Shown here piece after piece: positions 1 through 38,834 of a stretch of 38,834 nt of DNA (positions are counted from its first letter, which is position 1; each line of letters opens with the position of its first letter). Made by a program: the position numbers and the translations under genes. Below the pieces are notes generated by a model. That model was given only the letters and a program-made list of their open reading frames with translations, made no database searches and had not been told where the DNA came from. The stretch is from Bradyrhizobium sp. Lineage in GTDB: Bacteria > Pseudomonadota > Alphaproteobacteria > Rhizobiales > Xanthobacteraceae. The stretch lies in assembly GCA_021732175.1 (NCBI GenBank), contig JAKFVP010000276.1, forward strand, positions 1-38,834, read 5' to 3'.

Positions 1-2
1 TC

Positions 3-1010
3 GCCCACGACATCTACACCGAAATCATGAAGAGCCGGCCCGACGTACGGCTCGACCGGCTCGAGAACGAAAGCCCGGCCGATGTCTTCACCCCGATCCT
101 GGCGCAGGCGCATGCCTACCAGATCGGCGCGGCGCGTGACGAGCTGGCGCGGCACTTTCACGTCGACAAGGATTTGCTCAAGCGCACGCCGAACCTCTTG
201 ATTGTTTCCTCCAACGGCGCGGGCTTCGATCCCGTCGACGTTCCCGCCTGCACCGAAGCCGGCGTGCTGGTTGTCAATCAGTCCGGTGGCAATGCCAACT
301 CGGTCGCCGAGCATGCGCTCGGCATGCTGCTGACGCTGTCGAAGCGCATCATGGAATCCGACCGCGCGCTGCGCCGCGACCGTAACGTCAACCGCAATTC
401 GCTGATCGGCAACGAGGCCAAGGGCAAGACCATCGGCGTCGTCGGCATCGGCAATGTCGGCCGGCGCATCGCCGAGCTCTGCAAGGGCCTCTTGCATATG
501 AACGTGATCGCCTACGATCCCTATCTGTCGAAAGAGGAGATCGCGGCACGGGGCGCCGAGAAGGTCGAGCTCGACGATCTGCTGCGCCGTTCCGACTTCG
601 TCTCGATCAGTTGCCCGCTCGATCCCGGCAGCCGCGGCATGATCGGCGTGAAGCAATTCGCGTTGATGCAGCCGCATGCCTTCTTCATCACCACCGCCCG
701 CGGCTTCATCCATGACGAGCGCGCGCTGTATGACGCGCTGAAGGAGAAACGCATCGCCGGCGCCGGCCTCGACGTCTGGGACAAGGAGCCGCCGCCGCCG
801 GATCACCCGCTGCTGCAGTTCGACAATGTGCTGGCGAGCCCGCATACCGCTGGAGTCACCAAGGAGGCGCGCATCAATATGGGCCGCATCGCCGCCGAGC
901 AGTTGCTCGACGCGCTCGACGGCAAGCGCCCGCCGCGCGTCATCAATCCCGAGGTCTGGCCGGAATATGCGAAGCGCTTCGCGGCGACGTTTGGGGTGAC
1001 GCCGAAATAG
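3..1010 (+). CDS. D-2-hydroxyacid dehydrogenase, NAD-binding (5' end outside window)
   Basis: This is a member of the D-isomer-specific 2-hydroxyacid dehydrogenase family, which interconverts 2-hydroxy acids and 2-oxo acids with NAD(P). The track starts at an ATG at 27, but the frame is open to the first bases of the window and reads AHDIYTEI before that ATG, so the real start probably lies upstream. The Rossmann motif GVVGIGNVG sits near residue 140 of the ORF. The catalytic set expected for the family is present: Arg in TTARGF, Glu in DKEPP and His in SPHTAG. A perfect hairpin terminator follows about 75 bp after the stop. The substrate cannot be told from the sequence. SerA-like enzymes share this fold, but the regulatory ACT domain is absent. 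Confidence 0.88.
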   Translation, partial: AHDIYTEIMKSRPDVRLDRLENESPADVFTPILAQAHAYQIGAARDELARHFHVDKDLLKRTPNLLIVSSNGAGFDPVDVPACTEAGVLVVNQSGGNANSVAEHALGMLLTLSKRIMESDRALRRDRNVNRNSLIGNEAKGKTIGVVGIGNVGRRIAELCKGLLHMNVIAYDPYLSKEEIAARGAEKVELDDLLRRSDFVSISCPLDPGSRGMIGVKQFALMQPHAFFITTARGFIHDERALYDALKEKRIAGAGLDVWDKEPPPPDHPLLQFDNVLASPHTAGVTKEARINMGRIAAEQLLDALDGKRPPRVINPEVWPEYAKRFAATFGVTPK

Positions 1011-1085
1011 GTCCGGGCACGGCTGGAACAGGCGGAGAAGAATTTCTTCGCCCCAAGCTTCGATAGGGCAATAAACCCACTGCAA

Positions 1086-1118
1086 AACGCCCGCTTGGCG
1101 AAGCGGGCGTTGCTATTT
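1086..1118 (+). terminator. Rho-independent terminator after hydroxyacid dehydrogenase
   Basis: A perfect 11-bp stem (AACGCCCGCTT / AAGCGGGCGTT) with the 4-nt loop GGCG is followed by GCTATTTT. It lies about 75 bp after the stop of the dehydrogenase and should end that transcript. Confidence 0.75.
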
Positions 1119-1199
1119 TCGCTGATATCTCGACTACTTGGCGCTGAAGCATCATTTTTCCTGTGTGCCCGATGCCCTGGGCGCCAGGGAACTTGAGCT

Positions 1200-1307
1200 A
1201 TGGCAAAGATCCGCAAACTGCTGCGCAACGCGCCGTCCCGGTTCGGACGCGAGTTTGAGCGCTTTGTCGAGATCGCCGCTGCCGGCCTGCACGCCGCCGG
1301 CGTCTGA
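1200..1307 (+). CDS. possible 35-aa small ORF
   Basis: A short frame reads MAKIRKLLRN... and ends in ...LHAAGV before TGA. An AGGGA sequence lies roughly 10 nt before the ATG. The peptide is basic at its N-terminus with an amphipathic look. I do not recognise it. It sits in the 0.66 kb gap between the dehydrogenase terminator and the next gene, which otherwise holds no convincing gene. Chance ORFs of this size are common in GC-rich DNA, so this is a weak call. Confidence 0.15.
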   Translation: MAKIRKLLRNAPSRFGREFERFVEIAAAGLHAAGV

Positions 1308-1674
1308 TCGAGATACTGAATCATCCCGGCAGAATTGGCGGGGTTTTCGCTTTCGCGAGCGTGCTTCCGCCCCAGTGGAGCTGTTCGCGCCGCTCCATCA
1401 AAAAGCGGTGTTTCGGTCAGCCATTTGGCGATCAATCGAACCCCTTTTCGGGCGCTTGTGCGCTCAGGGAGCCATCCCAGCCGGGCATCCCCTGCGGGAT
1501 TTATGAGTTCAACTTGTGAATGGATGAGAATTTTCCGGCTAGCGCGATAGCTGGTAACTTGTAACATTCGGTTTTCGGCGCTTTTCCAACTTAATCGAAA
1601 ATATAACGAAGAAAAGGAAAGCGTTGCGGGGCGGCGATGGGCATCGCGGCCTGCTGAAAGCGAAGGGGGAATCC
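1308..1674. other. intergenic stretch without recognisable gene
   Basis: ORFs listed here (1138-1506 and 1335-1550 on plus, 803-1567 on minus) show no family motif or ribosome-binding site. The last 60-70 bases become AT-rich (AATATAACGAAGAAAAGG) and probably hold the promoter of the downstream hydrolase, but no clear -35/-10 pair was picked out. Confidence 0.4.
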
Positions 1675-3393
1675 ATGCGCAAGGGCTTGCTCGCCATCAT
1701 TGGCGCAGTTCTCGTTCTCGTGGGTGGGCTGCTGGCTCACATGACCCAGACCACGAACGGCATTCGCATCGATGACGTTCGCTTCAAGGGCGCGAAGGGC
1801 AATACGATGAGCGCGCTCGTCTATAGACCCGCCAACGCCACGGAGGCGACGCCGGCGCCCGGCATACTCGCGGTGCACGGCTACATCAATTCACGCGAGA
1901 CGCAGGACGGCTTTGCCATCGAATTTGCCAGACGCGGGTACGTCGTAGTGGCGCTGGACCAGACCGGACACGGCTACAGCGATCCGCCCGCCTTCGCCAA
2001 TGGGTTTGGCGGTCCCGACGGCCTGACCTTTCTGCGCAGCCTGCCTTATGTCGACAAGAACAATATCGGGCTCGAAGGGCATTCGATGGGCGGTTGGACT
2101 GTGCTAGCTGCAGCAACGGCCATGCCCGATGGCTACAAGTCGGTGGTGCTGGAAGGCTCGTCTACCGGAAAACCGTTTGCCGCCGAAGGCACCCCGAGTT
2201 GGCCCCGCAACCTCGCCGTCGTTTTCTCGCAATACGATGAATTTTCATTACTGATGTGGGGCAGCGAAGATTCCCGCAAAATGAGCCAGTCCGCCAAGCT
2301 TGCTGCGGTGTTCGGTGTCACTGGACCAATTGAGCCCGGCAAAGTCTACGGCGACATTGCCCGGGGTACGGCGCGTGTCCTCTACACGCCGGCCATCACG
2401 CATCCGGCCGATCATTTCTCGCATGAGGCTATCGGATACAGCATCGATTGGTTCGCCAGGACGTTGACGGGCGGCACGCCTCTCCCATCGAGTGACCAGA
2501 TCTGGTTTCGCAAGGAATTGGGCACCCTGATCGCGCTGATCGGGTTCGTGGTGCTCCTGCTCGGTACGTTCGAACTGCTGTTGGGGTGGCGCGCTGTCGC
2601 GCCGCTTCGAGCGGCTGCGACCTCGCCGGATGCGACCGCTGCCGCGTTATCCGGCGGGCGCTGGTGGACGGCATTTTGGGTCTCGGCAATGATTCCTGTG
2701 GTGACCTACTATCCTGCCTTCGCTCTCGGAAATATGTGGCTGCCGGCATCCAGCTTCCTGCCGCAGGTTTTCACCACCCAAATCATGGTTTGGGCGCTGA
2801 TCAACGCCGCCATTACGCTGTTGCTGTGGCGTTTCCTGCCGAAGCGACCTGACCGCAAAGACGTCTGGATTCCGTCAGTGCTTATTGCGCTGGCGACCGT
2901 GGCGGTCGGCTACCTTGCGCTCGTCATTGCCGACGTTCTGTTCAAGATCGACTTCCGCTTCTGGGTTGTGGCATTGAAGCTTCCGAGCGCGAAGCAATGG
3001 CTGATCATGCTGATCTACCTGGTGCCGTTCTCGATCTTCTTCGTAATTGCGCTGGAGGCATTGCATCGAAACTTCAGCCGGATGGGCGCATCGGCCCCGC
3101 GTCACTATGCAACGACGATTTTGGCCCTTTCGCTGGGCTTCATCATTCTCGTTGGCATCCAGTACATCGCGATGTGGTTTAGCGGAAAACTGATCAATCC
3201 GGTTCCGACTTCCCCGATTGTGCCGTTGTCCACGATCATCGCTATTCAGTTCATTCCGCTGCTCATGGGCATCGCCGTGATCTCGACGTTCACCTGGCGC
3301 CGGACGGGCAGCTCACTTCCGGGTGCGCTGATCTGCTCCTTGCTGGTCACGTGGTACATCGTTGCCGGCCAGGCAACCCAGGCTGCGATCTGA
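1675..3393 (+). CDS. alpha/beta hydrolase with C-terminal multi-pass membrane domain
   Basis: The start was set at the ATG at 1675, because AAGGGGGAA lies just before it and the protein then begins with a membrane segment (residues 4-22). The track's upstream TTG is not supported. Residues about 35-275 form an alpha/beta hydrolase: oxyanion region VHGYIN near 68 and nucleophile elbow GHSMGG with Ser137. A possible catalytic His lies in HPADHFSHE near 255. From about residue 285 to the end there are roughly seven or eight hydrophobic helices. The protein is 572 aa, twice the size of a plain hydrolase. A serine hydrolase acting on lipid-like or membrane-associated esters is an inference; the substrate is unknown. 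The gene stands alone, with a 0.66 kb gap upstream and a hairpin downstream. Confidence 0.75.
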   Translation: MRKGLLAIIGAVLVLVGGLLAHMTQTTNGIRIDDVRFKGAKGNTMSALVYRPANATEATPAPGILAVHGYINSRETQDGFAIEFARRGYVVVALDQTGHGYSDPPAFANGFGGPDGLTFLRSLPYVDKNNIGLEGHSMGGWTVLAAATAMPDGYKSVVLEGSSTGKPFAAEGTPSWPRNLAVVFSQYDEFSLLMWGSEDSRKMSQSAKLAAVFGVTGPIEPGKVYGDIARGTARVLYTPAITHPADHFSHEAIGYSIDWFARTLTGGTPLPSSDQIWFRKELGTLIALIGFVVLLLGTFELLLGWRAVAPLRAAATSPDATAAALSGGRWWTAFWVSAMIPVVTYYPAFALGNMWLPASSFLPQVFTTQIMVWALINAAITLLLWRFLPKRPDRKDVWIPSVLIALATVAVGYLALVIADVLFKIDFRFWVVALKLPSAKQWLIMLIYLVPFSIFFVIALEALHRNFSRMGASAPRHYATTILALSLGFIILVGIQYIAMWFSGKLINPVPTSPIVPLSTIIAIQFIPLLMGIAVISTFTWRRTGSSLPGALICSLLVTWYIVAGQATQAAI

Positions 3394-3397
3394 TCAG

Positions 3398-3429
3398 AAC
3401 GTCGGGGCTGCGCACGCACCCCCGACGTT
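3398..3429. terminator. hairpin between convergent hydrolase and ilvD
   Basis: A perfect 10-bp stem (AACGTCGGGG / CCCCGACGTT) with a 12-nt loop lies between the stop of the plus-strand hydrolase and the end of the minus-strand ilvD reading frame. There is no long T-run, so it may act as a weak bidirectional terminator. Confidence 0.5.
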
Positions 3430-3437
3430 TCCCTATC

Positions 3438-3677
3438 TCACTCCGGCACGATACGAACGGCGCCGCGCGCGGCGCTGCTGGCAAACGCCGCGTACGACCT
3501 CAGCGCGGTCGAGACCGCGCGCTTGCGCGGCGCCGGCTTCCAGGCGTTCTTGCCCTTGGCGACCATTGCTGCGCGGCGACGTTCGAGCTCGGCCTCGGGC
3601 ACCGCGAGGTTGATCTTGCGGTTGGGAATATCGAGCTCGATGATATCGCCTTCCTCGACAAGTCCGATCAGTACGCC
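3438..3677 (-). pseudogene. ilvD: C-terminal remnant of ilvD beyond in-frame stop
   Basis: Continuing in the same frame past the TAA at 3680-3678, the translation reads [20 protein letters not shown] and goes on for about 79 codons to a TGA at 3440-3438, ending ...[10 protein letters not shown]. This is the normal C-terminal part of the long E. coli-type dihydroxy-acid dehydratase, with no frameshift. A single base change (for example TCA or GAA to TAA) explains the break. The usual GG after EAA/EAAS reads GV here, a second departure from the family. No ribosome-binding site or start codon is apparent just after the stop, so the tail is probably not translated independently. Confidence 0.8.
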
Positions 3678-5279
3678 TTAGGCGGCTTCCGGCGAGATGT
3701 GCCCGATCGACAGGCCGGATGAGCCGCCGGAGAAGCGGCCGTCGGTGATCAGTGCGCAGGCCTTGCCGAGCCCCTTCGATTTCAGATAGCTGGTCGGATA
3801 CAGCATCTCCTGCATGCCGGGACCGCCGCGCGGGCCTTCATAGCGCACCACGACGACGTCGCCGGCCTTCACCTTGTTGCCCAGGATGGCTTCGACGGAG
3901 GCGTCCTGGCTTTCGAAGATGCGGGCAGGGCCGGAGAATTTCAGAATGCTCTCGTCGACCCCGGCCGTCTTCACGATGCAGCCGTCCTTGGCGAGATTGC
4001 CGAACAGCACGGCGAGGCCGCCGTCCTTCGAGTAGGCATGTGCGGCGTTGCGGATCACGCCCTTTTCGCGATCGAGATCGACATCGTCGAAGCGGCGATC
4101 CTGGCTGAACGCGACCTGCGTCGGCACGCCGCCGGGCGCGGCCTTGTAGAAGGTGCGAACCTTCTCGCTCGAGGTGCGCACGATGTCCCAGCGATCCAGC
4201 GCATCGGCAAGTGTCGTGGCGTGCACCGTCGGCACGCTGGTCTTGATCAGGCCGGCGCGGTCGAGCTCGCCGAGGATGCCCATGATGCCGCCGGCATGGT
4301 GCACGTCTTCCATGTGCACGTCCTGCACGGAGGGAGCGACCTTGCAGAGAACAGGCACTTTTCGAGACAGGCGATCGATATCGCTCATGCCGAACGGCAC
4401 CTGGCCTTCATGCGCGGCGGCGAGCAGATGCAGCACGGTGTTGGTGGAGCCACCCATCGCGATATCGAGCGTCATCGCGTTCTCGAACGAGGTGAAGCTC
4501 GCGATTTCGCGCGGCAGCACCTTGGCGTCATCCTGCTCGTAGTAGCGGCGGGCGAGATCGACGATCAGGTGCCCGGCTTCGACGAACAGGCTCTTGCGGT
4601 CGGCATGGGTTGCCAGCACCGAGCCGTTGCCGGGCAGCGCCAGGCCCAGCGCCTCGGTCAGGCAGTTCATGGAATTGGCGGTGAACATGCCCGAGCAGGA
4701 GCCGCAGGTCGGGCAGGCCGAGCGCTCGATCACCTCGACATCGGCATCTGACACGGAAGTGTCCGCCGCGGCCACCATGGCGTCGATCAAATCGACCGCG
4801 CGCTTCTTGCCCTTCAGCACGATCTTGCCCGACTCCATCGGGCCGCCGGAAACGAACACGGTGGGGATGTTGAGGCGCAAGGTCGCCATCAGCATGCCAG
4901 GCGTGATCTTGTCGCAGTTGGAAATGCAGACCATGGCATCGGCGCAATGCGCGTTGACCATGTATTCGACGCTGTCGGCGATCAGCTCGCGCGAGGGCAG
5001 GCTGTAGAGCATGCCGTCATGGCCCATCGCGATGCCGTCGTCGACGGCGATGGTGTTGAACTCTTTCGCAACGCCACCGGCCTTCTCGATCTCTCGCGCG
5101 ACGAGCTGGCCGAGGTTCTGCAGGTGCACATGACCGGGCACGAACTGGGTGAATGAGTTGACGACAGCGATGATCGGCTTGCCGAAGTCTTCGTTCTTCA
5201 TGCCGGTCGCGCGCCAGAGGCCGCGGGCGCCCGCCATGTTGCGGCCATGGGTGGTGGTGCGGGAACGATAGGGAGGCAT
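3678..5279 (-). CDS. ilvD: dihydroxy-acid dehydratase IlvD, truncated by in-frame stop
   Basis: IlvD dehydrates 2,3-dihydroxy-isovalerate and 2,3-dihydroxy-3-methylvalerate in valine, leucine and isoleucine synthesis, using an Fe-S cluster. The start [19 protein letters not shown] matches the E. coli enzyme, and AAGGATT lies about 8 nt before the ATG. Cluster cysteines are present in [12 protein letters not shown] and [10 protein letters not shown], and the active-site loop GRFSGGSSG is near the end. The ORF stops after 533 aa, whereas the family form is about 613-616 aa. The missing last 80 residues are encoded in frame just past the stop. The product would lack part of the C-terminal beta-barrel and is probably inactive, unless the stop is read through or is a sequencing error. 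Another ilvD elsewhere in the genome would be expected. Confidence 0.85.
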
Positions 5280-5464
5280 CGCAAATCCTTGGGCTGGTTC
5301 GGGTTTTTTCTCGAATTGCCGTCCTTATGCCCGGGCCGGGCCGGCAACTCAAGGCCGCCGGCGCATGGCAGAACCGCGCAGGCCCGTCCTGCGTCCTTGC
5401 CTACCGCCCCGAAGTCGCGGGAAACTACGGATCCAAGAACCAAGAAAATCCGAGGGAGGCCCCA

Positions 5465-6025
5465 TTGGCCCGACTGCCCCTGATCGATCCGCAAAATACC
5501 ACCGGCGACATCCGCGCTTCGTTCGACCGGATGACGGTGAAATTGAACATCTTCCGCATGATGGCCCATGCGGAGAACAACATGATCCCGGCGATGCGCT
5601 TCGCCAACTCGATCCTGCACAAGCAGAAGCTCAGCCACGTCAACCGCGAACTCCTGATCCTGCAGGTCGCCCATATCGAGGGCGGCGAATATGAGTGGCG
5701 CCAGCATGTGCCGATTGCGCTCGGGGTCGGCGTCACCCAGCCGCAGATCGATGCGCTCGGGCGCGGCGACTACAGCGCGGGCGTGTTCAACGAGGCCGAG
5801 CGCGCGCTGCTCGCCTTCGGCCGCGAGGTCGTGGAGAACGTCCGCGTTGATGACGCCGTGTTCGCCGGCATGCGCAAGCATTTCAGCGACCAGGAGATCG
5901 TCGAGGCCATCTTCACCATCGGCTGCTACATGATGATGGCGCGGCTGACCGAGGCGACAGAGACCGATCTTGATCCGGCCGCCGGCATGGCCGTGTTCGA
6001 CAGCGGCAAGAAGCGGAGCGCGTAG
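5465..6025 (+). CDS. carboxymuconolactone decarboxylase (CMD/AhpD-like) family protein
   Basis: The start was set at TTG 5465 (MARLPLIDPQ), because GAGGGAGG lies just before it. The track's start at 5327 would run into the ilvD promoter side. The protein is 186 aa. The central part (about 50-110) reads NRELLILQVAHIEGGEYEW and then HVP, the usual CMD core, where the E..W..H pattern replaces the CxxC pair of AhpD peroxidases. A peroxidase role is therefore unlikely, and a decarboxylase or hydrolase-like role is more plausible. It is the first gene of a tight three-gene unit with the SDR and VOC proteins (spacings 1 and 16 nt), which suggests catabolism of an organic acid or aromatic compound of unknown identity. 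Confidence 0.8.
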   Translation: MARLPLIDPQNTTGDIRASFDRMTVKLNIFRMMAHAENNMIPAMRFANSILHKQKLSHVNRELLILQVAHIEGGEYEWRQHVPIALGVGVTQPQIDALGRGDYSAGVFNEAERALLAFGREVVENVRVDDAVFAGMRKHFSDQEIVEAIFTIGCYMMMARLTEATETDLDPAAGMAVFDSGKKRSA

Positions 6026-6026
6026 G

Positions 6027-6875
6027 ATGGCAGAAGCGCCCGACGCCAAGCCGGAGCGCTATATCCGGCCGCTATCGGCGGAGTCCGAGGGCAAGGCGCC
6101 GGGCAGGGGTCGGCTGAAGGGCCGCCGCATCCTGATCGTCGGCGGCGGCCAGCGCATTTTCGATGCCGCGACCGATCCGACCGGCAATGGACGCGCCATG
6201 AGCATCTTGTGCGCGCGCGAGGGCGCCCATGTTGCCGTTGCCGACGTCAACCATACGGCGGCGGAACACACGGTGATGCGCATCACGGCGGAAGGCGGCC
6301 GTGCTTTCACCGTTACGGCGGACGTGACCAGAGAAAGCGACGTTGCCCGCATGATCGAGGAAGCGCAGCAGGCGATGGGCGGCATCGACGGCATGGTGCT
6401 CAATGTCGGCACCTTCGGAAGGACCGGACTCGACGGTGTGTCCGCCGAGGAATGGAACTACATCTACGACGTCAATGTGCGCGGTCCGATGTTCTGCTGC
6501 CGTGAGGCGCTGGAAAAATTCGAGAACGGCGGATCGATCGTGTTCATCTCCTCGATCGCGGCGCTCAAGGCGGGCTCGCAGATGGCGGTCTACGATTCCT
6601 CGAAAGCTGCGCTCGGCGGTCTGATGCGCAACATCGCCCATCTCGGCGCGCGCCGCGGCATCCGCGCCAACCTCGTCTATCCCGGCCTGGTCGACACGCC
6701 GAATGGCCGCGCCGCCGGCGCCGGGCGGCCATCGCGCGGCCAGGCCAACACGCCGTTCGGCCGGCAGGCCAGCGCATGGGAGATCGCCTATGCCGTGCTG
6801 TTCTTCCTGTCGGACGAAAGCGTCTACATCACCGCACAGACGCTGGCGGTCGATGCCGGGTTGAGCGGGCTTTGA
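6027..6875 (+). CDS. SDR family NAD(P)-dependent oxidoreductase
   Basis: The ATG at 6027 follows the previous stop by one base (TAGGATG), so translation is probably coupled. The 282-aa product is a short-chain dehydrogenase: cofactor region VGGGQRI...GNGRAMS near residues 35-60, Asp-containing ADVNH, NVGTFG near 130, the serine segment FISSIAAL and catalytic YDSSK near 190, and a typical end AQTLAVDAGLSGL. The cofactor loop carries about nine extra residues between GGGQ and GNG compared with the classical TGxxxGIG. I recall related SDRs with such a loop, so this is probably a known subgroup. The substrate is unknown; it likely works with the flanking CMD and VOC proteins. Confidence 0.88.
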   Translation: MAEAPDAKPERYIRPLSAESEGKAPGRGRLKGRRILIVGGGQRIFDAATDPTGNGRAMSILCAREGAHVAVADVNHTAAEHTVMRITAEGGRAFTVTADVTRESDVARMIEEAQQAMGGIDGMVLNVGTFGRTGLDGVSAEEWNYIYDVNVRGPMFCCREALEKFENGGSIVFISSIAALKAGSQMAVYDSSKAALGGLMRNIAHLGARRGIRANLVYPGLVDTPNGRAAGAGRPSRGQANTPFGRQASAWEIAYAVLFFLSDESVYITAQTLAVDAGLSGL

Positions 6876-6891
6876 GGACGGGAATTGTTGA

Positions 6892-7419
6892 ATGAGTGCG
6901 TTGTTCGGAAAGGTCTGCCAGAACGGCTATGTCGTGCGCGATATCGCGGCCGCCATGAAATTCTGGACCGAGGTGCTGCGCGTCGGGCCGTTCTTCTATG
7001 TGCCTAATGTGAAGACCGACTGGTATCGCTACAAGGGCAAGGACTCGCCGCTCGAGATGAGCGTGGCGCTCGCCAATTCCGGCGACCTTCAGATCGAACT
7101 GATCCAGCAGCGCAACGATGCGCCCTCGATGTATCTCGATTTCCTCCGCGATCACGGCGAGGGCCTGCAGCACATGTCCTACTGGAGCACCGACTACCAG
7201 GCGCTCTATGACCGCGCGATTGCGGCCGGCTTCAAGGTCGGCCATGAGGGGCAGATCGGCGGGCCGAACGGACGCTTCGCCTATTTCGAGACGCCGGGTC
7301 ACCCCGGCACGGTGATCGAGATTTCCGACATCAGCGGCGGAAAGGGGCGCTTCTTCGAGAAGGTGAAGGCGGCCGCCGCGAATTGGGACGGCAGCGATCC
7401 CGTGCGCGTGATCGGCTAG
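6892..7419 (+). CDS. VOC (glyoxalase/dioxygenase-fold) family protein
   Basis: This 175-aa protein begins MSALFGKVCQNGYVVRDI, with GGACGGGAA ahead of the ATG. Two beta-alpha-beta-beta-beta modules of the vicinal-oxygen-chelate fold are visible: YVVRDIAAAMKFWTEVLRVG at about 13-32, and a second half with HMSYWSTDYQALYDRA and HPGTVIEISD at about 90-145. Possible metal ligands are the His in LQHMSYW and the Glu in GTVIEISD. The family includes isomerases, glyoxalases and extradiol dioxygenases, so the reaction cannot be fixed. It is the last gene of the CMD-SDR-VOC operon and converges on the CBS-BON gene with only 6 nt between the stops. Confidence 0.85.
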   Translation: MSALFGKVCQNGYVVRDIAAAMKFWTEVLRVGPFFYVPNVKTDWYRYKGKDSPLEMSVALANSGDLQIELIQQRNDAPSMYLDFLRDHGEGLQHMSYWSTDYQALYDRAIAAGFKVGHEGQIGGPNGRFAYFETPGHPGTVIEISDISGGKGRFFEKVKAAAANWDGSDPVRVIG

Positions 7420-7425
7420 CGTGAC

Positions 7426-8112
7426 CTAGTACCCGAAGGACACCGCCCGCAGCAGATGGTCGTTGACGGCGTTTACGCCGGGGATGGCTTTGGCCGCCAC
7501 CTTGATGGCATCCCGCTCCTGCTCGTTCTCGACAGAACCCCAGAGTTCGACGACGCCTCCAGTCACCACGATGTTGAGCTTGTGTGCTTGGGTCCACGAC
7601 TGCTTCTTGAGTTCGTCGAGCAGTCGGTTGCGGATCGCGGCGTCCGGAAGGCTGATCTCGAGCGGCGGCCGCACGCTGGCGACGGCCTGGATGATATTGG
7701 CGCGGCTGAGGATGCCGACCAGTTCTCCATTCTTGTTCACGATGGGAACGCGCTTGATCTGGTTCTGCTCGAATAGCTCGGCGATCTCATGCAAGGGTGT
7801 ATCGGGGGCCGCTGTCTTGACGTTCCGCGTCATGACGTCCTTTACGCTGACGGCATGCGATTTGACGTAGTCGGCCGCCAATGTCCGTGCATCCGCGAGC
7901 AGCGACAGCCACCAGGAATAGTGACGCTCGGTTCCAATCTCTGCGCGGCGCATCAGGTCGGACTCCGTGACGATGCCGACGAGCTTGCCGGCCGCATTGA
8001 GCACAGGAACGGCGCTCACACGCTGGTCGATCAGGAGCTTGGCAACTTCCTGAACGGTCGCGTTCTCACCAACAGTAATGACGGGCGAAACCATCACGTC
8101 TTGCGCTTTCAT
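7426..8112 (-). CDS. CBS domain pair plus BON domain protein
   Basis: The product has 228 aa. Two CBS motifs occupy about residues 1-60 (DVMVSPVITVGENATVQEVA) and 72-130 (DVMTRNVKTAAPDTPLHEIA). A BON domain follows at about 145-220 (IRNRLLDELKKQ, then NIVVTGGVVELWG). CBS pairs bind adenosyl ligands and often sense energy state; BON domains are linked to membrane or phospholipid contacts. GGGAGG lies before the ATG. Upstream is a perfect FixK/FNR-type box with a TATCAA hexamer 31 bp from its centre, so induction under low oxygen is likely (inference). No enzyme domain is attached, so a sensor or adaptor role is the best guess. Confidence 0.88.
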   Translation of the reverse strand: MKAQDVMVSPVITVGENATVQEVAKLLIDQRVSAVPVLNAAGKLVGIVTESDLMRRAEIGTERHYSWWLSLLADARTLAADYVKSHAVSVKDVMTRNVKTAAPDTPLHEIAELFEQNQIKRVPIVNKNGELVGILSRANIIQAVASVRPPLEISLPDAAIRNRLLDELKKQSWTQAHKLNIVVTGGVVELWGSVENEQERDAIKVAAKAIPGVNAVNDHLLRAVSFGY

Positions 8113-8154
8113 GTGAGCCTCCCTTGTGTGCAGCTACCATTGATATTTCAAGTA

Positions 8155-8195
8155 TTGATAGTTCAGGCAGCCGGCACGGGGTTGATCGGCGTCAA
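8155..8195 (-). promoter_or_regulatory. FixK/FNR-type promoter for the CBS-BON gene (possibly bidirectional)
   Basis: TTGATCGGCGTCAA at 8182-8195 fits TTGA-N6-TCAA, the FNR/FixK consensus. On the minus strand a TATCAA hexamer at 8155-8160 is centred 31 bp away, the spacing of a class II activator at -41.5 with a -10 element. This predicts a start near 8147, about 35 nt before the CBS-BON ATG. On the plus strand TATGCT (8218-8223) lies 32 bp from the centre and could serve the host-attachment gene. Confidence 0.65.
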
Positions 8196-8343
8196 ACCGG
8201 CATGGTCGTGCGAGGAATATGCTTTCCAGATGCCGGGTCGCCCGTTGAACGCGGCCTGTATTTGGGGCTTTCCCTGGCATATTGGCCTCCCGATACCTGT
8301 CCCTTCGGGTGGACCGGGTTCATAACCGCGAGGAGCCTGAGGG

Positions 8344-8787
8344 ATGAAAATTCCGCATGATGCGTTCGTGTTCGTGGGTGATGGGCGCAAGGCAATCTTC
8401 CTGCGCAACGAGGGCGACGAGAAATACCCGAACCTGAAGACCGAACGGGTATTCGAGGACGACAATCCACCCACCCGTGAGCAGGGTACCGACAAGCCGG
8501 GGCACCTCGGCAAGGCCATGGGTTCGGCCCGGCGCAGCGCGGTGGAAACGGCGGATTGGCACGACCTCAATGAGCACCGTTTTGCCAGGACGGTGGCAGC
8601 TGCGATGGAACGGCTGGTACGCGAGCGAAGGGCCCCGGCGTTGGTGATCGTGGCGCCGCCCCGGACGCTGGCTGATGTGCGCAATGCGCTGCATGCGGAC
8701 GTTGCGGCGCTCGTGATCGCGGAGGTCAACAAGGATCTCACCCGGCACCCGGTGGGAGAGATAGAGAAGCATCTCACCGGCGGTTGA
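8344..8787 (+). CDS. host attachment protein (baeRF-like family)
   Basis: This 147-aa protein begins MKIPHDAFVFVGDGRKAIFL and matches what I remember of proteins annotated as required for attachment to host cells. The name comes from Agrobacterium; the biochemical function is not established, and the fold is thought to resemble release-factor/eL30-like domains. AGGAGCCTGAGGG precedes the ATG. The second half (LVRERRAPALVIVAPPRTLADVR, about 95-118) is the conserved core. It diverges from the CBS-BON gene across a 231-bp region with the FixK-type box. Its 3' end overlaps the convergent ChaB gene by 14 bp. Confidence 0.75.
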   Translation: MKIPHDAFVFVGDGRKAIFLRNEGDEKYPNLKTERVFEDDNPPTREQGTDKPGHLGKAMGSARRSAVETADWHDLNEHRFARTVAAAMERLVRERRAPALVIVAPPRTLADVRNALHADVAALVIAEVNKDLTRHPVGEIEKHLTGG

Positions 8788-9019
8788 CGCGGCCCTTGCT
8801 GCGCGAGGGGCGGTCCGAGGCGATCCATGTATCGCCCATCTTCACATATGAACGCTTCACGGCCGACCATGCGGTGCGGTGAGCGATTTCCTCCTGCCGC
8901 GGGTCGGCGGCATGGGATGCGAAGGCATGGTTGAACGCTTCGCGATAGATGTCCTGCGCGTGAGCCGGCAAATGGCCGCGTACAGAGTGGGGCAAGTCGG
9001 CATTCGTCCGGTAGGGCAT
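8774..9019 (-). CDS. ChaB family protein
   Basis: The 81-aa product starts MPYRTNADLPHSVRGHLPAH and contains DIYREAFNHAF near residues 23-33, the typical ChaB domain. ChaB was named from the E. coli cation-transport region, but its biochemical role is unclear. The gene follows the DUF3775 gene by 15 nt on the same strand and should share its transcript, which starts at the second FixK-type promoter. Its last bases overlap the end of the host-attachment gene, so the two transcripts collide. Confidence 0.8.
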   Translation of the reverse strand: MPYRTNADLPHSVRGHLPAHAQDIYREAFNHAFASHAADPRQEEIAHRTAWSAVKRSYVKMGDTWIASDRPSRSKGRVNRR

Positions 9020-9034
9020 GATCGCGTGACCTCC

Positions 9035-9451
9035 TCAGAGCGGCCGCTCGAACTCCTCGGCCGAATGGCCGAACTGCGAAAGCGCTTCTTCCAGGTAGTC
9101 GCTGAGCAGCGGCATGCCGATGAGATATTGGGCCGTGCGCCGGTTATGTGCACGGTCCGCCTCGCGACGGATATCGGCCCAGTCAGCGATGTCGCCGTCG
9201 CCGCGGCCGAGCCAGGCCAGCGCGACAAGATCGATCTGCTCGTCCTCGTTCAAGCCACGGATCATGGCGCTGAGCTCAGACCGTGCCGGGTCGGACGCGT
9301 GATCTTCCAGCACCGACAGCATGGCGTCATCACTGCCGTTCGAGGCGGAATCGGGGTCGGTGACCACGTCCTTGACGTCGAACTGGCGTGCCTTGGAAAG
9401 GATCGCGGCGACCTTTTCCGGCGAGATCACGAGATCGGGAATGTCGTCCAT
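9035..9451 (-). CDS. DUF3775 domain-containing protein
   Basis: The start was set at the ATG at 9451 (MDDIPDLVISPEKVAAIL), with AGGGAGCC upstream, giving 138 aa. The track's start at 9472 adds seven residues and lies at the predicted transcription start. The acidic protein carries LNEDEQIDLVALAWLGRGD near the middle and HNRRTAQYLIGMPLLSDYLE near the end, the DUF3775 hallmark. Its function is unknown. It is the first gene of a two-gene unit with ChaB, downstream of a FixK-type box. Confidence 0.78.
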   Translation of the reverse strand: MDDIPDLVISPEKVAAILSKARQFDVKDVVTDPDSASNGSDDAMLSVLEDHASDPARSELSAMIRGLNEDEQIDLVALAWLGRGDGDIADWADIRREADRAHNRRTAQYLIGMPLLSDYLEEALSQFGHSAEEFERPL

Positions 9452-9480
9452 GCCTGGCTCCCTGGGCAGCAAATATGGAT

Positions 9481-9521
9481 AATTTAGCGGCGATTGGCCG
9501 AAATCCCTTGAGGGAGGTCAA
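9481..9521 (-). promoter_or_regulatory. second FixK/FNR-type promoter (DUF3775-ChaB direction)
   Basis: TTGAGGGAGGTCAA at 9508-9521 is another perfect TTGA-N6-TCAA. Reading the minus strand, TAAATT at 9481-9486 is centred 31 bp from the box centre, the same geometry as the CBS-BON promoter. It predicts a start near 9473 and a leader of about 22 nt before the DUF3775 ATG. In the plus direction no good -10 lies at 30-32 bp. Confidence 0.62.
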
Positions 9522-9539
9522 ATCACCTCATTGAACTAT

Positions 9540-10742
9540 ATGGCCGATGAGGAGATTGTTGTTGAGGCAGGCGGGACGCAGGACGCAGTGCAGCAGGGCG
9601 CATGGGCGCATATGGGCAAGCCGTCGGACAAGACTTCAAGCAGACTTCCTTCGGGTGCGGCTCCCCCGCACGATCCGATGCAGTGGCCCCTTGCCGCCAT
9701 GAAGGTCGCCACCGATGCGATGTTCTGGTGGCTCGATCAAGGTAACGGGCGCAAGGCTTCCGACGACAGGCCGCCGCTGCCGTGGACGACGCCGAACGCG
9801 GTTGCGCTCGAATTGACCACCATGCGGCTTCGCGATTTCTCGCGGTCGCGCATCGGACGGCCGGTCCTGATCTGCGGGCCTTATGCGCTGCACAGCACGC
9901 TGCTTGCCGATTTTGCCCCGGGCCACAGCATCATCGAGCGTTTGCAGCAGAGCGGGCATGAACGGATATTCCTGACCGATTGGCGCTCCGCCTCGGCTGA
10001 CATGCGGTTCCTTGCCATCGACCAGTATCTCGCCGACCTCAACGTCGCCGTCGACGAGATCGGCGCGCCCGTCGATCTCATCGGATTGTGCCAGGGCGGC
10101 TGGCTGTCGCTGGTCTACGCGGCGCGCTTCCCGGGAAAAGTGCGCCGGCTCGTGCTGGCGGGAGCGCCTGTAGATGCTTCCGTCGATTCCGGACTGGTGC
10201 GGCTGGTTGGCAGCGCCCCGCAGGCCGCCTTCGAGGGGATCGTCGAAAGCGGCGGCGGCATCGTCAGGGGCGCACACATTCTGCGCTTCTGGAGCCGCGC
10301 CTCCGACACCGCCCTGGTGCTGCAACGAAGCCTCTCGCAGGAAGCGCCCGCCGATCGGGAATTGCATGAGCGCTTCGTGCGCTGGCACGACGAGACCGTC
10401 GATTTGCCCGGCACCTATTACCTCCAGGTCGTGAACTGGATCTATCGAGAGAACCGGATCGCGAACGGCACATTCGTGGCGCTCGGTCGCACCGTTCACC
10501 CCGAGGACGTGAGTGTGCCGGTTTTCCTGCTGGCAGGCGCCGATGACGAAATCGTACCGGCACCGCAGGCCATGGCGACCGCCTTGCGGCTCGGCACGCC
10601 GGCCGCGCAGATCGAGCGCGCCGTCGTCCCCTCCAGCCACCTCGGCCTCTATCTGGGCGGGCAGACGCTGGCCACGGCCTGGCCCCGGATTGCCGGCTGG
10701 CTGCAGGCGGACAGGGCGGTTTCGGTCGCTGCCCGGCTCTGA
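9540..10742 (+). CDS. PhaC-like alpha/beta hydrolase (polyhydroxyalkanoate synthase family)
   Basis: The product is about 400 aa. The nucleophile motif is GLCQGG, with Cys rather than Ser, as in polyhydroxyalkanoate synthases. The rest of the triad fits: GADDEIVP for Asp and SSHLGLYLG for His. Further PhaC-like stretches are LTDWRSA and TYYLQVVNWIYREN. It is shorter than class I synthases (about 590 aa) and lacks most of their N-terminal domain, so it may be a short PhaC homologue or a related acyl-transfer enzyme. The start is uncertain: ATG 9540, the track's TTG 9531 or ATG 9612. The FixK-type box ends 18 nt before 9540. A 3-hydroxybutyryl-CoA dehydrogenase follows, consistent with a link to PHB metabolism. 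Confidence 0.68.
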   Translation: MADEEIVVEAGGTQDAVQQGAWAHMGKPSDKTSSRLPSGAAPPHDPMQWPLAAMKVATDAMFWWLDQGNGRKASDDRPPLPWTTPNAVALELTTMRLRDFSRSRIGRPVLICGPYALHSTLLADFAPGHSIIERLQQSGHERIFLTDWRSASADMRFLAIDQYLADLNVAVDEIGAPVDLIGLCQGGWLSLVYAARFPGKVRRLVLAGAPVDASVDSGLVRLVGSAPQAAFEGIVESGGGIVRGAHILRFWSRASDTALVLQRSLSQEAPADRELHERFVRWHDETVDLPGTYYLQVVNWIYRENRIANGTFVALGRTVHPEDVSVPVFLLAGADDEIVPAPQAMATALRLGTPAAQIERAVVPSSHLGLYLGGQTLATAWPRIAGWLQADRAVSVAARL

Positions 10743-10805
10743 TATCAGGTCGGAATGGATCAGGTTGCGGGCGGCAAGGCGGCTCGCGAAACAAGGACGT
10801 TCGAC

Positions 10806-11660
<855 letters not shown>

Positions 11661-11695
11661 GGGATAAGATTGATCGTCGCCACGACGCAACTGCG

Positions 11696-11824
11696 CTCCC
11701 TCTCCCGCTTGCGGGGGAGGGTTGGGGAGGGGGTGGTGCCATCGGGATTCTCCGCGTGGAGAGAGCCCCCACCCGCCGCGCTCTTCGAGCGCGTCGGCCT
11801 CCCCCGCAAGCGGGAGAGGCGAAG
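11696..11824. repeat. long inverted-repeat element of the GC-rich palindromic type
   Basis: Two exact 22-bp inverted arms (11699-11720 and 11798-11819) enclose a 77-bp centre. Each arm contains the small palindrome CCCGCTTGCGGG. Inside, GGGGAGGGGGTGG pairs loosely with GAGCCCCCACCC. I recall this type of element as frequent between genes in Bradyrhizobium and related genomes. It may also act as a terminator for the HBD gene and the convergent membrane-protein gene. Confidence 0.75.
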
Positions 11825-11866
11825 CGAGCCCGCGGTCCTACCGATTCAACCTAAAGCCATTCCGCT

Positions 11867-12787
11867 TTAAAAGGGCGACGCCGTCGCCCTTACGGCCGCC
11901 TGACTGCGGCGCACCTTCGAAGCAGCGGACGCTGCTTCCACCTGCGGCGCCGGGGCGCTGATCGCCGCCGTCTCGGTGCGGTACTGCGGCAGTTCGCCCT
12001 CCAGCGAATAGAACACGCAGAGCGCAAGGCTCGCCCATACGGCGCCGCTGAAATACAGCGCCATCCACATCAGTTCGCCCTTCCAATGGGCGATGTCGTG
12101 CGTCCGCACCCAGCGCGTCGAGACGTCACGCAGGCCCTCGAACAGCCCAAGCAGCTGGTTGCCCTCCGCAAGGTTGGTGCGCCAGCGGCCAAGGTACATG
12201 GGAACGTCGACGGTGACGAGGAAGGCGGCGATGCCGGCAATCGAGACGAGAAGCACCACGTGCACCGGCCCGTGGAACTCGGGCAGCAGCCGGACGAGGC
12301 CGATGCCGACCAGGAAGAAGGCGATCGCCCACAGCGAATTCTCGATCGCGTTGTAGAAGAAGTTCGTGGTCAGCACGGCGTACCACGAAAAGCATTCTGC
12401 GATCAGGATCAGCGGCACGATGATCCATGCCACGTTCAGCACGGTCTCCGATCCCGTGATGGTGCCGAGCTGATGCAGGATGATCGCCCATTGCACGACA
12501 AAGCAGACCTCGGCGACTGTCGCCACCGATCGGCCGACCAGCACGCTCGACCACCAGGTGTCGAACAGGCAGATGCGCTGCACGTCCGCGCGCGGCAGCA
12601 CCGAGCGGAAGGCGCAGCCGAACACGTAAGCCGCGCAGAGCAGCAGCATCAATTGCATGCTGCCTACCGGCTGGGAGTGCAGCTCGCGGTAAAGCAGGAA
12701 CCACAGCGCAATATTGACGCCGCTGACCAGGGTCAGCATCGCCCACCACCACGTCAGGGGATTCGACCGCGCACGCCACAGGCTCAT
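11867..12787 (-). CDS. multi-pass membrane protein of unknown function
   Basis: I do not recognise this protein. It has about seven or eight hydrophobic helices between residues 15 and 265, among them MLTLVSGVNIALWFLLY, MLLLCAAYVFGCAF and VVLLVSIAGIAAFLVTV. It ends in an Ala/Ser-rich cytoplasmic-looking tail. Trp and His are frequent (LTWWWAM, FDTWWSS, HDIAHWKGE). The start was set at ATG 12787 (MSLWRARSN) because GGAG lies 9 nt upstream. The track's ATG at 12820 lies at the centre of a 41-bp palindrome and has no ribosome-binding site. It diverges from the chvE operon across about 240 bp of regulatory-looking DNA. Confidence 0.7.
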   Translation of the reverse strand: MSLWRARSNPLTWWWAMLTLVSGVNIALWFLLYRELHSQPVGSMQLMLLLCAAYVFGCAFRSVLPRADVQRICLFDTWWSSVLVGRSVATVAEVCFVVQWAIILHQLGTITGSETVLNVAWIIVPLILIAECFSWYAVLTTNFFYNAIENSLWAIAFFLVGIGLVRLLPEFHGPVHVVLLVSIAGIAAFLVTVDVPMYLGRWRTNLAEGNQLLGLFEGLRDVSTRWVRTHDIAHWKGELMWMALYFSGAVWASLALCVFYSLEGELPQYRTETAAISAPAPQVEAASAASKVRRSQAAVRATASPF

Positions 12788-12798
12788 TCCATCGCTCC

Positions 12799-12839
12799 AC
12801 AGAAATAATCGAACTGACATTCAGTCGTATTATTTCTGT
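12799..12839. promoter_or_regulatory. 41-bp near-perfect palindrome, candidate operator
   Basis: The left arm ACAGAAATAATCGAACTGA and the right arm TCAGTCGTATTATTTCTGT are inverse complements apart from a few central bases, with only CAT between them. The element lies just upstream of the favoured start of the membrane protein. Such symmetry suggests a dimeric repressor or activator site, or the foot of an mRNA hairpin in that gene's leader. No known consensus was recognised. Confidence 0.5.
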
Positions 12840-12881
12840 CATAGATCGCGGCGAGTCACGACAAAAATTCGCGAGCGTTTA

Positions 12882-12903
12882 CTGTCATATAACTGTCATA
12901 AAA
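12882..12903 (+). promoter_or_regulatory. Pho box (PhoB-type site) upstream of chvE
   Basis: Two direct 11-bp units, CTGTCATATAA and CTGTCATAAAA, match the PhoB consensus of CTGTCAT repeats spaced 11 bp apart almost ideally. A third CTGTCATA is at 12836-12843. The orientation of the repeats points towards chvE, whose ATG lies about 130 bp downstream. No strong -10 sequence is visible at the usual distance, which leaves the exact promoter open. Confidence 0.7.
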
Positions 12904-13030
12904 CTCCTTGCACGGGCATGACACGTGACAGATGATCGGCCTCGTCGCTCGGGGCGTTCGGGCGATGTGCCAGTCCGGGAGATAGACCGCGACCACGCGG
13001 CTGATGGCACGAAGTACTCGGGAGTGAAGC

Positions 13031-14095
13031 ATGAAGTTACTCAGAACCATCCTGTCCGCCGTCGCGCTCGGCTCGCTCGCCTTCTCCAGCGTCGCGCTGG
13101 CGCAGGGCAAGCAGACGGTCGGCATCGCGATGCCCACCAAGGCGTCGGCGCGCTGGATCGATGACGGCAACAACATCGTCAAGGTGTTGAAGGAGCGGGG
13201 CTACAACACCGACCTGCAATATGCCGAGGACGATATCCCGAACCAGCTCTCGCAGATCGAGAACATGGTCGCCAAGGGCGTCAAGGTCCTGGTGATCGCC
13301 GCGATCGATGGAACGACGCTGTCCAACGTGCTCAAGCAGGCGAGGGATCGCGGTATTGTCGTGATCGCCTACGACCGGCTGATCCGCGACACTCCCAATG
13401 TCGACTACTACGCGACGTTCGACAATTTCCAGGTTGGCGTGCTGCAGGCGCAGTCGATCGAGGATGCGCTGAAGCTGAAGGAGGGCAAGGGCCCGTTCAA
13501 CATCGAGCTGTTCGGCGGCTCCCCCGACGATAACAACGCCTACTTCTTCTACAACGGTTCGATGTCGGTGCTGAAACCCTACATCGACAGCGGCAAGCTC
13601 GTGGTTGCCAGCAAGCAGATGGGCATGGACAAGGTCTCGACCCTGCGCTGGGACGGCGCCACCGCGCAGGCGCGGATGGATAATCTCCTGAGCGCGTTCT
13701 ATACGACGAAGAAAGTGGACGCCGTGCTGTCGCCCTATGACGGTCTTTCGATCGGCATCCTGTCGTCGCTGAAAGGCGTCGGCTATGGCAGCGGCAACAC
13801 GCCGATGCCGGTTGTCACCGGGCAGGACGCCGAAGTGCCCTCGATCAAGTCGATGCTGCGCGGCGAGCAGTATTCCACGATCTTCAAGGACACGCGCGAT
13901 CTGGCCAAGGTCACCGCCGACATGGTGGATGCGGCGCTGAGCGGCAAGACCGTCACCGTGAACGACACCACCACCTATAATAATGGCGTGAAGGTCGTTC
14001 CGTCCTATCTGCTCAAGCCCGTCATTGTCGACAAGTCCAACTGGGAGAAAGTGCTGATCGACGGTGGCTATTACAAGAAGTCGCAGATCAATTGA
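13031..14095 (+). CDS. chvE: ChvE-type multiple sugar ABC transporter substrate-binding protein
   Basis: This is the periplasmic sugar-binding protein of an ABC importer. In Agrobacterium ChvE binds galactose, glucose, arabinose and other sugars and helps the VirA sensor. The 354-aa product has a Sec signal peptide (about 1-24, cut after SVALAQ). Long stretches match ChvE as I remember it, for example [35 protein letters not shown] and [14 protein letters not shown]. The ligand-lining segments SPYDGLSIG and [10 protein letters not shown] are present. GGGAG lies before the ATG. gguA and gguB follow. A Pho box upstream suggests phosphate control. No GbpR-type regulator gene is adjacent, unlike Agrobacterium as I recall it. 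Confidence 0.93.
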
Positions 14096-14136
14096 GGTGA
14101 GACTTGGGGCGAACGCACGTAAGTGGCGACTGCTCG

Positions 14137-14257
14137 GCCTTCATGGTTCGAGACGCGCCGCAGGCGGCGCTCCGCACCATGAGGGTCTGAGATTTGCCGC
14201 GAAACACACCTCATCCTGAGGAGCCCGCCAACGGCGGGCGTCTCGAAGGATGGGCCG
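14137..14257. repeat. double-hairpin palindromic repeat between chvE and gguA
   Basis: Two GC-rich hairpins lie side by side. The first runs from CATGGTTCGAGACGCGCC to GGCGGCGCTCCGCACCATG. The second runs from CATCCTGAGGAGCCCGCC to GGCGGGCGTCTCGAAGGATG. I recall this element as very common between genes in Bradyrhizobium-type genomes. Inside the operon it may lower transcription or stabilise the chvE message, so that binding protein is made in excess over the transporter. Confidence 0.75.
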
Positions 14258-14309
14258 CAAGGGCGCCGTCCATGACCCCCTCCAACGAAAGCTGCTCCCA
14301 GGAAACTGA

Positions 14310-15895
<1,586 letters not shown>

Positions 15896-15899
<4 letters not shown>

Positions 15900-17077
15900 C
15901 CGACAAGGCCGTGCCGGCTCCCGAACAGGGCGGAATACTCAGGGCGAATTTGCGCGAATACGGCATGCTGCTGTCGCTGTTCGCGATCATGGTGTTCTTC
16001 GAGTTCGCGACCGACGGAACGCTGCTGCGTCCCCTCAACCTCACCAACCTCGTGCTGCAGAACAGCTACATCGTTATCATGGCGCTGGGCATGCTGCTGG
16101 TGATTGTCACCGGCCATATCGACCTTTCGGTCGGCTCGGTGGCGGGCTTCATCGGCGCGATCGCGGCGGTGCTGATGGTGCGCTTCGACATGCATTTCAT
16201 CCCGACCGTCGTCGCCTGCCTCGCGCTCGGCGGCCTGATCGGCGCCGCGCAGGGCTACTGGGTGGCGTATTTCAAGGTGCCGTCCTTCATCGTCACCCTG
16301 GCCGGCATGCTGGTCTTCAAGGGGCTGGCGCTCGCCGTTCTGCAGGGCCAGTCGGTCGGGCCGTTCTCGCCGACGTTCCAGAAACTGTCATCCGGCTTCA
16401 TTCCGGAATTGATCCCCGATGCCGGCTCGCTCTATCCGACTTCGATTCTGATCGGCGTGGCCCTCGCAGCCGGCCTGATCTCGGTCAGCGTCAAGACCCG
16501 CGCCCGGCGCGCCAGCCACGGCGTCGAGGTCGAGCCGCACTGGTTCTTCGTGCTGAAGAACGTCCTCCTGTTCGCCGCGGTGATCTATTTCACCTATCTG
16601 ATCGCCTCGCATCGCGGCCTGCCCAATGTGCTCGTCGTCATGGTCGCCCTGATCGCGTTGTACGGCTTCATGACCACGCGCACCACCATCGGCCGGCAGA
16701 TCTATGCCGTCGGCGGCAACGAGAAGGCGGCGAAGCTTTCCGGCATCAAGACCGAGCGGCTGACCTTCCTCACCTTCGTCAACATGGGCGTGCTCGCCGC
16801 GCTTGCCGGCCTCGTGTTCGCCGCGCGCCTCAACACCGCGACACCGAAGGCCGGTGCCGGCTTCGAGCTCGACGTCATCGCGGCCTGCTTCATCGGCGGC
16901 GCCTCGGCTTATGGCGGCGTCGGCAAGGTTACTGGCGCCGTGATCGGCGCGCTGATCATGGGCGTCATGAACAACGGCATGTCGATCCTCGGCATCGGCA
17001 TCGATTACCAGCAGGTCATCAAGGGCCTGGTGCTGCTGGGGGCAGTCTGTTTCGACGTCTACAATCAGCGGCGGTGA
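15896..17077 (+). CDS. gguB: sugar ABC transporter permease GguB
   Basis: This is the membrane channel of the ChvE-GguA importer, 393 aa, with about 10-11 hydrophobic helices (YGMLLSLFAIMVFFEFA, IVIMALGMLLVIVTGHIDLSVGS and others). The VTGHIDLSVGS segment and GGNEKAAKLSGIKTERL are typical of the RbsC/XylH permease family. It starts inside the last codons of gguA. After its stop the operon ends. The gguC gene that follows in Agrobacterium is absent here, as are sugar-catabolic genes. Confidence 0.92.
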
Positions 17078-17185
17078 GGGGCGGACAGAGGGCCTCCGGC
17101 GCTGCCCCGCTACTGTGCATGGGGTTGTTTTGCCTGTTTTGAGTTCGGGCCGTCGAAAACTGACGGTCAAGGCGCGAAATTCGAC

Positions 17186-17215
17186 CTTAAATTAACGCCG
17201 CGAAGCCTCTATAAG
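17186..17215 (+). promoter_or_regulatory. candidate dusA promoter giving a leaderless message
   Basis: TATAAG at 17210-17215 ends 8 nt before the dusA ATG, and CTTAAA (17186-17191) lies 18 bp upstream of it. Transcription would start at or within two bases of the ATG, and there is no purine-rich ribosome-binding site in front of it. Confidence 0.4.
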
Positions 17216-17223
17216 CCCCTGCA

Positions 17224-18228
17224 ATGACCAGCAAGACCACCGATATCTGGCGCTTCTCCGTCGCCCCCATGATGGACTGGACTGACCGGCACTGCCGCGT
17301 CTTCCATCGCATCATGACGCGCCGCTCGAAGCTCTACACGGAAATGCTGACGACCGGCGCCATCCTGCATGGCGACCGCCAGCGGCTGCTCGGCTTCGAT
17401 GCCAGCGAACATCCGGTGGCGCTGCAGCTTGGCGGCTCATCGCCGGCCGATCTCGCGCAAGCCGCCAGGATCGGCGAAGACTTTGGCTACGACGAGATCA
17501 ACCTCAATATCGGCTGTCCGTCGGATCGCGTGAAGGACGGCCGTTTCGGCGCCTGCCTGATGGCGGAGCCGGCGCTGGTCGCCGATTGCGTCGCCGCGAT
17601 GAAGCAGGCGGTGAAAATTCCGGTCACCGTGAAGTGCCGGATCGGCATCGACCATCAGGATCCGGAACTTGCGCTCGACACGCTGGCGCGTGGCGTGGTC
17701 GCAGCCGGCACGGACGCGCTGATCGTGCATGCCCGCAAGGCCTGGCTCAATGGTCTGTCGCCGAAGGAGAACCGCTACATCCCGCCGCTCGATTACGGCC
17801 GCGTCTACCGGCTGAAGGCGGCGCTGCCTGAGGTGCCCATCATCATCAACGGCGGCATCGCCAGCATCGCGGAAGCCAGGCAGCATCTCGCCCATGTCGA
17901 TGGTGTTATGCTGGGCCGCGCGGCCTATCAGGAGCCGTGGCGCCTCCTCGCCGTGGATGCCGAGTTGTTCGGCGAAACGCCGCCGCAGGCGACGATGAAG
18001 GACGCCTTCGAGGCGATGCTGCCCTATATCGAGCGCGAGCTTGCATCCGGAACGCGGCTGCACGCCATCACACGGCACTTTGTCGGCGCGTTCCATGCCG
18101 TGCCGGGCGCGCGGGCGTTCCGCCGGCATCTCGCCGAGAACGGCGTCAGGGCAGGGGCAGGTGTCGATGTGCTGCGCGATGCGGTAGCGCTCGTGCGCGA
18201 GCAGCACGCCGCCTCACTTGCGGCTTGA
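17224..18228 (+). CDS. dusA: tRNA-dihydrouridine synthase DusA
   Basis: DusA reduces uridines in the tRNA D-loop (U20/U20a in E. coli) with FMN and NADPH. The 334-aa protein starts with FSVAPMMDWTDRHCRVFHR, the DusA signature. It then shows ALQLGGSSPADLAQAA, NLNIGCPSDRV with the catalytic Cys near residue 98, KCRIGID, VHARKAWLNGLSPKEN and IINGGI, followed by VMLGRAAYQEPW near 220. The length fits the family. No ribosome-binding site precedes the ATG. Its last 15 bases overlap the end of the convergent aspartyl-protease gene. Confidence 0.95.
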   Translation: MTSKTTDIWRFSVAPMMDWTDRHCRVFHRIMTRRSKLYTEMLTTGAILHGDRQRLLGFDASEHPVALQLGGSSPADLAQAARIGEDFGYDEINLNIGCPSDRVKDGRFGACLMAEPALVADCVAAMKQAVKIPVTVKCRIGIDHQDPELALDTLARGVVAAGTDALIVHARKAWLNGLSPKENRYIPPLDYGRVYRLKAALPEVPIIINGGIASIAEARQHLAHVDGVMLGRAAYQEPWRLLAVDAELFGETPPQATMKDAFEAMLPYIERELASGTRLHAITRHFVGAFHAVPGARAFRRHLAENGVRAGAGVDVLRDAVALVREQHAASLAA

Positions 18229-18744
18229 GAGCTCGGGATAGCCGTGCAGCATCAGCCGGTCGGAGCGCACGCCCCAGCTTTCCAGCCGGTCGAGGAAGCT
18301 CATGCCGAGCAGATTGGTCTTCATGTGCCCGCGCGGCACCACCAGCGCCGGCACTGATTTCTCCGTCAGCTTGCCGACCGTCAGGCGGTCCAGCGTCAGT
18401 CGCGCCGCCTTGGCGTGACCGCCGGCGGTTTCGAGATCGACATTGTATTCCAGCATCTCGACCGGCACGCCGATCGCCTTCGCCGTCTCCCATGTCAGCA
18501 CCACCGAGGTCGCGCCGGTGTCGATCACCATCGGCGCGGAGACGCCGTTGATTTTTGCCTTCAGCGAAAACTCGCCGCCCTGGCCGCGCGGGATCTGCAC
18601 CGGCGGCGGCGGCGTCAGGCTCTTCTGGCGGATCATGTGCGAGATGCTGTCGCCGGCACGGGCGATCTTGTCGGGGTCGCCATAGGCCACCACGGCGCCG
18701 GCCGTGCCTGCCAGGAAAACGATGATGAGCAGGATGCGGATCAT
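18214..18744 (-). CDS. retropepsin-like aspartyl protease family protein
   Basis: The 176-aa protein has an N-terminal membrane anchor or signal (MIRILLIIVFLAGTAGAVVA). A single retroviral-type aspartyl protease domain follows from about residue 60: the catalytic triplet is in VIDTGATSVVLTWE, and NLLGMSFLDRLESWGV lies near the end. This is the periplasmic clan-AA family found in many alphaproteobacteria (TIGR02281 as I recall). It would need to dimerise to form a full active site. It is the last gene after the DUF1289 gene (19 nt apart) and probably belongs to the transcript that starts with the histidine kinase. Confidence 0.83.
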   Translation of the reverse strand: MIRILLIIVFLAGTAGAVVAYGDPDKIARAGDSISHMIRQKSLTPPPPVQIPRGQGGEFSLKAKINGVSAPMVIDTGATSVVLTWETAKAIGVPVEMLEYNVDLETAGGHAKAARLTLDRLTVGKLTEKSVPALVVPRGHMKTNLLGMSFLDRLESWGVRSDRLMLHGYPELSSRK

Positions 18745-18763
18745 GCCGCGGCTCCCACAAACG

Positions 18764-18973
18764 TCAGCGCGCCTCGCTGCGCTGGCGCGGCTCGATCGGC
18801 TGCAGCCCGGCCTCGATCATGCGCGCGGAGAGCTGCGCCATGATGGCACGCCGCTCCGCGCTGTCCATCGCCGACCAGCGCGCGATCTCCGGCAGGGTGC
18901 GGCCGCAGCCGAAGCAGAGGTTGGTTCTGGGATCGATCTGGCAGACTGCGATACACGGTGTTTCTTGGCTCAT
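18764..18973 (-). CDS. DUF1289 domain-containing protein
   Basis: This small protein (69 aa from ATG 18973, MSQETPCIAVCQIDPRTNLC) has the four-cysteine pattern of DUF1289, PCIAVC followed by LCFGCGRT. It then has the helix EIARWSAMDSAERRAIMAQL. The cysteines suggest a bound metal or Fe-S centre, but no function is established. A GGA lies shortly before the chosen ATG. The track's start at 19009 adds 12 residues that do not resemble the family. It is 45 nt downstream of the histidine kinase stop. Confidence 0.83.
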   Translation of the reverse strand: MSQETPCIAVCQIDPRTNLCFGCGRTLPEIARWSAMDSAERRAIMAQLSARMIEAGLQPIEPRQRSEAR

Positions 18974-19018
18974 TGTTCCATAGTGAAGGTGAATCGAGGG
19001 CTTGTGCAAGCATGGGCG

Positions 19019-20617
19019 CTACAACCCTGTCCCGGCGCTCATGATTGGCTTGTGCTTCGGCCGCCGTTTCTCGTCGGTGACATTGGCTTCCTCCGGCTGC
19101 AGGGGAGGCGCTTCCTCGGTCATCGGCCCCAGCGCCGACATCACGCGCTCCGGCGGGAAGGTGATGATCACCTCGGTGCCGATGCGCACCTTCGATTTCA
19201 GCGTGAACGTGCCGCCATGCATGTCGACAAGGCTCTTGGCGATCGGCAGGCCAAGCCCCGCGCCTTGCTCGGCCGACTTGATGGAGTTCGAGCCCTGGCC
19301 AAACGAAGCGAGCACGATCGGGATCTCGTCCTCGGGAATGCCCGATCCGGTATCCTTGACGCTGAGATATTGCCCGCCGGAGGCGGTCCAGCCGGCCTTG
19401 AGCCAGATCTCGCCGCCCTGCGGCGTGAACTTGATCGAGTTGGACAACAGGTTCAGCACGATCTGGCGGATCGCACGCTCGTCGCCCCAGATTTTTGGCA
19501 TCGCCTGCTCGAACACCTCGTGGATGGTGATGCCGCGGCTCGAGGCGCGAAGCTTCAACAGATGATGGCAATCGGCGACGACATTGATCAGCGACACCGC
19601 TTCCTCGTTCAGCTCATAGCGGCCGGCCTCGATACGCGACAAATCGAGGATTTCGTTGATGAGGTTCAAGAGGTGAACCCCGGAATTGTGGATGTCGGCG
19701 GAGTATTCCTTGTAGACGGGCACGCTGTGTGCGCCGAAGATTTCACTCTTCATCACCTCGGAAAAGCCCAGGATGGCGTTCAGCGGCGTGCGCAGCTCGT
19801 GGCTCATCTGCGCGAGGAAGCGCGACTTGGCCACGTTGGCTGATTCGGCGCGGTGCCGCGCTTCGTCCGAGATCGCCTTGGCCTGTTCGAGCTCGCCGAT
19901 CAGCGCATCCTTTTCCGCGCGCGCTTCCAGCGTCGCCAGCGTCGTCGAGTGCAGGCGATGGGCGAGCAGGGCGAAGTAGCCTTCGGCGGCGAGTGCCAGC
20001 ACCGCCAGCACGTAATTGTCGAAGGTGCCGCTGAGGATGAAGTTCAGCGCAATCGCCACCGTCACCGGCGCGGTCGCCGCCAGCGCTGCGATCGGCAGGC
20101 TCGCCGCCAGCATGCTGGACACCGCGATCACCAGCAGCATCAGGAACATCATCAGCGTGTTGGAGGCGACGTCGAGGCCCGCGGGCCGGATCAGGATCGC
20201 GGTCCAGGTCAGCCCGTAGAGCAGGTCGAGCAGCACGAAGCGCGTGCGCCATTTGCGCGTCGCGGGCAGCGAGGCCGGCTCGCCGAGGAATTTCGAGCAG
20301 CTTCGGATGATCGCGGCATGGATGCACAGCATGCCGCAGGTCCAGGCCGCAGCGGAGACCGGCTGCATCCAGAAGCCGAACAGCACGCCGGTCGCGACCA
20401 CCAGCAGCATGACGACGAAGGATGCGGATATCCTGGTCTGCGCATACTGGCGCAGCAGTTCCGTATCGAAGGCCGGGCGGGTTCCGCTTGATGACGTTAA
20501 CCGATCGCGCGCCTCGCGCACCCGCTGTGCCGACGCGCGCCGCGCATTGACGGGCGCAGCGGGGGCAGGATCGGCCGGAAGCTGGACAACTTCAGGCTTT
20601 TCAGCGGGTTTACTCAT
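19019..20617 (-). CDS. membrane-bound sensor histidine kinase, PdhS/PleC-DivJ-like
   Basis: The protein has 532 aa from ATG 20617 (MSKPAEKPEV). Five or six hydrophobic helices lie between residues 64 and 217, followed by a coiled coil (about 225-262). The HisKA domain has the phospho-acceptor in FLAQMSHELRTPLNAILGFS (His273) and the segment INEILDLSRIEAGRYEL. The HATPase part shows NLLSNSIKFTP, DTGSGIPEDEI and GAGLGLPIAKSLV. The HisKA region closely resembles the PleC/DivJ/PdhS kinases that act on DivK in the alphaproteobacterial cell cycle; this assignment is by eye. A TTAA-N7-TTAA CtrA-type site lies 100 bp upstream. No receiver domain is attached and no response regulator is adjacent. Confidence 0.85.
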   Translation of the reverse strand: MSKPAEKPEVVQLPADPAPAAPVNARRASAQRVREARDRLTSSSGTRPAFDTELLRQYAQTRISASFVVMLLVVATGVLFGFWMQPVSAAAWTCGMLCIHAAIIRSCSKFLGEPASLPATRKWRTRFVLLDLLYGLTWTAILIRPAGLDVASNTLMMFLMLLVIAVSSMLAASLPIAALAATAPVTVAIALNFILSGTFDNYVLAVLALAAEGYFALLAHRLHSTTLATLEARAEKDALIGELEQAKAISDEARHRAESANVAKSRFLAQMSHELRTPLNAILGFSEVMKSEIFGAHSVPVYKEYSADIHNSGVHLLNLINEILDLSRIEAGRYELNEEAVSLINVVADCHHLLKLRASSRGITIHEVFEQAMPKIWGDERAIRQIVLNLLSNSIKFTPQGGEIWLKAGWTASGGQYLSVKDTGSGIPEDEIPIVLASFGQGSNSIKSAEQGAGLGLPIAKSLVDMHGGTFTLKSKVRIGTEVIITFPPERVMSALGPMTEEAPPLQPEEANVTDEKRRPKHKPIMSAGTGL

Positions 20618-20683
20618 CAGACAACACAATTCTGCCCGCGAACCGCACGGACTTTTGCATCATCTATCTGTGGCCCTAAATGT

Positions 20684-20736
20684 TTAAGCGATGCCTTAAA
20701 GAGCTAAAAAATCCCGTTAACGGGAGGTTAAGTTAA
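20684..20736. promoter_or_regulatory. CtrA-type site cluster upstream of the histidine kinase
   Basis: TTAACGGGAGGTTAA at 20717-20731 is an exact TTAA-N7-TTAA, the CtrA recognition pattern. Further TTAA half-sites are at 20684, 20696 and 20733. Two small palindromes overlap (CCCGTTAACGGG and GGTTAAGTTAACC). The stretch lies 65-120 bp upstream of the kinase start on its strand. Confidence 0.5.
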
Positions 20737-20739
20737 CCT

Positions 20740-21158
20740 TTTGGTCCGCTCGGCGCGGATACCGAGAAGTCCTTGCTGGCGAGCGTGCGCAGGCTCGAAG
20801 CATCAGCGTTTGCTGCCGATGAGCAGCGCGCAGGGAAGCGCTGTTACGCTGCGGTCCGGGGTGACGTCGACAAAAGGTCGAAGCTGCTCAAGGAGCCAAG
20901 GGCTCAATTTTTGATTGAAACCATGATTCGGCGCTGAATCTATAAAAAACTCAGTAATCGTCGTCTATTTGACGCCCTCTGCGCCAACGGCTCCGCCGTT
21001 TCGCGACAGTTGGTATGATATATTTCAAATATAAGTTGAATTCACGGAACCTCGTGTCGCCACGCCCGTTGTGAACTGATCCCCTGGCGCGAAGGGATTG
21101 GTCAGGCGCTAGCCAAAAAGGCCGCTGAAGCTTCAAAACCCCGCGTTTGGAGAACACA
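20740..21158. other. intergenic region with no recognised gene
   Basis: The only ORF here (20951-21283 minus) lacks motifs and overlaps the next gene antisense. The sequence changes from GC-rich to AT-rich around 20900-21040 (TATAAAAAACTC, TATGATATATTTCAAATATAAG), which probably contains the promoter of the small secreted protein. GGAG shortly before 21159 is its ribosome-binding site. Confidence 0.4.
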
Positions 21159-21467
21159 ATGAACAAGATAGCAATCTCTCTCGCGGTGGGCGCGAGCGCA
21201 CTCTTCGTGACTGGCGCGAATGCTGCACCGCTCGCGATCGACCGATTGGTCGCTCGTGACGGCAATGTGCAGAACGTCCGCATGGTATGCGATGACTCCG
21301 GCCGCTGCTGGCGTCAGCGCTCTGAACGACGTGTCATCCTGCGCGAGTCTTACGGAAACGATGTCCGCCGCGACCGCTACGTCCAGCGCCGCGGCTATGA
21401 AGAGCGTGGTGGTATCGGCATCAATGCGCCCGGCGTGAGCGTGGGTATCGGCACCGGGCGCTACTGA
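21159..21467 (+). CDS. small secreted basic protein, unknown function
   Basis: The 102-aa product starts at ATG 21159 (MNKIAISLAVGASALFV), with GGAG about 8 nt upstream. It has a clear Sec signal peptide cut after ANA (about residue 22). The mature part has a possible disulfide (CDDSGRC), is rich in Arg and Tyr in the middle (RRDRYVQRRGYEERG), and ends in a Gly-rich stretch (GIGINAPGVSVGIGTGRY). I do not recognise a named domain. A perfect terminator hairpin follows 16 nt after the stop, so it is monocistronic. Confidence 0.7.
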   Translation: MNKIAISLAVGASALFVTGANAAPLAIDRLVARDGNVQNVRMVCDDSGRCWRQRSERRVILRESYGNDVRRDRYVQRRGYEERGGIGINAPGVSVGIGTGRY

Positions 21468-21483
21468 TAAGCGCGCCTTTTGC

Positions 21484-21514
21484 AAATGGCCGCGGAGAAA
21501 TCCGCGGCCATTTT
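21484..21514 (+). terminator. Rho-independent terminator
   Basis: A perfect 13-bp stem (AAATGGCCGCGGA / TCCGCGGCCATTT) with GAAA loop is followed by a short T-run, right after the small secreted protein gene. Confidence 0.85.
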
Positions 21515-21555
21515 GCGTTGGTGCCCGCGATACACAAAACAAATGCCGTAGCGTC

Positions 21556-21580
21556 GGAACTGCCTTGTGTTCTGTTGGTT
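21556..21580 (+). promoter_or_regulatory. possible EcfG (general stress sigma) promoter
   Basis: GGAAC at 21556-21560 is followed after 16 nt by GGTT. The alphaproteobacterial EcfG consensus is GGAAC-N16/17-CGTT, so the -35 part is exact and the -10 part has one mismatch. It lies about 58 bp before the start of the next small gene. Confidence 0.3.
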
Positions 21581-21638
21581 GATAATGTGACGCCCCGAGA
21601 GCGGTGGGGTTGAAGCCAACCAAGGTCACACCCCCACA

Positions 21639-21890
21639 ATGTTCAGATCCCTGTCAGCCCTGGCGGCAGTCGCGCTCCTCGGAGCTTCAGTCATCGCCTT
21701 ACCCGCACTGGCTCCGAAGGTTGAAGCCAGTGAAGTAACGGTACTCGCCAAGACCGACCGCCTGCAGGTCCGGGCGGATGTGTTAAATTGTGGGACTCAG
21801 GTTTGGCCACAGATCGCAGCGGCATGTCTGCGCACGGCTGGCGAAGGTGCGAAAGTTCTGGAAGCCCGTCTCGTCACCGCCCGCCGGTGA
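21639..21890 (+). CDS. small secreted protein with two cysteines, unknown function
   Basis: The 83-aa product has an N-terminal signal peptide (MFRSLSALAAVALLGASVIALP, probably cut near residue 25-30). The mature peptide ends with the pattern LNCGTQVWPQIAAACLR, whose two cysteines could form a disulfide. I recall short exported proteins with a similar C..Q.WP....CLR pattern in rhizobiales, without known function. No good ribosome-binding site is visible. A possible EcfG promoter lies upstream. Confidence 0.6.
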   Translation: MFRSLSALAAVALLGASVIALPALAPKVEASEVTVLAKTDRLQVRADVLNCGTQVWPQIAAACLRTAGEGAKVLEARLVTARR

Positions 21891-22001
21891 GGTATAGCCG
21901 ACATCTGTCCTGCCCTGTCGCATGGAATCTTGCATGACTTATTCCGTGCAGACGGCGCAATCGCGCGATGATCGCCGCAGCAGTTCGGCGGACCTGAGCG
22001 C

Positions 22002-22220
22002 ATGAAGGATTTCCCGCATGCTTCCTTCCCGCCCGACATGATCGGCGTCATGACGGCAGCGATGGAGAGCGCTGTGTCCTCGCTCCCTCATCCCGTCTCG
22101 TCTGCGCACATCCAATCGCTGGCCGAAACCATTCTGCGCACCACCAAGGAAGGCGAGAGAGACCCCGCAACCCTCGCCAGGATGGCTTTGCTGGAGCTTA
22201 TGATCTCACCGCGAGCCTGA
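22002..22220 (+). CDS. conserved small protein, unknown function
   Basis: The 72-aa product begins MKDFPHASFPPDMIGVMTAAM and contains LPHPVSSAHIQSLAETILRT in its middle, with a C-terminal helix DPATLARMALLELMI. It is predicted to be helical and soluble, with no signal peptide. I recall similar short proteins in Bradyrhizobium genomes, but no function. The ribosome-binding site is weak. It lies between the small secreted proteins and the REC-HWE kinase gene, with 213 bp to the latter. Confidence 0.55.
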   Translation: MKDFPHASFPPDMIGVMTAAMESAVSSLPHPVSSAHIQSLAETILRTTKEGERDPATLARMALLELMISPRA

Positions 22221-22433
22221 TCGGATATTTCTTACGGCTCGGCACGGTTTTAGCTGGCTATTTGTCTGCAATGAGCGCAGCAACGATCTGCGAAACATGA
22301 GTTCAGGCAGTCTCGCTCGGCGTATCGCCCGAATTCATTTGGCTCCCGATGTATTGCCTACCGAAGCCGGTTGCCCGCGTTGGGCAACTTGCGCCGCGCG
22401 GACGCTTATCAACTATCTCGAGGAGAAGCCGCA

Positions 22434-23630
22434 ATGTCGACCGCAACAGGACCGATCGAGGTGCCCAAGGTGCTCGTCGTTGAGGACGAGATGGTCTTGC
22501 GCATGCGTGCCGCCGATATCGTGGAAGATGCCGGGTTTTGTCCTGTGGAAGCCGTGAATGCCGACGAGGCGATGGCCATTCTGGAAACCAGTTCGGATAT
22601 TGCTCTGCTGTTCACGGATATTCAGATGCCCGGCAGCATGGACGGTCTGAAGCTGGCCCACGCCGTGCACGCGCGCTGGCCTGCCATCAAGATCGTGCTG
22701 GTTTCCGGTCAGGTGAGACCGTCCGACGCCGAAAGGCCCGTCGACAGCCACTTCTTCGGGAAGCCGCTCGGCGTCGAGCAAATGATTGCCGAATTGCAGA
22801 CCATGGTGGGGGCGGGCGCGCTGAAGATCCTTCCTGGGACTCCCCTGGCGCAGTCCGGAGAGGGCGTTCATCCGGGCACGCCGATCGATCCGCCGTCCCG
22901 CTCCGCACACGAGATGGCATTGTCGGCGGAGAACGACAATCTTCGCCTGTTGCTGGAACAAGCCGAGATCGATGCCAAGGCCCTGCTTTCGCAAGCCGGG
23001 ATCGACGCCGAGGAGCGGGAGGCTGCCGACAAGCTGCAAAAGCTCATTCTTGGAGAACTGCATCATCGTATCAAGAACACGCTAGCCACCGTCAGCGCCA
23101 TCGCATCGCAAAGCTTCCGGGCGGCGACCAGCATCGAACATGGACAGACGGCCATGGAAGGCCGTCTGCTCGCGCTCGGACGCGCCCACGATCTGCTGAT
23201 GCAGGTCAGTTGGTCCAGTGCCAGTCTCACTCATACCCTTAGCGGTGCGACCGAGCCGTATGACAGCCAGGGGATGCGGCGATTCCATTTCAACGGGCCG
23301 GATATCAGGATCACCTCAGGCGCCGTCATCGCGATCGCGATGACGCTCAACGAGCTTTGCACCAACACCACCAAATTTGGCGCGCTCTCGAAGGTTAACG
23401 GCCGCGTTGAAATCGCGTGGACGATCGACGAAGAGAAGCAGCGCATGCGCCTGACTTGGACTGAAAAGGATGGCCCGCCGGTTCAGCAGCCGGCGCGGCG
23501 CAGCTTCGGCACGCGCATGATGCAGTCGCTGGGGCAGCAATTGAATGGCAGCGTGCAGCTCACCTACGATCCATCCGGATTTGTCTATCTTCTGGATGTG
23601 CCGCTTGCTTCAATCATTGCGACTGTATGA
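22434..23630 (+). CDS. response regulator receiver - HWE histidine kinase fusion
   Basis: The start is ATG 22434, with GAGGAG just before it (398 aa). Residues 10-125 are a receiver domain: VLVVEDE, phospho-acceptor Asp62 in FTDIQMPGSMDG, Ser/Thr in LVSGQ and Lys110 in FFGKPLG. A linker with a coiled-coil stretch (about 160-205) leads to an HWE-type kinase: H-box ELHHRIKNTLATVSAIA (His211), N-box LNELCTNTTKFGALS near 325, the WxE feature LTWTEKDGPPV near 358, and SFGTRMM. It has no membrane segment, so it is a soluble kinase fed by phosphorylation of its own receiver. HWE kinases in this group often feed the PhyR-EcfG stress response; that link is inferred. Confidence 0.88.
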   Translation: MSTATGPIEVPKVLVVEDEMVLRMRAADIVEDAGFCPVEAVNADEAMAILETSSDIALLFTDIQMPGSMDGLKLAHAVHARWPAIKIVLVSGQVRPSDAERPVDSHFFGKPLGVEQMIAELQTMVGAGALKILPGTPLAQSGEGVHPGTPIDPPSRSAHEMALSAENDNLRLLLEQAEIDAKALLSQAGIDAEEREAADKLQKLILGELHHRIKNTLATVSAIASQSFRAATSIEHGQTAMEGRLLALGRAHDLLMQVSWSSASLTHTLSGATEPYDSQGMRRFHFNGPDIRITSGAVIAIAMTLNELCTNTTKFGALSKVNGRVEIAWTIDEEKQRMRLTWTEKDGPPVQQPARRSFGTRMMQSLGQQLNGSVQLTYDPSGFVYLLDVPLASIIATV

Positions 23631-23705
23631 GGAACCGCCTCCGCAATTGGGAAGAGGCGACATGGCGCAATCTCGGATTGGCGCCAGTCAACGCCAAACC
23701 CAGGC

Positions 23706-24578
23706 TCAGCGCTCCAGCCGCGCCATCAGGCTCGACGTGTCCCAGCGCTTGCCGCCCATCTTCTCCACTTCAGCATAGAACTGATCGACCAGCGCGGTGA
23801 CGGGCAGGTTAGCGCCGTTACGGCGGGCTTCGGCGATGCAGATCGACAGATCCTTGCGCATCCACTCCACCGCGAAGCCGAAATCGTACTTGTTCTCGTT
23901 CATGGTCTTGTAGCGGTTCTCCATCTGCCAGGACTGCGCCGCGCCCTTGGAGATGGTGTCGACGACAGCGGGGATATCGAGCCCGGACTTCCGCGCAAAG
24001 TGCAGTCCCTCGGACAGGCCCTGGACGAGGCCGGCGATGCAGATCTGGTTGACCATTTTTGTCAGTTGGCCGGCGCCGGCAGGGCCGAGGCGCTTGCACA
24101 TCCGCGCATAGGCGGAGTTGATGATCGGCTCGGCCGCGGCATAGGCATCCTCGTTGCCGCCGCACATCACGGTCAGCACGCCGTTCTCGGCGCCGGCCTG
24201 GCCGCCGGACACCGGCGCATCGACGAATTTGAAGCCGGCCTTGGCGGCTGCCTCGTTCAGTTCACGTGCCACTTCAGCCGAGGCCGTGGTGTGGTCGACG
24301 AAGACCGCGCCCTTCTTCATGCCGGCAAACGCGCCATCGGGGCCGATGGTCACCGCGCGCAGATCGTTGTCGTTGCCGACGCAGCACATCACGAAATCCT
24401 GGCCCTCGGCGGCAGCCTTCGGCGTTGCCGCAGTCTTGCCGCCGAACTTGTCGGCCCATTCCTTGGCCTTGGCGGCGGTGCGGTTGTAGACGGTCACCTC
24501 ATGGCCGCCCTTTTTGACGAGGTGTCCCGCCATCGGGAAACCCATCACGCCGAGACCGAGAAAAGCGACTTTCGCCAT
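23706..24578 (-). CDS. NAD(P)-dependent oxidoreductase of the 3-hydroxyisobutyrate dehydrogenase family
   Basis: This 290-aa beta-hydroxyacid dehydrogenase starts MAKVAFLGLGVMGFPMAGHL, the Rossmann motif GLGVMG of the family. It then shows TVYNRT (cofactor selectivity loop), the substrate-binding DAPVSGGQAGAENG near residue 122, and the catalytic Lys segment GAGQLTKMVNQ near 172. The C-terminal part ARKSGLDIPAVVDTI and FGFAVEWMRKDL is typical. Likely substrates are 3-hydroxyisobutyrate, tartronate semialdehyde or related acids; the sequence alone does not decide between them. It diverges from the VOC gene. Confidence 0.88.
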   Translation of the reverse strand: MAKVAFLGLGVMGFPMAGHLVKKGGHEVTVYNRTAAKAKEWADKFGGKTAATPKAAAEGQDFVMCCVGNDNDLRAVTIGPDGAFAGMKKGAVFVDHTTASAEVARELNEAAAKAGFKFVDAPVSGGQAGAENGVLTVMCGGNEDAYAAAEPIINSAYARMCKRLGPAGAGQLTKMVNQICIAGLVQGLSEGLHFARKSGLDIPAVVDTISKGAAQSWQMENRYKTMNENKYDFGFAVEWMRKDLSICIAEARRNGANLPVTALVDQFYAEVEKMGGKRWDTSSLMARLER

Positions 24579-24757
24579 CGTTTTTACCTTGGGATTTTGG
24601 GCCGGCGACCCTGGAAATGGGCCGGGCGGTTCTTGGAGGGAGGGCGCACCATAACCGCTGCGCAGGGGAGGGCAACGGCTTCGTTTGGCTGAAATGGCCG
24701 GTTATGTGCTATGATTGCCAATCAAAAACAGGATTAACAAAAACGGGAGTGTTTCGC

Positions 24758-25195
24758 ATGGGCGTGAGCGTCGGTACCCTCGACCATTTCAATATCCGGA
24801 CCCGGAATCTCGCCGATACCGTCCGCTTCTATGAGGACATCCTGGGCCTCGAAAAGGGCCCGCGGCCCAACTTCGCCTTCCCGGGCGCGTGGATGTACAG
24901 CGAGGGCAAGGCGGTGGTGCACCTCGTGGACATCTCCAAGACCGAGGAGAAACAGAAGCCGGATTCCGGCGTTGTCCATCACGTCGCCTTCGCCTCGACC
25001 GGTTTCGACGGCATGAAGAAGCGCCTGCAATCGAAGGGCATGGCATTCGACTCCCGCCAGGTTCCGGGCGGCGATCTCTGGCAGATCTTCGTCGACGATC
25101 CCAATGGCGTGATGATCGAGCTGAACTACGAGGCTGCCAAGGAAGGGGGCGCCGTTGCGCCCGTGGAGACCCGGGAAGACATCGGCGCCCGGTAG
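24758..25195 (+). CDS. VOC family protein
   Basis: This 145-aa protein starts at ATG 24758 (MGVSVGTLDHFNIRTRNLAD), with GGGAG about 10 nt upstream. The track's start at 24617 includes unrelated sequence. It has the two half-domains of a glyoxalase-fold protein, with metal ligand candidates in LDHFNI (His), HHVAFAS (His) and GVMIELNY (Glu). These fit a metal-dependent lyase, epimerase or dioxygenase. The substrate is unknown. It is transcribed towards mrp, 59 nt away, and may share its transcript. Confidence 0.87.
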   Translation: MGVSVGTLDHFNIRTRNLADTVRFYEDILGLEKGPRPNFAFPGAWMYSEGKAVVHLVDISKTEEKQKPDSGVVHHVAFASTGFDGMKKRLQSKGMAFDSRQVPGGDLWQIFVDDPNGVMIELNYEAAKEGGAVAPVETREDIGAR

Positions 25196-25254
25196 CAATT
25201 CCCGCGTAATCGCTCTATAGGCGCTTCCGGTAGTCGTTTTTGGGAGATGCGCTT

Positions 25255-26427
25255 GTGAGCGTGACGCAGCAGCAGGTAATGGATGCCCTTTCCAAGGTGA
25301 TGTCGCCGCGTGGCGTCGCCTTGCCCAACGCCAATGTGCTGTCGGCGATCACGGTCTCCGACGGCAAGGTGTTTTTCTCCATCAATGTGGATGCCGCCGA
25401 AGCCCGCGCCTGGGAGAGCGTGCGCGGGCAGGCGGAAACCGTCGTGCGCGCCATTCCCGGCGTGAGCACGGCGATGATCGCGCTCACCGCCGAACGCAAG
25501 CCCGGTTCAGCCGCGCCGCCGCCGGTGCCGCAGCAGCCGCATCGCCATGCGCCGGGCCAGTCTTCAAGCCATTCCCATGGCGGCGGCGTGCAGCCGGTGG
25601 CCACGCACAAGCCGCCGCAGGGCGGGCAGAACCCGATGTCGAAGCAGGCGGAGATTCCCGGCATTGCCGCGATCATCGCGGTCGCCTCCGGCAAGGGCGG
25701 CGTCGGCAAGTCCACGACCGCGCTCAACCTCGCGCTGGGCCTGCGCGATCAGGGGCTTCGCGTCGGCCTTCTGGACGCCGACATTTACGGACCCTCGGTG
25801 CCGCGGCTGACCGGCATCCACGACAAGCCGCAGCTCAACGCCGATCGCAAGATGATCCCGATCAGCCGTTTCGGGCTCTCGATCATGTCGATCGGATTTT
25901 TGGTCGAGGAAGACACCGCGATGATCTGGCGCGGGCCGATGGTGATGTCCGCCATCACCCAGATGCTGCGCGACGTCGCCTGGGGCACGCTCGACGTGCT
26001 CGTCGTCGACATGCCGCCGGGCACCGGCGATGCGCAGCTCACGCTGGCGCAGAACGTGCCGCTCAAGGGCGCCGTCATCATCTCGACGCCGCAGGATCTG
26101 TCGCTGATCGACGCGCGGCGGGGACTAGCCATGTTCAAGAAGGTCAACGTGCCCGTGCTCGGGATCGTCGAGAACATGAGCTATTTCCAGTGCCCGCAAT
26201 GCGGCACGCGCTCGGATATTTTCGGCCATGGCGGGGCGCGCCACGAGGCCGAAAAACTCGGGGTTCCCTTCCTCGGCGAGATCCCGCTGCACATCTCGAT
26301 TCGCACCACCTCCGATGCCGGCACTCCGGTCGTCGACAGCGAGCCGGATGGACCCCATGCGGCGATCTACCGGGCCATCGGTGCCAAGGTTCGCGAGCAG
26401 CTTCAGGGCGTTATCGCCGCCGCCTGA
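25255..26427 (+). CDS. Mrp/ApbC family iron-sulfur cluster carrier ATPase
   Basis: The start is GTG 25255 (390 aa), preceded by GGGAG; the track's TTG at 25240 is unlikely. Residues 1-85 are a MIP18/DUF59-like domain (VTQQQVMDALSKVMSPRG). A His/Pro-rich linker (about 90-130) leads to the P-loop ATPase: deviant Walker A GKGGVGKST near 150, DADIYGPSVPRLTG near 178, VVDMPPGTGDAQLTLAQ near 250, and the Fe-S-binding pair in FQCPQCG near 312. It delivers Fe-S clusters to apoproteins in the cytoplasm. The long His-rich linker is typical of alphaproteobacterial members. Confidence 0.93.
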   Translation: MSVTQQQVMDALSKVMSPRGVALPNANVLSAITVSDGKVFFSINVDAAEARAWESVRGQAETVVRAIPGVSTAMIALTAERKPGSAAPPPVPQQPHRHAPGQSSSHSHGGGVQPVATHKPPQGGQNPMSKQAEIPGIAAIIAVASGKGGVGKSTTALNLALGLRDQGLRVGLLDADIYGPSVPRLTGIHDKPQLNADRKMIPISRFGLSIMSIGFLVEEDTAMIWRGPMVMSAITQMLRDVAWGTLDVLVVDMPPGTGDAQLTLAQNVPLKGAVIISTPQDLSLIDARRGLAMFKKVNVPVLGIVENMSYFQCPQCGTRSDIFGHGGARHEAEKLGVPFLGEIPLHISIRTTSDAGTPVVDSEPDGPHAAIYRAIGAKVREQLQGVIAAA

Positions 26428-26538
26428 AGGGTCCCTTCAACTTTGGTTTTATTCAGTGCTGTCATGCCTTTGTCGCGTTTCCGCGACCGAACTTCCGTGT
26501 TAAAGCGCCCCCCGCCAGAGCGTCGCCGGCCCCTGTGA

Positions 26539-27690
<1,152 letters not shown>

Positions 27691-27716
27691 TCTCTACTTT
27701 AGTCTGACAAGAACAG

Positions 27717-27748
27717 GCCCGGCCCCCTCGCGGGGGCCGGGCTTTTTT
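27717..27748 (+). terminator. strong Rho-independent terminator between the two TRAP binding-protein genes
   Basis: A perfect 11-bp GC-rich stem (GCCCGGCCCCC / GGGGGCCGGGC) with a TCGC loop is followed by six Ts. It separates the two paralogues into different transcription units. Confidence 0.92.
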
Positions 27749-27917
27749 GCGTCCTGCGCCCGGTTTCGGGATGGAAATCGGGCAGGGGTTGTTCCATGCT
27801 CGACAGGCCTCGCCAAGAAGGCCGAAAGCGCTTCCCGGCAAAGCCCTTGACGCTTTGTCTGCAGATGACGCCTCAACAAGAAAAGCATCAGACACAAACA
27901 CCCAAGGGCAGGTTTCA

Positions 27918-29006
27918 ATGAAACGCAGAGATTTTCTGAAAGTCACCGGTATTGGTGCCGCCGGTGCGGCCACGCTTGCCGCACCCGCGATCGCGCAGTC
28001 GGCGCCGGAGCTGAAATGGCGCCTGACGGCCAGCTGGCCGAAATCGCTCGACACGCTATGGGGCGCCGTCGAACTGTTTGGCAAGATCGTTGGCGAAGCT
28101 ACCGACAACAAGTTCCAGATCCAGACATTCGCCGGCGGCGAAATCGTCCCCGGTCTGCAGGTGCTCGACGCCGTGCAGAACGGCACCGTCGAAATGGGAC
28201 ATACGGCGTCCTACTACTACTTCGGCAAGGACCCGACCTTCGCCTTCGGCACCGCGGTGCCGTTCGGGCCGAACCAGCGCCTGAACCAGGCCTGGTACAT
28301 GCTGGGCGGCGGCCGCGAGCTGATGAACGAGCTCTACAAGGGCTACAACTGCACCACCTTCCTCGCCGGCAACACCGGCTGCCAGATGGGCGGCTGGTTC
28401 CGCAAGGAGATCAACACGGTCGACGATCTCAAGGGACTCAAGATGCGCATCGGCGGTTTCGCCGGGAAGGTGATGCAAAAGCTGGGCGTCGTGCCGCAGC
28501 AGCTCGCTGGCGGCGACATCTATCCGGCGCTGGAAAAAGGCACGATAGACGCGGCCGAATGGGTCGGGCCGTATGACGACGAGAAGCTCGGCTTCAACAA
28601 GGTCGCGCCGCATTATTACTTCCCTGGCTGGTGGGAAGGTGGTCCGATGCTGCTCGGCCTCGTCAACATCGAGAAGTGGAACTCGCTTCCGAAGTCGTAT
28701 CAATCCGTGATCGAGCAGGCAGGCCAGACGGCGAACAGCTGGATGATGGCGAAATACGACCAGGCCAATCCGGCGGCGATGAAGAAGCTGCTCGCCGGCG
28801 GCACCAAGCTGCATCCATTCTCGCCGGCGATCATGCAGGCCTGCCTGAATGCCACCAAGGAGGTCTTCGCCGAGACATCGGCATCCAATCCCGGCTTCAA
28901 GAAGGTGCTGGACTCCATCAATTCGTTCACGTCCAACGGCTACCAGTGGTGGCAGGTCGCCGAGCTCGGCTACGACAGCTTCAAGTCGCGCAACCCGCAA
29001 GTCTGA
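27918..29006 (+). CDS. TRAP transporter substrate-binding protein, copy 2
   Basis: The start is ATG 27918 ([20 protein letters not shown]), a twin-arginine signal like that of copy 1; the track's upstream extension is not supported. The protein has 362 aa, the same as copy 1. It shares the blocks [41 protein letters not shown] and [15 protein letters not shown], so the two arose by duplication, with differences along the rest. The ligand is probably a related monocarboxylate. A terminator follows directly. It converges on the dctM/dctQ pair, with 86 bp between the stops. Confidence 0.88.
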   Translation: MKRRDFLKVTGIGAAGAATLAAPAIAQSAPELKWRLTASWPKSLDTLWGAVELFGKIVGEATDNKFQIQTFAGGEIVPGLQVLDAVQNGTVEMGHTASYYYFGKDPTFAFGTAVPFGPNQRLNQAWYMLGGGRELMNELYKGYNCTTFLAGNTGCQMGGWFRKEINTVDDLKGLKMRIGGFAGKVMQKLGVVPQQLAGGDIYPALEKGTIDAAEWVGPYDDEKLGFNKVAPHYYFPGWWEGGPMLLGLVNIEKWNSLPKSYQSVIEQAGQTANSWMMAKYDQANPAAMKKLLAGGTKLHPFSPAIMQACLNATKEVFAETSASNPGFKKVLDSINSFTSNGYQWWQVAELGYDSFKSRNPQV

Positions 29007-29030
29007 TCGCGCTGTCGAAGCCGACTGACG

Positions 29031-29064
29031 AAACCCCGGAGCGCTGCTCCGGGGTTTCGTTTTT
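29031..29064 (+). terminator. Rho-independent terminator after TRAP binding protein copy 2
   Basis: A perfect 12-bp stem (AAACCCCGGAGC / GCTCCGGGGTTT) with a 3-nt loop is followed by CGTTTTT, between convergent genes. It may also serve dctM on the other strand, since the stem is preceded by AAA-rich sequence only in part. Confidence 0.9.
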
Positions 29065-29092
29065 CTGCGAGAGGGCAGGGCAGATGCGGCTG

Positions 29093-30700
29093 CTATTGCT
29101 TCGGCGGCCCCTGGCCGAAATCGATCGGCGGCAACTCGATCTGCGGCACCTCGATCTTGACCTTGCTGAGGTCGACATCGACAGGCTTGTCGAGAAGGGC
29201 GGTGACGGTGATCGGGAATGCGATCACCAGCGCTACCATGATGAGCTGCAGGAAGATCCAGGGCACCGCGCCCCAGTAGATGTCGGAGCTCTTCACCTCG
29301 CGCGGCGCCACGCCGCGCAGGTAGAACAGCGCAAAGCCGAACGGCGGATGCAGGAACGAGGTCTGCATGTTGACGCAGAGCATCACGCCGAACCAGATCA
29401 GCGCCGCATCGGCTCCCACCACGGGGGCGAGGACCTTCTGCGCGATCGGCGCCACCATCGGCAGGATGATGAAGGCGATCTCGAAGAAGTCGAGGAAGAA
29501 CGCCAGGAAGAAGATGAAGACGTTGATGAAGATCAGGAAGCCCCAAACGCCGCCCGGGATCGAGGTCAGATGGTGCTCGAGCCAGACGCCGCCGGAGACG
29601 CCGAGGAACACCACCGAGAAACAGGTCGAGCCGATCAGGATGAACACCACCATGGTGGAGAGGCGCATCGTCGACTCGTAGCCCTGCTTGATCAGGTCGC
29701 GCAGGTCGGGGATGCGTATGGCTTCGACACAGAGCCAGACCACGGCGATATAGACGACGGCGAAGGTAAGCTTGAACCAGATATTCTCGCTGAACAGGAT
29801 TGCGATGATCGCGCCGATGCCGGCCGCAACGATGCCGACGATCATCATCTTCTGGCCGGTGCTGCTCAGGTCCTTGTGGTGAATGGCGGCAAGTACGATG
29901 GCGCCGATCGCACCCATGGCGCCGGCTTCGGTCGGCGTCGCCAGGCCCATCATCATGGTGCCGAGCACGACGAAGATCAGCACCGCTGACGGGATGATGC
30001 CCATCAGGCATTTCTTCCAGAGCGCCCAGCCGTTCAGCGTGCGGGCCTCGATCGGTACCGCCGGCACATGATCCGGCTTGATCAGGCCGAGAAAGAATGT
30101 GTAGCCGGCGAACAACGCGATCTGCAGGACCGACGGCCCCCAGGCGCCGAGATACATGTCGCCGACGGACTTGCCGAGCTGGTCGGCCATCACGATCAGC
30201 ACCAGCGAGGGCGGCACCAACTGTGTGATGGTGCCGGAGGCTGCCAGCACGCCGGTGATGTAACGGATGTTGTAGCCGTAGCGGATCATCACCGGCATCG
30301 AGATCAGTGCCATGGCGATCACCTGCGCCGCCACCGTGCCGGTGATGGCGCCGAGGATGAAGCCGACGATGATGACGGAATAGCCGAGGCCGCCGCGGAC
30401 CGGTCCGAACAACTGGCCCATCGAGTCCAGCATGTCTTCGGCGAGACCGCATCGCTCCAGTACCGATCCCATGAAGGTGAAGAAGGGGATCGCCAGCAGC
30501 AGCTCGTTGGACAGCACGCTGCCGAAGATGCGGCCGGGGATCGCCTGCAGGAAGTTGAGGTCGAAGAAGCCGAGATAGATCGACAGGAAGCCGAACGACA
30601 GGCCGAGCGCAGCCAGCGTGAAGGCCACCGGGAAGCCGATCAGCATGGACAGGATCAGGCCGCCGAACATCAGCGGCGGCATCATCTCCAGCGTAATCAT
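29093..30700 (-). CDS. TRAP transporter large permease DctM
   Basis: This 535-aa membrane protein is the Na+-coupled transport subunit of the TRAP system, with about 12 or more helices. It starts MITLEMMPPLMFGGLILSML. Family features are GFPVAFTLAALGLSFGF near 20, ELLLAIPFFTFMGSVLE near 66, VPPSLVLIVMAD near 163, LATPTEAGAMGAIGAIV near 235 and MQTSFLHPPFGFALFYLRG near 435. It is about 100 aa longer than many DctM proteins, from an extended middle region and a Pro-rich C-terminal tail (IEVPQIELPPIDFG). That size fits the TakM-like subgroup. Its start overlaps the end of dctQ by four bases. Confidence 0.92.
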   Translation of the reverse strand: MITLEMMPPLMFGGLILSMLIGFPVAFTLAALGLSFGFLSIYLGFFDLNFLQAIPGRIFGSVLSNELLLAIPFFTFMGSVLERCGLAEDMLDSMGQLFGPVRGGLGYSVIIVGFILGAITGTVAAQVIAMALISMPVMIRYGYNIRYITGVLAASGTITQLVPPSLVLIVMADQLGKSVGDMYLGAWGPSVLQIALFAGYTFFLGLIKPDHVPAVPIEARTLNGWALWKKCLMGIIPSAVLIFVVLGTMMMGLATPTEAGAMGAIGAIVLAAIHHKDLSSTGQKMMIVGIVAAGIGAIIAILFSENIWFKLTFAVVYIAVVWLCVEAIRIPDLRDLIKQGYESTMRLSTMVVFILIGSTCFSVVFLGVSGGVWLEHHLTSIPGGVWGFLIFINVFIFFLAFFLDFFEIAFIILPMVAPIAQKVLAPVVGADAALIWFGVMLCVNMQTSFLHPPFGFALFYLRGVAPREVKSSDIYWGAVPWIFLQLIMVALVIAFPITVTALLDKPVDVDLSKVKIEVPQIELPPIDFGQGPPKQ

Positions 30701-31239
30701 TGCGTCGGCCTCTCGTACTTGGCGTCGATTACGACGTAGCCCTGCAGCGCGGCGATGCGCTTGATGACCTCAGAGACGCCTTGCAGTGCGAGCATGACGA
30801 AGCCGGCCGGGATCACGAACTTGATGGGCCAGCGGATCAGGCCGCCGGCATTGGAGGAAATCTCGCCGACGGCGTAGGCCTGATAGAAGAACGGCCAGGA
30901 GAGATAGGCGAGCAGCAGGCAGCTCGGAATGAGGAAGCAGAGCGTGCCGATCATGTCGAGCCAGAGCTGGCCGCGCTCCGACAGCATCAGATAGAGGATC
31001 TCGACGCGGACATGCTCGTTCTTCTTGAAAGTGTAGGACGCGCCGAACATGATGACGACGGCGAACATGTACCACTGCAGCTCGAGCCAGGCGTTGGAGC
31101 TGTAACCGAATGCGTAGCGGATCATCGCATTGGCAGCGCTGACGACACAGGCCGCGAGAATCAGGAAATTACAGATACTGCCGAGCTTCTCATTCAGCAG
31201 GTCGATCGCGCTGCTGAGACCTAGCAATGGACGCATCAT
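30697..31239 (-). CDS. TRAP transporter small permease DctQ
   Basis: This 180-aa protein has four predicted helices: LGSICNFLILAACVVSAANAM, LQWYMFAVVIMFGASYTF, MIGTLCFLIPSCLLLAYLSW and FVIPAGFVMLALQGVSEVI. The KKNEHVRVEILY segment after helix 2 is the DctQ hallmark. It forms a complex with DctM in the cytoplasmic membrane. It is the first gene of a two-gene unit, and translational coupling with dctM is likely through the 4-bp overlap. Confidence 0.9.
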   Translation of the reverse strand: MMRPLLGLSSAIDLLNEKLGSICNFLILAACVVSAANAMIRYAFGYSSNAWLELQWYMFAVVIMFGASYTFKKNEHVRVEILYLMLSERGQLWLDMIGTLCFLIPSCLLLAYLSWPFFYQAYAVGEISSNAGGLIRWPIKFVIPAGFVMLALQGVSEVIKRIAALQGYVVIDAKYERPTQ

Positions 31240-31533
31240 TTTCTCCCCGGCGGCCGCGCCGGCACGCCGATGTTCTTTTTGAGCACTGCTACGCCACCGC
31301 GCGCAAAGCGCACGGAGCCGTTACTCACCTGCAGCAGTGATTGCAACGAAAGTCCTCCCCCTCATGCGCTTCGCCGTCTTGGCTGCCCCTAAAGGGAACA
31401 GCGGCCTATCCGGCCGTGCAGGCGTGAGCAGGCCGCACCATTTCAGCGCGCCTTGCCGCCGTCAATGGGAAAAAGGACAAATTGACGCGGGGGTTAGGCG
31501 GTGTACCGGGAATAAACGCCGCCGCCCAAAAAT
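31240..31533. other. intergenic region between moaA and dctQ
   Basis: No gene is supported here; the plus-strand ORF 31337-31831 is mostly antisense to moaA. The inverted repeat CGTCAAT (31460-31466) and ATTGACG (31481-31487) is spaced by 14 nt. A weak hairpin (GGCGGTG...CGCCGCC) near 31500-31524 could end moaA transcription. Confidence 0.35.
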
Positions 31534-32565
31534 TCAGCCGCCGGTCACGCTCATGTGCCGGCTGACGCTCGGCCGATTGTGGCGGCGATCGATGATGAAG
31601 TCGTGGCCCTTTGGCTTCAGCCCAATGGCGCGGTCGATCGCGGCGGCAAGCAGATCGTCGTCCGCAGAACTACGGAGCGGTTTGCGCAAATCCGAGGCAT
31701 CCTCATGCCCGAGGCAGGTGTGCAGCGTGCCGGTGCAGGTGATGCGCACGCGGTTGCAGGATTCGCAGAAGTTGTGCGTCATCGGCGTGATGAAGCCGAG
31801 CTTGCCGCCGGTCTCGGCGACGCGAACATAGCGGGCGGGCCCGCCGGTCGTCTCGTCGAGATCGACAAGCGTGAACTCGCGCGCGAGCCGTGCGCGCATC
31901 AGCGACAGCGGCACATACTGGTCGAGACGGCCTTCGCCGACATCGCCCATCGGCATCACCTCGATCAACGTCAGTGCCATGCCGTTGCCGTGCGCCCATC
32001 GCATCAACGAGGGAATTTCATCCTCGTTGAGATTCTTCAGCGCCACCGCATTGATCTTCACGGCAAGGCCCGCCACACGCGCCGCCTCGATGCCTGACAG
32101 CACCTTGTCGATGTCGCCCCAGCGGGTGATGGCGCGGAATTTGTCGGCATCCAGCGTGTCCAGCGACACGTTGATGCGGCGCACGCCGCAATCGGCAAGC
32201 TCACCCGCAAAGCGCGCAAGCTGTGAGCCGTTGGTGGTGAGCGTCAGTTCGTCGAGCGCGCCGGTCGAAAGGTGGCGCGACAGCGAGCGCACCAGCGACA
32301 TCACGTTGCGACGGACCAGCGGCTCGCCGCCGGTGAGGCGCAGCTTGCGCACGCCCTTGGCGATGAACGCCGAGCAGAGCCGGTCGAGTTCTTCCAGCGT
32401 CAGCAGGTCTGCCTTGGGCAGGAAGGTCATGTCCTCGGACATGCAATAGAAGCAGCGTAGGTCGCAGCGGTCGGTGACCGAGACGCGCAGATAGCGGATG
32501 GTGCGGCCGAACGGATCGACCATCGGACCAGGCAACGCCTGTTCGGAACTAACAACTCCGCTCAT
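31534..32565 (-). CDS. moaA: GTP 3',8-cyclase MoaA
   Basis: MoaA is the radical-SAM enzyme that starts molybdenum cofactor synthesis by converting GTP to 3',8-cyclo-GTP. The 343-aa protein has the SAM cluster motif [11 protein letters not shown] near residue 33. The second 4Fe-4S site is in the C-terminal half ([14 protein letters not shown] and TCLG). The conserved GG at the extreme C-terminus is present, as is the GGEPLVRR segment. AGGTGA precedes the ATG. No other moa gene is adjacent, so it is not part of a Moco operon here. Confidence 0.95.
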
Positions 32566-32675
32566 TCACCTGTACCGGCTTGACGCGTTTGCGGGGCATT
32601 TGCCCCGTCGCCCCCGTAACACAATCTAGGCAGGTTGCAACGCACTCACAATCGGGGCGGTCCCGGAAGCGCGGC

Positions 32676-33131
32676 TCAGCGCGCGGGCGGGGCGCTGGGA
32701 TTGGGGAACGGCGACGCTGATGGGGCTGGGGTCGTGGCCGGCTTCGGTGTCGGTCGTTTGGGCTTGGCGCGGACCGGCTTGGGCGGCGGGCCCGCCGGCT
32801 TCAGTTCCGCAATGACGGGATTGGGATCGATGGTGGTGGAGGCCGGTGTACTGAAATCGCCGGGATTCTGGATCACCTGCACCGGCACGGTGGCGGGCTG
32901 GAACTTGTCCATCGTGAAGGTCACGGAGAAGCCGGCCTCGCCTGGGGGGATACTGATGGAGCAGGGGGTCTTGCAGCTCCGTCCGGTCGACGTGCGGGCT
33001 TCCGCGCCCGACGGGATGGAGTCGAGGTTCACCTGCACCGGCGGCGGCGTGGACTTGAAGGTGTCGAACGAAAACGAGGAGCAGCCGGCGAGGCTCACTC
33101 CCGCGAGGGCGATAACGAAGACACGACGCAT
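32676..33131 (-). CDS. lipoprotein with PEGA-like domain
   Basis: The start was set at the ATG at 33131 (MRRVFVIALAGVSLAGCSS), 151 aa. The lipobox LAGC puts the lipidated Cys near residue 17. The middle reads VNLDSIPSGAEARTSTGRSC followed by KTPCSISIPPGE, like a PEGA surface-binding domain with a possible disulfide. The C-terminal third is rich in Pro, Lys and Ala (PKPVRAKPKRPTPKPATTP), as in wall-spanning linkers. It is probably anchored in the inner or outer membrane and faces the periplasm. The target is unknown. Confidence 0.72.
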   Translation of the reverse strand: MRRVFVIALAGVSLAGCSSFSFDTFKSTPPPVQVNLDSIPSGAEARTSTGRSCKTPCSISIPPGEAGFSVTFTMDKFQPATVPVQVIQNPGDFSTPASTTIDPNPVIAELKPAGPPPKPVRAKPKRPTPKPATTPAPSASPFPNPSAPPAR

Positions 33132-33262
33132 GACCGTCACTCAAATTGCGGCGAACTGCCACAATCCCCGCGGCCACCTTAGGAGCGCCGATAAATACCG
33201 GCAAAGCTATAGTTAATTGATGGTTAACGGCCAAAGCTCACAGGGAGCCTAGGAAAATCTGC

Positions 33263-33943
33263 CTATCCGGTTGATTTGAGCAGACTTTCGACCGCCCGCG
33301 GCAGGTCCCTCATATGGTCGATCAGCCGGTCCGGATTTAGCTCGGCGATGGGTGTGTCGGTATAGCCGAACGAGACCCCCACCACGGAAATCCCGGCCCG
33401 GCGGGCCGCGCCGATGTCGGTTCCGGAATCCCCGACCATGACTGAGGCTGACGACTGCCCGCCGGCGCGGGCGATGGTCTGATGCAGGATGGCGGGATCG
33501 GGCTTGGCCACGCCGAACGTATCGGCGCCGCAGATCGCCGCGAACCGCCGGCTCATGTCGAGACGGTCGAGCAGCAGCTTCGACAGCCATTCGAGCTTGT
33601 TGGTGCAGACCGCAAAGCGGTAGCCACGGCTCTGGAGATCATCGAGCGCGGCGTCGAGGCCTTCGAACGGGCGCGACTCGTCGGCGATGTGCTCGGCGTA
33701 ATAATCGATGAAATCGCGCGTCAGGCGGTTGAGCTCCTCGACGCTGACATTGCGGCCTTCCACTTCGAGGCCGCGCTCGATCAGCTTGCGCGCACCGGCG
33801 CCGATCATGTTGCGCGCCGAAGCGAGCGGGACGGGCGGCAGGCCCTCGCGGTCGAGCACGTAGTTGAGGGCGTTGATCAGGTCCGGCGCGGTGTCGACCA
33901 GTGTGCCGTCGAGATCGAATACGACAATGCGGGGATAGGCCAT
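33263..33943 (-). CDS. gph: phosphoglycolate phosphatase (HAD family)
   Basis: The 226-aa protein starts at ATG 33943 (MAYPRIVVFDLDGTLVDTAP); the track's start at 34297 runs across the divergent rpiA gene and is wrong. HAD motifs: DLDGTLVDT with the nucleophile Asp (residue 10), CTNKLEW with motif II Thr near 111, KPDPAILHQT with motif III Lys near 150, and VGDSGTDIGAAR (motif IV) near 170. It hydrolyses 2-phosphoglycolate, formed by DNA repair or Rubisco oxygenation. It diverges from rpiA with about 160 bp between them. Confidence 0.9.
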   Translation of the reverse strand: MAYPRIVVFDLDGTLVDTAPDLINALNYVLDREGLPPVPLASARNMIGAGARKLIERGLEVEGRNVSVEELNRLTRDFIDYYAEHIADESRPFEGLDAALDDLQSRGYRFAVCTNKLEWLSKLLLDRLDMSRRFAAICGADTFGVAKPDPAILHQTIARAGGQSSASVMVGDSGTDIGAARRAGISVVGVSFGYTDTPIAELNPDRLIDHMRDLPRAVESLLKSTG

Positions 33944-34105
33944 GGGTGCAGTCGCTATCGGTCCGAGGCGGGTCCTGCAAGTGGGGAGGCGTGAAATCGC
34001 TGTAAAACCTGCCTTTTTGCTCCGGATAGGGCGTTTTCGGCGCTGTTCCCCGGGCGAAAACGACGCTAGATATCCCGCCCAGCAGGGGCCGGGAGCATTG
34101 CCAAC

Positions 34106-34804
34106 GTGGACATGGAAGCACTTAAGCGGCAGGCCGCGGCACGCGCGCTGGAGCAGGTCCAGGGCGGCATGAAGCTTGGGCTTGGTACCGGCTCGACGGC
34201 GCGGCACTTCGTCGACCTCCTGGGCGAGAAGGTCCGCGCTGGCATGAAGGTGGTGGGCGTGCCGACCTCGGAAGCGACCCGTCTGCAGGCCGAGCAATGC
34301 GGCATTGCCCTGACCACGCTCGACGAGGTCGACCGGCTGGACCTCACCGTCGATGGCGCCGATGAAGTCGATCCGGCGCTCGACCTGATCAAGGGCGGGG
34401 GTGGGGCGCTGCTCCGGGAAAAGATTGTCGCCGCCGCATCGGATCGCATGATCGTGATCGCCGACGAGACCAAATGGGTCGATGCGCTCGGCCGCTTCCC
34501 CCTACCTGTAGAGGTGGTGCCATTTGGGCTTGGCGCCACGAAACGGGCCATCGAACGGGCATTTGCGGCGGCCGGCGTTTCCGGGCAAATGGTGCTCCGG
34601 AAGGGCAAGGATGGCCACGTTTTTGTCACCGATAGTGGCCACTGGATCATCGACGGCCATCTCGGCCGGATCGCTGACGTGCCGCGCCTGGCCGGTCTGT
34701 TGAATGCGATCCCGGGCGTGGTGGAGAGCGGACTTTTTGTCGGTCTCGCCAGCACGGTGATCCTGGCAGGTGCAAACGGAATTCGCGTTGTTGAGCGGCG
34801 GTAA
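34106..34804 (+). CDS. rpiA: ribose-5-phosphate isomerase A
   Basis: RpiA interconverts ribose-5-phosphate and ribulose-5-phosphate. The 232-aa protein has [19 protein letters not shown] near residue 25, VPTSEAT near 48, the catalytic [25 protein letters not shown] near 80-105, and DETKWVD near 120. It begins at GTG 34106 with GGGAG about 10 nt upstream; ATG 34112 is an alternative giving two residues fewer. It heads a same-strand run with the DUF2059 protein and gor, spaced 24 and 32 nt. Confidence 0.95.
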
Positions 34805-34828
34805 CGCCTGATATCGAGGAGAACTGGA

Positions 34829-35383
34829 ATGAAGCGTTTCACGGGAATCTTGTCGGCGGCAGGTCTTGCAGCCACGTTCGCGCTGGTTGGCGCTCCCGCC
34901 GTGGCACAGGCACCGAAGCAGGGCGCTGCGCCCGCAGCGCCGCAGACACAGCCGCTCAAGCCGGCTTCGCCCGCCGCACTCGCGGCGGCCAGGGAAATAC
35001 TGGCGATGAAGAACGCCTCGGCGATGTATCAGTCGGCCGTTCCCAACATCGTGGAGCAGACCAAGAACGCGCTGATCCAGCAGAACCTCAACTACCAGAA
35101 GGACCTCAACGAGGTTGCGCCTGCGGTCGCCAAGAATCTCGCCGGCCGCGAGAAGGAGATTGGCGAAGGCATGGCGCAGGTCTATGCCAACGAATTCTCC
35201 GAGCAGGAGCTCAAGGATCTCGTCACCTTCTACAAGACCCCGCTGGGACAGAAGCTGCTGATCGCCGAGCCGCGTGCGATCCAGTTCAGCATGGGGTACA
35301 TGAACCAGTGGGCGCTGCAGTTTGCGGGCACCGTGAACGAGGAATTCCGCAAAGAGATGAAGAACCGCAACAAGCCGATCTGA
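34829..35383 (+). CDS. DUF2059 domain-containing secreted protein
   Basis: The 184-aa product has a signal peptide (MKRFTGILSAAGLAATFALV, cut after VAQA near residue 28). An Ala/Pro-rich stretch follows. The DUF2059 helical domain runs from about 50 to 175: EILAMKNASAMYQSAVPNIV, MAQVYANEFSEQELKDLVTF and YKTPLGQKLL. It is exported to the periplasm; no function is established for the domain. It lies between rpiA and gor, an order I recall as conserved in related genomes. AGGAGA precedes the ATG. Confidence 0.88.
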   Translation: MKRFTGILSAAGLAATFALVGAPAVAQAPKQGAAPAAPQTQPLKPASPAALAAAREILAMKNASAMYQSAVPNIVEQTKNALIQQNLNYQKDLNEVAPAVAKNLAGREKEIGEGMAQVYANEFSEQELKDLVTFYKTPLGQKLLIAEPRAIQFSMGYMNQWALQFAGTVNEEFRKEMKNRNKPI

Positions 35384-35415
35384 CGCCGGCTGACGGAAGA
35401 AGGGGCGGAGCGGCC

Positions 35416-36801
35416 ATGGCTGAGTACGACGTCGATCTCTTCGTGATCGGAGGCGGCTCGGGCGGGGTGCGCGCCGCCCGCATCGCGGCGGGCTACGGCG
35501 CCAGGGTGATGGTCGCCGAAGAGTACCGGATGGGCGGCACCTGCGTGATCCGCGGCTGCGTGCCGAAGAAGCTGTTCGTGATCGGCTCGCATGTCCATCA
35601 GGAGATCGAGGACGCCGCTGGCTTCGGCTGGACCATTCCGCCGGCGACGTTCGACTGGCCGACGCTGATCCGCAACAAGGACAAGGAGATCGCACGGCTG
35701 GAAGCGGCCTACACCGCCAATGTCGAAAAGTCCGGCGCGCAGATCGTCAAGAGCCGCGCGGTGTTCGAGGGCCCGCACACACTGCTTCTTGCCGACGGCA
35801 AGAAGGTGACCGCGAAATACGTGCTGATCGCCACCGGCGGCCGGCCCAATCACGGCGCGGAAATTCCAGGGATCGAGCACGTCATCTCCTCCGACGAGGC
35901 GTTCCATCTGGCGCAATTGCCGAAGCGCGTGGTGGTGCAGGGCGGCGGCTATATCGCGCTCGAATTCGCCGGCATCTTCGCAGGCTATGGCAGCGACGTG
36001 ACGCTGGTCTACCGCGGCGAGAACATCCTGCGCGGCTTTGACGACGACGTCCGCGCCCATGTGCGCAAGGAGATGGAGAAGCGCGGCATCACCATCATCA
36101 CCGGCTGCACCATTGATCGCGTCGAAAAGCACGGCAAGGAATTCACGACGCATCTGTCTGGTGGATCGAGCCTTGCCTCCGACCAGGTGATGTTCGCGAT
36201 CGGCCGTCACCCCAACGTCGCCAATCTCGGCCTCGAGAAAGCGGGCGTTGCCATCAATCCGAAGAACGGCGGCATCGCCACCGACGAGTGGTCGAAGACC
36301 TCGGTGCCGCACATCTACGCCATCGGCGACGTCACCCATCGCATCAACCTGACGCCGGTCGCGATCCGCGAGGGCCATGCCTTTGCCGACACCGTGTTCG
36401 GCAAGCGGCCGGTCGAGGTCGACCACGCCAACATCCCGACTGCGGTGTTCTCGCAGCCGGAGGTCGGCACGGTGGGCCTCAGCGAGGCCGAGGCGCGCGC
36501 CAAATACAGCCACGTCGACATCTACAAGGCCGACTTCCGGCCGATCAAGGCGACGATGTCGGGCCGAGACACCCGCGTCCTGATGAAGCTCGTGGTCGAC
36601 GGCACCAGCGATCGCGTGCTCGGCTGTCACATCGTCGGCGATGCCGCCGCCGAGATCATCCAGGCGGTCGCCATCGCGGTGAAGATGAAGGCGACCAAGG
36701 CCGATTTCGACGCCACCATGGCGTTGCATCCGACTGCGGCCGAAGAGCTCGTCACCATGCGCACGCCGACGGCGCGCCACGTCCGCCAGGCGGCGGAATA
36801 A
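35416..36801 (+). CDS. gor: glutathione-disulfide reductase
   Basis: This 461-aa flavoprotein reduces oxidised glutathione with NADPH. The start is ATG 35416 (MAEYDVDLFVIGGGSGGVRA), with GGAG before it. The FAD motif is GGGSGG, the redox disulfide GGTCVIRGCVPKKL near residue 40, the second Rossmann GGGYIALEFAGIFAGYGSDV near 175 and the FAD/NADPH segment IYAIGDVTHRINLTP near 300. The C-terminal catalytic His is in LHPTAAEELVTM near 440. The length fits the family. It is downstream of rpiA and DUF2059 on the same strand. Confidence 0.95.
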   Translation: MAEYDVDLFVIGGGSGGVRAARIAAGYGARVMVAEEYRMGGTCVIRGCVPKKLFVIGSHVHQEIEDAAGFGWTIPPATFDWPTLIRNKDKEIARLEAAYTANVEKSGAQIVKSRAVFEGPHTLLLADGKKVTAKYVLIATGGRPNHGAEIPGIEHVISSDEAFHLAQLPKRVVVQGGGYIALEFAGIFAGYGSDVTLVYRGENILRGFDDDVRAHVRKEMEKRGITIITGCTIDRVEKHGKEFTTHLSGGSSLASDQVMFAIGRHPNVANLGLEKAGVAINPKNGGIATDEWSKTSVPHIYAIGDVTHRINLTPVAIREGHAFADTVFGKRPVEVDHANIPTAVFSQPEVGTVGLSEAEARAKYSHVDIYKADFRPIKATMSGRDTRVLMKLVVDGTSDRVLGCHIVGDAAAEIIQAVAIAVKMKATKADFDATMALHPTAAEELVTMRTPTARHVRQAAE

Positions 36802-36830
36802 AGGCGGCCGGTCGGGTGGCGGGAGCTTTG

Positions 36831-37193
36831 ATGGTCGACGACGACGAGCCGAGCGAAGAGGTCGACCCCAGCGCGGAGATCGCGATGATCGAGGCCCGGC
36901 TCGAGCACCTTGCCGAGGTGTCCGAGCGTTGCCGCAAGATCATTCTGTTCTCCAAGGCGGCGATTGCGGGCGGCGCTGCGCTGCTGCTGGTGATGCTGTT
37001 CGGCGTGTTCGGCTCCGACCAGGTCGTCGCCATCGGATCGATCGCCGCCGTGCTGGGCGGCATCGTCTCGCTCGGCTCCAATTTCAGCACGCTGCAACAG
37101 ACCACGGAAGCGATCGGCAAGGCCGAGGCGCTGCGCAGGGAGTTGATCGGCCGGATCGAGCTCCGCCTCGTCGGCGGCAGCACGCTGCACTGA
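36831..37193 (+). CDS. small membrane protein with coiled-coil flanks, unknown function
   Basis: The 120-aa product starts at ATG 36831 (MVDDDEPSEEVDPSAEIAMI), with GGGAG before it. It was hidden in the track inside a longer antisense-like frame. It has an acidic N-terminus and a helix with likely coiled coil (IAMIEARLEHLAEVSERCRK). Two membrane helices follow (IAGGAALLLVMLFGVFG and VVAIGSIAAVLGGIVSLGS). A second helical stretch (TEAIGKAEALRRELIGRIEL) closes the protein. I do not recognise a named family. It follows gor by 29 nt and is probably co-transcribed. Confidence 0.7.
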   Translation: MVDDDEPSEEVDPSAEIAMIEARLEHLAEVSERCRKIILFSKAAIAGGAALLLVMLFGVFGSDQVVAIGSIAAVLGGIVSLGSNFSTLQQTTEAIGKAEALRRELIGRIELRLVGGSTLH

Positions 37194-37276
37194 GCCGATG
37201 GTTCGCCGCAATTTCGCGGCTCCCGGTTAATCAATTAGACAGATCAAGGTGATACCTCGGACCTCTGAGGCATCGC

Positions 37277-38834
37277 ATGCACGGGACCATCAAGCTCGCG
37301 GACACGCCGTCGCGCACCACAAGCCATTTGTGGGTGGCGCTGCTGCTCTGCGTCGCCGGCGCCCTGGTGCTCGCCGTTCCCGCCTTGCGCACCGGCGTGT
37401 TCGACCAGATGTCGACGGACGATGCGATGCGGCTGGTGGAGGTTCGCGATCTCCTGGCCGGACAATCCTGGTTCGACCTCACCCAATATCGGCTTGACCC
37501 GCCGCATGGCGGCTCGATGCACTGGTCGCGGCTGATCGACGTGCCGATCGCCGGCCTGATCCTGCTGCTGCGTCCGCTGCTCGGCATGGCGGGCGCCGAA
37601 CAGGCCGCGCTCGTGCTGTGGCCGACCGCGATGCTGGCGGCGGCGCTGGTGCTGGTCGGGATGATCGCCGTGCGCATGGCCGGCGGCGCGCGTCGGCAGG
37701 AGTTGGCGCTCGCCGCCATGGTTGCGGCGGCACTGGCAGCGCCCGCGCTGATTCATTTCCGCTCCGGCGCGATCGATCACCACAATGTCCAGATCGTGTT
37801 GCTGCTGTGTTTCCTGTTCTTTGCGGCCGACATCGAGAACCGCGCGCGTTCGGCATTGTTGGCCGGATTGTCGGTGACCACATCGCTGGCTGTTGGTGTC
37901 GAGATGCTGCCGGCGTTTGCGGCCGGATGCGTGGCGGTGCTCGGCCTTGCGATCTGGCGCGGCACCGCAGTCGCCTCGAATGTTGCGGTGTTCGGCGCAA
38001 CACTGGCCGGTTCATCCGTGCTGCTTGCCGCACTGTTGTTGCTGCCGCAGTCCTGGACGGCGCCCGTGTTCGACGCGTTCGGCGGGCCCGTGTTGCTGCT
38101 GCTGACCGGCGGCGGCGTCAGCCTGATGATCGTGAGCGCGGTTGCCGCGCGCTGGCCGGGCCTCCCGTCGCGCCTTGCAGCCGCCGGCGTCAGCGGGTCG
38201 TTGCTGCTGGCGGCATTCTTCGCGGCCTTTCCGCGGTCCATCGCCTCGCCCTATGCTGCCGTCGACCCGCTGGTGACCTCGCTGTGGCTCGACCACGTCG
38301 CCGAGGTGATGTCGCTGAAGACGCTGCTGGCGCTGCAGCCCGAGCGGATTGCAGGCACCTATGCGCCGCCGCTCGCCACGCTCGTCCTGGCCGCCATGGT
38401 GATCTCGCGCGCGCCGCGCAAATTCCGCTTTCGCTGGGCGCTCGCTGCGAGCGTGATCGCCGCGTCGCTTGCGATCAGCCTTTGGCAGATCCGCGGCGCT
38501 GCGGGGGCGACGATGGCGGCAGCGCCCGTGTTCGTGGCGAGCCTTGCCATGCTGTGGCCGTTGATGGAGCGCCGCCGGCTGCTGCTTGCTGTCGTGTTCG
38601 CTTCATCAGCGGTTCTCGGCGCCGCCGGCATGGCCGCACGGCCGCTGCTCGACATGATCGCGCCGCCCGCGAAGATCATTGCCAAACAGGACGGCGTGTC
38701 GACCTGCCGCGGCTATTCCAGTGTCGTGCCGCTCGCCGCATTGCCGCGCGGGCGCATCGTCGCGCCGATCGATCTTGGTCCGGGCATCCTCGCCGCAACC
38801 GAGCATTCCGTCTTTGCCGGTCCGTATCATCGCA
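37277..38834 (+). CDS. STT3/GT-C-like multi-pass membrane protein (3' end outside window)
   Basis: This frame is open from ATG 37277 (MHGTIKLADTPSRTTSHLWV) to the last base, 519 codons, and is missing from the ORF track because no stop is inside the window. GAGG precedes the ATG. It has about ten hydrophobic helices. After helix 1 it reads MSTDDAMRLVEVRDLLAGQS, with an acidic pair like the first catalytic loop of GT-C glycosyltransferases, then QYRLDPPHGGSMHWSRL. GAIDHHNVQIVLLL near residue 170 resembles the DHH segment of STT3/AglB/PglB oligosaccharyltransferases. I infer a lipid-linked-sugar glycosyltransferase; the acceptor is unknown. The soluble C-terminal domain probably begins near the window end. 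Confidence 0.7.
   Translation, partial: MHGTIKLADTPSRTTSHLWVALLLCVAGALVLAVPALRTGVFDQMSTDDAMRLVEVRDLLAGQSWFDLTQYRLDPPHGGSMHWSRLIDVPIAGLILLLRPLLGMAGAEQAALVLWPTAMLAAALVLVGMIAVRMAGGARRQELALAAMVAAALAAPALIHFRSGAIDHHNVQIVLLLCFLFFAADIENRARSALLAGLSVTTSLAVGVEMLPAFAAGCVAVLGLAIWRGTAVASNVAVFGATLAGSSVLLAALLLLPQSWTAPVFDAFGGPVLLLLTGGGVSLMIVSAVAARWPGLPSRLAAAGVSGSLLLAAFFAAFPRSIASPYAAVDPLVTSLWLDHVAEVMSLKTLLALQPERIAGTYAPPLATLVLAAMVISRAPRKFRFRWALAASVIAASLAISLWQIRGAAGATMAAAPVFVASLAMLWPLMERRRLLLAVVFASSAVLGAAGMAARPLLDMIAPPAKIIAKQDGVSTCRGYSSVVPLAALPRGRIVAPIDLGPGILAATEHSVFAGPYHR

Follow-up and report, generated by a model that had tools for sequence, protein, structure and literature searches.

Two perfect FixK/FNR-type boxes with class II-like spacing upstream of CBS-BON and DUF3775-ChaB genes in Bradyrhizobium

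A small group of divergent genes in Bradyrhizobium sp. is organized around two perfect FixK/FNR-type palindromes, raising the question of which regulator reads these sites and which of the neighboring genes they control. A sequence-only reading of the window (the whole 38,834-nucleotide stretch of DNA analyzed here) had proposed that each palindrome lies 31 bp from a -10-like hexamer and that the genes form a microaerobic block of poorly characterized proteins. We followed this up in the window, in the rest of the assembly, and at homologous loci. The features concerned are listed here by their positions in the window.

7426-8112, minus strand: CBS-CBS-BON protein, 228 aa (Pfam CBS 7.7e-36, BON 2.3e-13)
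8155-8160, minus strand: -10-like hexamer TATCAA of the predicted CBS-BON promoter, centre 31 bp from the centre of box 1
8182-8195, no strand assigned: box 1, perfect FixK/FNR-type palindrome TTGATCGGCGTCAA (motif scan; a perfect box is common upstream of CBS-BON homologues)
8218-8223, plus strand: -10-like hexamer TATGCT of a candidate host-attachment promoter, centre 32 bp from box 1
8344-8787, plus strand: host-attachment protein of baeRF family 12 (release-factor-like), 147 aa (Pfam PF18856 2.1e-41, PF10116 7.2e-40)
8774-9019, minus strand: ChaB-family protein, 81 aa (Pfam ChaB 2.1e-21)
9035-9451, minus strand: DUF3775 protein, ATG at 9451 (Pfam 1.9e-29; homologue alignment)
9481-9486, minus strand: -10-like hexamer TAAATT of the predicted DUF3775-ChaB promoter, centre 31 bp from the centre of box 2
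9508-9521, no strand assigned: box 2, perfect FixK/FNR-type palindrome TTGAGGGAGGTCAA (motif scan; common upstream of DUF3775 homologues)
9612-10742, plus strand: PhaC-like alpha/beta hydrolase (reading frame and similarity to the closest relative, L022, begin at MGKPSD)

We consider it highly probable (about 0.87) that boxes 1 and 2 are sites for a FixK2-type activator of the CRP/FNR family that would drive the CBS-BON gene, the DUF3775-chaB genes and, probably, the host-attachment gene.

FixK-type boxes in the window and in the genome

The motif scan and the measurement of the hexamers confirmed the two boxes and the 31-bp geometry of the earlier reading. Both boxes are intergenic and match perfectly the FixK/FixK2 regulon consensus TTG(A/C)-N6-(T/G)CAA, described as the FixK2 box (PMC9104804); read in the direction of DUF3775, box 2 is TTGACCTCCCTCAA. 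The window contains three copies of the perfect form TTGA-N6-TCAA, where dinucleotide shuffling predicts 0.29, and not one of 100 shuffles gave as many as three. Over the whole 6.24-Mb assembly, a scan of the kind that had been suggested for estimating chance frequency returned 132 sites, with each palindrome listed once per strand, versus 29 for the reversed control pattern.

The third perfect site of the window (19656-19669) falls within the reading frame of a histidine kinase (19022-20629, minus strand), has no hexamer matching TATAAT in at least four of six positions at the 31-bp offset, and is probably a chance match. Elsewhere in the genome, perfect FixK-type boxes cluster on contigs C69 (L072, L073), with at least seven among the listed sites, and C30 (L061, L062), with at least six. 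The former bears ccoN and a second CBS-BON gene and the latter a fixK gene, and both clusters are likely microoxic islands.

Spacing between the boxes and the -10-like hexamers

In the window, TATCAA and TAAATT each lie 21 nt beyond their box, that is, 31 bp from centre to centre. As the hexamers match TATAAT at only four of six positions, the two sites alone are weak evidence and an independent test of the geometry was needed. We therefore scored hexamers with at least four of six matches to TATAAT by their gap from the box, using 51 perfect boxes of the genome (50 of the 132 sites and a second match near one of them), among them both window boxes. The counts peaked at a gap of 21 nt (31 bp), with 9 of 102 orientations compared to about two at a typical gap. 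Among boxes upstream of homologous genes, the window being excluded, 18 of 39 had a -10-like hexamer at a gap of 21 or 22 nt (31-32 bp), while other adjacent pairs of gaps gave a mean of 2.4 and a maximum of 9. The nominal binomial p of this second peak, ~3e-12, is uncorrected for relatedness and too small, because the homologue sequences are related by descent. The peak was oriented toward the gene, with counts of 11 and 9 towards it and 4 and 1 away. As the peak appears in both the genome boxes and the homologue boxes, the 31-bp spacing is no chance agreement between two sites.

Promoters of the FixK/FixK2 regulon are expected to have a box centred ~40.5-41.5 bp from the transcript start and a -10 element at the matching distance. 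The predicted promoters of the window resemble class II FNR/CRP-dependent promoters in having the box centre ~31-32 bp from the -10 centre, an arrangement that does not need a -35 element; their transcript starts are predictions from sequence. The transcript start of nosR in Bradyrhizobium diazoefficiens, 40.5 bp from its FixK2 box, fits the window geometry (PMC5582078), and the genome and homologue peaks support the class II-like FixK/FNR geometry that had been assigned to both promoters. A FixK dimer on each box would adjoin the sigma-70 holoenzyme of RNA polymerase, with the -10 element ~31 bp from the centre of the box. Transcription would start ~40-41 bp from that centre, near 8147-8148 for box 1 and near 9473-9474 for box 2, in both cases on the minus strand. 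Given the second of these predicted starts, ATG 9451 appears preferable to the upstream TTG 9472 as the start codon of DUF3775.

The boxes are also conserved in relatives, as the earlier reading required of functional sites. L022, a Bradyrhizobium metagenome-assembled genome whose DUF3775 protein is 91% identical to that of the window, retains the entire gene order together with the two boxes, whose half-sites are unaltered while bases of the spacers differ; the wider families are treated below. The complete arrangement, in which the PhaC-like gene and a gene for 3-hydroxybutyryl-CoA dehydrogenase are adjacent, was found only in the window and in L022.

Genes on either side of box 1 and candidate regulators

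Of the 32 CBS-BON loci (window included), 23 have a perfect box and 26 a relaxed one in the 250 bp upstream, in most cases 64-90 bp ahead of the start codon; the reversed perfect control pattern was found within 250 bp upstream of none of the 32. Together with the -10 spacing, this conserved box strongly supports box 1 as the predicted promoter of the CBS-BON gene, which it would activate leftward, on the minus strand. In two related genomes (L098 and L099), two tandem perfect boxes, with starts 34 bp apart, precede one CBS-BON gene.

Box 1 probably also drives the divergent host-attachment gene through a second -10 element on its other side. This gene is a likely target because the same 32-bp offset on the plus side is occupied by TATGCT in the window and by TATGTT in L022. 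An alternative, which we hold to be the less probable reading, is that the boxes act in one direction only, on CBS-BON and DUF3775-ChaB, and that the host-attachment gene has an unrelated promoter of its own. Box 1 stands 149 bp from the start of the host-attachment gene, a relaxed box within 300 bp is present at just 10 of 30 close homologues of that gene, and the tight box-to-start distance is confined to the CBS-BON side; against this stand the two hexamers at 32 bp and the B. diazoefficiens homologue bll4645, which is FixK2-dependent and has the box TTGATCGGGATCAA at -69 (PMC9104804). The host-attachment gene is thus a plausible target of box 1, as had been proposed with some reserve.

The bll4645 gene and the adjacent CBS gene blr4646 are both induced by microoxia, and blr4646 is not marked as FixK2-controlled (PMC6515984). 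Like the pair around box 1, these two neighbors belong to the CBS and host-attachment families and point in opposite directions, with the box upstream of bll4645. Unlike the window, where the distance is 149 bp, the B. diazoefficiens box is ~69 bp from the host-attachment start, and in the window DUF3775-chaB directly adjoins the host-attachment gene on its far side. In two genomes of the same genus (L075 and L076), the reverse complement of TTGATCGGGATCAA lies upstream of a CBS-BON gene whose product is 60% identical to that of the window; in L076 a host-attachment gene runs divergently from this CBS-BON gene. Based on this arrangement and the box identity, we infer that these genes are orthologues of the bll4645/blr4646 pair of USDA 110. 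Since CBS and host-attachment homologues are already known to depend on FixK2 or microoxia, the view of the locus as a block of poorly characterized proteins holds only in part.

The genome encodes two FixK proteins, L006 and L007, which match the FixK2 structure PDB 4i2o at 9.4e-111 and 5.8e-85, respectively. Both have an E..SR recognition helix and, with three cysteines in frame in L006 and two in L007, both are of the FixK kind without an iron-sulfur cysteine cluster. One contig carries, in order, the C-terminal part of a FixL-like histidine kinase, FixJ, a receiver protein, and FixK2 (L006), which is the gene order known around fixK2 in B. diazoefficiens. The heme domain of the kinase is not seen because the contig end cuts off the sensor part. 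A FixK-type box also precedes the single ccoN, 73 bp ahead of its first start codon. This cluster and the ccoN box support the FixLJ-FixK2 context of the proposed regulation, in which low oxygen would raise fixK2 expression through FixL and FixJ, by analogy with the mechanism known from B. diazoefficiens. The likeness to the FixK2 regulon of that species covers the box consensus, the regulator family, the fixL-fixJ-receiver-fixK2 order, and the types of target (CBS, host attachment, PhaC, USP, cbb3 oxidase); it differs in that the literature searched was not seen to name a DUF3775-chaB operon among the targets.

It is unlikely that the boxes are read mainly by a CRP/FNR protein other than the FixLJ-linked FixK2. 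Candidates are the second FixK (L007), an FnrN/AadR-type iron-sulfur protein, and the NnrR/DNR-like L014: the genome has several CRP/FNR proteins, including L007 and L014, FixK and FnrN bind a nearly identical motif (PMC4999443), and an FnrN could be missing from an assembly that is 88% complete. However, among the CRP/FNR loci scanned, the E..SR-type helix is present only in L006, L007, and L014, the fixL-fixJ-fixK2 cluster has kept its order, and homologous genes are FixK2-dependent in B. diazoefficiens (PMC9104804), all of which favors FixK2 as the activator.

Genes on either side of box 2 and possible roles of the products

The chaB gene lies 15 bp downstream of DUF3775, an adjacency also seen in L022, L023, L025, and L026, and the two genes probably form one operon. 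Within 250 bp upstream, 19 of the 51 DUF3775 loci (window included) have a perfect box and 27 a relaxed one; the reversed perfect control pattern was found there at none of the 51. At 24 of the 51, several of them distant, even a relaxed box is absent from this interval. As about half of the loci thus lack it, the link between box and DUF3775 is not universal, and some members of the family have lost it or never acquired it. We predict that box 2 is the promoter of the DUF3775-ChaB operon, which it would drive leftward, and the claim that DUF3775 and ChaB are FixK targets is upheld at the level of prediction. A literature search found DUF3775 linked to FixK nowhere, and in a search on ChaB with FixK or microoxia, ChaB was absent among the matches listed. 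FixK control of this operon is a new prediction, whereas the type of FixK switch is itself well known. An AlphaFold2 model of DUF3775 is all helical, with a mean pLDDT of 80, and no structure in the PDB matched it with E <1.

On the other side of box 2, the PhaC-like reading frame was over-extended at its 5′ end (9531-9611). We moved the start from 9531/9540 to ATG 9612, since the corresponding frame of L022 has a stop codon just before MGEPSD. In B. diazoefficiens, phaC2 (bll6073) and the CBS gene blr6074 are FixK2-dependent and are listed with one and the same box sequence in opposite orientations (PMC9104804). By this precedent box 2 could also activate the divergent PhaC-like gene, and the corrected start leaves space for such a promoter. 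We find this doubtful: no hexamer with at least four of six matches stands 31-32 bp from box 2 on the plus side in the window, and none was seen in L022. The inclusion of the PhaC-like gene among the FixK targets is thus unsupported, box 2 having no -10 element at matching spacing on that strand in either genome. The box sequence of phaC2/blr6074 is present elsewhere in the Bradyrhizobium sp. genome (C69:6034). A search of the assembly gave no second close PhaC-like gene, so the gene of the window may be the phaC2 counterpart.

That boxes and spacing are chance matches, as a motif with only eight fixed bases, 29 control matches genome-wide, and the intragenic third box of the window might suggest, is contradicted by the family-wide conservation upstream of the same genes and by the shared offset, and is scarcely credible.

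It is reasonable to think that the products of the CBS-BON, DUF3775-ChaB, and host-attachment genes likely take part in a low-oxygen dormancy or stress response. For the baeRF-1 clade, an action on ribosomes that are stalled or hibernating has been proposed (PMC6514570). A bolder and rather improbable proposal is that FixK controls DUF3775-ChaB as a conserved and hitherto unrecognized operon throughout the Hyphomicrobiales, and that its products would act jointly with ribosome hibernation factors and host-attachment proteins of the baeRF type to rest ribosomes under low oxygen. On the Sinorhizobium fredii plasmid pSF45436d (L169), typed as conjugative, a DUF3775 gene adjoins a gene of the HPF/RaiA family and a host-attachment gene lies ~5 kb from DUF3775; genes for a hemerythrin-domain protein and a Crp/Fnr regulator are nearby too, all among FixK-type boxes.

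The measurement of box-to-minus-10 spacing across homologues can help to tell active FixK sites from chance ones. The so-called host-attachment proteins have Pfam relatives that resemble release factors and that have been proposed to work on stalled or resting ribosomes (PMC6514570). The predicted regulation would tie these proteins to oxygen limitation rather than to attachment, and it would assign a concrete low-oxygen signal to two uncharacterized families, DUF3775 and ChaB.
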